Positions 1 through 64,000 of a stretch of 64,000 nt of DNA are shown one piece after another. This DNA comes from Aldrovandia affinis (taxonomy: Eukaryota > Chordata > Actinopteri > Notacanthiformes > Halosauridae): positions 2,751,001 to 2,815,000 of the forward strand of contig JAINUG010000018.1 in assembly GCA_029706075.1 (NCBI GenBank), written 5' to 3'. Positions within the stretch are counted from its first letter, which is position 1; each line of letters opens with the position of its first letter. The position numbers were made by a program, and so were the translations under genes. Under the pieces are notes generated by a model, which saw only the letters and a list, made by a program, of their open reading frames with translations, searched no databases and was not told the origin of the DNA.

Positions 1-600
1 GACTGAGCCGTACAGTCCGTGCAGCCTCGCTCCATGCGTGTTACAACCTTACCTTTCTAGCGCTAAGTGGGGAAGAAGACATAGGTTGAAACAATGATTT
101 GCACACTTATTTCAACCTTAGCAAAATGTCACAAAACCGACATTACACAATACATAACAGAAAACATACAAGACAAGGCAGTATGACAGATTCCTCAAAC
201 ATAGAAAACTAGAATGCAGAGCGCCCGGAGCCTTCGTTAAGCGAATGAACTCCCCGAGCTGGATTTGGATATTCCTTTTATACACCTCTGACCAGCCATA
301 AACGGTACCCCAGCTGTTGGTTATTTTGACAAAAGACTGTTGTTTGCCTGAAGGGCCAAATTGTGGGTTTACAAGACTAGCGGAATGGTGAGTGCCCCCA
401 CCCTGAGGGAACGATTGCATCACGTGTTATATGACCGTCCCAATCTTCCTGTTGGTAGTCATAAAGCTATTGTTGGTGGCCAGAAATCATGTTATTCCAG
501 CCAACCGTTGGTTCCCAGGATGTTACCAGATCCCGGGATATGGGGGGATATGGCATGTCCCAGGAAAACACAAACAACTTCTAACTTCTGAACAGTTGCA
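1..600 (-). other. Unassigned edge sequence, LTR-like on the minus strand
   Basis: No protein is recognisable. Read on the minus strand, the stretch has a TATA-box-like TATAAAAGGAAT at about 284-273, followed by a T-rich run that ends in a TGTAACAC-like tail near 45. This resembles the U3-R-U5 layout of a retroelement LTR, but I see no partner LTR, primer-binding site or target duplication. The window edge prevents checking the flank. If it is an LTR it is an old fossil; it could equally be unrelated repeat. Confidence 0.25.
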
Positions 601-1173
601 AAACTCTTAATGGACATGACATGACGCAGGGGAAAAGATACAGTAATTCTGCTCACTAGAACGTATTACATATGTACAGTGTATCACACATACAGTCCCA
701 AAACCTGTGATGGAGGTGGGTTCACTCCCAGGTCAACCATCTGTTGGAATGTGGGGAATGGACAGAGCAGGCTGCAATCATGTCTATGGTGGCAATTTCC
801 CCGTCCCCCCTTTTAACCAATGATGGGTTCACCAGATAACAGAACTCCGTGCAGGGAGGGAGAGGGGCTGGCTATTAAAATCATAGAGCCAGCTCTTTCC
901 AACCCTACAACAGAATGCTGTCACCACCATGCTTTACAGTAGGGATGGTGTTATTTGGTTGATGTGCTGTACTGGGTTTTCAACAAATATAACGTTTTGA
1001 ATTTAGGCCAAAAATTTCTATCTTAGTTTAATCCGTTAACGACACTTTTTGCCACATGGCTTCAGAACCCTCAATGGTTTTTTTGTATACCTCAAACGGG
1101 GCTGAATGTAGACTTTTTGAGCAGTGGCTTCCTTCTTACCACCCTACCATACAGACCAGAATTGTGGAGAGCT

Positions 1174-1442
1174 TTATGTATTGTTGACACATGCACACAT
1201 TGACCACTCTTTGCCATAAAGTCCTGTAGCTCCTTCATTAGCCTCTTGCTCGGTCATCCAGCTTGGATGCCCTGATCTAGGCAAGGTCCTGGTGGTACCA
1301 TGCACCTTCAACTTCTTAATTATGGTCTTGACGGTGCTCCAAGGGATATTTAAGGCCTTTGAAATCTTTCTATATCTGTTTCCTGATATGTGCCTTTCCA
1401 CAACTCTATCCCTGAGTTTTTTTAAAGCTCCTTGTTGCTCAT
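1174..1442 (-). pseudogene. Tc1 transposase N-terminal fragment
   Basis: The minus-strand start at 1442 is followed within a few codons by a frameshift. A 75-residue stretch then carries the Tc1 DNA-binding region, with motifs such as ERHISGNRYRKISKALNIP and STVKTIIKKLKVHGTTRTLP, the paired-type helix-turn-helix that binds the terminal repeats. The DD34E catalytic domain is only traceable as scattered words, for example [11 protein letters not shown] near 945-905. It is a dead copy. The family call is secure; which Tc1 subfamily is not. Confidence 0.7.
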
Positions 1443-1581
1443 GGTGTATTATTTACTCTGAAATGCACTACCCAGCAATGGAACCCTCTAGGGACAGCTG
1501 ATTTTATTCTAAAGTAAACACAATCACTACCGTTGAACACAGTTGTAGGCCAATTAGCTTTGTGTGTGATCTGGAAGGTGA

Positions 1582-2155
1582 TTTGTTACTCTTGTTATGC
1601 ACTCTGGATATTCTCTGTGTCCTGCGGAGCCGGTTTAATTGATGACGCACACCTGATCATCCCTGGAGCATAAAAGCTGGACTACTCCAGTTGCCACCAT
1701 CTCAGCTCCTTAGTTCCAGCTTTACCTCCTTTTTGATTGCGTTAGACTTTAGACTTTTTGAATACAGTCACCATTTGTATGTCTTATGCCTTGTTAGTGT
1801 GTTTGTTTTAGGTTGGATAGACATTGTTTTCTTTGTTTTGACACATTTTTAGGTAAGTGTAGGGAAGCAGCTTCTCGGAAGGCCCGTTACTTTTCTTTTT
1901 GCAGGACTGTGGCATTAGGATAGGAGTAGCATAGCTGTCTGTCGTTGTTCTATCTAACCCGCAGCCTTATATTAATGTCCGGTATGCTGTTTTGTTTGTG
2001 ATTGCTTGTCTCCTGTTTGATTTTAGAGATCCATGTTGCAATAAACATTTGTTGCACTGCTCGTTGTGACTGTGTTTCGGTACCTGGTGGCTTTGATGTT
2101 GTGTCCGGTGTTGTTCTCCGGTTATTGTAACGTGGGCAAATTTTGGGACATAGCA
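1582..2155 (+). mobile_element. LTR-like insertion (possible solo LTR) inside a Tc1
   Basis: This segment separates two parts of the Tc1 element and has no counterpart in Tc1 elements. It begins near TGTTACTCTTGTTATGCAC, has a TATA-like CATAAAAG at about 1670 and a polyadenylation-like AATAAAC near 2040, and ends near 2155. That is the layout of a solo LTR on the plus strand. I could not define a clear target duplication, so the borders are approximate. It is treated as a fossil; no coding sequence is present. Confidence 0.3.
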
Positions 2156-2355
2156 ATCCCTGAGCTAATTTACAATTGGTATGATAAGTAGGGTGTAGAC
2201 TTACAACCCAATTAATGTTCTGAAGTTTTGAGAATTTTATTTTTAACTTGGAATTTGTAGGGTAAAATGTCTAATTTTATATGTTTTAATTTCAGGCTGT
2301 AAGGCAACTGAAGGTGACATTTTTGAGAAGGGGTGTAGACTTTAAGAGCACTGTA

Positions 2356-3834
2356 TATTGTAAATAGCATACATATTTCCTGTTTATGACACACGCTCTA
2401 CGTTATTACCCATTTTCTTCAGTGGACATTGCATTACACCATTGGTTGAAACCCACATCAATTTGGGTAACCTGCATATAATAGTTATAACACTGTCCCA
2501 CAATCCCTCAATGCTGCCTGAATACTGAGACCAAACGTGCTGCCTGCACAGGAGTGCAGGTATAAGCTGAGTCACTGTTCTGTTTGCTGTGGTTTTTTTG
2601 TGCTTAAGCAATTGTAGCTTTGATGCCTCCAACAGAGCCCCACTTTCTGCATTCCAAAGCTTCTTCCTTCCTCAGTTTTGTTTGTTCATTTGCCTTTGAA
2701 AATATTTATTTCTGCTTGTCTGGCATTAGTAATATAACCTCATAGGTATATTCAACAAGCAATTGGGATGGAGAGCACTTTGACACTTTGAAGAAAGCAG
2801 CAGAAATGGCAGGTATTAAAGCAAAGAATTGTCCAAAAATGACTGGTTTTCCCCACAACTATTGATGATTAATAGCGAGACATCTTGCATCTGAGCAGCA
2901 CCACGTTCTGTAATAGTGATTGCTGGAGGGAATATTACCTAATATAATCATGCCTAGCCTGGGAGCAAGACTAAGTACTGGGCCAGGGTAATGCTCTTTT
3001 TTTCCTCTCAGTGAAACCCACTTTAAACAACAATATTCACTAAATATTCACAAAAAAAGTGGATTCAGATTTTTGGGGCGGGCAAGGGAGAGACCTTAAT
3101 TATTCTTTCAAGCCCCTCTAGTCCTTGCTAGCTTGTTAGCGGTGTGGCTAAGAATCAGGCTAAAATGGGCCACCTTTAAAAATATCCAACTGTTGTCATC
3201 CATCCAATTCCGATGTACGTTTATTCAACTTTAACAATGATCTAATTATGTTCAATTCAATTGCCTAAATTTCATTAATGTGAAAGATTCAAGGCCTGAA
3301 ACTCGAAGGCCTGAAAAAAAGAAGCACGACTGAATGTGAAGAAATGTTTGCTACTTACTTGCTAGCTACCTTAGGTCTCCCCGTATACAATGTTTGCCAT
3401 AGCAATAAATCTCCTTCATTGTGGAAATGCAACAAAGCACCAGAAAGCAACAATCTTTGATGGAAAACATAGGTACAAAGATGTAATTTGTTCTCTATGA
3501 ACAAACCCGCTACGGGACGTTCTTCGACTGCTGAACAAGATCAATAATTAAATCCGGCAATGTTGCGGAATCTGTGGGAAAGGGGCTTATGAGCATCAGT
3601 TTAGCATTAACAGGTATGAGCTGGCAAACCCAGAGGCCATTCTGATCTATCCATCATTATTATAATTGAACCAATTTTCCAGTTAAGGTAGTGTTTTTCA
3701 TCATTCCCATATAGGTCTCCTATATGAACAAATTCAGTGTAGAGTCTGTTCCCACATGACATGATCATTCCGGATATATTAGTCAATGCAGGATGTATTT
3801 ATTTTTTATGCAAACTTTTCAGTTTTCTAATGAT
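2356..3834. other. No gene seen; AT-rich sequence
   Basis: No ORF with recognisable similarity, no splice-flanked exon candidate and no clear repeat ends were found. Poly-A and poly-T runs and short CTAGC repeats occur. The sequence from about 3550 shares a motif with a downstream stretch, listed separately. Confidence 0.5.
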
Positions 3835-4659
3835 CTATGCCTTTTGTCTGATTATACCTCGTTCGCGTAGGATGTCTGTTATTTTGTCGTAGACCGTGGC
3901 ATCTCTGACACAGAGCTGTGGGTTAATTTTGTGGTCTGCATAGATAGACAAAAGTTCCCTTGTCTTGGATTCGGTCCAACTTCCAGACATGTTCATTAGC
4001 TAAAGCAAAGACGCTGCTAACTACCATTAGGAGTTACAATGGATTTTTATGCTGAGGACACTGAACCCCCTGGCCATATATTTAACACATTTTATGACGT
4101 TTCAAGAGTAAACTGACAAAGGTTACATTTCTTAACTATGCACATAGAAGACAAAACTAGACAAAATTACTGGCAACGTTAAATATAACCCAGCTATCAA
4201 TCAGCTAGCTAGCAAATGTTCACTATTTTGCAATTATTTGGCAATGTGATTAGTTAATACAATGATCCTATACCATATAGCATTTGCATAATGTAATCAG
4301 ATTTGTATAGATAGATGGATGTGAAATGTTAGGAAAATAGCCTCCATAGTCAGTAGCTAACTGGATGTGAAGTTTGCGATTTAAATTGTTAAAATAATAG
4401 TTTAAATGTTTGGTTTGATCATTTAACTAGCTAGCTAGCTAGAACGCAATGTAAAACCATCATACGTAAGAACGTTGTAACTTTTTGCGTGCTTTATCCG
4501 GGAATGTTGCTGCTTTGTTCCCACTAGAGCAGTGGCGGAAGATTTACGTAAATCGTACTAGGTCCCCGAGCCGGAAAATTTCTGCTGTTCCACAAATGAC
4601 GCCAACACACAAAATTACCTGAACATTTACAGGTTAAGGTGCATGTGGGAAAGGGGCTT
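3553..4659. repeat. Dispersed direct-repeat motifs around a Myb/SANT ORF
   Basis: GTGGGAAAGGGGCTT occurs at about 3579 and again, in the same orientation, at about 4645. TCCGGCAATGTTGC near 3555 resembles TCCGGGAATGTTGC near 4498. The copies look like ends or subterminal parts of one repeat family and lie on either side of the Myb/SANT ORF at 3835-3990. Direct rather than inverted orientation argues against simple terminal inverted repeats of one element. Confidence 0.4.
3835..3990 (-). CDS. Short Myb/SANT-like DNA-binding ORF, probably from a Harbinger-type element
   Basis: The ORF has an ATG at 3990, a stop at 3835-3837 and 51 residues, beginning MSGSWTESKTRELLSIYAD and continuing with DATVYDKITDILRERG. 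The Trp after MSGS, followed by acidic and basic residues and LLSIYA, is the start of a Myb/SANT-like (MSANTD-type) helix bundle. Such proteins are the DNA-binding partners encoded beside PIF/Harbinger transposases and are also found as domesticated genes. The third helix seems cut short by the stop, so this is probably a first-exon fragment or a relic. No DDE transposase was found nearby. Confidence 0.6.
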   Translation of the reverse strand: MSGSWTESKTRELLSIYADHKINPQLCVRDATVYDKITDILRERGIIRQKA

Positions 4660-5051
4660 TAGTGTGGCTCCTCATCAAATTATCATCAGTGTGGTTGAGC
4701 AGGGCCATACAATGCAGAAACTCACTGCTCAGAGAGGTTAATGAGTTTTCATCTCAGTGAAGACCTTGTTAACTTGTGTGCCAAACATTTTATTGATTTT
4801 AACTTCTTTTTTTACATTACATGACACTTTTAAACAACTATATTATCACCTCCCTTCCTTTCCTGTGCCATTTCTATTCTGTGACAATGGCATATAGCCA
4901 AAACATCAGGATGTGGTTAATAGCTGGTGGAAATGCTTTGAAATTAAATAAATAAATGCTTCAGTGCATGGGTGCAGCACACAAATGTTTCCCATGGATA
5001 TACTGTACCTCTTGTTATAAACCCCTGACATAAGGTAGAGGTCAGTCTAAC
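4660..5051. other. No gene seen
   Basis: A gene-free stretch of about 390 bases. It holds no recognisable coding sequence or repeat terminus. Confidence 0.5.
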
Positions 5052-5215
5052 CTGGGGCCTCATTTATAAAACGTACTTACGCACAGATTTGATCTTAGAA
5101 CGTGCGTACGCTCAAATCCACACCAAAGTTCAGATTTATAAAAACGGTCTTTGACGTGGAAAAGTACTCAGCTCCACGTCAGGTTTCAACTTGGCGTACG
5201 CACGTTTCCTTGTGG

Positions 5216-5590
5216 CAATGTTGGAGTACTGCAGGTATTCGCGGTCTCGTCTCTTCTCTGTCCTGACCCCTCGCTGGTGGAACTACCTTCCGCAATCGGT
5301 CAGGACCGCGGAATCACTTGCGATCTTCCGCAAGAGACTCAAAACCCACCTTTTCAGACTCCACTACCACTGAATTCTGTACATCTAGCTAATTGTTATC
5401 ACCACTGCCTACTTGCTCAACACTATATACCCCTGCTTACTCCATAAAAAAAATAATTTGATCTCTTGCGCGTACTATGATTGTTTCTACCATGTATTAA
5501 TGTACATATTGTAAGTCGCTCTGGATAAGAGCGTCTGCTAAATGCTTAAAATGTAAATGTAAAGTAAAATGTATTCAGAAATCTAACAGC
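5216..5590 (+). mobile_element. 5'-truncated L2-type LINE, 3' end only
   Basis: The frame at 5191-5373 reads RWWNYLPQSVRTAESLAIF then RKRLKTHLF, the conserved C-terminal tail of the ORF2 protein of L2/CR1-like LINEs. A short 3' UTR follows with GTCGCTCTGGATAAGAGCG at about 5515, then an AAATGTAAATGT tail. The same tail occurs in fish SINEs mobilised by these LINEs (compare 22486 and 36775). The fragment starts right after a Harbinger subterminal repeat, so it inserted into that element. Confidence 0.7.
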
Positions 5591-5622
5591 GGCAACATGT
5601 TGTCTGCTGCCTAATTGTTTCC

Positions 5623-5693
5623 TCATTATTATTATTATTATTATTAGTAGTAGTAGTAGTAGTAGTAGCCTAGTAGTAGTAGTAGTATTACCA
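5623..5693. repeat. Compound trinucleotide microsatellite (ATT)n(AGT)n
   Basis: About eight ATT units are followed by about ten AGT units with one interruption. It lies inside the Harbinger element, between the LINE tail and the Myb-like gene relic. Confidence 0.9.
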
Positions 5694-5826
5694 GATTGAA
5701 CACATTGCTTAGGCTATACGTAATGGTTTGCACAATAAATGTATTAATAAATTAAAACAACATAAGCTAGGCTCCTTGTGGAAAACAAAACAAAAACACA
5801 CATTGGTTTTTCCAAAACTACCCATA

Positions 5827-6231
5827 TTAGCATAATTGACACATCCTTGAAATGTATTTAATACATATTATAGTTCCACGCATGTAAAACATTTCGGTCA
5901 ATCTGTAGGCTATAAAATGTCCAATAATGCAGTGGTTTTCAAGAGGAAGAATGGCAGCATTGTCACTTCTTGAAGATATCGCCAACCGCGCAATAAGAAG
6001 GGAACGAGTTATTAGAGATTTTGACCTCAGTTTTAAATCAGACCACTTTTTCTTTACGTCCTTCAGGGACCTTTGCTGCCCCCGCACCTCGTTCACAGCC
6101 TGGGCTACAGACTAACATGCCACGTACTGGTAAAGCTACTGGAAAGGCTCCCAAACAGCGTCCCTGCACTTATCTGCACCTCCGCCAACAGGACCTCGAT
6201 TTCGGCCTCGCTAAAATTATTTTTCTTGCAC
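5827..6231 (-). pseudogene. Harbinger Myb-like protein, broken
   Basis: Two pieces on the minus strand belong to one domain. The first, from about 6231, reads KKNNFSEAEIEVLLAEVQ and ends at a stop near 6112. The second, within 5827-6096, reads VRGQQRSLKDVKKKWSDLK. The FSEAEIEVLL helix and the KKWSDLK motif are the first and third helices of the Myb/SANT-like domain found in Harbinger accessory proteins (NAIF1-like). In the family this protein carries the transposase to the nucleus and to the termini. A frameshift and stops separate the pieces. Confidence 0.65.
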
Positions 6232-6472
6232 CTTTATATGCTAATGATATTAATTAGGGGGCGTTTACAAGGCGGAGATCTAAAACCATTCACCTGCGCA
6301 CAATTTCAAGATCATTTGCGATTTATAGATTTCACATCTGGGGGACTGGCGTACGCACGTTTTTTTGTGCGTACGTTCAGTTTCTCTGAATCACACTTAC
6401 GCACATTTCAGAAATGATCTTAGATGAAATATAGGATGGTTTCTACGCAACTTTTTATAAATGAGGCCCCTG

Positions 6473-7226
6473 GTGTGTGTAGAATGATGAGAATCCAAAA
6501 CCTGCGCAGGGATGCTATAGCACGTGCCCCAAAATAAAACAGACAAAGTGTGTGTGTGTGGGATATGTATAACCCTAATCCTAACACTCTCCAGCATTGA
6601 CTGCTCTCCAAAATCAAGCTGTGTTCTTTGATGAAAATGCTTTTATTTGAGGTAAAATGCCAAATACACAGAATGCTGTATAACTGGGCTGTTATTGGTA
6701 TTGGGACTGATAACAAACTTACGATTTTCTATAAGAAACAACATTTCAAATGATTTTGGCTGTGCACTCCTTTAATAATTATAATCTAACACAATGTTTT
6801 CAAATGATCAATAAATACATCTTGAGATGTACAGGTACAAGAGTATACAAAGTGTTTTAGGACAGCTTTTGCTAATCTTAGGCATTAGGCATTAGTGTTG
6901 GCAGGTCTGAAGTCCATAGAAGTGCTTTGATAGATCACTTTAGTCAGTGAGTACAAGATGAAAACCCAAACCATATTCTGCTGAATTATATGTTAATGAC
7001 TAGAGAAGGGTCAGGAAAACCTTCAGCACTAAAGCCCTCTAGGAGCAGCTTTAAGCATTAAGGCAGACAATTAAACATTCAAAACTGAAATTACTTTGGA
7101 CATACTCCTTCCTCTTAATCACCTAATTATATACACACTACATGTAGACCTCAAAAAGCGTATATTGTCTGTATATTGTTTCTATTGATATATGTATTGT
7201 ATTTTATGTTGTATATATTGTATCTT
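6473..7226. other. Gene-free stretch, possibly downstream flank or 3' UTR of the minus-strand gene
   Basis: No ORF of interest. A GT run lies at 6550-6562 and a short ATTAGGC duplication near 6883. TTTATT occurs on the plus strand at 6640 and 7227, which gives AATAAA on the minus strand downstream of the acidic exon. Confidence 0.4.
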
Positions 7227-7232
7227 TTTATT
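7227..7232 (-). terminator. Candidate polyadenylation signal AATAAA
   Basis: TTTATT on the plus strand reads AATAAA on the minus strand, about 195 bases past the stop codon of the acidic terminal exon. Position and strand fit the 3' end of that transcript. A single hexamer in AT-rich DNA is weak evidence. Confidence 0.35.
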
Positions 7233-7425
7233 GTCTTTTGTCAGGAAACAGGCCCAGTAAAAATAAAACTCTATGTACTGTGTCTTCAGTCCTGTTTGGA
7301 GATGCTTTTATAACTTTTTTCTGTATTTTCAGTGCGGATTAAATGGATGCATTTATGGTAGCTTTCTATTGATTCTCTATGTAATAATTTGTCTTATATG
7401 TCACCTAATTCAATGCATCTTCCTA

Positions 7426-8676
7426 TTATTTTTTCTCTTCCTTTCCTCCGTCTATCTTTTCTGACCCTTCATCTTCTCCTCCACTCTCTTCCTCTCCTTT
7501 TCGTTTTTCTGTTTCTCTCTGGGCTATATCTGCCGAGTTGTCCTCCTCCGTGTCTGTAGAACTCCCTGATTTCCCCTCTTCCTGTTCATCCCTTTTGACA
7601 CTCTCCTGTCCCTCTTCACCCTGATCTGTGGGGGCGCCCTCTGCTGGTTGGCTTTTTTCTTCACCTTCGCCAGACTGGCCCTCGGTCTCTGGCTCCCTCT
7701 CCTCTTGTTTTCCATCTTGTTTCTCCTCCTCAGATTTCTCTTCATCCTCATCTCCATCCGGAGCAGAGGTAGGGTTGTCGTTCTTACCTTCATTCTCCCC
7801 CTTTCCATCTGGAGTAGGCGTAGAGCTGTTACTTTCCGTGTTCTTTTCTTCGCTGTTCTCCTTTCCGTCCGGAGCAGGGGAAAGATTGTCAACTTCCTCT
7901 TCATTCTCTTCCTTTCCGTCTGGCATAGACGTAGAGCTTTCATTCTTTTCTTCACTGTTCTCCTTTCCATCTGGAGCAGTGGAAGAATCGTCGACTTCCT
8001 CTTCATTCTCCTCCTTTCTGTCCGGTGCTGGGGTGGGGTTTTCATTCCTTTGTCCGCTCTCCTCCATTCCGTCTGGCTCAGGGGGAGGATTGTCAACTTC
8101 CTCTTCATTCTCCTCCTTTCCGTCTGGCATAGACGTAGAGCTTTCATTCTTTTCTTCACTGTTTTCCTTTCCATCTGGAGCAGTGGAAGAATCGTCGACT
8201 TCCTCTTCATTCTCCTCCTTTCTGTCCGGTGCTGGGGTGGGGTTTTCATTCCTTTCTCCGCTCTCCTCCATTCCGTCTGGCTCAGAGGGAGGATTGACGA
8301 TTTTCTCTTCATTCTCCTCCTTTATGTCTTGGCGCTATCTGGAGGTGGGGACTTCCTCTTCATTCTCCTCCTTTATGTCTGGCGCTAGGGTGGGGCTGTC
8401 GTTCTTTTCTTCCCTCTTCTCCTTTCCATCAGGATCAGGGGAAGAATTGTTGATTTTCTCTTCATTCTCCTCCTTTCTGTCCGGTGCTGGGGTGGGGTTT
8501 TCATTTTTGTCTTCGCCGTTCTCCTCTTTCCCATTGGCAGTGGGCGGAGCAGGTGGTTCACTGTCTCTGCCCTCTGTGGGTTCCTCTGCCCCCTTCACTG
8601 CAACGTCAGGCGCATCCTCTGCACTGGCTCCAGCAGCAGCAGGCTCTTTAGACATCTCCCCAGCCTCCTTACAAAT
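7426..8676 (-). CDS. Acidic repeat-rich terminal exon of a host gene (unrecognised)
   Basis: The acceptor CAG lies at about 8679-8677. The reading frame opens with ICKEAGEMSKEPAAAGASAE and runs to a TAA at 7426-7428, after GGKEEKK. The exon encodes a highly acidic, disordered tail of Glu/Lys/Asn-rich repeats around PDGKEENEEE and PAPDRKEENEEEVDD. No membrane segment or fold is evident. It begins in phase 0, matching the end of the 17450-17538 exon. One in-frame TAG at 8335-8337 cuts the frame after VPTSR, although the same frame stays open on both sides. This may be a real truncation, an allele or a sequence error in a repeat array. Similar acidic tails occur in several channel and cytoskeletal proteins, but I cannot name this one. 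Confidence 0.6.
7740..8500 (-). repeat. Coding minisatellite with a 204-bp higher-order unit
   Basis: Inside the acidic exon a 204-bp block is repeated almost exactly. For example, CCATCTGGAGCAGTGGAAGA starts at 7967 and again at 8171, and the sequence between matches with few changes. The unit encodes 68 residues made of three to four shorter motifs of about 17-21 residues of the form PxPDxKEENEEEVDx. More diverged single units extend to about 8500. The period is a multiple of three, so unit loss or gain keeps the frame. Confidence 0.85.
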
Positions 8677-8768
8677 CTGCTTATGTAATGACAAAGTCAA
8701 GGACAAAAGCTTCATTTTCAGGTTTAATATCATTATTCTATATAAATATAGAATATACAGGCAGTATA

Positions 8769-9819
8769 CAGGCAGTCCCCGGGTTACGAACGAGTTCCGT
8801 TCTTAAGTCTGTCTTTAAGTCGAATTTGTATGTAAGTCGGAAGAGGTACATACAGTTCTTATTAATCGTCACTTAATCAAATGTTTGTCTTAGTATAGTA
8901 TTTATTTTACCTTTCTGTGCATATGAAACACTTAAGGAAAACTTCCAAATACAATAAAACATCTTAAACATAACATTCAGTACATAATACTACTGTAATA
9001 ATAATAACAATACTGTAATATTAATAATAATAATACAGTAATAATAAAAGTAACTATGTACATACAGTACTGTACTGTAAAAAAAACATTAAAGAAACAG
9101 TTCTTAAAACAGTTAGAAAAAAAGAAAAAGGATCATGATTAAAGGTTAACACTCATTTGTGAGGTAACATTATGATAACATTAATAACTGGATGATGCAG
9201 AAGATGATGGACTTTAGCAGCACTTACATCTGCACTCGCTGCTTCACCTTGAACTTCATGTAAATTTGCTCTCAATTTAAAGCGACTGAACCAACCCCTA
9301 CTCGCAACAAATTCTTTGTCGCAATCGCCTTCACTTGCAGCACGAGCTCAGGGCATAGCCTTTCACATGCTCCATTATTCTCCCTTTGTCTTTTAAAATT
9401 GTTCCAATCATTGACTGGCTGTAGCCTCATGCTTTCCCAATGGCTGATGGCGTTTCACCTCTCTCCGATCTCTTTATTATTTCAACTTTACTTTCCATAG
9501 TGATTGTTTTCCTTTTCTTTGATGTATCACCAGCACTTGCATTGGATTTACGGTTTGGAGGCATCGTTGTAAGGGTAAGAGAAAGAGAAAAACGGGACAG
9601 TGATCTGACTTAAAATAACGGACTGTGATCTCTGTTCCTTGAGCTGACGAAACACTGAAACTGCGCGATGTTTTCATGAGCATCCCAAAGTAGAGCGTGC
9701 ATTCGTTATTACGAACCATTGTATTTAACTCGATTTAAAAAATATAATAGGCCTTATGGCAGTCCATTCGTAAATACGAATTGTCCGTAAGCCAGATGTT
9801 CGTAACCCGGGACTGCCTG
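8769..9819 (-). mobile_element. pogo/Tigger-type DNA transposon, non-autonomous relic
   Basis: Long inverted termini start CAGGCAGTCCCCGGGTTACG at 8769, with the complement ending at 9819. TA lies on both sides (8767-8768 and 9820-9821), as expected for the Tc1/mariner-pogo superfamily. The interior of about 1 kb holds only the N-terminal part of the transposase on the minus strand. An A/T-rich patch with ATA and GTA repeats lies at 8980-9060. It sits directly beside the acidic exon, in the first intron upstream of it. Confidence 0.85.
9192..9564 (-). pseudogene. Tigger transposase N-terminus with CENP-B-like DNA-binding region
   Basis: From an ATG at 9564 the minus strand reads MPPNRKSNASAG, then KRKTITMESKVEIIKRSERG and ETPSAIGKA, the Psq/CENP-B-N helix-turn-helix of pogo/Tigger transposases. 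Stops and a frameshift follow. A later piece in another frame reads GWFSRFKLRANLHEVQGEAA, from the CENP-B-type second DNA-binding domain. The DDE domain is missing altogether, so the element could only have moved with help from another copy. Confidence 0.75.
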
Positions 9820-9840
9820 TATACATATATCGCACATATT

Positions 9841-10765
9841 GGGCCCTATTTTGGTGAATTAGGACGGTGTCAGTAACGCAGACACAAAACAAAGATGGTG
9901 GCACTTTAGAGCTTTAGAGCGTGTCTAATGCAATTTCGGTAATTTCGTGATTTAAGATGATTTAGATTTTTAAAAATACATGTGGGTGTGGTGGGGGTTT
10001 GGTTTCATAATGGCCAATCAGAACACCTATTTTTTATTCCTTTAAATACCAGTGCGCTAATGCTATAGCAAATTTCCTGACATGAATGACAGTTTTGCGC
10101 GGCTGCACCAGGAGTGCTTCTCAAAAGAGGAGAGCGAATCAGAGGGGGAAAACAAGGCACACATTAATTTGTTATTTTCATGATTTGAGTTTATATTTTG
10201 AGACCTACATTGTTAAAAGAAAGTGTTTTATTTTACCATCTCTTTTTTTCCTTATTTGTAGGCTTTCCACTTAAAAAAACAACGTTTATTTTCTTCTAAC
10301 TTAATGTAATTGTTAAATGGAAAGCAATAAAAAACAAACTCACAACTGCAACTAGGCCCGTTACATTTATGTTCGTCATGCAGTAGGCCTACATTCGTTA
10401 CCCTGGAGTGTGCATCACAAACCATGGAGTGGACCCCCTTCCAATTCACATAAATGATACCGTGATCAGATGGTGCGCGCAACTGCACGTGTGCAGGCAA
10501 TGGCACCCAAGACCCCAGGGAATCCACATTGCATATAAAAATCCTGTTTAGTTCTCTGCTGGCTGTCGGGTGTAGGAAAAGTAATAAACAAATTTGCATG
10601 TTGGACAATACTGGAAGAAACTGCATGTACAGCTGAACTGATAGCCGTCTGGCCAACACCGGCTACCAAACCCAGGGTATCGCTCACATTATCGCCTTCG
10701 GCGTCCAATTATGTACTCCATTTTCTGTAGTGCAAATGGAAAGAATAAAACCCTTTCACATAAGA
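9841..10765 (+). mobile_element. Harbinger element copy 1, truncated at its right end
   Basis: The left terminus GGGCCCTATTTTGGTGAATT at 9841 and the following 500 bp match, in inverted orientation, the right part of the complete copy at 34161-35425. The match ends at about 10765, where Tc1 sequence starts, so the other terminus is gone. A transposase fragment is on the minus strand. Confidence 0.75.
10340..10708 (-). pseudogene. Harbinger (HARBI1-like) transposase fragment
   Basis: The frame at 10708-10466 reads DNVSDTLGLVAGVGQTAISS, AVHAVSSSIVQHANLFITFP and GFPGVLGAIACTRAV. The last matches the GFPgvlGcIDGThv motif, which carries the first catalytic Asp of Harbinger transposases; here Asp-Gly is replaced by Ala-Cys. 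A second frame gives DHGIIYVNWKGVHSMVCDAH, matching the yvNRKgyhSinvQvvcda motif with its second Asp. The frames are offset by a frameshift. The third acidic residue lies outside the preserved part. Confidence 0.75.
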
Positions 10766-11253
10766 TTGATTACTTCATGGAATCAAAATGTATTTAATTG
10801 AGATTTCTTGCCACTGATCCACACAGAATACTCTATCATGTCAAATAAAAAAAACATTCTAAACCTTTTTCTTAATTAATTACAAATAAAAAACAGACAA
10901 TAATTGATTGTCAAAGCCCAGACCTCTATCCTATTGAGAATCTGTGGAAAGATTTGGAAACTGCTGTTCACCAACAGTCCCCATCCAACCCGATGGAGCT
11001 TGTGTAATTTTGTAAAGAAGAATGAGTGGAAATTGCAGTGTCTACTCAAATAGACTCACAGCTATAAGGTAGCAGCTAAAGGTGCTTCTACCAAGTATTA
11101 AATCAAGGGGGGTCTGTTTAAAAAAAAAAAAAATTATATATATATAATTCTTAATTAAATTAATTAAGAAAAAGCTTTACAGTTGATTAATTTATGAAGT
11201 ACGAAACACAATTTGAAAAATGCCAAACGGGTGAATACTTTTTATACCCACTG
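10766..11253 (+). mobile_element. Tc1/mariner internal-deletion relic
   Basis: The right terminus is GAATACTTTTTATACCCACTG at about 11233-11253, followed by TA. The family is the same as the small element at 19261-19472. The plus strand keeps the transposase C-terminus, with SPDLYPIENLWKDLE (the DD34E catalytic Glu motif) at about 10918-10965, then SYKVAAKGASTKY. The left terminus was lost at the junction with Harbinger copy 1. Confidence 0.7.
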
Positions 11254-11887
11254 TATATACATATATATCAGAGCAGGCTCATCCATAGAGGATGGGGAGG
11301 CCAGTCCTCCCCAAAAATGTGAAAAAGAAAATCTATAAAAATAACAATGTCACAAAATCACCTTCAAATCCATTTCTAAGCATCTAGGATGTATAACACC
11401 CCTGTTTCTATTCTTAAAGTCTCTAGTGCAATGATAAAATGTAGCTGGAGGACAGTATGTCCTCGTCCTCCACAAGCCTTCATAAGCCCCCATTCAAACT
11501 GACCAATCAGCGATCGGAATAAAATAATGACCTCACATCCAATTCAAGTAGAGAGGGGTGGGGTTGATCAAGGTTATCATGCACAAGCTATGATATTCAG
11601 TTGTGTAGATGTGTAGAAGGCTTTGTGAAAGACACCTAGAGAGAGAGATTACCTTTTTTATTAAATTACAAATAGTTGTGCAATTTTTCGTTTTTAATTG
11701 AGGGTATTAGGGGGTGAAGTAGAGGTTGTAGTAATTATTTTTATTATTCATTGTTGGAGGATCTCGGCAAAAGGCTGGTTAACGTTAGCTTATTTGCTAG
11801 CAAGCAAACTAACAAGCTATTCACATGGGCGGGAGAGGAGAGCTGACTAGAGCTAGCTAGCTAGCATTAATTAGTAATGGTCAGAAT

Positions 11888-12397
11888 GTGGAGAAGGACG
11901 TGGTGAAGTTTTTATTGCAAACTGCATTCCACTCATTGGAATGCAGAGAGAAGAGGAGGATTAAAACGGAAGGAAGACCACTTCCTAAAATTACGTTCAC
12001 TAAGAGAAACGAGAAGGTAGGAGTGTTCAATACTTCTTGGTATGATAGGTACACTTGGTTTACTGGGAGCCTTGCTACCAATAATTTGTATTGCTGGCCC
12101 TGTCTTCTCATGGGAAAATCAATGACCTGGACTGTCCAGGGTTTTGGAGACATTACGAATTTGGATCGGGTACACAAACATCATGACAAATGCAAGGACC
12201 ACATCGGTGCTAATGTTCGCTACAAGCTACTTGGAAGGATTCCATTCGAGCAAGTCCTCAACAAGGGTTTGCGTCTGCAAACTGGGCAACACAATGAGAA
12301 GGTGAGGAGGAATAGGAATGCTCTTAAATGTTTTATTAATACTACAGCCTTTCTAGGCATGCAAGAGCTAGCTAAACTATCGTTTGTATGGAAGTGA
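11888..12397 (+). CDS. hAT transposase N-terminus with TTF-type zinc finger
   Basis: An open frame of 169 residues. After a basic leader it carries EGRPLPKITFTKR, WYDRYTWFTGSLATNNLYCW and CLLMGKSMTWTVQGFGDITN, then KHHDKCKDHI. The Cys-Trp-Pro-Cys and downstream His/Cys residues match the TTF-type (BED-like) zinc finger of ZMYM1-like hAT transposases, which binds the element ends. The motif FLGMQELA near the end corresponds to the start of the DUF4371-like region. The frame then stops, so it is a partial gene. A diverged relative is at 60936-61256. Confidence 0.75.
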   Translation: MEKDVVKFLLQTAFHSLECREKRRIKTEGRPLPKITFTKRNEKVGVFNTSWYDRYTWFTGSLATNNLYCWPCLLMGKSMTWTVQGFGDITNLDRVHKHHDKCKDHIGANVRYKLLGRIPFEQVLNKGLRLQTGQHNEKVRRNRNALKCFINTTAFLGMQELAKLSFVWK

Positions 12398-12487
12398 GCG
12401 CCGTGTGCAGGAGAATCAAACTCATGCGCTGTTGCGGCTGTGATGCGAAGAATTCAAGGTAACCTAATTACTATATTCCCAGTTTAA

Positions 12488-14153
12488 CCCCCTGAGGTCG
12501 ACGGGATCGCCGACGATCCCAGCAGCAATAAAAGTATATTACTATTTCTAACGTCGCAAGATTTTATCATACACACGCGGCAAAAACATTGACAGAAACC
12601 TTAGAATCGTGACTTTCCGATTTGAGCACTGGCAAATAATATGAGATTTTAAAAATTAGGTTAATTAGACCAAAAGTAAACATTGCCTTTTCCTCTCTTT
12701 TTTACCTGGAAGTACCGTCCCTCTTCTATTGACATGGTAACTAGGTGCTAGTCTCGGGGAGGGGCGTGGGGCCATGTGTGAAATTGCAGTGTAAACAATG
12801 TCCCGACATTATATCGCATCTTGTCTGTGTTTACGGTTGCAATCTGCCAGCAACTGTGTATGCCGATATTTATTTTATTTCCCATGTTTTCAAATACTCG
12901 TGAAAATATATGAATTCCCGTCTTGTGACGCTATACGGAAATAATCTGAATCATTGCGAATAATTGCGAATAATTAACGGGAGGATATTTAACCAGCTGG
13001 CATTCTCTGTTTCGGCACTTGGACATTATCTAGCTTAGCTTGATAGTACCTATTGTGATTAATGCTTCTTGCCTCTCGAGAACTTGTTTGTTTGTGTGTG
13101 CTTATTGTTTAGATTCCCAGTGTTTAGTTTATTCAGAGCTTTTGGATACGTTTTGGATTTACCGTTTTACTTTGTTCCTGATCGTTGGTTATTTTGGTTT
13201 GCTTCGTTTATGTCTTTCCATGTCTTCGCAGACACGGATTTTGCTTTCGTTTTCCTACAGACGTTTAAGGATAAATATCTTAAACCCAGAAAACGGGCTA
13301 CTTTTGATCATGTGCCTGTGCCCACTACCAAACAGACTCTGGATGTTGGCAAACTGGCTTCTGTTGGTGGCAAGAAATGCATACTCTGCAAGATGTCGGG
13401 GAAACAACAGTGCACTCCATGGGAGTGCAAGGTTTGTGATGTTCCCTTGTGTCTACAGTTCACCAGAAACTGTTTTGACAAGTGGCACCAAAGACTGTGA
13501 AAGAACAGATTGTCTCACCATGTTTTAATTTAGAATTTTTTGTATATAGGCTAGTTTGTGTGATGTTTTCAATAAATCTTCCAAAATGAAAAAAATATAT
13601 TTTTTTCTGTCTTCTGCATGGCTCACTCTGATGGCTTTGTCTTTGTCTGATGGCCGTTGAGAGAGAGATGGCCCATCTGACAGATCTTACAGGTGTGGAT
13701 CATGAATATTCAGGAAATTAGCATATAGGCCTCCCACAGCCTGAATTTTTTTGACCAGTTCTGATAAAAACAGGTTTTTAGCTATTTAGATCTCAGATGT
13801 GCTAAACTATTTTGACATCCTTACATAACCAAGACCTTGATGAACAAACGCATATTGGCAAAACAATTCGTCGCTATAGTTTAGTGTGTGCTTTCACAAC
13901 TTTTGTGATGGCAGAAAAATGTGCTCTTGTGTGTTTGTAGATAAAATAACTTGTGTGTTTGTAGATCTATTTACAAGTTTCATATGATACTGACCGAACT
14001 ATTGATGGTATATAAATGTAGCTGTGATTGTCCTTCAAATAAAAATATGAAACACTTTGGAGTAAGTGTGTGTTAAGTTGATGAAATTGAGATAAATATC
14101 AGACCACGACAAAATCACAAACCTTCTCTGAGCTAAGCACGGACCTCAGGGGG
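12488..14153 (+). mobile_element. piggyBac element relic nested in the hAT, TTAA on both sides
   Basis: TTAA at 12484-12487 and 14154-14157 flank inverted termini CCCCCTGAGGTC (12488-12499) and GACCTCAGGGGG (14142-14153). TTAA duplication and CCC-ended inverted repeats are specific to piggyBac. At 1.67 kb, and with only the C-terminal cysteine region of the transposase left, it is an internally deleted copy. The insertion interrupts the hAT and is therefore younger than it. Confidence 0.85.
13258..13500 (+). pseudogene. piggyBac transposase C-terminal cysteine-rich domain
   Basis: The frame that ends at 13500 reads TFKDKYLKPRKRATFDHV, then KKCILCKMSGKQQ, ECKVCDVPLCLQ and NCFDKWHQRL. The CxxC, CxxC, C, C and H spacing is the RING-like cysteine-rich domain at the end of piggyBac transposases, which helps bind the transposon ends. 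The DDD catalytic domain upstream is absent, and the frame runs into unrelated sequence above about 13250. An AATAAA at 13570 could be the element's own polyadenylation signal. Confidence 0.8.
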
Positions 14154-14920
14154 TTAAGTGTTGCTCTCCAGTTTGTGTTATCTACGTATATACGGTGTGT
14201 GTACTCCGTATTTTAGATTCTGAGTTGTAACGTGTCCAGATTTTCTTCTAGAAGTCGCTGCATAGGGAACTTTAAATGTTTAATACGGTCTGAATAATGA
14301 GGTGCATTGCAGTTGTCCTTCATTCATTCTATAGCATGTCGCTATGTACGTAACTTTAGATGTCTTAATATATTCTGTATATCAAAGTGCAGGGTAGGTT
14401 TCATTGATTAATTTCACTGTATGCTTTCGGTGTCTCAACATGTCCAGAACACAAATTCTGTTTTAACCCGTCCAGATTATTGGACCGCGTGCCTACTACC
14501 TGAAGCCATTTAACTTGTAAATGAAATTTGAGAGATTTTGGAGAAGAAACAGCCTCCCTCCCTCAACTATCCAGCTAAAAAGGAGGTCATCCAGAGTCTC
14601 TAGTAGTCCCCCACCACATCACCAGAGAGCAGTGTGTGTAGCTTCTGGAATAGTTTCAGTACAATCCACTGCAAAACTTCAAAAGCTTCCTGTGTTTTTT
14701 TGTTTTTTTTGTGTGTGTTTTGTCTTTTACAGGTGACATTCTGGGATCATCAAGGATTTATACTATTTGTTGAATAAACATGCATTTTATGATGAATAAA
14801 TGCCTCATGTAGTTAAAGAAGGCCTAAAGTTTGGTCTTATTGACTTATTTGCTTAAAAAAAAATTCTCTCCCATCCTCCCCAATTTTGGAACTCACCAGC
14901 CGCCACTGATATATATATAT

Positions 14921-15499
14921 TGTAGCAGCCTGATGGGCTGCACTAGGAAATGGCTGCCTGGCCTACAACACATGGGCGCCAGGAAACACTACATTTCCCA
15001 GCAGGCCACAGTCACACCTGAGCCAAGTGAAGGCAACGGGACTAAACGACCAGCTGAAGGCTATTTCGAGGCCTATTTAAAGGCTGATCCTGAGACACAC
15101 AGGGAGAGGAGTAGGAACGTGAGTGGAAAGTAGTTGCTGTGTGAGTAGAGAGAATATACCTGTGAAATCGTTTGATCAGCCAGGATTAGGAAAGAGTGTT
15201 GGGGTGTGTTAGTGTGTTTGTTTGTTGGAAATTGGATTGCTTTGGGATTTTGACTACGGACTGGATTACTTACTTGGAACTGGATTTTGGACAACGGAAC
15301 GGACTTGGACAACGAGATAAGGATTTGTGGACTGTTTGTATTCCCCTGAAGACCCCACCCTTTGTTTTGTGTTGTCAAGATTCGTGTTAGAATAATAAAT
15401 TATCATTTTTGTTTATATTACTGCCTCCTCTGTGTTCTTGCACTTGCCTACGCCCCCTGCAAGGTCCGTGTGTGTCGCCCAACCCCTGGGGACACCACA
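14921..15499 (+). mobile_element. Solo LTR of an LTR retrotransposon (fossil)
   Basis: The segment starts TGTAGCAGCC and ends GGGGACACCACA, so it has TG...CA ends. It is flanked by ATAT (14917-14920 and 15500-15503); this is only weak support, because the flank is itself an AT repeat. A polyadenylation-like AATAAA lies near 15392. No internal retroviral sequence remains, which is the usual result of recombination between two LTRs. The family cannot be named from the LTR alone. Confidence 0.6.
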
Positions 15500-15559
15500 A
15501 TATATATAGTGTAAAACCTCACCATCATCACCTTAGCTACTGTTCCTCATGAAACATCA

Positions 15560-15683
15560 ACAAGTTGAGCTGTCTTTGTCACTGAACCACATCTGTGTGG
15601 AAGTCGCTACCTTCAATATACTTTGTATCCCTCATTTACTTGTGTTTCCTTTATTTGAGCAGTTACCTGTATATACATACATA
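15560..15683 (-). mobile_element. Tc1-like terminal fragment
   Basis: TTTCCTTTATTTGAGCAGTTACCTGTAT is the terminus of the same Tc1-like family as 39165-39583 and 58110-59915 (TACAGGTAACTGCC on the minus strand). Only the terminal hundred or so bases are recognisable. Confidence 0.55.
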
Positions 15684-15689
15684 TATTCG

Positions 15690-15945
15690 TTTGGTTAATT
15701 TGTTTCAGTCTTAAAGGACTTAGAATGTGGCACTATTGGAGTTTGTCGTTTTGCACTAAATTTGAAAACTGTGTAATCCCGAAACTGTCTTTTTTAGCTG
15801 GATGTTTTGAGAAATTGTTTGTTATTGTATGTAACCTTAATGTTTATTTGTTTTATGCTGCCCTCTTGGCCAGGTCTCTCTTGTAAAAGAGATTTTTAAA
15901 TCTCAGTGTGACTACCTGGTTAAATAAAGGTGAAAAAAAAAAAAA
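15690..15945 (+). mobile_element. LINE 3' end (L2/Rex1-like), heavily 5'-truncated
   Basis: The segment has a LINE-type 3' UTR motif, TTGGCCAGGTCTCTCTTGTAAAAGAGA, then GACTACCTGGTTAAATAAAGG and a poly-A run at 15933-15946. This tail is common in fish LINEs. No coding sequence is left. An AT/AC repeat follows. Confidence 0.55.
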
Positions 15946-16155
15946 AATTATATATATATACACACACAAATTGTGTATCACACGTGTGGTTGACGATTAT
16001 CGTAAGTGAAACACTAATTCATTTGAGATGTCCTTTGTTCGTTGTGGTATTGAACCATTTGTTTAGAAAGTGATATTCATAAAAAAACCTGGAGTCATTT
16101 TTTTTATACCAGGAGAAAACATAACTCTGTTGTGTCTCATTGTACTATATATATA

Positions 16156-16709
16156 CACTACCGTTCAAAAGTTTGGGGTCACCTTCCATCTGGACTATGG
16201 CTAATCGGGCACTCCTTCATTCTTCAGCAAGATAACGACCTGAAACACACCTTGAAGTTTTGGAAGAACTATCTGGTGAAGGAGGAATGTGAACAACAAC
16301 TCAAACTAAAGACCTGGCCTGCCCAGTGTCCAGACCTCAATCCCATAGAACTTGTATGGGACAAACTGGAAAGGAAGAGTCAAAGCAAAGCAACCCACAA
16401 GTTTCTCTGGGAATTGCTGCAGGATAGCTGGGAAAACATGTCGGGTGATTTCCTGCTAAAACGTATTAACTGAATGGCCACTGTTTGTGAGGCTATTCTC
16501 ACGCCAAAGGGTGACTATTTTGAGGAATCCAAGATTCAATTTTCAATATAATTTTCTTGAACATTTCTTTGATGTTCATTTTGTTCATTGTTACATGTGT
16601 TTTTTGTCATTTTAAAGTATTTACAGAAATGTATACGGTGTAAAGCATTGCCAATTATGAGATAAAAATAGTTTCCAGCAGGTGACCCCAAACTTTTGAA
16701 CGGTAGTGT
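16156..16709 (+). mobile_element. Tc1/mariner internal-deletion element
   Basis: Perfect inverted ends: CACTACCGTTCAAAAGTTTG at the left and its complement at 16690-16709, both next to TA. The interior of about 550 bp keeps only the last third of the transposase. It is the same family as 42059-42610. Confidence 0.85.
16205..16540 (+). pseudogene. Tc1 transposase C-terminal fragment
   Basis: The plus-strand frame reads LKHTLKFWKNYLVKEECEQQ and WPAQCPDLNPIELVWDKLER, the region just after the second catalytic Asp, and then the motif with the catalytic Glu (NPIELVW). A few codons from the family C-terminus follow after a stop at about 16471. The N-terminal DNA-binding part and the first Asp are missing, so it cannot make transposase. 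Confidence 0.75.
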
Positions 16710-16719
16710 ATATATATAT

Positions 16720-17449
16720 ACACACACACAGTATTTATACATATATAAATGAAATTGAATACAGTGTTTATATATATATATAAAACACTATTACATTTCA
16801 TTTTAAATAATTTTGCCATCTTCTGAGGCAGCCTAAAAACACCATCTTCAAGACTTAGGTCTTCAGGTCATCATGACCTATTCTTTGAACCCATACTTAA
16901 ATTAATTCTGATAGCACATCTGAATTCCAATGTATTGTTTGCCACTATGAATATAGTAATATGACGTAATTTAACATTACTCTGATGGATCAAGGTCTGG
17001 TGCCATTAACTGGTTACGTTGTTTAATAGGTGATTTTTACACTGCCAACTGTTATGTTTTTATTTTAGCACAATTTTTCTACAATATGATAATTTGCTGC
17101 AATTCTAGCTGTTGTATCCCTTCTGCTGTTGTTCTTTTTGCCAATTGGAAATGTGTTTGATGTACCATGACATTTCTCTGAATAAAGTAAAAAAAAAAAA
17201 AGATCTGATCATTCTTCCCATGACTACTTCAAATGGTGTGCAAATTAAATGCAAGCACAATGCATACACTGAATCCATTGCTGCTTCTGACTGAAAAACA
17301 TTCAACATATTCCCTTGGGATACTTTGTAGAATTTTTGTCTTGGAATCAGACAAAATTAACTGATTTTGTTTACATCAGTTTCTGTTTACTCCCAGAATA
17401 TGTGGGGAGGTATGCTTGTGTTGTGAGTCAGTGAAGCAATTCGGCTAAC
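16720..17449. other. No gene seen
   Basis: AT-rich sequence with TA microsatellite (16710-16800). No recognisable ORF. It lies within the intron inferred downstream of the small exon. Confidence 0.5.
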
Positions 17450-17538
17450 CTCCTGAGCAGACTGGTCATCTTTCGAACCCTCATCGGCTTGAGCCTCAGG
17501 GTTTTCTCCATTCTCTCCGGTCCCCTGCTCTCCGTCGT
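17450..17538 (-). CDS. Small acidic internal exon of the host gene
   Basis: The minus strand has acceptor TTCTTACCACAG before 17538 and donor GAG|GTTAGC after 17450, giving an 89-base exon. It reads, after a split Asp codon, DGEQGTGENGENPEAQADEG then SKDDQSAQE. It starts in phase 2 and ends in phase 0, so it joins the 49256-49442 exon (ends after one base of a codon, G|AC giving Asp) and the 7426-8676 exon (starts with ATT). Acidic, low-complexity composition matches the terminal exon. No domain is recognisable. Confidence 0.6.
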
Positions 17539-17873
17539 CTGTGGTAAGAACAGAAAGGGTGTGAAAGTCAGACAGCAATGGTGCAACACTGACACTGTGT
17601 GGTGAACCCTGAAATGGGTGTCACAGTCCCTAAAAATGACATCTGGCTTCCGCCCAAATTCTTTTCTTATTAAACCAAAATAAAGGAAAGGAAAGAAAGG
17701 AAATTGTTATTGGTTCCAGATTTAAGATAGAGGATCTGAAATGGTCAGGACTTGTGAAATCCACACACTGAAGCGCTTCCTGAATGCTTACACCCAGGCC
17801 ATCAGCAAAAAAAATGTATGGGGAATTTATGCAAGCTGCGACAATTCAATGTCAATAAGACCACCTGATAAAC

Positions 17874-18065
17874 CAGGGATAGTCAACTCTGGTCCTGCAG
17901 GGTCACAGGGCCTGCTGGTTTTCTTTGTTACTCTAATTGAACAATTATAGCAGTTGATTATACAGTTAACTCACCTCACCTGGTCAAAATTGGTTGTTGA
18001 TTTTAGGGTAAGAACAGAAACCAGCAAACCCAGTGGCTCTCTAGACCCAGGGTTGGTCATTCCTG
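17874..18065. mobile_element. hAT-type MITE
   Basis: About 190 bp with long imperfect inverted ends: CAGGGATAGTCAACTCTGGT at the left, and CAGGAATGACCAACCCTGGG as the complement of the right end. TGATAAAC (17866-17873) and GTATAAAC (18066-18073) are a likely decayed 8-bp target duplication. No coding sequence. Confidence 0.7.
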
Positions 18066-18073
18066 GTATAAAC

Positions 18074-19260
18074 TATATCTTTTACAAAGTGTTTGTGGAA
18101 CATTTCCGTTTCTTCATCAATGGATGTCCAGGTGCGATCAGCAAACTGGTAAATGTGGAGTAAAATCTAATCTCGAGTCGGTTTGAGAAACTCACAAAGC
18201 ACACAGCATACGGGATGACAAGACATCGCATAAACGATCATTATGAATTTATATGAAATAGATTTAGAAAGCACCATTCAAACAAACAATGTTATTAGCA
18301 ACTGCACATCAACATACCCCTAAACCAAGTCTAGTGTACAGCTTGATGTAGGGTATAATGTTCCTGTTTGTCCTTGCAATAGGACTACCACAGTCATGGG
18401 TCCTCTACTGTGCTGTTAGCATATGGTATATATCTATTTTAGCACTGTATACCAAGATGTGTTAAATTCATACAACACAAATGTCTTATATCTTACAGTA
18501 CCGCCAATAAATCCCCACCATCATGTGGCTTGGCATTTTGGGGGGACTTCTGATCAACCTTATTATAAAGGCAGCAGAAATCCCCAGAGCCCAGGCCTAG
18601 TGACAAATCTACAACCGAAGATCCAGTCTTCGTCTCCATGAGACAGACCTTGTATCCTGATCCAAATCTTCCGTCAAAATGTAAACAGTCGCAGAGCAGG
18701 TGAGGAATAATCTTAATAATATTACGGTGAACACCAACATGATGGAGAGCAGCGCAGTGGGACTACACACCGCCTTGTTTGAACACGTTTTTGACAAAGC
18801 CTTTCTTTTACCTGCATGCCCTAGTCCAAATGGCACGGTTTAATTATGAAAAATAATTATAACAAACAAATCACAAAAAGAATTAAATAATCAGTGACTG
18901 CACTGTGACTGATGGTACGGAGATACAAACACACGCTTGGTATACAGTAGGTATTCCTTGCTTACCTTGTTACATTGCTTGATATATAATTCATTTAGTA
19001 TCAACTACTATTTACTTACCTGACAGGCTTGTTTAGGATGACTTTTGTAGAGTGTCATCTATTTTTAGATTTGGATGTTTACTGAAGCAATTCAGGTTAA
19101 CCACCTTGCTCAAGAGTACAGTGTCTACCTGTGATTTTGACCTTGTAACCACCAAATCCATTTCACCAATGATTATGCTACTACATCACAGGTACATCAC
19201 CTTGTATAATACCACTCCATCCAAGTGTTTCACTTTAAGATCTTTTGTGTCTGTGCATGT
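18074..19260. other. No gene seen
   Basis: Intronic-type sequence without recognisable coding regions or repeat ends. The minus-strand frame at 18609-18836 has a hydrophobic run but no supporting features. Confidence 0.5.
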
Positions 19261-19472
19261 ACAGTGGGTATTCACCCCCTTGTTTTTTTTGTTTTTTTTA
19301 CTCCATGGAATCAAAATTGAAATAATTGGGATTTTCCATTGATCAACACAAAATACTCAATAATGTCAAGTAACAATTTGCTGTATGCTATCAGTGGCAA
19401 TTCAATCCCATTTAAATTAATTTTGATTCCATGAAGTAAGAAAATAAAATATACACTTTTTATACCCACTGT
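19261..19472. mobile_element. Tc1/mariner MITE of about 210 bp
   Basis: The left end ACAGTGGGTATTCACCCCC and the right end TTTTTATACCCACTG are inverted and bounded by TA. Inside, ATGGAATCAAAATT and its inverted partner form a longer hairpin. It is the same family as 10766-11253. Confidence 0.7.
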
Positions 19473-19477
19473 ATATG

Positions 19478-19558
19478 TGCGTGAGTGTCCATGTGTGTGC
19501 AAGTGTGTGCACATGTGTGTGTGCATGCATATGCCTGTGAGAGTGTGTGTGTGTGTAT
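19478..19558. repeat. GT-rich microsatellite
   Basis: Imperfect (GT)n interleaved with GCAT and GAGT units. Confidence 0.8.
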
Positions 19559-19559
19559 C

Positions 19560-22150
19560 CATTACAAATGCCAAGGGCTGTTTAGTAATTATGTGCTGCA
19601 GCAGGTTGGCTGAGCCTTTTCTGTTTACACTTGTTATACTGTTGCTTGACATGCACTGCCAGACAACATGGACACAACACAATAAATCCGGACAAATTTG
19701 ACGCTGGATAAATTTCCTTTCATAATGAAAAATCACAAGCTATCTTGTTTTAAATAAAGATTTGTGGGAGAATTTTCCAGATAACCCCTCACACTAATCT
19801 GTTAAACTGGTTCTCTCCACAGGTATAAAAAAATCACAATGCACCTTCACCCTCTTCTGTCATCTATTTATAGCATCCCTCACCCTCCGCATCACCACCT
19901 TTTTGCTAAATATTTTCTCCTTATTTTGTCATTGATGTCCAAATGGGGGTCAGTGACCTCGTTCACATGGCAAGGTGTGATCCTGCATCAAGTTCATAAA
20001 ATATAAAAAAATGCAAAATACAGTACTATAAATTCAATGTACAGTATTTTCAATAGTCTTAATGCATAGATTCTATAAACATAATTTCTACTGAATGTAG
20101 AAAATGCAAGACACTAATTAGCAGAATATTCAGGGTTCTGCTCTGACAACCCCTGCATTGTTAACTCAAAGCTAAATGTGCTACAAACTGGAATGGAGAA
20201 CTGGTTCTGCCCCTGAGCTCAAATACAATACAGTTCAAAAAATAATATTCCATTTAGTTTTATGATCAAAGACAAAATAATTATGGAACATAATTTAGAA
20301 TAACATGGCCAAATAAACGAACATACTTGTCGTAGAATCCTTCTGAGAATTCAATGAGAATGTGGAAGCGCTCCATTCTGTTGTCATAACAAGTCCTTGT
20401 TAAAAACTATGCAGGAGCAAATTCATCAATAATTCTCCACAATGTATTGAAGAATACAGTTTAGTGTATAGGCCTTGGATAAAATAGTCATAAAGGATCC
20501 TCTGAATAAAACTGGGCACAGAATAGATGTTCAAGGACACTCGTATGACGCTCTTTGTTCATATGTGGTGTATTTACACAACCTTAGCAGGAAACGCAGC
20601 TAACGAATGTTCACAGCACCTCGTCATTTACATAGTAATGATTTCAAAGAAAATACTTTTTGAAAAAATTCTAATTGATGGCCTGATTAAATTGCTCGCC
20701 ATTGCAAAATGATGCAATAAATTAAACAAAAGCAGTTAAAGTGTCCATGTGATTTCAGAGGCCTCAAGACACCTTTTCTGATTTATAACAAGAATAGCAT
20801 TGTATGCTCTGATAAACAAGACAATTACATGAATGTTTTAAATACTTAATGCGTTATAAATTGAAATAATGCGTGAGAAATCAATACATTTTAAATAATT
20901 AAGCAGAGGAATTAATGCTCTTCACATAAGTTCTGTTTCCTCCAATACCAACTATAAAAAATACTGCTGCGTAGGTTATAACATTTTACCAAGGCATTTA
21001 ATGCATTTCAAATGCAAAACTGATTGAAGTTTAGCAGCAGAGATGAAACGCTGTGGCAATAATGGGCTTCTTTGAATATTTTATGTAAATCGGTTGCATT
21101 TATTAACTGTAGTCCAAAGCACTGACTGTAAGCAAGAAAGTTAATGCGACTATAAACATTTTTAATGTGATTTAGCACGGGGGCCTGCCTCATAAAAATG
21201 CTAAATCAAATTAAATACAAAATGTAAAAATCTTGCCTTCATTAAATCCAATAGATTAGGCCAGGCATTGAAGATGACTGGTTACTTTATGCCTGTCTCG
21301 CTGAAACACAATTTTCAAAGACAGTACTGTCTGTGTTGTCAGCCTGTGGCCCATTTACATGTTAAGCAAGAAATTCAATATATATATATTTATCTGCTGC
21401 CTGCTGCACATGGAAATTGTAGACACCACATATCTTGACAAGAAACACAGGGTTAAATAACTGTTGCCTGGCATGCTAGTTTTAACTACTACACTTTTAC
21501 TTCAAATATATATTAATGTGTATGTGTGCACGAGTATGTTTACCTGTGTGTGTGTGCAAAACCTAATATAAAGCAAGACGAAACAGAGAATATTTTTCCT
21601 TTAGCCCCATCATATCTTCAACATTTTGCATTATAAAATAAATGTATAATCATGCAGAATGGTGGGACAGTGACGTAATGCACTGACTGATTGAGGGAGG
21701 GAAGACCTGGCCCTCATTAGTTTTAATTGACAGGGTAATGGAAGCCAAGCCAAAACAGAGGGGTGATGACAGAATGTAGGAACAGACAAGGATGCACCTG
21801 AAGACTACTTCAGATGCAAAATTAATTTACATCTTTGTCCCAGATGTTAAGCCATTTAAAAAACGTATTGTAAAATGTATTTTCTGTTTCAGCAAAACCC
21901 TGTAGAAACAGTATTGGCCAATTTACAGGTCGGATATGGGCTCCTTTCAAAGGCCAGTCATAAACAAAACCATCTGTTCATAGCTACTGTTGTCTGTTGA
22001 AATAAAAATTACGAGGCGAAAACAAAATGTCACATGACACACTGTGTGGCCAATCAAAAAGCTGTTATAAATTGTTTGCCACAAGCACAGACTGGGACCT
22101 ACAGCCAATACAATGCAGGTTTGAGCATGGTCTGTGTAGTAGCCGACTAT
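19560..22150. other. Long gene-free intronic stretch
   Basis: About 2.6 kb with no recognisable coding sequence, repeat terminus or RNA gene. It is AT-rich, with no obvious transposon between about 19740 and 22150. An absence of repeats in such a repeat-dense window could reflect constrained non-coding sequence, but that cannot be judged from one genome. Confidence 0.5.
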
Positions 22151-22177
22151 GACCGGGGGTCTAAGGTGGCAGGACAC

Positions 22178-22245
22178 AATTGGACCAGGGGTATAGGGTG
22201 AGTTTAAAATTGGACCAGGGTTTAGGGTGAGTTTAAATTGGCCAG
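22178..22245. repeat. Short tandem repeat, about 2.3 units of 31 bp
   Basis: The unit ATTGGACCAGGG...TAGGGTGAGTTTAA occurs twice in a row, followed by a partial third unit (ATTGGCCAGGGTT). It lies in a GC-richer stretch (22080-22460) that looks like an unidentified repeat. Confidence 0.7.
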
Positions 22246-22485
22246 GGTTCCTTGGGTTACTACTGCATTGGCTCCTTCCAATGACACACCAGGTCCCCAC
22301 AGGCTACCGGTGGTCATCAGCCAGAAATACGCCTCTCCATTGGTTGATGCCATCTCTCCTATTGCACTGTGTGGCCTGTGCTGGGGCAAACAGCCCCTGA
22401 CCCTGGGGGAGGAGGAGTGGGCACAGTTTGGGGGAGTGTGTTGGAGGAGTGGGCACACTTATATACTATCATAATATAATAATAT

Positions 22486-22630
22486 ATGCCATTTAGCAGA
22501 CGCTTTTATCCGAAGGGACTTACAGTAATGGATGCATAGATTTTTCAGTATATATGGCCCCAGTGGGAATCGAACCCACAACCTAAGCGTTGCCAATGCC
22601 ATGCTCTACCTGCTGAGCCACACAGAATCA
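22486..22630 (-). mobile_element. tRNA-derived SINE with an L2-type tail
   Basis: On the minus strand a tRNA-like head has A box TGGCTCAGCAGGTAGAGC and B box GGGTTCGATTCCCACTGGGG. A short body and the tail CCCTTCGGATAAAAGCGTCTG follow. The tail matches the LINE end at 5515-5550, so the SINE probably uses the L2-type machinery. It is the same family as 36775-36916. Confidence 0.8.
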
Positions 22631-24119
22631 CCACTTCAGCCGCAGTGCTCCTTACACAGGTGCTGGTGCCACAGTAGGAACTCAAATTATTTGCAATTCA
22701 GAATTGGGGAGATAAAAAAGGGGGAATAAATTCCAAACAAGAATTGAGGATATGATATTATGAACTTTAAAAGAGGCGTGCTGCTCTTTATTACAAGCCT
22801 TTCTTTAAACTGAACTGAAACTTTATGTTAAAACTAAATTTCAGATGTGGTGTGAGTCCACTACCAATATCTGTTTGTTTTCATCATTCATCAAAAACTA
22901 ATACAAAAATTTACTCAGGAGAACAATTTGACCTCTAACTACTTCATTAAGCTCTGCTGACATAATTACAAACAGTTGCAAAAACCTTTGGAAGATTAAA
23001 GCACCTGCAGTAGCAATGAGAACACATAGAGGACCATATTAATTAAGTCAATATCCGGTATTAATTGTTACAAGACCAAAACAAAAAATAAGGTGTCACA
23101 ACAGTTTGAGGAAATGAAAGACAATGTTCGGCAAACAAAATATTCATAGATATTTCAATTTCATACCAACCTTTCTCAAACAATTTTTTTTTTTTACATT
23201 TGTATCAGTGTTTTATAACATTGTTGAATAACAAACACCTCAAATAAAAATGTTGTGTTAGTTTTCAATGAACGATGAAAACAAAACAGATCTTGGTAGT
23301 GGACTCAGACTTTTGGAACCCACTGTTTGTACAGTACAGTTTGGGCACTATGTGGGTATATGCACACAATTATTATTGTAATTAAAATTTAATTATTTAG
23401 AAAAATATATGTCCAACCTTCTTTAATGTTAAATACTTAAATAGTAATACAAGTATGTGTGTGTGTGTGTGCTTATTTATATAAAAATATTATTTTAACT
23501 ACAGAAAATAATCTGCAACTATTCAAATGGAACATGATGTGACAGTGCCGACACTGTGGAAAACACTCTTTGATAGGACTGAATTTAGGATACGTAATGC
23601 CGATTTAAGCCCCCAAAGGACTTAAGCATGGTTGCCCAAGTCTTTTTAACATCACAAGCAAAGAAGTAAGTCTCACACTACGTAACAGACATTTTACTGG
23701 ATTATGATAATCGAGCAAGGGGAAATGTCCTTCCAAACTTCAATCGGCATGCAAAGTAAACAAAAGTACAGTTCCGAGCCTGTCTTCAGAATAATTGTGT
23801 GCAAATATTTTTATACTGTGACTTTGCATCTATGTTCTGTCTCAAAAGATGTTCTTTTTCACAGATATTTTCCACAGTAGAATGATGGTTTGCACAGATG
23901 CATTGTAAGGTAATGAAACCACTGGGAATTAATTATTTAATCTTCTTGGATGTGTCTTTCAGCTGAGTGGAGCGATTTTGAAATTTAACAACATGAATAT
24001 GATAATAAAGTATGCACATATGCCAGATAACTTGTAGCTTCTGTAATCTGTAATCTGAAATCTGGTACCATTGCCTAACGCGGAGCAGTCAAAAATGAAT
24101 CATCAGTCAAATTATGTTA
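22631..24119. other. No gene seen
   Basis: AT-rich intronic-type DNA with a GT run at 23457-23471. Fragments such as CTTTTGGAACCCACTG at 23310-23326 hint at an old transposon end (possible inverted partner near 22855), too decayed to annotate. Confidence 0.45.
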
Positions 24120-24120
24120 T

Positions 24121-25540
24121 GTGCAATGGGGGAAATAAGTATTGAACACGCTAACTGAAATTAATTCAATACTTAGTGGAGAAGCCTTTGTTTGTAATGA
24201 CAGCTTCAAGGCGCTTTCTGTATGAAGTAACTAATCGCCCGCAGTATTCAGGTGTGATTTTGGCCCATTCCTCTACACAGATTGTCTTTCAATCTTGAAT
24301 ATTGCGGGGGGCCCTCTTGTGAATCTGGATCTTCAGATGCTTCCACAAATGTTCAATTGGGTTTAAGTCAGGTGATTGACTGGGCCATTCCAGCAAGTTG
24401 ATTTTCTTTCTCTGAAACCAATTGCGAGTTTCCTTTGCTGTATGCTTTGGATCGTTGTCCTGGTGGAAGGTCCACCCACGTCTCATCCTCAGCATCCTGG
24501 TGGATGGCAGCAGGTTCATCTCAAGAATCTCTCTGTACATGGCTCCATTCATTGTTCCTTCAATGATATGAAGTCTGCCAGTACCACGAGAGGAGAAACA
24601 GCCCCACATCATGATACTTCCACCTCCAAACTTCACTGTTGGTATAGTGTTATTCGGGTGATGTGCAGTGCCATTTCTCCTCCAAACATGGTGTGTTGTG
24701 TGACAGCCAAAAGTTCAATTTTGGTCTCATCTGACCAGAGTACATGCTCCCAGTAGTTCACTGGCTTGTCCAAATGTTGTTTGGCAAACTTTAAACGAGC
24801 TTCAACATGTCTTTTTTTCAGTAGTGGAGTCTTGCGGGCTGAGCGTGCACAGAGGCCATGGCGGTGGAGTGCATTGCCTACTGTCCTTTCTGTCACAGTT
24901 GTACCTGCTGCCTCCAAGTCTTTCTGGAGCTCTTTCCTAGTGGTCCTTGGCTCTTTGGCTACTCTTCGAAGTATCCTTCTGACTCCCTGATCAGAAATCT
25001 TGGGAGGAGCTCCTGTGCGTGGCCGGTTGATGGTGGAGTGATGTTGCTTCCACTTACGGATAATGCCCCCAATGGTGCTTACTGGAAGATTCAGAAGTTG
25101 TGAAATACGTCTGTAGCCAATTCCATTTTCATGTTTTGCAACAATCTGGTTGCGAAGGTCTTGAGAGAGCTCTTTGCTTTTACCCATCATTAGATGTTTC
25201 TTGTGTGGCACCTTGGTAACAAAAAAAAACCTTTTATAGCCCATCAATATATTCTAACCCAGCTGACAGATTGGAGGTAGTGTTGCCTCCTAATTAGTTA
25301 TGGTTTTCAGCTGGTTCCTTGCCTTTCCTTGCTGTGGTGTACTGCTTTTTCTTAGTGTGTTCAATACTTTTTTCCTGTTTCATTCCACTTTATTACACAT
25401 GGACTTTAATGTTTCTATTTTTTGTCTGGATTTTTTGAGTTAATACCAAAGTCTGGTGCAAATTTCACTTGAATAGGCTCATTGGAAATACATTTACTGG
25501 ACAAAATGTTGATGTGTTCAATACTTATTTCCCCCATTGT
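24121..25540 (-). mobile_element. Tc1/mariner element, near complete
   Basis: The inverted ends CAATGGGGGAAATAAGTATTG (left, about 24125) and its complement (right, ending about 25540) bound 1.42 kb. The transposase lies on the minus strand across most of the interior. The size and layout fit an almost full-length fish Tc1. Coding breaks show that it is inactive. Confidence 0.85.
24289..25187 (-). pseudogene. Tc1 transposase, nearly full length, one frameshift seen
   Basis: The start [20 protein letters not shown] is at 25187. The helix-turn-helix region ([20 protein letters not shown]), the linker GRP-like [12 protein letters not shown] and the first catalytic Asp ([10 protein letters not shown]) follow in one frame, which shifts near 24690-24640. 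The second frame carries [19 protein letters not shown], the second Asp ([10 protein letters not shown]) and the Glu motif [11 protein letters not shown]. All three DD34E residues are visible. It ends at a TGA at 24289-24291, slightly short of the family C-terminus. The frameshift inactivates it. Confidence 0.85.
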
Positions 25541-25541
25541 A

Positions 25542-26370
25542 TGTTATGTAAAATACAATCATGTATTTTTGACCTCACTTGCAACTTACAAGCCAATCAA
25601 ACGTGACAACTGAGCACCAACCTAAACTCACATCCAGTGAAAATTGGACCATAATTTGGTTTAGTCATTTCTATAATAATTGATTGCCTTTATATAGGGC
25701 TTTTCATCTCATGACCTCAAAGTGCTTTACAGTGAAGGAGGGAAAGCTCACCTCAACCAAAACCAATGTGTGGCACGCACCTGGGTTCCAATTTCAAATG
25801 GTTCTGCACTTATCGATCACACCTTGTGGAGAAACGGGGATTATTGGCACTGTTTAGCCTGTCCTTGTTGATGTGTGTGGTTAAGGATGATATGTGTATG
25901 TCCCAGCTGTCTCCGTACAGCAAAGGGGGAAAAAGGTGTGTGTATCTAATTTCAGGGTGTAACAGGGTGCTACTGTCTGCTTTTGATCCAGTGGGGAAAT
26001 AGAAAACATAATTTGATGATATTTAATCTCATTATAAAAATGTACTGGGAGCGAGAGCCTGCGCTTGGCCAGGAGATCTGCTTTAATTAAAATGTAGCAT
26101 CCTGCCGAATCAGCTCATTTAATCAGGTCAGTCATATCAATTAAGTTTGATTCAAAATTTTGGTTAAAATGCTTATATATTGGAATGGCAGGTATTCCAA
26201 GCAGGTAGGTACATGCATTAATCCACCAAGTAACAGGTTAGCGGAACATACCCCCTACCTATACAGCACCCAGGGTTTGGCACTTTTCAGGATCTCCCAC
26301 AGAAATAACTACAATAGCCAGACCCTCAGTCCTTACAAATATTACCTTCTGTACCCTCTGACCTCATGCA
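25542..26370. other. No gene; includes a dispersed fish repeat near 25680-25800
   Basis: TTTATATAGGGCTTTTCATC followed by CTCAAAGTGCTTTACAGTGA resembles a repeat I associate with fish genomes, but I cannot name its family. The rest has no recognisable feature. Confidence 0.4.
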
Positions 26371-26371
26371 A

Positions 26372-26480
26372 ACACACAGAATTCAGATACAACTTCACAT
26401 AGCCACACAATAAAACCCGAAACTCACACAGAATTCAGACACAACTTTACACAGCCAAACACAAAGCCCCAAACTTGGGT
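26372..26480. repeat. Tandem duplication of about 54 bp
   Basis: ACACAGAATTCAGATACAAC...CACATAGCCACACAATAAAACCC is repeated as ACACAGAATTCAGACACAAC...CACAGCCAAACACAAAGCCCC. It is a direct, adjacent duplication with a handful of differences. Confidence 0.7.
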
Positions 26481-28960
26481 TATGATGCATTTTCTTCCTT
26501 GTCTTCTACTTCTTTTTTCTGCTCATTACATCATCAAAAATGGTCCATGCCCCAAATTAGTAATCCACCCCATTGGTCAATATCTACTTCAACCAATAAC
26601 ACCGTCTGTCAGTTTGCAAGCCCACAAACAGATGGTGCAGGCCAATTGCAGACCGCACAGCAGGTGACATCAATAATTTTAGAAATATAAGGATGTGCAC
26701 ATGTGATGCCATTTCAGCCAATAGAACATATTTTAAAAACTGGATAGATGCCATATTGCTTTTCTGTGGGAAGTTGCTTGCTTGCTATCTAATACGATCC
26801 AGTACATTAATACTATCACTATACTAGAGATGTATAATTATCTTTAAATTCTGCATCATATTGTTTCATGGCCATGATAGCTAGTGCGCGTGACTACAAG
26901 GTAAGCCTAAAACCCTGATTTTACCAATAACACCTTAATATTGCCAGCTAGAAGGAAATCTCATTGAGAAAAAATATTTTTTTCAATATCTAAATTTACA
27001 TAGTGATAAACTCTAGACCAAAAAAAGAATGCTTTCAATTAATTTTGCCATGCCATTTGTTATGTTGTATTTATCATGCTGTCTTGACTCAACATCAACA
27101 ATGTAACCTGCAACCATCAAAGTACTTATTGAATTTTTTTATAATACTACACAGAATGTCAGGCAATAATCTTGGGGAGGTTTTAAATTTCCCTTAAATT
27201 TTATCTCAGTAATTCTGCTCTAGTTTTGTAGCATTAAATGAATGTCCGATTCATGAATTATCTACTGCTGTATACAACAAACCAGGTGTCCACTTCTCCT
27301 GAAATCAAGGGCCTTGAAAACTGACGAAAGGCCATTATAGCCAAAAGGCCAAACAGTCAGAGTTTGGCAATCGGCCACAATGACCTGGCATCCTGCCTGG
27401 GTCATAGCCTTTAATGCCGTTGCAGTTATGACCTTCATTCCATGAACATTTACCAGCCAAGCTTGGTCAATCTTCATGTACACGGGCACAGCAGGCTGAT
27501 ATAACTTTAAACATTTGCGGAAATCCTTCCACGCATATCACCTTGAAACATACTCGTCAGAAGATTATTAATATTATTTTCTCCCTAATCCAATAAGCCA
27601 CCTTCAAAGGGTCACAAACCCCCATTTTTGCTTTTTGAAAGCACAAGGGGTGGAAGGCGGAATAAGTGCCTGTTGTCGCGAATGGCTCATTCCCTGCATA
27701 GATTCCACGCTGCACTAAAGATCTGACTCAAAGACGGGCAGGCCTGGTTACGGGCATCTTGACTGTTTTCACTTTACTTTAACACCAATAGAAACATTAT
27801 GGAGCCGCAGTGATAAGCTAATTCCCAAAGGCAACATCCATTTTTATGAGATGAGAACGCAACATTTAATCTTGTTGTTTGCTTATAAAACCGGCTTTCA
27901 CCTCACTGATAGTTAGATTAACTATAGGGACATTAATCACTGGTTTTAAGTTCTGTATATCCATTAACACATAAAAGATTAAGTGTTTCATAAGCAGTCA
28001 CACGTGGCTAGCAGAGTACTGCCTACATCAGTGGGTTTCCAAAGATGTTCCATCAAGTGTGCCATGAAATAAGAAGCTAATTAGTGTTTTCAATAGATTT
28101 AGAAAACCTGCCTTAAGTCTTAAACCTGCCTAAATTATATGAAAATAATACATTTAAAACGAAAAATATTGTATTTGTTGTTCTTTTGTGAAAAGAAATC
28201 CTTTCTCTTCTTTTGAGCTCTTCCCCTAGATTCAATCAAATGCTCATAACCACTTCTTAAATTCAATCAAACATGATTTGATTCAATCATGCAAACATTT
28301 TTTTAGTTCATTTAGCGCTAAAAATAGATGAGTTTAAAATAGGCAGCAAAACTTCACCTCACTTCTTTTACCCTTGGAGTAATCCAGTAACCTACAAAAA
28401 ATAAATAGATATTCCTATCCGGTCCAGCAACATCCTGCAAAACCATCCAACTGTCCTGCATTTGGACAAATCTGATCACCCTATGCTCAGACTGGAGAAT
28501 AATACATTAATACATTTGATCAAATATAAAGATACTCAATGAAAAAAGAACGCAGTAAGGATAAGATAATCAACTAATGTAGTTTCTTCCAACCTTTGTC
28601 TCCATTATTTGGGGAATATGATGTGTAGAAAATAGTTTATGCAATAAAGAATAGGAGGGCAACAATCATTGGTAAGTCAAAATACATTCAGAGTAAAAGC
28701 TATTTCAGCTACTGATGTTCCATGAAAAATGTTATGGGTCTGAGTATTCCACACAATTCATTTGACTAGCGTCAGCTATTGCAATCTGTATTCGATGATT
28801 AAGAAGTTCTTAATTTTAGAAATGTCATTGAGGTTGCGCAGTGTTTAAATGGTTGCACGGTGTTCACATTCAAAGTCTCCTTATGTGGTTCCCGCACCAA
28901 TGTAGATACATTTTCTGTTGGCAAAGGTCAAATAGTTGATCGTTTTTATTACAAAGACGA
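26481..28960. other. Gene-free intronic stretch
   Basis: No repeat ends or exons are recognisable. A minus-strand frame at 27262-27489 (75 residues, MKVITATALKAMTQAGCQVI) is open, but it resembles nothing I know and lacks splice or promoter support. Confidence 0.45.
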
Positions 28961-28971
28961 GTGAAAATCGC

Positions 28972-29340
28972 AGGCGGCACGGTGGTGCAGTGGATAGCAC
29001 TGTCGCCTCACAGCAAGAAGGTCTCGGGTTCGAATCCAGGCCGGGGGCCTTTCTGTGTGGAGTTTGCATGTTCTCCCCGTGTCCGTGTGGGTTTCCTCCG
29101 GGTACTCCGGTTTCTTCCCACAGTCCAAAGACATGCACGTTAGGCTAATTGGAGAGTCTAAATTGCCCGTAGGTATGAGTGTGTGAGTGAATGGTGTGTG
29201 TGCCCTGCGATGGATTGGCGACCTGTCCAGGGTGTATTCCTGCCTCTCGCCCGGAACGCATGCTGGGATAGGCTCCAGCACCCCCCCGCGACCCTGACCA
29301 GGAATAAGCGGCTTAGACAATGGATGGATGGATGGATGGA
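28972..29340 (+). mobile_element. V-SINE-type element, full length, 11-bp target duplication
   Basis: The element begins with a tRNA-like head: A box GTGGTGCAGTGGATAGCAC and B box GGGTTCGAATCC. The strongly conserved central block of V-SINEs follows (GTGTGGAGTTTGCATGTTCT, then CTCCGGTTTCTTCCCACAG and AGTCCAAAGACATGC). It ends in a LINE-like 3' part and a (GGAT)n tail. GTGAAAATCGC at 28961-28971 is repeated exactly at 29341-29351. The intact duplication suggests a fairly recent insertion. Confidence 0.9.
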
Positions 29341-29351
29341 GTGAAAATCGC

Positions 29352-30889
29352 TAGCATTTCGTAATAATTATTTTCCCCTCTTCTACAATCCTTTTACAGC
29401 GTTACAGTTTCTCACCAAATTCCAACACGTCAGACTTTTAAACGGACTAGTGTGCTGACGAAAAAGCTGAGTTTCTTATGAAATGCATGTCTTACAAACT
29501 GCTAATGATATTTACTTGTGTTTTATTTTATTTTTTTAACTGGCAAACAGATTTGTATGAAATTTTGAGGATCAGTTTGAATAGTTTTGGTCCTTTGCCA
29601 AGACATACTACATTGGTGCTGGAACGGTGTAAAGAGGAGACTCTTGATTTACATATTTTTTATGTAAACTCTGTGCAACCATTACCTAAACACTGCATTG
29701 TTTAATAATAGATTGGATTCTATTTAACTTAATTTGTATATATATATAAAGACTATATATTTTATGATACATACATTTTATAAAATTATCATGATGGTAG
29801 AAAGTAGCAACAATAGGGTAATATCTTCCTAATGCTGTAAACATTTAGTTTGATTTAGCATGCCTGAAGTGTGTGGCTCCATCAGAAACGTTTAGCAGGA
29901 AAAGGCAGGTATTTTTTATTTTTTTGTACTACTGCCTGGCTAATAATACACAACCCATGGTGCCAATCACTCAGTTAACTCATTTTCATTGGCTCAAATG
30001 TCTGACTTCCTCTGCAAATTATTCCAGGACGCTTTGTTTTGGTTTGATTGAATTGAATATGCCCTTAAAGTGACTAAATGCATTTAATTAAATCCCTGGT
30101 TTTCTTAGTCAACCCTGTTGGTGGCATTCAGCTAGTAAGCACAAATCAAGACAAAGCAACAATAAATATAAGAAAAAACTAGCAGCTAAATATAACAACA
30201 AAGAAAAATAACAATAAGCCCTTAGCCCTTAGGGGCTGGCCACACAGAGAAGGAGGGAACAATACAAACATGGATACACTATATAAATATCAATTCCTTT
30301 ACAAAATAAGTGTAAATTACCACTTTTCAAAATGTAAGGACTGCCAAATGAATATGCCAACGTCTCATAATATATCTTCATACTCAACCCCTAAACATCA
30401 AATTGGATCAAAAAGGATACAACTTTATAAAAAAGCAATAGCAATAAAGAGAGCTGAAGAAAAATGAATGAATAAAAACAGAAAAATTATTAAAGTTGCT
30501 GACAATATTAATTCAATTATCCCCAGGAAATGGAACGTAATGACAGAGTTGGTGGACCTACTCTCACGTCTGTCTCTGTAATGCATTAATGAGGCTTTAA
30601 AGCAATAAGTTTATGTTCATATAAATCGACTTCAGCCCGCAGTCTCGCTGATTGGGGGAATACGCAAAAAAATTATCTCTCCTTTAGTTTCATAGCAATT
30701 TTAATACACATTAAAATTACCAGTATGGGGGTTAAATTACATTCTCCACTTTTGCTGTTTCAAAGAAGAGAGATGCAGAGAAAATCACAGTATGATATCT
30801 GCTGCAAAGGAGCACAACAGTGTTTAATACAATATTGGAAATCAACATAAAGGCTCCGTCTTTTATGAATGCTAGGAGTGCATTATTTT
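29352..30889. other. No gene seen
   Basis: AT-rich sequence without recognisable exons, repeats or RNA genes. Confidence 0.5.
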
Positions 30890-31035
30890 TCCGTTTTTGG
30901 TAACCTAAACTTTTTTACCTCTGGCAGTTTACCGCTTACCTTTGTACCATTTTAGGTTATTCACTGGACTTGAACTGCTTAAATTTCAATAAAAACTGGA
31001 AAATGGGGGTGTTCTAAAACTTTTGACCTGTAGTG
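30890..31035. mobile_element. Tc1 terminal fragment
   Basis: The last about 145 bp match the right end of the Tc1 at 36920-37830, including GCAGTTTACCGCTTACCTTT and the terminus GGGGGTGTTCTAAAACTTTT. The rest of the element is missing. Confidence 0.75.
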
Positions 31036-31802
31036 TATATAACAAAAATGAATAACATTCATTTCAATCTTAGGGAATTGTTTTGTGTTCTCCCTTGGCT
31101 TCCTGTTTCACTGATTAAAAATATTCACAAATTATTTAAAAAACACACATGTAAAATCCATGTATCATCCAGAACCATGTGGAAAGGCAAATAACTCTCA
31201 GAAGAAACAAAGTGTTATTGACCTTCAAAAGTCAGGAGATGGTTACAAACAAATAAATAAAAAATATACAATATACAGTACTGTGCAAATGTTTTAGGGC
31301 ACTGTGAAAAATTGTAATTAAAGCCATTTATCTGAGTAGTAAGTGTTTATTTGGTAGAAAAAACATCATATAACATTGAAGTAAACACAAAGAAATACAA
31401 TGACAAAAACACAATCTTGTGATTTTAAAACAAGCCAGTATTTTGTGTGGCCTCCCTTGCAAAACTGAAGCAATTCGCTTTGGTTGTGTAATTTTTTCCA
31501 AATAGTCCTGTGGTAAATTCTTCCAAACTTCTTACAGGATTTGCCATAACTCTGCCTTTGACTTTGGCTGCTTTTTGTTCTTTTCCTTGTCCAAGTGATC
31601 CCATACAGCTTCAATTATGTTGAGGTCGGGGCTCTGAGGTGGCCAATCTTATACTGTGAGTGTTCCATCTGCACCCTCCAAGCAGGTCTTAATCATGTTT
31701 GCAGTGTGTTTGGGGTTGTTACCGTGCTGAAAGTTAAAGCTTTTTCCAATCAGTCGTTTTCCCGAAGGTAGAGCATGATGAATCAATACCTGTTTATATT
31801 TC

Positions 31803-32811
31803 TCAGCATTCATAATTCCATAGATTTTGACCAGATCCCCTATATGCTAAAATGCACCCCCATACCATGACAGAGTCACCACCATGCTTCACAGAAGGAT
31901 GCAGACAGTCATCATTGTAGTTGTCCTTCTCTTCTGTCATACTGGCATCTTTTGAACCAAAAATGTCAAATTTGGACTCATCGCTACATAATGCCACTGG
32001 TTGTCGCTCTATGCTTTATGGTCTTTTGCGTATTGCAATCTCTTCTTCTTGTTGCCTTTCTGGAAGAATGGTTTCTTAGCTGAAACACATCTGTGACACT
32101 GGGAGAGGTGGATTGAGGAGTAGAGAGGGCTACGCCCCCCTTTTGGCTGCTGTCAGGTGCTCCTGTTCCCTCCCACATCCTGGAGAGGACTACAGGACAG
32201 CAGCATCCTCACCTACAGGAAGGCTCACCTGAGGCTAATGAGAAATCAACTCAGCTGTGAGCCATTGCCTTCGTTAGGCCTTTATAAAAGCACAGTCTGT
32301 CATGCTTGAGGGGAAGGTTGTTTTTGGGGCATGGGCATTGATTTAACTTTGGTTTCTTTTGTGGAAAAGGCAAGAATAATAAACTGGCTGTTGGCCTATT
32401 GGAACTCTGCCTTTTGGTTTGCCTTTAATCCACTCACCACCTGGCATGGTGGCCACCCCTGCCGCCTTGCTACGACATCCTACAAGACCATTTCTTGTAA
32501 GACATCTTCCCACGGTCGAAGTGTGTACTTTGGTGAGTTGACTCTGCCAGTTGCTGAGCAAGCACTTCACTGGATTTCCTTTTGTCCCTCAAGGAAGTGA
32601 CCTTTAAGTACTGTTCATCAGATGAAGACAGCTTTTTGGGTCTTTCACTGTATTTTCTGTCTTCAACTTGCCCAGTTTCTTCAAATTTATTTTTGACAGC
32701 TTGAACACCAAATCTTGAAAATCCAGTTAGATGGGCTATTGCTTGCTGAGAATTGACTTGTTGATGCAAAACTATGATTTCATGTCTGTCATACGGTGTT
32801 AGCTTAGCCAT
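31803..32811 (-). pseudogene. Tc1 transposase, broken, split by the LTR
   Basis: The N-terminal part, from an ATG at about 32811, reads MAKLTPYDRHEIIVLHQQVN with helix-turn-helix AIAHLTGFSRFGVQAVKNKF and linker SERPKKLSSSDEQYL. Past the LTR insertion, the frame at 31997-31803 has the first catalytic Asp (MALCSDESKFDIFGS) and HGGDSVMVWGCILAYRGSGQ. The second Asp and Glu regions are decayed below 31800; ATSEPRPQ-like remnants are visible near 31640. Stops and frameshifts are many. Confidence 0.7.
32092..32474. mobile_element. Solo LTR-like insertion (fossil) in a Tc1
   Basis: The block TGTGACACTGGG...TTGCTACG is foreign to Tc1 and is flanked by ACATC at 32087-32091 and 32475-32479, a 5-bp duplication typical of LTR elements. 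A TATA-like TTTATAAAAGC lies at about 32281 and an AATAATAAA at about 32375. No internal genes remain. Confidence 0.55.
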
Positions 32812-33109
32812 TTTCAAACCTCTCCTCGAAGCACTTGACCCATTCCATGTATTTGTTAAATTCCACCACCAGTACACCTGGTTCAGCTAATCAATACCTC
32901 ATTAAGTTGAATCAAGTGTGCTGGTGGCAGAATTTGTGTCCAAATTCTGTCCAAACCTGTGTCCTTCTAGCCATCTCACAAGATATCATGAACTTTTTGA
33001 AAAACACAAGCAATTATTTTATTGTATTCATGTTTATTTGTATGTATTATAATGTTATATAGTGTTTAATCAAATAAACACTTACTGCCCAGATGAGAAT
33101 ATATATATA

Positions 33110-33450
33110 TTTTTTTCTTCTTCTAATTTTTTCCCCATATTTCCCAATTTAGTATCCAATTCAACCCTCTATTTATTTTGATTCGCCCTCCCCTCATCCT
33201 CCAGGTCAAGCTAATATCCCAAGGCAGGCAATGATCCGCCTCCTCCAGGATGGAACTTTGCCCACCTGCTCTTTAGGAACGCTCTACTGCTGCTCGGCGA
33301 GCTTGTGCCAACTTTCCCTCCCCCCACCCCGTGGGGCGGACAGCCAAAACCACCCCTGGGTCGGAGTGACACAATCGGGTTTCGAACCGCGACTACAGTA
33401 GGCAGCTTGCACTCCTGGCGGAGACAGCAGACCTCTCGCTACCTGGGGTA
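33110..33450 (-). mobile_element. tRNA-derived SINE
   Basis: On the minus strand, GGTAGCGAGAGGTCTGCTG and GCGGTTCGAAACCCGATT are placed like A and B boxes of a tRNA-like head. A GC-rich body and a pyrimidine/AT-rich end near 33110 follow. It is related in layout to 45690-46090. Family name not recognised. Confidence 0.55.
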
Positions 33451-34160
33451 GAAGTCAAAAACCACTGGAACAGTTAACCTGCCTGGTAGAGTATGGAAGT
33501 GCATCTTGCCTCCATGCACAGATGGTTTCGGAGGAAAAGAAAAATCGAAGGGCCACATTTGGAGATATAAAAACTTGGGGACACAAAGTCTCCAAATCTA
33601 CCATCAGATGCCACCTCCACGCCAATAGGCTTTTTGGAAGGGTTGCCAGAAAAAGGCTCTATTGAGGGAAATCAACAAAAATAAGCATCTGAAATTAGCT
33701 AAACAGCATTCAAACTCTGATTTGGTGTTGTGGTTAGAGGAGACCAATATTGAGTTTTTTAGCCTATTGACCAATATTGAGCTTTATAGCCATGCATACC
33801 AGTGGTGGGTTTGGTGACCGAAAGGGAATGCTTATGTTGAAAACAATGTCATATCGACACTGAAATATGGTGGTGGATGTTATGGGGTTGTTGGTTGACT
33901 GGTCCTGGGGCTCTTGTTAAAGTCAATGGAATCATGAACTCCAGCAAGTATGAAGACATTTTGCCAAAAACCTGGTTCCCTTTGCCTTGCCTGCACATTG
34001 ATCTTTCAGCAAGACAATCCCAAGCATACCTCAGAATCAATCAAGAAATGGGTAACTGAACACAAAATTGCTGTTTTGCAGTGGCTATCACAGTTTCCAG
34101 ACTTGAACCCAGTCAAAAATGTGGTTTGATTTGAAGAGGGCAGCAACAAGCACAGACAAA

Positions 34161-35425
34161 GGGCCCTATTTTCGTGCTGGCGCTAAACGGCGTTATGCCC
34201 TAGCGCAGGCGAATTGCCAGTTTTGTCTGTCACAAATTGAATATTTCCCGTCTCCGCCGAATTTGGCAATTTCGTGGTGTGCAGTGAAGGTGTTTGTGCG
34301 ACTATGGGTTGGGCAGCGCAATAGGGGGTGTGACAATGAAAACAGTTGGGTGCTATGCAAGTTTGGTGTCAAAAAATGAGTTTGCGTTAACGTCCAACTA
34401 GACCACCTCTTAGCACAAACGCTGGCGCTCTGTGCAATTTGGTGACTTTATTGATGTGCACATTATCTGACATCACATATGAATATTGTTAATTTTCCCC
34501 CACGTTGAAGCAAATTGTCCAATCCATGGGTAACTTGCAAGTGTAATCAACTAAGCTAAAAACTATTTCACCACAGCTTGTGGTGAATGCATGGACATGA
34601 AAGACTGAAGCCAGCAGGCCATCCATCGCTACCATTCAGTAAGATACACCTATTAAATAAATATGTTTGTATGAACATTGTTTTTCTTATGTGAAATGGT
34701 TTTATTCTTTCCATTTGCACTACAGAAAATGGAGTACATAATTGGACTCCGAAGGCGATACTGTGAGCGATACCCTGGGTTTGGTAGCCGGTGTTGGCCA
34801 GACGGCTATCAGTTCGGCTGTACATGCAGTTTCTTCTGCATGACGAACATAAATGAAACAGGCCTAGTTGCAGTTGTTAGTTTGTTATTTATTGCTTTCC
34901 ATTTAACAATTACATTAAGTTAGAAGAAAATAAATGTTGTTTTTTAAGTTGGAAAGCCTACAAATAAGGAAAAAAAGATATGGTAAAATAAAACACTTTC
35001 TTTTAACGATGTAGGTCTCAAAATATAAACTCAAATCATGAAAATAACAACTTAATGTGCACCTTGTTTTCCCCCTCTGATTCGTGGGCCAACTTTTCCA
35101 CACCTCCCGCACCTTCTTTTGAGAAGCGCTCCTGGCGCAGCGCGCAAAACTGTCATCCATGTGAGGAAATAGCCAATTGGCTATAGCGTTAGCACATTGG
35201 TATTTAAAGGGATAGAAAATAGGTGTTCTGATTGGCCATTATGAAACTAAATCCCCACCACACCCACATGTATTTTTTTAAGTTAATCCAACCTCTTTTA
35301 CAACTGCGCCGGAGGTGCGCTATCTTCCTAAATCACGAAATTGCGTTAGACACGCCCTAAAGGGCCACCGTCTTCGCTTTGCGTCTGCGTTACCGACACC
35401 GTCCTAATTCACCAAAATAGGGCCC
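34161..35425 (-). mobile_element. Harbinger element copy 2, both ends present, AAA target duplication
   Basis: GGGCCCTATTTT at 34161 and its complement at 35414-35425 are inverted termini, with AAA on each side (34158-34160 and 35426-35428). The 1.27-kb interior matches copy 1 (9841-10765) in inverted orientation and extends beyond its truncated end. A transposase remnant is on the plus strand. Short length and broken gene make it non-autonomous. Confidence 0.8.
34740..34845 (+). pseudogene. Harbinger transposase remnant
   Basis: The plus strand reads SEGDTVSDTLGLVAGVGQTA then ISSAVHAVSSA followed by a stop. It is the same helix-turn-helix-like region as copy 1. The part with the DGTH-type catalytic Asp has been deleted here, unlike in copy 1. 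Confidence 0.7.
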
Positions 35426-35480
35426 AAAAGGTTCTAAAGGATCTTGAAAGATTCTGTATGAATAAATAGTCCAAAATCCA

Positions 35481-36770
35481 CCCCCCCACCCCCACCAATG
35501 TGTTCACCAATCTCACAAAGCAGTATAGAAGATGACTCCATAGTGATATACTCTATCAGAGTTGATTTAACAGCAAATATTTTGCTGTGTATCTGTATTT
35601 GGAGTAGCCTTGAAATGATTTTCACTCGGAAAGACCACAAACTACCTTGAGTTTTGTAACTATACTACAGGTATTACCCCTATTAAACTGAACAGTAAAT
35701 TCTCTCTGGACTTAAAGGCTACAGGTGCAAATGCAAAATGTAGTTACTGTGGCTGTAACCGTAGGCTGTTTTACTCATGTGCCATTCTTAACAGTATTTA
35801 TCAAGGAAAGGGTTTCCACAGGGGATTTTTAGCAGCAGCTTCAGTGTACTCTCTTTATTAGATTCAAATTCTGTCCACTTAATTATTGAATGTAGAGCCA
35901 GCACTGGTGCTTCAAAAACCTTTAAACATAGAAGTAACAGAATCCTCTGATAACTTCTAAATACATGGCGGTCTTACATTGAAAATATACAAATATATAA
36001 AAAATATATATTACAAATATGAAAATATATGATATTATCAATATCATCAATGCAATCCTTTCACTGTTGTTAAATAATGTTATTTCAATGTGTACCCATT
36101 GTCTACCCTTCTATTTAAAATGAACAAGGCATTCAGAACATGTGTGCATATGTGCAAGGACACACATTAAAAACAACTGAATTTAATGAAAGGACCCATA
36201 CAATTGATCCCTCTCCTGTTTTCTAACTCTTAAAATGAAAGCATCTATTTTGACAGCATTTATGACTGTTGATGAAAACTGTAAAGATGAGTTCATCACC
36301 AAATTAATTGATAAAATGTACTATGGCACTTCATTCTTCATAGTTCCTCTGATAGAATAAGCAGACAGAGTGCACTGTGGCATTGAGCCTGCCTTAATGT
36401 GCTCAGCCTTGTGTGCCTCATCTCCATTGTGCTTCATGCCGAAACTGAATTATAAGGACAAGCGCAGTGGTTAGCCTAATTGTGGAAATGGTGGCCGTAG
36501 ACGATGTCATCTTCCATGAGGGTACTAATTTGCTTCTTTTGACAAATATAAATTGCTCACAGGAGAGGGAGTCAAAAGTATGAACAAACAAAGAAAGTGT
36601 GCTTTGAGTGTCAGTAATGTCTCTTGCTCTGGGGAAGAATATTGTTTACAGACATAAATAAAACTATGATTATCGGACTGAAATCCTTCTTTGAGCTCAC
36701 TCTTTTGTTGATTTTACCATGCAATTATTTGGCAAACTGAATGCCCGTACCAAATTGGAAGGTTCATTGT
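35481..36770. other. No gene seen
   Basis: AT-rich stretch with a C/A-rich patch at 35478-35495 and TA repeats near 36000. No transposon ends are visible between 35800 and 36770. Confidence 0.5.
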
Positions 36771-36774
36771 GGTT

Positions 36775-36916
36775 CTGTGTGGCTCAGTAGGTATAGCATG
36801 GTGTTGACAACGCTTAGGTTGTGGGTTTGATTCCCATTGGGACCACATACACTGAAAAATGTATGCATTCACTACTGTAGGTCACTTTGGATAAAAGTGT
36901 CTGCTAAATGGCATAT
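36775..36916 (+). mobile_element. tRNA-derived SINE with an L2-type tail
   Basis: The head contains GTGGCTCAGTAGGTATAGC (A box) and GTGGGTTTGATTCCCATTGG (B box). The tail has GTCACTTTGGATAAAAGTG and TCTGCTAAATGGCATA. It is the same family as 22486-22630 in the opposite orientation. Confidence 0.8.
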
Positions 36917-36919
36917 ATA

Positions 36920-37830
36920 CACTACTGGCCAAAAGTTTTAGAACACCCCCATTTTTCCAGTTTTTACTGAAATTTAAGCAGTTCAAGTCCAGTGAATAAC
37001 CTGAAATGGTACAAAGGTAAGCTTACTGCTTAAACTGCTTTAACTGCAGTTAACTGAGGTTAAAAAAAAAAGTTTAGCTTACCAAAAACTGAAAAATAAT
37101 GTCATTTTTTTGTCAGTGAGTAGTTTCCTACACCATCAAAAGGCACTTGGAAACTGTGACAGAAAGAGGTCTGGCAGACCCAAACTCACAACAAAATCTG
37201 AAGTTTCTGGGAATCAACAGCTTGCATGATAGGCGGCTCACAGGACAACAGCTTCAAGCACAGCTTAACACTGGTCGAAGTAAGGAAGTCTCAGTTTCCA
37301 CTGTGAAGAGAAGACTTAGAGCTGCAGGTTTGACAGGTCGAGTGGCAGTAAGAAAGCCATTGCTAAGATGGCAAAATAAGAAAAAGAGGCTTGCCTGGGC
37401 CATGAAGCACCGCCAGTGGACTACTGAAGACTGGAAGAAGGTCTTATGGACCGATGGATCTAAATTTGAAATTTTGAAAGGTTTTTGTAGGCCGTTGAGT
37501 AGGCGAAAGGATGGTCAAACATGGAGGAGGAAGCGTGATGGTCTGGGGCTCCTTTGCTGGATCGGTGCACAGAGTGACTGTTAACCCGCGTTAATCCATT
37601 ACTTGTTCCCTGAAAAGGGCCTATTTTTTTTTAAAACTCGAACTTTATAATTATTTTTCAGTTTTTGGTAACCCAAACTTTTTTTAAATTTTTTTATTCT
37701 TATTATTTTTTACCTCTGGCAGTTTACCGCTTACCTTTGTACCATTTCAGGTTATTCACTGGACTTGAACTGCTTACATTTCAGTAAAAACTGGAAAATG
37801 GGGGTGTTCTAAAACTTTTGACCGGTAGTG
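36920..37830 (+). mobile_element. Tc1/mariner deletion derivative
   Basis: The termini CACTACTGGCCAAAAGTTTT and, at the right, AAAACTTTTGACCGGTAGTG are inverted and bounded by TA. At 0.9 kb it lacks the last part of the transposase. It inserted directly beside the SINE tail. Confidence 0.85.
37147..37584 (+). pseudogene. Tc1 transposase, middle portion
   Basis: 145 residues run through the second half of the DNA-binding region (STVKRRLRAAGLTGRVAVRK) to the first catalytic Asp (WKKVLWTDGSKFEI) and a shifted GRRVWRRK-like segment. The N-terminus is preceded by decayed sequence, and the part with the second Asp and the Glu is deleted. Confidence 0.75.
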
Positions 37831-39160
37831 TATATTATAAGGGGCTTTCAGGGTCTGCATGAAGTAATTAGCCTGGACGGTAATTATGAAGGCTCGCACC
37901 TCTCTGACCCACAAACCCGCAGTCTCAGTCGTTATTGTACTGCTGTTCCTGAGACTGACATGCTTAAAGGAGCAGTCGGACACTGACAAATGGACCTTGT
38001 TGGTGATGTCAAGACAGGACACCCAAAGAGATAAATGGAGGAAAAACAACTTTACTGTACAACTGCCTGTACAACCGTTTACGTTTGATTTTAATGATCT
38101 GTCTCGATACCTTCCTTCTTGAAACACAACAGTAAGGATTTTTAATAAGCTGATTTTGTCGGAAGGCTTATTGCATGCCTCGTGCAAATTAAGAATTTGG
38201 TTCTGCTATGTGACAGGCAAATGTATTGCTTGCACAGGCACAAATTATTTTCCATATAACTGAACCAACTCTTCAGGACCTTGGACAGAGACACCATGCG
38301 ACACCAGAGCCAATCAAATTATCTCGCTTCCATCAGCCCAAGCCTCTAGACATGTTAAACTTGCTATTGTGCAGTTATTCTCATAACTGTTCTCTATGAA
38401 GTCTTATTAAAAGGATAATTGTGAAATACACAATTCAACTTGAGAACTCTTATAGGCTTCCATCTGACCTTTTTTATCTGCAGATTTAACCCTGCAGTTC
38501 TAAGCTCTCATACTTTCATTCAATCAAGCCACAAGCCAGTAACTTATCATGATATACTTCAGCATGAATAGAAATGCTTAATTTAACAAGGCAACAAATA
38601 ACTGTACGGGAATTGGACTCACATAAAAGGAATCAAGAACCCCTGACTTACTCCTACAGTGGTGTCCCAGCACTTACATTGAGTGAATCTATTCTTCACC
38701 CTCTAAACTTTATCTAAATGACTTCAAGCCCTCTCCTAATTATAAACTGAACTGAGATTTAGCACTTGTCGAACCGCAACCTCTTTGAAGATGCACAAAA
38801 GAGGCTGCCCGTCTTTGACATGGACAGCATCACAACCTGTGGAGCTGGGCTGAGAGATGAAGGCCTTTAACAGGCTACTTCAACATTATTATTGTATTAC
38901 AGAGAGATTGCCACCAGGAGGAATTTGGGAGTTTGTAAAATCCATCAACCCTGGATTCATTCATTCAGCTTCAGCATTCTTCACGTGACTCTGATCTTTT
39001 CAGGACATTATCGGAATGCCAAACCTCTCTGATAGAATGCACTCTCATTTTCAGATTGAAAACTTGCTCCCATTTAGTTTTCCAGTCTGCCTTTGAATAC
39101 AGGAAACAGCTTTTTCATACTTTAAACTGCACAACAGAGTCACTCCTGACTTCTGTGTGC
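37831..39160. other. No gene seen
   Basis: Intronic-type sequence without recognisable exons or repeat ends. Confidence 0.5.
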
Positions 39161-39164
39161 ATAA

Positions 39165-39583
39165 GTATCCAAAAAATAACGAAATAAAAGAAACACCAAC
39201 GTAAAGTGTCTTAATAGGGCACTGGGCCATGAGCATGGTGGTGAAAAACTCTGTCTCAGACACTGCTCCAGAATCTCCCATAGGTGTTCAATTTGGTTGA
39301 GATCTGGTGAGACGGTCATGGCATATGGTTTACATAATGTTCATGCTCATGAACACATGAATCTGACTCATGCCTTGTGGAAGAGACCACTCCCATCAGG
39401 ATAGAAATGGCCGGTGATCACTCAGCATGGCTTTGTATTTATTAGTGTTTACCTTGCCCATGGGCCCTTAGGGGTTGAGTGGAACTAGACCATGCCATGA
39501 AAATGCACCCCCACACACAACAGAGGCACCAAAACCCTTAATTTACTCAAGTGTTTCCTTTATTTTGGCAGTTACCTGTATTT
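39165..39583 (-). mobile_element. Tc1-like relic, TACAGGTAACTGCC terminus
   Basis: The right end TTTATTTTGGCAGTTACCTGTA is a Tc1-like terminus. The minus strand keeps transposase words including the region around the catalytic Glu (complement of CCATAGGTGTTCAATTTGG). AATAAAAGAAACACC near 39190 marks the opposite end. Internal deletions leave about 420 bp. Related copies are at 15560 and 58110. Confidence 0.6.
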
Positions 39584-40069
39584 AAATATTGATTTTGGTC
39601 AATCCCCATCCATTTTATTGAATCCTACATTACAGGAGAGAAAGAGTCTTTATTTTCAGGGCAACAGGAAATATGTATTTTTCATGTCATATATTTTTCA
39701 ACTGTCATTCTTCCCTAGTGAACAGTTTTCTGCCATTTCTTCTTCATGCCAGCTCAAATCTAATGGAATAATTTGAGGAAGTGTCTGGCTTCACTGCCTC
39801 CTGCTTGATTGTCAGAAATGAAAGCCCTTGTTTCACAGCCATCTGTGGTGCCAATGGGATTACCCCTGTCTATTGTGATGCTCATTTTCTCTGATTTCAT
39901 TTGAATATCCAAGAATCGCCCCACCGAAGCCAGTTAAAAATGTGATTGAAGGATAAGACTGAGCAAGACCTTCTTCATGAAAGTAATTTGATGTTTATCC
40001 AGACATCTAGATACCCTACAGACATCTCCTGAATCACTTGTGAAGACTTTGAAGGCTGTATACTTCCCA

Positions 40070-41008
40070 GGTTTTTAGAGCACTGGACGCCTTCCAGACT
40101 GTCAGCTTCAATTTGAGGGTATTTTCATCCATATCGGATGAACCGTTTAGAAATGACAGCATTGTACATGGTCACCCCATTTTAAGGTACTACAAGTATT
40201 TGTTGAATTGGCTTCACAGATGTGTTTCGTTAGGCAGATGTATTCATTTGTGTCGTTAGTGAATGCAGAAGAGAGCTGTTGATGTCTAGTCTTGATTATA
40301 GACTTTGCAATTGCCTTTGGAGATTGTTGTTGGGGTGTGACAACATGAGGAAGACAGCAGTGTCGATGCAAATTAAGCTGGCCTTCATAAGGCTCAGAAA
40401 TGAAAATCAATCAATCAGGAACATTGCAAAAACCCTGGCCATGCCCAAGTCAACAGTTTGGTTCATCATTAACAAGAAAAACAACAACTGGTGAACTCAA
40501 TTATATCAAAAGACCCAGTAGACCGAGGAAGGCCATCCTGTAGTGGATGACCGGAGAATACTCTCTATGGTGAAGAAAGCACCCCTGACAACAGCCCAAC
40601 ATATCAAAAACACTCTCCTGGATGCAGGTGTAGGTGTTTCAAAGTCTACCATACGTAGAAGACTACACCAGCAGGACTACAGAGGGTACACTACAAGATG
40701 CAAACCACTGATAAACCTGAAGAACAGAACGGCAAGATTACAGTTTTCTAAAAAGCACCTAAAAGAGCCCCAAGTCTTGTGGACAGATGAGACAAAGATT
40801 AACATGCACCAGAGTGATGGAAAGAGGAATGGGGGGGACTATGTACAAAAGGTTCTATAATTTCTAAATGGTTGATCCGATATACCCTCAAATTAAAGCT
40901 GGCAGCACTTCAACCTCATTGTATCCTTTCAATCTCAAAGTACTAGAGTACAGAATCAAAATAACAAAAAATGTGTCACTGCCCAATTAATTATGGTGCT
41001 CACTGTAT
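40070..41008 (+). mobile_element. Tc1/mariner deletion derivative
   Basis: Inverted subterminal blocks TTTGAGGGTATTTTCATCCA (about 40114) and ATATACCCTCAAATTAAAGC (about 40880) pair. The right terminus TTAATTATGGTGCTCACTG reaches 41008. The transposase is on the plus strand but stops short. Confidence 0.65.
40345..40860 (+). pseudogene. Tc1 transposase N-terminal two thirds, broken
   Basis: MRKTAVSMQIKLAFIRLRNE and SIRNIAKTLAMPKSTVWFII form the helix-turn-helix. After stops, the frame from 40543 continues DDRRILSMVKKAPLTTAQHI, STIRRRLHQQDYRGYTTRCK and the first catalytic Asp motif VLWTDETKINMH. The remaining catalytic residues are absent. Confidence 0.75.
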
Positions 41009-41807
41009 ATTATATGCACAGATCAGGTGGAATCTCCTCTTTCAACATTGCATGCCAATTCACATCAACTGTGATGTCGCAAAATAAATCCTGTCTCAAT
41101 TCAAGGCAGGGTACTATCCATTTCTTACCTTAAGTCTAGAAGTCCCAAAATATCACACATCGTTGATAATGTGAGCATCCTGTTCACCATAAGGGTCTAC
41201 CGAACAAAAGTGACCCTGTTTTGTCAAAAGAGCGAGACAAATCGAAAGAGTTCCAATGTTTTCTACACGCTTCATATTGCCAAAAAGAGCAAAGATGTCA
41301 TTCTCCTGGGTCTACGAGATATGTGAGTATGTTTCACAAAGGAAAGCTTAGTATCCTCATGATGGTAAATCTTTGCTACAAAATAAGCCCACACCCGTCA
41401 TTCTCCGGTAAGTACTGGCCAAACAGACTCACCTGACAATGACAACCAGCGCCACCAGTAATATGATCATGGGCATAATTGATTGACTACTCAATTGACT
41501 TCTTCCCTCCATACATTCTGAAATGTGTCTACGGTTCTAGCCAATAGGTTATCCGTTACAACAATATAAGGTTTCCTTTGGTTCACATTTACCATCATGA
41601 ATGTGCTATGCACATCGTGATGCTAATGAAGACGCACACAATTCAAGATAGTGCACAGACTTCAGAGTTTGGGAAAACCCTTTATACGTTTCTCTTAGTT
41701 TATTTGGATTTATTATTTGGTTTTACAATACCAAAAGCTACAAAGAAGACCTATTTCAACGACCAGGATCCCATTTACGACCGGTGAGTAGCTACCAGTC
41801 AGCTAGT

Positions 41808-41906
41808 AGGCGGAAGTGCCGGCTCTGCCACCAGAAGACACCTTTAAAGTTCATGTCCTGTGACAGAAACTGTTTCAATGACTGGCCCAGCCAAAATAAC
41901 CTTTAG
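41808..41906 (+). pseudogene. piggyBac cysteine-rich C-terminus, shortened
   Basis: The plus strand reads RRKCRLCHQKTPLKFMSCDR then NCFNDWPSQNNL and a stop. CxxC plus later Cys and NCFxxW match the end of the piggyBac transposase at 13372-13500, but about ten residues with the middle CxxC are missing. Confidence 0.65.
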
Positions 41907-42058
41907 CTTTTCCTGTGTTGCCTGACTAAAGAAAACAAACTGACACTGTAAATAGTTTTGTGCAATAAGGGCAGACAATTGTCAGAAGTGCAATTGTGTC
42001 TTGGCTAAACTAATTTGTTATATTAGTTATATATTATTATTAAAATTATGTCATATAC

Positions 42059-42610
42059 AATACCAGTCAAAAGTTTGAGTACACCTTGCATCTGGATTAC
42101 GGCTAACCAGGCACTCCTTCATTCTTCAGCAAGATAATGACCCGAAACACACCTTGAAGTTGTGCAAGAACTATCTGGTGAAGGAGGAACGTGAAGGACA
42201 ACTCAAACTAATGACCTGGCCTGCCCAGTGTCCAGACCTCAATCCCATAGAACTTGCATGGGACGAACTGGACAGAAGAGGCAAAGCAAAGTACCCCACA
42301 AGTGTCTCTGGGAATTGCTGCAGGAGAGCTGGGAAGACATGTCGGGTGATTTCCTCCTGAAACTTATTAACCAAATGGCCGATGTTTATGAGGCTGTTAT
42401 CATGGCAAAGGGTGGCTATATTGAGGAATCCAAGATTCCATTTTCAATTAAATTTTCTTGAACATTGCTTTGATGTTCCTTTTGTTTATTGTTACATGCA
42501 TTTTTTGTCATTTTCAAGTATTTACAGAAACGTATATGGTGTAAAACATTTGTCAATTATGAGATAAACCTAGTTTACAGCAGGTGTGCTCAAACTTTTG
42601 ACTGGTACTG
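42059..42610 (+). mobile_element. Tc1/mariner internal-deletion element
   Basis: Inverted ends ATACCAGTCAAAAGTTTGAG (left) and CAAACTTTTGACTGGTACTG (right) with TA outside. It is the same family as 16156-16709. The plus strand keeps LCKNYLVKEEREGQLKLMTW and WPAQCPDLNPIELAWDELDR with the catalytic Glu, then shifts frame near 42290. It is nested in the piggyBac-like relic. Confidence 0.8.
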
Positions 42611-43069
42611 TATATTGGTGCAATATTTTGCTATATTTTATTTATTTTGCTCATTTTGACAGCTGTCTTTGTTTTTAAGTTGATCATGGTAAATGCCTAT
42701 TGGTTACTATTTTACCATTGAAAAAAAGCTTATTTTGCTGCTATACAATTCTTTGGTTTGACTTTGGTGTGTGTCTCATAGGCAACAACATGTCGTAGTA
42801 TGATTCTCAGTGTCACAGAAATGAACTGTGCGACATTGGAGACATACGGAAAATACATAGGTATATTGTGAAATGTGATTCTACAGAAGACAACTAGAAG
42901 CCTACTTTAGTGTATGTTTGATCTTCAGTCCTTTGGGATGTGTGTTTCCTTTCAAATGATACCAAATCAATATATGGCCATCACAGCTCTTGAGCTATGA
43001 ACGTTTATATTTGGGTATGTCCAAATAGTCATGAATGCCAAAAATAGGGGGTGACGGCTAAGGGGTTAA

Positions 43070-43640
43070 CCATGACATGAAACAGTGCCAATGAGAGAAA
43101 ATTGCCAATGTAAACCGTGCAAAAGTCACAACAAATCAGTATAGTCAAGGCATTGGCATGGCAGTGTTTCTAATCAAACAAGAAGTGGGCAACCATGTGT
43201 CACTACCACATGGCACAACAGGTATAGCGTGCTTAGCCGACTATAATACCATCACTTAAGCTGTGACCAAAACTCAGTATATAATTTACTATAATGCAAT
43301 GCACTGTATCAAGATATTAAGCCATGTGTCAAGATATCATGCTATGCACACCAGCAGTATACATGCACGAGTCCAAAAACTGAAATAGGTAATCGGTGCA
43401 CATGCATCACACTGGACAATACTAATGAATTATCATTGCACACACAGGATGCTTGATGGGAGTGCACAGGGCCTGAATGTGCCTCACCAACTGGGGAAAT
43501 TAGTATCAGCCATCTCGGTGTTAAGCTTATCTTGCATAGTGACGGAGCATTATTATGTGACTGTTGCCTTTGTGTGTGGGGGGAAGGGGGAAACCTGAAC
43601 CTGAACCTGAGGGCAGAGTCTGCCTTTCACTTACAAGGTC
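43070..43640. other. No gene seen
   Basis: No recognisable feature apart from a GGGGGAAGGGGG purine run near 43580 and CTGAACCTGAACCTGA triplication at 43598-43611. Confidence 0.45.
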
Positions 43641-43791
43641 CGGTTTCAAGAACGGCTGAAGTACAGCAGTGAAAAGCAGAGGGTGACGTAATGGCTTTCT
43701 GCTGTGGCAGGCGCCGATCTACACTTCCCTGGAACACCAGTGACATCTTGTGGTTGACGGCGGGAAGCTAGATAAGCTTCCAGACATGACA

Positions 43792-44199
43792 TCATACCGT
43801 TGTTAAATGAATGCTGAACATATAGAGCATAGCCGGGCCCCCCTCCCCGCCTGACACGCTGAGATCCAGGGAGTGTGGTATACACTGCTGCTGAATCGCA
43901 TCCACTGTAACAAGGACATCTGCCGCGTGCTCAGGCTTTTCTGTTACTGGCCTGTCAAGCAACACAAATGTACAATCAGTGTATTTCTGATTCACACCAT
44001 AGTTATATGGGTCAATGTTATGTGTCATTGGAGATCCTTTACTTAGGAGATACAGTGCCCATGGATATGAACTGCTAAGGGGGTGGAGCATCCCCCAGGT
44101 GCCAGTCTTGTGCCACCTGTACTGCCTTTGGGCACAGCATTTCATCCTGACTACAAACTCCACAGGGGTCATTTGTGCACTGAGCTGTTTGCCAGCCAA
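43792..44199 (-). CDS. Open frame of 135 residues, unrecognised
   Basis: The minus strand is open from an ATG at 44199: MAGKQLSAQMTPVEFVVRMK, then a stretch with NIDPYNYGVNQKYTDCTFVL. The composition looks protein-like (balanced, few repeats) compared with neighbouring frames. I recognise no family. It has no visible splice sites or promoter and could be a transposon gene fragment or chance. GC content is higher here (43640-44200) than in the flanks. Confidence 0.25.
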   Translation of the reverse strand: MAGKQLSAQMTPVEFVVRMKCCAQRQYRWHKTGTWGMLHPLSSSYPWALYLLSKGSPMTHNIDPYNYGVNQKYTDCTFVLLDRPVTEKPEHAADVLVTVDAIQQQCIPHSLDLSVSGGEGGPAMLYMFSIHLTTV

Positions 44200-44219
44200 T
44201 TACTGTCCCACTTAGCATA

Positions 44220-45680
44220 ATTCCAATTCATGTGCCTATACTGGTTGTCGCCAGCAAAAAAATCCCCAAAAAACAAGCTAGTAATGCAACACAAATGTAG
44301 TCTCAGGAAAAAACAAAACCTCTCAATATGTGCGGATGCTATGAAGTATTAAAGTATATCATATAAAGTATTAGTCTCTTCATTCGTCAAATGTGTTGCA
44401 AGCAGAACTTTAAAAATTAAGTTGAAGGGACAGCGGATTGTTCAAATGATGCTTCTTTTTCATATTAAATGTATTATTTTTGTATATGGTATGCATAAAA
44501 TAGGACACGTTTATGGATGCAACAGTCTGGTTAGAAATCACATTTTATACAAGGAGAGAATAAATCCCATGTTCCTTAGGAGTTAGCTGCAACATGTTTT
44601 TGTTTCTAGTTATTATAATTATGGTAGTTTGAAAGAGTAGCAAACCTTTGGCTTGTGTAACATACAGAAAATATATCATCACCTTGTGGTGTAAAATTGA
44701 AGTATAGTAAAACCTCTCAGACATAACTGTTGTGAATTAAATGGTAAATTAACCCAAAAATCTGTATCTTCATATTTTGTTCACCATCCCATGACATACT
44801 GTATATGTGTGAAAAAAAAAGACAAACCATAACTTTTCTACATATTGCATCAGCAAGTTCCCAATTTAAAGAGAAATGTGTCACCATCACCCTTGATGGC
44901 AACAAAGTGATACTGATGTCAATAGATGTTCAATGTTCACCTACTATGCTGCAAAGTTCAGAGAGCCCGACTACAATGTGAGGTATCATGGCATGGTTGT
45001 CCTCGATGTATTAAGCAATCACAAAACACAAGACATTTCTATAATTTCCTTTCCCCACTGTCTATTTGTCCCAGACTGCAATGTGTGGTTGTTTGTGACA
45101 TGTTTGTTTGTAACACAACCAACCAACATTTTTAGTAGTGTCACAGTGCTTCCTGCTTGTGGTGCCATGTTGTAAAGTCCTGAATATATTATTCTGCTAT
45201 ACTATAATCAACCCAAGTGTTCCTAAAAATTGAGTCTGCTTTTACTCGGTCTGATTCACCCTGTTACATTTAAACATTGTTGTTTAACCTGAATAGGTTG
45301 TTAAATGCCTAAAGTACTTGTCAGGATGTCATACATTTAGCTACGGGACCGTCCTGTACCAGCATCCTGGATTTTGGAGCGATGAGGTCCCCCCTACCCC
45401 TGCACTAAGACTGCTGAGGAATATCCTTCTGGTGGCCTCCTAAGCCTCAAGAGCCTCCAGGACTTTGTACTATTATAAAGAATCCCATAAAAGCCGGCAG
45501 TTCAATTAAATAATTAAATAATAGACTGCTCATTCATAGCCTTCATGAGCATCACTGCAAACAACGTGTAGAGCTGGCCATCATAGTACCAGAGTCGCCC
45601 TGTCACTGCTGCTGGTCTGTTTTCTCAAACATGTCTGTGTTTATTGAGCTATTAGTAGTATTAGTATTTATTTGAACCAA
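44220..45680. other. No gene seen
   Basis: AT-rich sequence without recognisable coding or repeat features. Confidence 0.5.
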
Positions 45681-45689
45681 AAAATTTGA

Positions 45690-46090
45690 AATAGATTTTC
45701 CATCAAATTGGCCTTGTTCGCTCCCAATTTGGTTCTTGCCCATTGTACCTTCTATTGATTCAATTTCTCCCGCAAGCCCGCCGCCAACAACTACGGAACC
45801 ATCAATGATGTTGGCAGCGGGCTTGTGAACTGAACTGCTTCATTCGAGACGGAACTCGCCTAGCCGTCGCCTGTGATTCCGATACACAGACACAGGGAAG
45901 CTTTCTGTGCATGCGGCGAGATTGTGCCAGCTTCCCTTCCCCCTTTCCCCTCCCCCTTGGCAGACAGGCATCCAGCCAGCTAATCACAGTGCCCAAGTGG
46001 GACTCCCAGCCAGAGCCAGACTAGTGTAACCAGGGGTCAAACCTGCACTCTGGGCAACTGCCTTTAACGGTTGCGCCAATCGGGGACAAT
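45690..46090 (-). mobile_element. tRNA-derived SINE-like repeat
   Basis: On the minus strand the head reads GATTGGCGCAACCGTTAAAG and GTGCAGGTTTGACCCCTGG, placed like A and B boxes. A GC-rich body (CTTCCCTTCCCCCTTTCCCC) follows and an AT-rich end lies near 45690. The layout is shared with 33110-33450. Confidence 0.45.
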
Positions 46091-47157
46091 GATTATTACA
46101 TTTTTAATAAAAAGTTGAATGACTCAAAATCTATTAAATGTAATGCTAAACATAGAAATAGCAATGCCAGCCATGTTCGAACAAAAGTCCTACTAAAATT
46201 GTGTTGGAGGTGATGCATTTAGTTATGTTGGAATGTTCAGATGTTTATAGTTCTGGGCCTGTATTCACAAATAATTGTATCTTACCACTAGGAGTACTTC
46301 TAAATCGCACTAAAACCTTTTAGTTAGGAGTCCCACCTTAAAACCTATTCACAAAGCTGCAAAGACAAACTCATACTAAGGAATTCCTAGAATTTTCAAG
46401 CTAAGAGTGAGGGCGGGATTGACGTCGTTGCTATGGATGACGTTGTTTCTCATGAACGAGCTTACTCAGAATGCCCACAGCGATTGGCTGATATAGGGGA
46501 TGGGACGGATTAATAGCTAAATTGAACCATCATAGAGAAATACAGTTTTTCTGCCGCTGTCACGTTTTAAAGTAACAATTCCCTAAATCTCGATGCAGAG
46601 TTACAGCGAAGAGATAGACAACCATGTATGTTTTGGTTTGCTTTGTTTTTCATAACCTTTTCTTTCAATGTTACTAAATGCCTTTCTGGGAGGCAGGTTT
46701 TTAGAAGTCGCTCTGGATAACGTCGAATTAAATAAAATTTAAACATTAGCGATCTTTTAATTTTTTATTAAATTAATTCAGGCATAAGACCACCCTAGTT
46801 AAATTGCCTAAGGCGTACTGAATCTAAAAATGTATTTTGTGAAATTTTCGAATAAAGATTTAGTGAAATAACTTAAATTGAAAAACTGAAATGATCATTC
46901 ATTCAATTCCTTGAGAATAGTTCCTGGTAATTTTTGGTGGAAACGCGCCTTTGGTCCCGTTATAATTATTTTTGCTGATCCAAAAAATGATCCGATGCAC
47001 CCCTATTATATTCTAATAAAGATTCTAAAATACAAATGTAGGCTACGTGTCACCGATTTAACATGAAACCAAGAATACTGACTAGTCAATTGGTTACATG
47101 TCTGCATCTCGTAAACAATCAGCGGGTATCTATATATAATATATATAATATTATATA

Positions 47158-48767
<1,610 letters not shown>

Positions 48768-49255
48768 TATATAATACCCTCGCGATTGAGGCGGTACCTT
48801 TTTATGAGCTCTGTATCATTCAATATCTCCAGTGTTGACGCGATTGCGAAAACGATTGCCGGCAGCAGCAGATTTTCGGATCGCCGTGAGTAGGTCTTTA
48901 GCGATTTAGAAGTCCTCTTGCCTGCTTCTAACTTCTCCTGGACTTAGGAGCTGTTTTTAGCTCTCAAACCCTTTGTGAAATACTCTTATCCCCAAAATTT
49001 AGGAGTCCTAAATTTATGAGTGACACGCCCATTATTTTTCGGAGTTGCTCCTAAATTGCGGAGTTAGGACCAACTTTTACCCTTAAAATTCTTTGTGAAT
49101 ACGGGCCCAGAAGTTTATTTTGTGTTGCCGAATAGTAATAATAATCTGAGATTTTAGTGCTAGTGCAAAGAGAAGTATCAGGTTGAGGGCAATCTGTAAA
49201 TTTGGGCACCAGATAGGGAACCACTAGGGGCCAATTATAGTGCTGGCGTTCTTAC

Positions 49256-49442
49256 CGTTACTCTGCCCTCCCAGGGTCATGGTCAGGCCGCTCTTCTTCT
49301 GCCTCAGCTTCATGAGCCTGGCCTGGGAGAGCTCGCTGACAATGGATGCCAGCTGGTCCTTGTTCTGCTGGCCAGGAGGAGAGATCTTGGGGTCCCCTGT
49401 TTCGCTGCAGCTCACCATGGACTTGCTCTGATCCCGGCCCAC
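49256..49442 (-). CDS. Internal exon of the host gene (unrecognised)
   Basis: On the minus strand a TG-rich tract leads to GACTTCAG|CAG, and the exon ends AACG|GTAAGAAC, a strong donor. It reads GRDQSKSMVSCSETGDPKIS, then QQNKDQLASIVSELSQARL and LRQKKSGLTMTLGGQSN. Codon choice is GC-rich, unlike the surrounding DNA, which supports a real exon. It ends one base into a codon and joins the 17450-17538 exon as Asp. The segment LASIVSELSQARLMKLRQ is predicted helical. I do not recognise the protein. Upstream exons must lie beyond 49.4 kb; none is evident before 64 kb. Confidence 0.7.
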
Positions 49443-49453
49443 CTGCTGAAGTC

Positions 49454-49480
49454 AGACACACACACACACACACACACATC
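49454..49480. repeat. (CA)n microsatellite at the exon acceptor
   Basis: About 12 CA units end ten bases before the exon. On the minus strand they form a (TG)n tract in place of a normal polypyrimidine tract. Confidence 0.9.
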
Positions 49481-49811
49481 AATGGGAGAAAAATCCCTCA
49501 CTCTTTTCCTCAAATCTGGCAATTTATCTGTGAGGAAAGAGGAGAAAAAATGGCTCTGTCCATATTCCTAGTGTCCCTAAACGGCTCCAAGTGCCACACC
49601 ATTCACAAGCCTGATGTAAGGGTGCCATATTCATTATGTCTCTTAGCTAATACTATGAGAAGGTGGGGAAGCCCTCCTCAAATTCAAGGACAGTCACTTG
49701 AAATTAGAAATGCAAGTATACAGCCTAGACATTGCACCTGGTGTTTCCACATCCACACTAAGAAATCGATGGGATTACTGGGAGTTAATTGTGATATTTG
49801 ACATCCATATA

Positions 49812-50525
49812 CACTATATGGCCAAAAGTCAGTGGACACCTGACCATCGCACCTATATGAGCTTGTTGGACATCCCATTCTAAAACCTTGGGCATTAATA
49901 TGGAGTTGGACCCCCCTTTGCGGCTACGACAGCTGCCACTCTTCTGGGAAGGCTTTCCACAAGATTTTGGAGTGTGTCTGTGGGAATTTGTGCCCATTCA
50001 GCCAAAATAGCATCTGTGAGGTCAGGCACTGATGTTGGACGAGAAGGCCTGGCTCGCAATCGGCATTCTAATTCCTCCCAAAGGTGTTCAATGGGGTTGA
50101 GGTCAGGGCTCTGTGCAGGCCAATTGAGTTCCTCCACACCAAACTCATCTAACCATGTCTTTATGGACTTCGCTTTGTGCACAGGGGCACAGTCATGCTG
50201 GAACAGCAAAGGGCCTTCCCCAAACTGTTGCCACAAAGTTGGAAGCACCCAATTGGCTAAGATGTCTTCATATCCTGTAGCATTAAAAATACCCTTCACT
50301 GGAACTAAGGGGCCTATCCCAAACCCTGAGAAACAGCCCCAGACCATTATCCCTCCTCCACCAAACTTTACAGTAGGCATTATGCATTCCGGAAGGTAGC
50401 ATTCTCCTGGCATCCGCCAAACCCAAATTCGTCCATCAGACTGCCAGATAGTGACGCGTGATTCATCACTCCAAAGAACATGTTTCCACTGCTCCAGAGT
50501 CCAGTTGCGGCGTGCTTTTCCACTC
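49812..50525 (-). mobile_element. Tc1/mariner element, 5' part missing
   Basis: The left terminus CACTATATGGCCAAAAGTCA is a familiar fish Tc1 end, next to TA at 49810-49811. The transposase runs on the minus strand. The match stops at about 50525, where an unrelated repeat starts, so the other end was lost at that junction. Confidence 0.85.
49895..50525 (-). pseudogene. Tc1 transposase C-terminal two thirds, open
   Basis: The frame below 50525 begins with [20 protein letters not shown] and [11 protein letters not shown] (first Asp). From 50413 it continues [20 protein letters not shown], the second Asp ([13 protein letters not shown]) and [14 protein letters not shown] (Glu), ending AAKGGPTPY with a stop at 49895. 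No stop or shift is visible in the preserved part. The DNA-binding N-terminus is absent. Confidence 0.8.
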
Positions 50526-50640
50526 TGATTTAGACAATATTGGAGTGGTTTTGGGGGTTATTGAGGATGCTGAATCCATTTCAAAATGTCTGTTTAAACC
50601 AGAAGTAGCCATATTTCAACTCCCGGTGGGCTGATTTTTA
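50526..50640 (+). repeat. Left inverted repeat of the PIN/CXC unit
   Basis: It starts GATTTAGACAATATTGGAGT and includes TTATTGAGGATGCTGAATCC, AAACCAGAAGTAGCCATATT and GGTGGGCTGATTT. It matches the complement of 57790-57930 in the same order, with an estimated four fifths or more identity and one about 25-base gap. Confidence 0.8.
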
Positions 50641-50904
50641 TGGATTTTGAGTCGATTTTGAGGTTATTTATATGCTTAATACATTGGACCTGCATTTCAG
50701 AATCAAGAGGGCTCAATGTCATTGGTGTGAATGTTGAAACGTAATATTTCTTCAAATTTCTTCAGTTCTGCTCGCGTTTTTTTGCTGCGCAACATTGTGT
50801 CATTGACCTGTGTCATTGCCGCTGTGGTTACTGCTGTGGGCGGAATAACGGCCGGATGGAAAGACGGACGAAACACAGCTTTTTATATATGGATTATCGT
50901 CTCA

Positions 50905-51383
50905 ATGGAGCTCTCTGACCTCTTTGACTACAAGCTCGACCCGGTCCCTGCATCCATCATCAATGAGTATGGATGCCTCAGAAAGGGTAACAAGTCTATG
51001 ATTGTCCAGCGCCTTGGAATCCTTGTCCCCAATCCCCACCCACCAGACGTTGTACTCGTTGATGCATCGCAGCTCATCTACCACGTGGTGTGGCCAACAT
51101 CAGGCACCGTGGCTGACCTCGCAGCCAGCATGGGGCGCCGGCTTAATTGCTACATCACCCAAACATTTATCATCTTTGACCGGTATGAGCAAGTCTCTGC
51201 CAAAGACCATGAGAAGCAGAGAAGAGCCGGGGAGAGCTCAACAGAGTACCAACTCTCTCTGACAACCCCTCTACCTAGCCGCGACAACCCCTCTACCTAC
51301 CTACCTACCTAGTGATGAAGAACAAGACAAACAAGCGGAGGCTGGGCGAGCTCCTGTGCACACACAGCATAGGAGATCACAAC
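50905..51383 (+). pseudogene. PIN-like N-terminal half of an unrecognised multi-domain gene
   Basis: The frame 50731-51312 opens late in the family (first good start MELSDLFDYKLDPVPASIIN at 50905). It carries PDVVLVDASQLIYHVVWP, an Asp-led strand typical of PIN-like nuclease folds, then FIIFDRYEQVSAKDHEKQRR and YQLSLTTPLPSRD. An insertion of about 26 bases, built of a duplicated CCCCTCTACCT and TACC repeats, shifts the frame. It resumes as VMKNKTNKRRLGELLCTHSI and is cut by the LINE. From memory, similar proteins are multi-copy and unnamed in fish and some invertebrates. A nuclease role is inference. Confidence 0.5.
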
Positions 51384-51578
51384 TAGCACTAACTTTGTTT
51401 GCTAAGCTAGTTGCATAGCTGTTGCTATAGTATAGACGCAGCTGGCGTTGCGTGTTAGCTAGCTATCTAATATTAGTAGTAGTTCGCCTAGCAGGCTAAA
51501 ACGTTGATATACGACATCCAAGCTAACGCTAGCTACCAGCTATCCTGCTTTATTGTGTGGCTTATAGTTACAAAAGAG

Positions 51579-52571
51579 ATGTCGGAAGAGGCAGATTGTG
51601 ACAACTGCCTTCGCCTTGTAATCAGAAGGAGTACCTTGGAAAAGACAGTTACCGAGTTTATTCGGGGAAAAGCTGACATTGGAGACGAGGACCTTGACGA
51701 CACGCTTCCTCTGCTCCCTTTTCATGATGGCTCCTTTACAACCTGGGAGAAGCAAGGTGCTAAGCCAAAGAAATCATCCACCCCATTTTATACCGAGTTG
51801 TGGAAGAAATCAAATAATCATAGATCCCGCAAGTGCCTTTTCCCCTCCGCCAGAAGGCCTCTGCCAGTGGAACAGTCCAACAGGTACAGTGTCTTGAGCC
51901 TGGATGATTTTCCACCGCTACCTGAGCACGTAGCCCAGCATGCAGCCTCAGGAATTCCCGCTGTGACAGTCGCCTCTGGCTCTACCAGCACTGATTCTTC
52001 TGTCAGTGCTTCCACTGAAACGGACATCGTGCCTGCTGCTCTTACCCCGGACGCTGACGCTGTGACTGCGGATATAGAGGCTGTGTCTACTACCTCTATT
52101 CCTGCTGCCGCCTCTGCTGATGCCGCTGCTGATACTGGTGCCGCTGCTCCAGGCGCTGCTACAATGTCTGCTGCATCTGAACTCACAAGCATTAAGGCCG
52201 AGCTGCAGTTTTTGGCACTTGAGATTAAGCAGCTACTGGAGCGTCAGATGTCTTTAAATTATAGAGTGGCGGCTATCTCTAAGCCCCAGGCCTCCCCTCG
52301 CCTCAAGCCTGGTATAGTAGCCTTCACCCCTGCACCCAGGAGGGCTTGTATGGGCTTTAAATGCTGCACGGGTGTCCTGCCCTTCACCTCTTCACAGGTG
52401 TCATCCTCAAACGCCCCGTCGCCTGATGTCCTGATTGGACCTGTTGCTCCGGCTCTTTCAGCTGCTTCGGTGGATCTGATCTCCAGGGACCCCTCACCTC
52501 GTGCCTTGCCGCTCACTGTCGCCCCTGCTGCCTCTGCCCTCTGTTTCCCTCATCATCCCTCCCCCTACTGA
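51579..52571 (+). CDS. LINE ORF1, N-terminal part
   Basis: The start MSEEADCDNCLRLVIRRSTL at 51579 precedes an acidic stretch, RKCLF and RYSVLSLDDFPPLPEH-like linker, a long Ala/Thr/Ser-rich disordered region (residues about 150-220), and a short coiled coil with ELTSIKAELQFLALEIKQLL. Coiled coil followed by an esterase is the ORF1 layout of L2/CR1-type LINEs, whose product binds the RNA. The frame runs out at 52571. The esterase continues in the next frame (from about 52501), so a one-base shift lies in this overlap. Confidence 0.7.
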   Translation: MSEEADCDNCLRLVIRRSTLEKTVTEFIRGKADIGDEDLDDTLPLLPFHDGSFTTWEKQGAKPKKSSTPFYTELWKKSNNHRSRKCLFPSARRPLPVEQSNRYSVLSLDDFPPLPEHVAQHAASGIPAVTVASGSTSTDSSVSASTETDIVPAALTPDADAVTADIEAVSTTSIPAAASADAAADTGAAAPGAATMSAASELTSIKAELQFLALEIKQLLERQMSLNYRVAAISKPQASPRLKPGIVAFTPAPRRACMGFKCCTGVLPFTSSQVSSSNAPSPDVLIGPVAPALSAASVDLISRDPSPRALPLTVAPAASALCFPHHPSPY

Positions 52572-53064
52572 CCCCACTACTACCACCCTGGTCATCGGCA
52601 GCTCGATGGTGCGTGGCATCTCCCTCCCCGGGGACTCAAAGACCCTCTGTTTCCCTGGTGCTAGGGTGTTGGACTTGACTCGGATGCTCCCCATCATCCT
52701 TGAAAAGCACCCCAACCTTCAGTCCATCGTACTCCACATTGGCACAAATGACGTCATGCACCGTGAGTCTGAAGTCCTAAAAGATAGCCTCCTTAAATTG
52801 CTTACTTCTCTTCAGGATTCAGGGCCTAGGGTTATTGTCTCTGGGCCTCTCCCTACCCATGGGAGAGGCGACGAAAGGTGGTCCAGGCTCCGTGCTTTGC
52901 ACACCTGGCTTCTAAATCTCTGCACTGCCACTGATTTAATCTATGTGAACAACTTTGAGCCATTTAAATTGAGACCCTCCCTGTTAAAGAAGGACGGCCT
53001 CCACCCAAATAGTATGGGTACTCAGCTGCTATCTGCCAACATTAGAAAATCTCTTGGTTCATGA
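52501..53064 (+). CDS. LINE ORF1, SGNH esterase domain
   Basis: TLVIGSSMVRGISLPGDSKT gives block I with the nucleophile Ser, IVLHIGTNDVMHRESEV gives the Gly-x-Asn-Asp block III, and KKDGLHPNSMGTQLL gives the catalytic Asp-x-x-His block V. All four SGNH residues are therefore present. Such esterases are known in ORF1 of CR1/L2-like LINEs and are thought to help membrane or lipid interactions. The domain ends with KSLGS and a TGA at 53064, 40 bases before the first ATG of ORF2, in the same frame. The domain itself has no visible break. Confidence 0.85.
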   Translation: MPCRSLSPLLPLPSVSLIIPPPTDPTTTTLVIGSSMVRGISLPGDSKTLCFPGARVLDLTRMLPIILEKHPNLQSIVLHIGTNDVMHRESEVLKDSLLKLLTSLQDSGPRVIVSGPLPTHGRGDERWSRLRALHTWLLNLCTATDLIYVNNFEPFKLRPSLLKKDGLHPNSMGTQLLSANIRKSLGS

Positions 53065-53103
53065 CATAAGGGCATTAGTTCTACTTATGCTAGCCCTGTA
53101 GCT

Positions 53104-56048
53104 GTGCTGACATCTGAATACCCCACTAATTCAGTTATTTCTGAGCTCTCCCCACCTTGTGCATTTAATCCTGTTGAGTTTAAATCCAGAAAGGGGTTGG
53201 GATTAATTCACTGGAATATTAGAAGTCTTCTTGCACCTCAGAAACTTGACCATGTGAATTTATTAATCTCCGATACTGATCCAGACATTTTAGCTCTTTC
53301 TGAAACTTGGTTAAAAAACAGCATCAATGATTCCGAGATTGCTATAACTAACTATAATGTTTTTAGAATGGACAGAGCTGGAAGAGGTGGAGGGGTGGTA
53401 ATTTATGTTAAATCTTGTTTTTCTGTTACTGTCTTGTGTGCTGTTTCCATGCCAAAATGCTTTGAGTTTCTTGCACTTAGGATAATTATTGGAAGCAATG
53501 ACTCTATCATTGTTGCTGGGATCTATCGACCTCCATCTGCCAATGTCAGTTCCATAGACCACCTTGCTGAGCTTTTATCCAACTACAAAAACTCTGAAAT
53601 AATCGCTTTTGGGGATATGAATGTTGATTGGCTGAGTGCCTCTTCTGCTTATCTAAAAGAGGTCTCCTTTAGCCTTAATCTTTCTCAGTTAGTCAAAGAC
53701 CCCACTAGACCTAATTTGAAGAACCCATCTAAATCTACTCTGATTGACCTGATTTTCTCCAACAAAAGCGATAAAATCTCCGCAGCCGGTGTTTTTGATC
53801 TAGGTATTAGTGACCATTGTCCCATTGCCTGTATCAGGGACTGTCATATGAAAAGAACTTCATCACGAATTATTTTGAGAAGAAATGTAAGAAATTTCAA
53901 TGATCAGGCTTTCCTGAATGATCTCTTTAATAGTGACATTCATAGTACATCTGGAATCCCAGATCTTGAACTATCTTAAAAAATTTACTGACACATTCCT
54001 TTCAATTGTAGATAAACATGCTCCATTCAAAAAGTTCAGAGTAAAAAATAGATCTAGTCCATGGTTTTCTACTGATTTGTCAGCCTTTTTTTTAGAACGT
54101 AATAAAGCTTGGTCTCTCGCCAAACGCACTAAGGAGCCCTCCAACTGGGCTTCTTTTAGAGAAATTCGTAATAAATGTACTGCGCTTGTCCGGAAGGCTA
54201 AGACTGATTATTATGTTAACTTGGTCTCTAGCTCCCTTTCAGATCCTAGAAAGTTCTGGAAAGCCGTGAAACGTAATAATTCTGTTGCCTCCATACCTAC
54301 TCAGGTCAAGTTTGTTGATTGTTTACTGCAAGACCAAAGTGACATCTGCTCTGCCTTTAATAGACACTTTGCTGCTGCTGGCCATCTTTTTGAACTTGAA
54401 GCTTGCCGCTCTTCCCAGGGTGAAAATAATCAGCCTCTGGTTAATCAAAATTCTATAGGCCTATCTCTTTCAAATTCTTCTCAATTTACTTTTGGTCCTG
54501 TCCCACTAAATACAGTCTTGGAATCTCTTCACGCAATTGATCCTAAGAAATCTATTGGTGAAGATAGATTGGAGCCTTTCTTTCTCTGTCTCTCCGCTCC
54601 TCTGATTTCTAGTCAGATAACCCATATTTTTAATCTATCGTTATTGACAGGTGTTATTCCTGCTGTCTGGAAAACGGCTCATGTCGTCCCCCTGCATAAG
54701 GGTGGTGACAGATGTGACCCAAATAACTATAGACCAATTTCTAAATTGTCTTGCTTAGCTAAAATGTTGGAATCTTTAGTTAATCAACAGCTTAAGGAAT
54801 TCCTCTCGGCTAACTCTGTTTTAAATCCACTTCAATCAGGGTTCAGGCCTCAGCACAGCACTGTTTCTGCTGTCACTTTGGTTTTAAATGATATTGTCAA
54901 TGCCTTGGACGGGAAAAACACTGTGCAGCCATCCTTGTAGATCTCTCCAAGGCATTTGACACTGTAGATCATCCCTTGCTTTTAGACATACTCACTAAGA
55001 TTGGTTTTAGCTCTGGTGCCTTTTCCTGGTTCCAGAACTATCTCTCTGATCGGCAACAGTCGGTGACCTTGGGATCCATTAGTTCAGAGTTCCTGCCGAT
55101 TACTAAGGGTGTTCCTCAAGGTTCAATTTTGGGTCCTGTTCTTTTCACAATCTATATTAACAATATTTTCTCATCTATATCAAACTGTCATATCCATCTG
55201 TACGCGGATGATACAATATTGTACAGTATTGCTGATTCTGCTGATTTAGCTGTAAAAAATGTGCAATTATCTTTTGATACTCTCCAAACTGCATTCACTG
55301 ATCTTAAACTTGTTCTTAATGCTCAGAAAACGAAGTTTATGTTGTTCTCCAGGGCTAGAACTAATAGTAGCTCAGACTTCCGTATTTTTACTTATCATGG
55401 ATCTCTCATTGAGAGAGTCTCAGTCTATAAATATCTCGGTATTTGGATAGATGAGAAACTCACTTTTAGGACCCACATAGATAAGCTTGTCAATAAACTT
55501 AGGCAAAAATTGGTTTTCTGTACAGAAATAAATCTAGTTTTCCTTTGCTTTGTAGAAAAAGAGTTGTTGAAGCTGTTTTCATGTCTGTATTAGAGTATGG
55601 CGATGTGATCTATAGGCAAGCCTCTGCTTCCACTCTTAAGTCTCTGGATGCTGTTTACCATTCTGCCATCAGGTTTATTACTGGAGATCCCTATAGGACT
55701 CATCATTGTATTCTGTATGCTAATGTTGGATGGTCTTCCCTCTCTCAGAGACGGGACAAGCATATGTATATTTTCATCTATAAGGCCCTTCTAGGCAAAC
55801 TTCCATCTTATATTACCTCAATGCTTGTCCTGTCCTCCGGCCATTATCACACTCGGTCCTGTGACTGGCTTTCATTAGACATCCCAACAGTTCGGACTGA
55901 GCTGGGTAAATCTGCGTTTTCATTTTATGCTTCTGATGCCTGGAACTCTCTCCAAATGTCTTTTAAACTGGATTCTTTAGTTCCCCTTAGTCATTTTAAA
56001 GTATTACTTCTAAATCATTTTACTTCTGTATGTACTTGTTTTATCTGA
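53104..56048 (+). pseudogene. LINE ORF2: AP endonuclease and reverse transcriptase, three frameshifts
   Basis: Endonuclease: GLGLIHWNIRSLLAPQKLD, ILALSETWLKNSINDSEI, GGGVVIYVKS, IYRPPSAN, AFGDMNVDW and ISDHCPIACI (53190-53850). A shift near 53950 leads to the linker and RT fingers (VPLHKGGDRCDPNNYRPISK, FRPQHSTVSA). After a shift near 54925, VDLSKAFDTVDHP (RT motif A), GVPQGSILGPVLFTIYINNI and HLYADDTILYS (YADD active site) follow. A shift near 55530 leads to the C-terminal part, ending SDAWNSLQMSFKLDSLVPLS at 56048. Endonuclease and RT active-site residues are all visible. It belongs to the L2/Rex1 group within CR1-like LINEs; the exact clade is uncertain. Confidence 0.85.
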
Positions 56049-56214
56049 ATTTTATGTTGTATCTTTTATCTTATATTTATTATAGTATGTGTTCTTTTAT
56101 TTTTTTATATAGTAATTGTTTCTGGAATGATTTTTGTACTCGACATCACTGTAAATGAGGTTCGCACCTCAGCTGATCTTCGAGGCTAAATAAAGGTTAA
56201 ATGAAAAATGAAAT

Positions 56215-57191
56215 GACATCAAGATGGTCAGCAGAGCAGACAGTATTGTCACTCATGAGGAGGCTGACGTCTTCTTCATCTCATACATGTTGGATGCAGC
56301 CAGGCGCGGAGCTACAACTGTCCACATTCTCAGCGACGACACTGATGTGTTTGTGCTCATGGTCTGTTTGTGCTCATGGTCTGTGCTGGAAGGTGGGTAT
56401 CACATGTCACCTGCAGATGGAGAGATGGGATGACACTGTTCTCAACATCAATTCGACAGTAGAGAATCGTGGTGAGCAGTGTTGCTCCATCCTGGCTATG
56501 CACGCTCTCTCCGGGTGTGACACCACCTCCTATCCCGCCGGGAAAGGGAAGGTGTCCACGCTCAAGGCCATGAGAGTAGTACCTGGTGACCTGCTTCACT
56601 TCATCGGAGAGGAGGGAGCTACTGATTTGCAGATCACAGAGGCAGTGAGGGGTTTCTTTCTGGCTCTGCACAACCAGAGGAAGTCGGCAACTCTGAACAT
56701 CGCCAGATATGACATCTACCGAAAGCGCAAAACCCCCCCAGCACTGAAGACACTGCCTCCTACAGAGCGCAACGCGCACCTCCATGGATGGACAACGTGT
56801 CCATCTACAAGTGATGCTTTGGAAAGCAGCAGACCGCCCTGATCCACCAGCTGTGGACATCACCAAGTTTGGATGGGACAAGAACATCATGCCCGTCCTG
56901 GATGCAAGCCCTGTTGCTCCTCCTGCCCTGTTGGACATTATTAGCTGTAGCTGCAAAGCTGGGTTAAAGCCATGTACAATAGCAAAGTGCAGCTGCGCAG
57001 CTGCAAGCCTGGCCTGTACAAGCTACTGCTTCTGCAAAGGCTATGATAGTACATGTTGCAACCCGCTCACACACTCACAGCAAGAAGTGCAAGATGACAA
57101 GAATGTAGAGTCTGGAGAAGAAGATGAAGACAGAGCAGACGATGAGGATGAGGTTGATGATGAGGATATGGTTTATAACAGTAAAGAGTAG
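56215..57191 (+). pseudogene. C-terminal half of the PIN-like gene with a CXC (tesmin/TSO1-like) cluster
   Basis: The frame resumes with IVTHEEADVFFISYMLDAAR and VHILSDDTDVFVLMV. A 17-bp tandem duplication (TTTGTGCTCATGGTCTG) near 56349 shifts it. The next frame reads CCSILAMHALSGCDTTSYPA, GKVSTLKAM and ARYDIYRKRKTPPALKTL. After a second shift near 56790, VMLWKAADRPDPPAVDITKF, CSCKAGLKPCTIAKCSCAAA and CTSYCFCKGYD follow, a CxC-type zinc cluster as in tesmin/TSO1 proteins. The tail (57090-57191) is very acidic. HEEAD and DDTDVFVL carry clustered acidic residues that could be catalytic. The role is unknown. Confidence 0.55.
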
Positions 57192-57789
57192 TAGAAGTGC
57201 AAGGCGCTCTTGCTTGATGAAAGTTTTCCAGTTGTAACGCATTGTGTAACTAGTGCACATATAGTTTTCTGCACTAATCATTTTGGATATACTTGTGTTT
57301 TAAAACTTGTTCCAGGATTCATGTGTTCTGTTAAACATTTTTAAGTGGTGCAGCCGCTTCTATATGTGACATGTGTGTCCGTCCGTGTGTGTGTGTGTCC
57401 GTTCATAGCATGAGATTTAGACCAATCAGGAGTAGCCCATGCGTCATGTGCACCGCTTACTTCACGACCTGGGTGTGATTTTTTACTTTGTATTATACTC
57501 CCTTCTCTCTTTTTTATAGGATATTATTTAGCCATAGTCATATTATTCTAGTTTGGTATAGTACTTGTGTTACCTTTGTTACCTCCAATACCCAATTGTG
57601 AGTCACCTAAGAGTATAATGGTCTATGAATTAAAATGTACATGTTCTGCATCGTTTGGATAATTCTGTTCATAAATATCCTACAATTTATAACCAAGTTG
57701 AAGCTATTTCATTTATTTCAAATACATAAGTTATCTGTCCAATCCAATCAATTCAGCGTCCTCTAAAACTTCTAAATTGACTGAAACTT
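57192..57789. other. 3' non-coding part of the PIN/CXC unit
   Basis: No ORF. A GTGTGTCCGTCCGTGTGTGTG run lies at about 57373, and AT-rich DNA leads into the right inverted repeat. Confidence 0.5.
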
Positions 57790-57930
57790 TATCAAAATCA
57801 GCCCACTGGGAATTGAAATATGGCCACTTCTGGTTTAAATGGCAATTTAGAATTTTGAAAATGTCAGAAATGGATTCAGCATCCTCAATAACAACCCAAA
57901 ACCACACCAACATTGTCCAAATCGGCCAAG
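57790..57930 (-). repeat. Right inverted repeat of the PIN/CXC unit
   Basis: The complement starts GATTTGGACAATGTTGGTGT and includes TTATTGAGGATGCTGAATCC and AAACCAGAAGTGGCCATATT, matching 50526-50640. On the outer side it continues with GGACAATATTTCAGGAACTG, which the left copy lacks. The left end may therefore have been trimmed at its junction with the Tc1. Confidence 0.75.
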
Positions 57931-58203
57931 CAGTTCCTGAAATATTGTCCATATAGGTGATTATGCCAGTTCATGCTGATTATGCTAATTAGGCAAATTG
58001 CCCAACATATGCAAGTTAGCATCTGGCAGTTTCTAAATGCTGGGGACCCATACTGTACATTTCTAACATAAAACTGTGGGGTACTCAACATTTCCAGGCT
58101 CACATTGCTGGCAAGTAGACTAGGATGGGAGCATTGTCCTCCTGGAAGAGACCAGTCCCATCAGGACAGAAATAGTGATCACTCACAATGGCTTTGTATT
58201 TAT

Positions 58204-59784
58204 CAGTGATGAAAGTGGTCAGGCTGAAAAAAAGCAGAACATTTGAATGATGTGTTGGCGGGGTTACCATGGGGTTTTACAGACGAAAATGAATAAATGT
58301 ATTAATAAATCCAAGAAGCAGAAGCTGGAAGTATAAAAATTAGGTTTTATCAAAATAAAGTCTTCCTTTATTTATTTTAATAAGTCTTACTTTATTAATT
58401 GAGGTTACTTTAATAAATAGACCTACTTTGTGTGCCATTACACTGCTTATTTAATTATTCTGGCATGCCCCATGTTGCGTAGCGGCAAGGGCGGGGAAAA
58501 TCGCTTAGAGGGAGTTCCGGCGGGAGATATGACACTGAATCAGCTGATAACATTGCTTGGTAAGGATAGCAGTTATAAGTAAGGATAAGTTGCACTAAGG
58601 TGTACAAATTTTTTTTTTATAAGGTAGGACAACATAAGAAACGTTAAATGACTGTCTCTATGCAACCATCATTCAAGCCAAACTTGCCAAACACAGTAAC
58701 TTTTCTATTTGGATTTAGCCAAGCTGTCTCTATTGTTTACCATGCTGTTGGTAGGCTACACGTGGTACCTTGTTTTCTTGGGGCACAAATCGCCTGTTCA
58801 GGACGGCACAAGCGGCACATGCCGTTTTGTGTGCCGGATTTAAATGGAGTGGACACCACGCCGAGCGGCACAAACCAGCATTGTGCCTGTTGAGTTTTGG
58901 AATGGATCCAATGATAAACTAGAGAGATAGGCGCAAGGCATAATGTTTCATGATGACTGACTGCTAGTAAACCATGCTAGTGCTAGCCAGCTAAAATTTT
59001 AGCAACAAAATTTAATCGTGTATCGTTTAAGTGAGTTTGATAAAGGCTAAATATTAATTGTGGCTCTAGCTGGGTAACCACAAGCCTTCAGTTCTTTATT
59101 CTATTTGTTATCCTACCTCTTGGTTTTTCAAGCAGTCATCCACTGCAATCGCTGGTCAGGCTGTGGATATGCCATCCCTGCTTGTTGAGCTAATGTTAGA
59201 CAGTGTAACATTAGCATCAGTGACTGGTGAAAAAGCCATGGACAAAGTGTAATTCATACCGCAAATTTTGTCATTGTGCTTTTTGCTACAGATGTGATCT
59301 TCCAAAGCCTTAAGTCCTCTGGAGCCATAACTGACAATATCCAAACAATACATGCAGAGTATTTTGCCAGGAATATCAACTTTTTTAGAACATTCACCCA
59401 CTGTCACTTCGGTAGTGTTCCCATTGACTGAAACTGAGGTTTTTTTGTCCAACCAGTCCCAACGGAATCTGTTTTTTACGCCTCCTTCAATTTAATTTAG
59501 CCATGACCTATCATTTTTCTCTATCACTTTTGCCATTCTTCCTTTGCGGTCATTTCACCGTTTCTAGAGGCTTTAGCTAGCTAGCATGCACATGACTTAC
59601 AGTGACAGTGACTATGCTTGTACTGCTGTCAACCTGATTGGTCTATCATTAAGTGTGACGATTGACAAGATGAAAACTAATGAGGCTTATCGTGGGTCAA
59701 GACCCCCCCCCAAAAAAAAAAAAATCAGATCTACACAAACCTCATGGTTGATGCTTTCTGATCTGTGGAACTCTTTCATCACTG
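58204..59784 (-). mobile_element. hAT-like element with a zinc-finger ORF
   Basis: The ends CAGTGATGAAAGTGG (58204) and CTTTCATCACTG (to 59784) are inverted. The flanks share ATTTAT, a probable decayed 8-bp target duplication. The CAGTG-type termini suggest hAT. At 1.58 kb it is shorter than autonomous hATs, and only a finger-encoding ORF is seen. Confidence 0.6.
59156..59536 (-). pseudogene. Zinc-finger protein ORF of the hAT-like element
   Basis: From an ATG at 59536 the minus strand reads MAKVIEKNDRSWLN, meets one TAA, and continues in the same frame: KNRFRWDWLDKKTSVSVNG, VDIPGKILCMYCLDIVSYGS and GLKALEDHICSKKHNDKICG. C-x2-C with H-x5-H is a BED/U1-like zinc finger of the kind found at the N-terminus of hAT transposases. 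It ends at 59156 with no catalytic region. I cannot assign it to a named hAT family. Confidence 0.55.
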
Positions 59785-59919
59785 ATTTATTGGTATTTAT
59801 CTTGCCCTGTAAGGGATTGAGTGGACCTAAAATGCACCCCACACCATAGAGCCACCAGAACCCTTAATTCACTCAAGTGTTCATTTAATTTAGGCAGTTA
59901 CCTGTAGTGTCTAACCCGT

Positions 59920-60930
59920 AAAAACCTGAAGTAGTCAAATATTGTAATTAAGGGATAGTTGGTCGAAATAACTAAAACATTGCCAATTATCAAATCTTTC
60001 AAAAATATCAAGGATGTATCATATAAAGAGAAAGAACAAAAGTATAATTTGGAACAAGGGGAGAGCAGTGAGGGTAACTGAAATCCTTTTCCTTTTTTCA
60101 GGAAAGTTTCTTCCTACATTTTGCTTATATTTGATATGTGAGGGGGAATGAACCGCATATGAGCAAAGATAGAGAGGTTTTATGACCCAGCCTCCAAAGT
60201 CACCCTTAACTATGTATAACTCTGCCCAACTTCTGGTGTTGTGCTTTGCTAATAAAACCATGGTCAGTTACTACTTCTGACAAAACCCAAAATAGAGTGG
60301 GTACATGAAAAGATAAATCACCTAAGTAACCAAATCCACCCTCAGAAATCTGCAGGCACCAATCAGATTGCAGAAAGACTAGGCCAGAAAAGGCAACAAA
60401 GTTATCCAGATGCTCTATCAGAGATTGAGTGTCTGGAGCCTGAAGGTCTTTCTGATCTCTGAAGGAAAGCCTTATGTATTCAGCAGTGGCAAGCATAGTA
60501 AGCTAGACAAGCAGCACTTGCCTGGCAGAATTTGAACATTCTAAAACATTTCAAAATATAATTTATTGCCAATCTCTATATAATGTTTATCTGAAATATA
60601 TGTTTCTAACCTAACACTGCCCCTTGTTATTTTCTACCCAAACTGCAACTGTACCATGGTCAGTCTCCTTTTCCGTGCTGTGCAATGTATATCAAAAGCG
60701 GCCAGATGTTCAGCTTGTTTCATGCATGTGCTTCGGGTGTCTCATTCATTCAGATGTATTATGCTGCCTTATCTCTTATCTCTGCAATCTAATGCTAAAA
60801 CAAGAGGTCAGAAAAGCTGAGTGTAGGCCAGCTTATCCTGGTATCACACATCACTACTAGCCATCTGTCACCTGAGCTGTCACTGGCTCATCATAGTTGC
60901 CATACCAGTCTTCCCGCTCACTTCCATAAC
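59920..60930. other. No supported gene; one unrecognised open frame
   Basis: A minus-strand frame at 60206-60496 (96 residues, with AEYIRLSFRDQKDLQAPDTQ and QISEGGFGYLGDLSF) looks protein-like, but I recognise no family and see no splice context. It may be a fossil coding fragment of a transposon or a degraded gene. Confidence 0.35.
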
Positions 60931-60935
60931 TGGTT

Positions 60936-61256
60936 TTGAATATTAAGATGAAAAGTGAAAATTTGCCTTGCACTGGTGAATCACTGCTTAGTGTACCATT
61001 TTCTCTGAGGACTTTTGAAGAGAAAAGAGTTATTACCCCAAGAGGACGTCCAAGCCCTGCCCTTGGGATCACAAAATCAATGAATAATTTTGTTAGTCAT
61101 TTTCAAGTTAGTGCCTACGCTAAAACAACGTGGATAGCAGGCTGCTCGAAGGTTAGCAAGCTCTTCTGCTGGCCTTGTCTTTTTTCAACTGAACAAACTG
61201 TGTGGACTATAATGGGGTATGGTGATTTAAACAATTTAATTGCTGGACTTTTCTAA
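60936..61256 (+). pseudogene. TTF-finger hAT transposase N-terminal fragment
   Basis: The frame reads TPRGRPSPALGITKSMNNFV, WIAGCSKVSKLFCWPCLFST and VWTIMGYGDLNNLIAGLF. The GRPxP, FCWPCLF and xWtxxGxxDLNNL motifs correspond one by one to the hAT transposase at 11888-12397, so a second, more diverged member of the same clade was present. Sequence beyond 61260 is full of stops. No element ends were found. Confidence 0.65.
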
Positions 61257-61259
61257 GTT

Positions 61260-63100
61260 TCAACTATATCAAAAGTCTTTCCCAGAGAAAGCACTGGAGT
61301 CTTTGAAATGCACATACGGAAATTGTTCTGAAGACGTCCTTCTGCTCAGTGAGCTGAAAGTTTTATATTCATCACCTCAGCTGGCAAAGAAAAATGTCTC
61401 ATAACTAACATCTTTCATGCACTCAAATGGGATTTGTGATTCGAAAATCTGCCTGTGCCCAGTGGTGATTAGCCTACATGTTGTTTCAAGTACTGTAACT
61501 GAAAGCTGTACATGTAGCAGGTGTCAATACTGTAGCAGGTGTCAAAGCTGTGTGCAGGAACCTTGTTAGTGCATAAGTGAAATTAAAGGTTTTGATGCTC
61601 ATTTGAATTTCCTATCTTTTAACTTTTCGCTTAAAATATAGTTTTTGGGATTTAATTTCCAGAGTTTTTACACTGGAAGATGCTATATGCAATATTTCCA
61701 CATTTCCACAACCTGTAATCAGGCCTTGACATGACTGACATTGACATTGACATGCCCGGGACTACCAATCAGTCGCAAATGAGCAGTTTGGCCTACCATT
61801 CTTTGCCTGTTTTGCCCGGTCAGGCTACCACTTTTTTTTGTATGGTCGTAAATGTCAGAAATATAAATAAGAACGGTATTAAAGATTAGGAACTCTATTT
61901 CCCCCACCATATCGATAGCTCCGCTGTTGCTGCGTTGCCTATGTTGCTCCAACGCTCAAAGCTGCGGTGGAGGAATGGTCAACACACAATGCTTGAACTA
62001 TCGATGAGCTAACTTAAATGTAACGTTGGGCATATCTCATCTAATACATAAATAAGGTAACAACTAATGGCGAGAAAAGCACCACACCATATTTAATTTG
62101 AGAAATTAATAATCACCACTTTGTTCAAACTCGAACATTCGGAAAAAATGAACAATGAACAAACAAACAACAAACAACAAACTCAGTTTACCACAAACAT
62201 GATTAACCAACTGACACCGGTGCTACCTACCTACCACTGTGTAGAGTGAATCCGTGATGCCACATTATGTTAACAATTGGGTCCATTTCAATAAAATCTC
62301 TGATTTAAAATGGGTTTTGTTGTATTGTTACAGATTTTGAAAAAAAGTAAGTTAAGGTTCCATTTCATGTCCATCTTTGGCTCATTCATTTATGTTTAGC
62401 TGTATGACACTCCCTTCTAGCCCTCTCCCCCTCTAGCATAGTGATAGGAGCTTTCGGGCTTCCATCTTGGCCATTCGGGGTACCAAAAATAGACTAGTGG
62501 TATCCAAATAGGACAACCACATTTCAAAATAAGCATCAGGTCCTGCCTGTAATGTCAACATTTGAATTAAAATGGAAAGAGGACAAGGGAGGGACTGAAC
62601 TTTGGATGGAACACTAAACGATTGCCTAGTGTGTTCTTGGAAAGCAAAATAACATTAGTCGCTAAATAGCTAGCTATCATTTTGAAAGAGGAGTACTGTG
62701 TGTAGTGGAAAGCTGTATATATATATTTTTTATTGTTCTAGGTTTGCTATTGTTATGTGTTCAGTTTCCAATCACCCCTTGTGTCATTCATTGGATTAGT
62801 GTGGTAACCATGGTAGCATGGTAACGTGAGTATGTGTAAGAAGTGACCCCCGTGAGTTTCATGTGTTCTTGGTTCTTCCCTGCATCTCTAAGCTTTGTTA
62901 TAATTAAGCTGGTACTGCGATTATGGAAAAGCAAACCTTCCTTAGTCTTCCTTCAGCAGTCACCATTGCAATACATACAATTATTTGGCAAATCCAGTAG
63001 ACCATTATAGGTGACACATGCACAAGCAGTATGAGGCTTGTGCAAATTAAGGTTTTAGATAGAGAGTATCACAAAATAATTAAGGGAAAATACTCATTTT
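61260..63100. other. No gene seen
   Basis: Degraded sequence following the hAT relic, then AT-rich DNA. A small tandem repeat (GTAGCAGGTGTCAATACT / GTAGCAGGTGTCAAAGCT) lies at 61515-61550, and AAC-rich repeats lie at 62155-62185. Confidence 0.5.
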
Positions 63101-63106
63101 AATGGA

Positions 63107-63475
63107 TGGCAAACATTAGGAGGCGTGGCCAGCAAAGCATATGTGATATTGATTATTCCTTCACAATTCCAATGCCCCGCTACCTAAGGACTATGTGTGA
63201 TGTACTTAAAAATGCTGTGGGAGGCATTTGGCACAGGTTGTAAGCAAAATGGCACATGACATGGGGCATGGCACAAAGACAGTTAAAGATGCAATTTAAT
63301 GCTTCATAATTTAAGTGGGCCCATATGTTTAGTATATGCCTGCATGGTATAAAAACCCTGCAACTGTAGGAGGCTTTCATGTCAAAGCAAGGTACGTGAA
63401 ACACCTATATTTTGGGTGGGGAGCGAACATTAGGAGGCGTGGCCGCCAAAGCATACATGCGATCGCTTATTCATT
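63107..63475 (+). repeat. Pair of direct repeats of about 50 bp
   Basis: AACATTAGGAGGCGTGGCC followed by a CAAAGCATA block and GATTATTCC occurs at 63111-63160 and again as AACATTAGGAGGCGTGGCC...CGCTTATTC at 63427-63475, about 315 bp apart. It may be a tandemly duplicated repeat unit or two copies of one element end. Confidence 0.65.
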
Positions 63476-63479
63476 TGGA

Positions 63480-64000
63480 ATTTAGATACCACACTTGCTA
63501 AGACCAATGACAATTCAATGACTAATTATAATGTTCTGCCCAGTTCTGCCCAGAAGGCTTGTTTAGTTAAAACTGGTGCAAAAAAGGCATGGTTTTTAGG
63601 TGTAGTGGGCACGCTTCCAAAACGTTCCATGTGTGAGTTCATATCAAATGTGACATGCGTACTGACTTTTGTTTAAATCGGGCAACATGGCGATATAGAA
63701 GTCCACGTCGGAAAGAAACTGAAAAAAGTTGGCAAGCGAGAACAATAAGCTTCCACCCTCCGGGCATGGACTACTTGCCCAGACCGTGAGGCAGGATCAC
63801 ATATTTCAAGGATCACAAAAAAGCTTGCAAATGGAAAATCACATGTTCGTGAGAACACTGTATAAGGCAGTGCATCCTTGTGATCTTAATCACAGAAGAT
63901 TCACAGAAGAGATCTTTGCAGTGAGTATCCAACGCCAAGGTGAAAAAAGATGACAATGAATCAGATGCACTCATGTTATCTGAATCTTAAAACTCAGGCC
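63480..64000. other. No gene seen
   Basis: No recognisable coding sequence. CCCAGTTCTG is duplicated at 63540-63555. The window ends within unassigned sequence. Confidence 0.45.

Follow-up and report, generated by a model that had tools for sequence, protein, structure and literature searches.

A degenerate DNA transposon, probably of Academ (AcademX) type, carrying an XPG/FEN-like nuclease gene in Aldrovandia affinis

Layout and damage of the window copy

The window, namely the whole stretch of 64,000 nucleotides of Aldrovandia affinis DNA analysed here, contains a broken gene with PIN-like motifs and a CXC zinc cluster, which lies between inverted repeats and is split by a LINE (Table 1). 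An earlier note, made from the letters of this stretch, took the whole as a possible mobile element terminated by these repeats, and it was right in part: the inverted-repeat pair around the broken PIN-like/CXC gene is there, but the element does not end where it was said to end. The pair is recovered at 50527-50665 and 57767-57923, in one comparison as three ungapped pieces and in another as a match of 158 bp (77%, E 6e-29). The gene halves are there too, with VDAS and FDRY on 50731-51312, ALSGCDT on 56201-56842 and the CXC cluster on 56748-57191, and so are the acidic motifs HEEAD (56254-56268) and DDTDVFVL (56335-56358), whose frame differs from that of GCDT. That a LINE was inserted is likewise seen from the related copy L009, homology to which ends at 51381 and restarts at 56210. 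The same alignment reveals the deletion, since window 50742-50906 corresponds to L009 6340-6186 and window 50904-51381 to L009 4583-4141; the sequence lost at about 50905 matches the transposase-like region of another relative, L090.

Table 1. Features of the window copy and its flanks, in window coordinates
Feature	Position	Strand	Basis
Truncated Tc1-like element, outside the transposon, cutting off its left end	49809..50518	-	95.5% over 711 bp to Tc1 in L065; Pfam DDE_3 E 7.4e-11
Left TIR with adjoining subterminal sequence, lacking its outer ~190-210 bp	50527..50905	+	L010, L011, L013, L014 match throughout
Internal deletion point, ~1.6 kb of transposase-like part lost relative to the C491 copy	50905	.	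Window/L009 alignment
Nuclease (XPG/FEN-like), N-terminal half, VDAS and FDRY	50905..51381	+	88% DNA identity to L009; alignments A1, A2
LINE inside the nuclease gene: GDSL-esterase ORF, endonuclease, reverse transcriptase	51382..56209	+	Pfam Lipase_GDSL_2, Exo_endo_phos, RVT_1
Nuclease C-terminal half (HEEAD, DDTD, GCDT) and CXC cluster, more than one frame	56210..57191	+	91% to L009
Right TIR, complete, outer end 5'-TAGTCTACTTGCC	57767..58122	-	Homology end in 10/13 regions
Right flank outside the element: piece of another Tc1-like transposase, distinct from the first (judged by eye)	58123..58210	-	Reverse-strand translation ...DGTGLFQEDNAPI

Where, then, does the element end? Termini at 50526 and 57930, as proposed earlier, are rejected because homology continues outward in other copies of the same 1.22 Gb genome, as far as window position 58122. 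This position is the right terminus: homology ends at 58117-58123 in 10 of the 13 fetched regions (L009, L011, L012, L013, L015, L016, L017, L018, L020 and L021) and earlier, at 58028-58104, in the remaining three (L010, L014 and L019). The left terminus is absent from the window copy, in which Tc1 sequence reaches 50518; L014 and L019 continue for another 209 and 192 bp beyond the left end of the window copy before they reach their termini. The window copy has a Tc1 fragment on either side, and the C491 copy is inserted in a Tc1; with 40 of 1,012 Tc1 candidates scored, no preference for Tc1 targets is claimed.

Relatives, termini and target duplications

The TIR of the window family is found at 15 places in the genome (21 end matches), some of which are probably assembly duplicates. 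All four close copies of the gene (89-100% identity) adjoin a window-family repeat, the two lying in the same element in the window, C491 and C2322, and about 7.3 kb apart on the same strand for the copy at C890:2134463. The view that this is a mobile element with TIRs holds, and repeat and gene recur jointly at other loci. The elements of this family end with 5'-TAGTCTA. At the insertion point of the C491 copy, all four fetched Tc1 copies are uninterrupted, and TAGTCTA is therefore part of the element. A two-ended member, L013:2221-6715 (4,495 bp, one substitution in its right terminus), is flanked by TTA on both sides; it is the sole copy of the family in which a target duplication is testable. 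The window copy itself cannot show one.

A 3-bp target duplication is found in more distant relatives. In the L031 family, which carries the same protein and ends with 5'-TAGTCTAG, eight two-ended copies were examined; the 3-bp duplication is perfect in seven of them, whereas mismatched-pair controls gave 3 of 56. C435 and C2422, also seemingly two-ended, are not among these eight. C2122 is without a perfect 3-bp duplication. Empty sites are at hand for C1535: L018 and L032 hold copies of its target without an insertion, to which the joined flanks align gaplessly. With their ends as read, L037 and L030 differ between left and right in the three flanking bases (TTT/TAA and CTT/TTT), hence no 3-bp duplication.

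A TA duplication, with a TA target and GTC ends, had been considered from single ends; both the empty sites in Tc1 and the duplications of three bases rule it out. The C491 target has no TA in any of the four Tc1 copies and the element brings TAGTCTA along, so the TA duplication of Tc1/mariner is excluded; in the L031 family a 2-bp match is seen in only two of the eight copies, compared with seven for 3 bp.

The same protein is met inside different TIRs across several diverged families, namely L030, L031, L037/L065 and the window family. Around L090, TAGTCTAG is no commoner than expected by chance, and a search within 6.2 kb gave no long inverted pair. Among viral contigs, a query with a single protein gave one stretch that matched a pattern, and no relative was confirmed.

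Coding regions and a possible division of labour

Genes of this kind give at least 100 matches in the genome (88 of 803 candidates scored), and the better-preserved relatives are L065 (665 aa) and L090. The protein looks PIN-like, as had been noticed, and resembles nucleases of XPG/FEN type, with a CXC cluster at its C-terminus, the XPG/FEN likeness itself being marginal (E 0.01). A profile search of the PDB (12 rows, 177,635 sequences) found only exonuclease 1, at E 0.01 for the whole; the five matches are variants of one protein, the best single stretch has E 0.51, and the two profiles used share rows. The stretches FD...S.K..R.RR and LSGCD..S...G.G align in order with exonuclease 1, and the acidic motifs IDG, EEAD and DTD presumably correspond to those of XPG/FEN nucleases, judged by eye. 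The Pfam XPG model PF00867 has five matches in the genome, all of them away from the places listed for this gene, and the label is therefore kept at XPG/FEN-like. The Pfam TCR/CXC model scores above its cut-off in relatives (L063:2950-3363, E 1.2e-5; L090, E 3.2e-5) and is not reported in the window piece, L030, L031 or L065.

Longer relatives of the gene, as the earlier note had supposed, do exist. Transposase-like sequence lies upstream of the nuclease in the same element or gene in L013, L009 and L090, as ORFs and pieces in L013, and in L090 two ORFs of 412 and 934 aa span transposase-like region, nuclease and CXC. The upstream motifs WDN/GDN, FDQ/FDR and E.DW in L013, L063/L064 and L090 are read by eye as DDE. 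The upstream region has no Pfam transposase match, and DUF6589 appears below threshold in one piece only (E 0.0044); as this single weak match recurs in no other piece, DUF6589 was rejected as the transposase model. A genome-wide search with DUF6589 found nothing, but its controls matched nowhere either. With such a region encoded ahead of the nuclease in longer relatives, the PIN-like part probably has an accessory role and would not be the only enzyme that mobilises the element.

How might such an element have moved? XPG/FEN relatives of the nuclease cut flap or branched DNA. Between long TIRs ending 5'-TAGTCTA, the autonomous ancestor would have carried one gene in which a transposase came first, then a nuclease of XPG/FEN type and, at the C-terminus, a CXC zinc cluster. 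The transposase would recognise the TIRs and insert the excised element at staggered cuts in the target, leaving 3-bp duplications. When the element leaves or enters a site, the nuclease may trim or cleave the second strand, in the way that TnsA assists TnsB, and the CXC cluster would bind DNA. We infer the DDE chemistry, the nuclease activity and this division of labour.

Identity of the element and known systems

The window copy is read as a dead, non-autonomous cut-and-paste DNA transposon of Academ (AcademX) type, to which we give a probability of roughly 0.8. The TIRs, the termini, the 3-bp duplications, the empty site and the order of coding regions are established directly; the name Academ would follow from printed features of AcademX, not from Academ sequences. 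The nuclease of the AcademX lineage is of XPG type. This lineage of the Academ superfamily is reportedly treated by Kapitonov and Jurka in 2010 and by Kojima in 2020. In one source, AcademX is given a transposase, a nuclease, called only 'nuclease' there, and target duplications of 3 or 4 bp (PMC10045372); here, TIRs are present and 3-bp duplications occur in the L031 family and L013. With these features printed for AcademX and a transposase-like region ahead of the nuclease in longer relatives, the idea of a new DNA transposon class is not supported. Academ is listed among the superfamilies with DDD/E transposases (PMC9587614), and it is recorded as present in zebrafish, medaka and stickleback and absent from tetraodon (PMC4746887).

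Could it still be a superfamily of its own, an unrecorded fusion of transposase, XPG and CXC that has TAGTCTA ends, makes 3-bp duplications and is only superficially like Academ? We consider this unlikely, as we do its mechanistic form, in which one polypeptide would combine DDE-like transposase, XPG/FEN-type nuclease and CXC, and the nuclease would cut one of the two strands at either terminus. The silence of Pfam transposase models on the upstream region speaks for it, as do the want of a direct sequence link to Academ and a literature search that, among the matches listed, found no paper on such an XPG-bearing transposon; against it stand the nuclease and duplication lengths printed for AcademX and the record of Academ in teleosts, as cited above, and, since these genes are so abundant here, Repbase would be expected to hold such genes from other fish. 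Quite improbable is that the PIN-like/CXC protein mobilises a compact new element by itself, with no DDE transposase involved. The TIR-bearing L030 and L037, in which nuclease-CXC sequence predominates and no transposase is obvious, would suit this, but L013, L009 and L090 do have the upstream sequence, which makes the short elements look as if they arose by internal deletion, and XPG-type nucleases are not known to join strands. That an ordinary host gene merely sits between unrelated repeats can practically be dismissed: the TIR does occur without the gene (for example in the short copy in L020/L021 and in copies in L019 and L015-L017), but a chance association is contradicted by the pairing in all four close gene copies, by constant ends, and by the same protein being kept inside different TIRs in diverged families.

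A puzzling gene thereby becomes part of a transposon family whose ends are exactly placed and for which a target duplication and an empty site are at hand, and similar CXC/GCDT proteins of fish genomes are probably best regarded as products of transposons. The better-preserved L065 and L090 make the role of a flap-type nuclease in cut-and-paste transposition testable.

Among known systems, the Exonuclease 1/FEN1/XPG family (PDB 3qea, 3qe9, 5uzv) is alike in the aligned motif stretches but very remote (E 0.01), and the element protein adds a CXC cluster and the upstream transposase-like region. Tc1/mariner enters only as flank or target sequence of some copies, and its TA duplication is excluded, as set out above. 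Kolobok elements duplicate TTAA, which misfits the variable 3-bp duplications here. KolobokE and KolobokP (PMC9587614) share the plan proposed here, in which an accessory nuclease comes after a DDE transposase, but their nuclease folds differ, being PD-(D/E)XK or His-Me finger. AcademX is like the present element in TIRs and 3-bp duplications, and probably in pairing a transposase with a nuclease, and Academ occurs in teleosts; the window copy differs in being truncated and non-autonomous.

Termini and decay of the window copy

The right end of the element lies beyond 57930, where the earlier note had placed it. When the 1.22-Gb assembly (2,576 contigs), whose size and Tc1 content suggest a teleost, was searched with the left repeat, 18 matches were found, and the window was aligned with 13 fetched regions (L009-L021) for mapping the termini. 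In ten of them (L009, L011, L012, L013, L015-L018, L020 and L021) homology on the right runs past 57930 and ends at 58117-58123; L010 stops at 58028, and so do two left-type ends that diverge from there on, L014 (58104) and L019 (58094), before reaching that point. Since the shared terminus, ...GGCAA(G/A)TAGACTA, abuts unrelated sequence, the element end is read as 5'-TAGTCTA; on the right, L018 and the L020/L021 pair stop five bases short of this end. On the other side, the window copy has lost its left end: the remnant of the left repeat is met by a Tc1 element that shares 95.5% identity with a second Tc1 in the assembly, and L014 and L019 carry 209 and 192 bp, respectively, of additional left TIR. 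The right flank also looks by eye like a fragment of a Tc1 transposase, a different one, and the related copy on contig C491 sits inside a Tc1 (L009:1803-2298), which may reflect either a preference for Tc1 targets or the abundance of Tc1. Near-identical copies with the same flanks occur on different contigs or contig ends (L020/L021 on C2262 and C319; L015/L016/L017 on C1331 and C1035), and probably reflect duplication or separate haplotypes in the assembly.

The inverted pair itself, as noticed earlier, is real (E 6e-29; also found as three ungapped pieces), and its arms enclose a LINE and a single gene split in two. The esterase domain of this LINE, of GDSL/SGNH type, is located in an upstream ORF, before the endonuclease and reverse transcriptase, and a stretch 97% identical to the LINE is present at L016:6609-8206. 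The matches flanking the LINE share nine overlapping bases in L009, possibly a target duplication. The C491 copy (L009) aligns on both sides of about 50905 (window 50742-50906 with L009 6340-6186; window 50904-51381 with L009 4583-4141) yet holds 1.6 kb extra between, and this part matches transposase-like sequence in a long relative. The window copy is an internally deleted and interrupted derivative.

Features of the window copy and of relatives encoding the same protein
Feature	Position	Setting	Description
Tc1 fragment	49809-50518	left of window copy	
Inverted pair	50527-50665 and 57767-57923	window copy	158 bp, 77% identity
LINE	51382-56209	inside nuclease gene	GDSL-esterase ORF, endonuclease, reverse transcriptase
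Tc1 fragment	58123-58210	right of window copy	
L013 (C1799)	2221-6715	both termini present	4,495 bp
L030		gene inside long inverted repeats	157 bp, 98.7%
L031		gene inside long inverted repeats	233 bp, 94.4%
L037		gene inside long inverted repeats	358 bp, 92.2%

Protein domains in longer relatives

What does the intact element encode? L013, whose right terminus TATTCTA has one substitution relative to TAGTCTA, is decayed, and its ORFs read in order ...WGDNFDLVVF..., ...ITFDRQLYVIACLIKW... and ...WRAEREGDWLLQQHCLEEMLPYFF..., followed by the nuclease. It is matched (26% identity, E 3e-16) by residues 10-298 of a 934-aa ORF in L090 (C2100). Together with a 412-aa ORF containing LVWDNIDF..., this ORF covers the transposase-like region, the nuclease and the CXC cluster; the arrangement in L063 and L064 is the same. 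No termini of L090 were found within the 6.2 kb fetched. By eye, the motifs WDN/GDN, FDQ/FDR and E.DW may form a DDE triad. Pfam transposase models gave no confirming match to the region; DUF6589 matched below threshold (E 0.0044) in one piece of L009 only, and a genome-wide DUF6589 search gave no support, its controls being silent too.

To place the nuclease, a 12-row profile built from the elements was compared with 177,635 distinct PDB sequences, up to E 10. Five sequences were hit, and each is a variant of exonuclease 1 (E 0.01 at best, 0.51 for the best single stretch); a second profile sharing rows with the first hit the same five (best E 0.039). The stretches aligned are vfD...s.k..eR.RR and lsGCD..S..G.G. 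The acidic motifs VDA/IDG, EEAD and DTD follow by eye what we take to be the XPG/FEN pattern. This nuclease family escapes a single-sequence PDB search, Pfam scans and the Pfam XPG model. The earlier designation 'PIN-like' is most likely right in kind. The CXC cluster exceeds the Pfam cut-off in L063 and L090, and Pfam scans did not match it in the window piece, L030, L031 or L065.

Other families and their target duplications

At least 44 places in the genome match the C-terminal part of the protein (best 150 of 280 candidates scored), four of them close, and the diverged L026 lineage (G000:C1792:248281-249738) alone gives at least 100 matches (best 88 of 803 candidates scored), many copies of which contain in-frame stop codons. 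Sixteen distant loci (L026-L041), each of 3.3 kb, were compared at the DNA level, and in three the gene is enclosed by long inverted repeats (see table). L036 shares its right end with L031, its long inverted repeats being internal. A rescan of 11 of the 13 remaining loci (L036 among the 13; L038 and L039 left out) gave no long flanking pair within 3.3 kb: L026 and L028 have none at all, and the others short, local or internal ones only. Thus, long TIRs around the gene have been demonstrated in some families, and in the abundant L026 lineage they have not. In L065, a longer element of the L037 type, arms of 215 and 113 bp enclose a 665-aa ORF; an adjoining ORF (L065:1216-1803) looks by eye like the BED-type zinc finger proteins known from hAT transposons.

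Among 36 listed end matches of the L031 family, 20 end regions were fetched. Left ends read TAGTCTAG in 12 of 13 and TAGTCGAG in one, and all seven right ends read TAGTCTAG; in L031 itself the left end is TAGTCTAG and the right end TTGTCTAG, and the end of L036 is TGGTCTAG. Eight two-ended copies were examined (seven fetched pairs and L031; C435 and C2422, seemingly two-ended, were left out). Three flanking bases match perfectly in seven of them, the exception being C2122 (TTT/CTT), while four bases match in none and two bases in two; when left flanks were paired with right flanks of other copies, three bases matched in 3 of 56 pairs. The constant target duplication that the earlier note asked about is found in relatives, and so is an empty site in the same genome: the flanks of C1535, joined minus one TTT, align without gaps to uninterrupted repeat copies in L018 (94%, 90 bp) and L032 (90%, 92 bp). 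Further matches are weaker, and some of them have gaps, which lie in or just beside the simple-repeat part on the left. In the window family, L013, its one testable copy, is flanked by TTA/TTA. The C491 copy has its second junction deleted; at its insertion point, the four further copies of this Tc1 that were compared all show CAATG|GCTTTC uninterrupted, so that TAGTCTA is the element's own, with no TA at the target. With ends as read, the three flanking bases are unequal in L037 (TTT/TAA) and L030 (CTT/TTT).

Possible working and classification

Only anatomy and duplications are observed here, and the chemistry we infer is as follows. The transposase would act on TIRs with TAGTCTA ends and insert the element into target cuts staggered by 3 bp; the nuclease domain, whose class cleaves flaps and branched DNA, would probably cut or trim the strand untouched by the DDE domain, and CXC would bind DNA.

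The earlier note had suspected an undescribed mobile element. Its mobility was correctly sensed, while a new class gives way to the reading that the window copy is most likely a decayed member of a known superfamily, filed under Academ by description and not by sequence comparison. Among the papers listed from a limited collection, none was on a transposon with an XPG-type (XPG-like, RAD2 or FEN1) nuclease, which is not proof of absence in print. The nuclease of the AcademX lineage is of the XPG type. Because of this and of the Academ traits in the excerpts cited below, Academ, of the AcademX type, is the best filing. In these excerpts, Academ is treated as a superfamily whose transposase is of DDD/E type (PMC9587614), is listed for zebrafish, medaka and stickleback and not for tetraodon (PMC4746887), and averages 5,565 bp in bivalves (PMC10294476). 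Duplications are described there as 3 or 4 bp in AcademX and 9 or 10 bp in AcademH, a difference linked to the encoded helicase and nuclease (PMC10045372).
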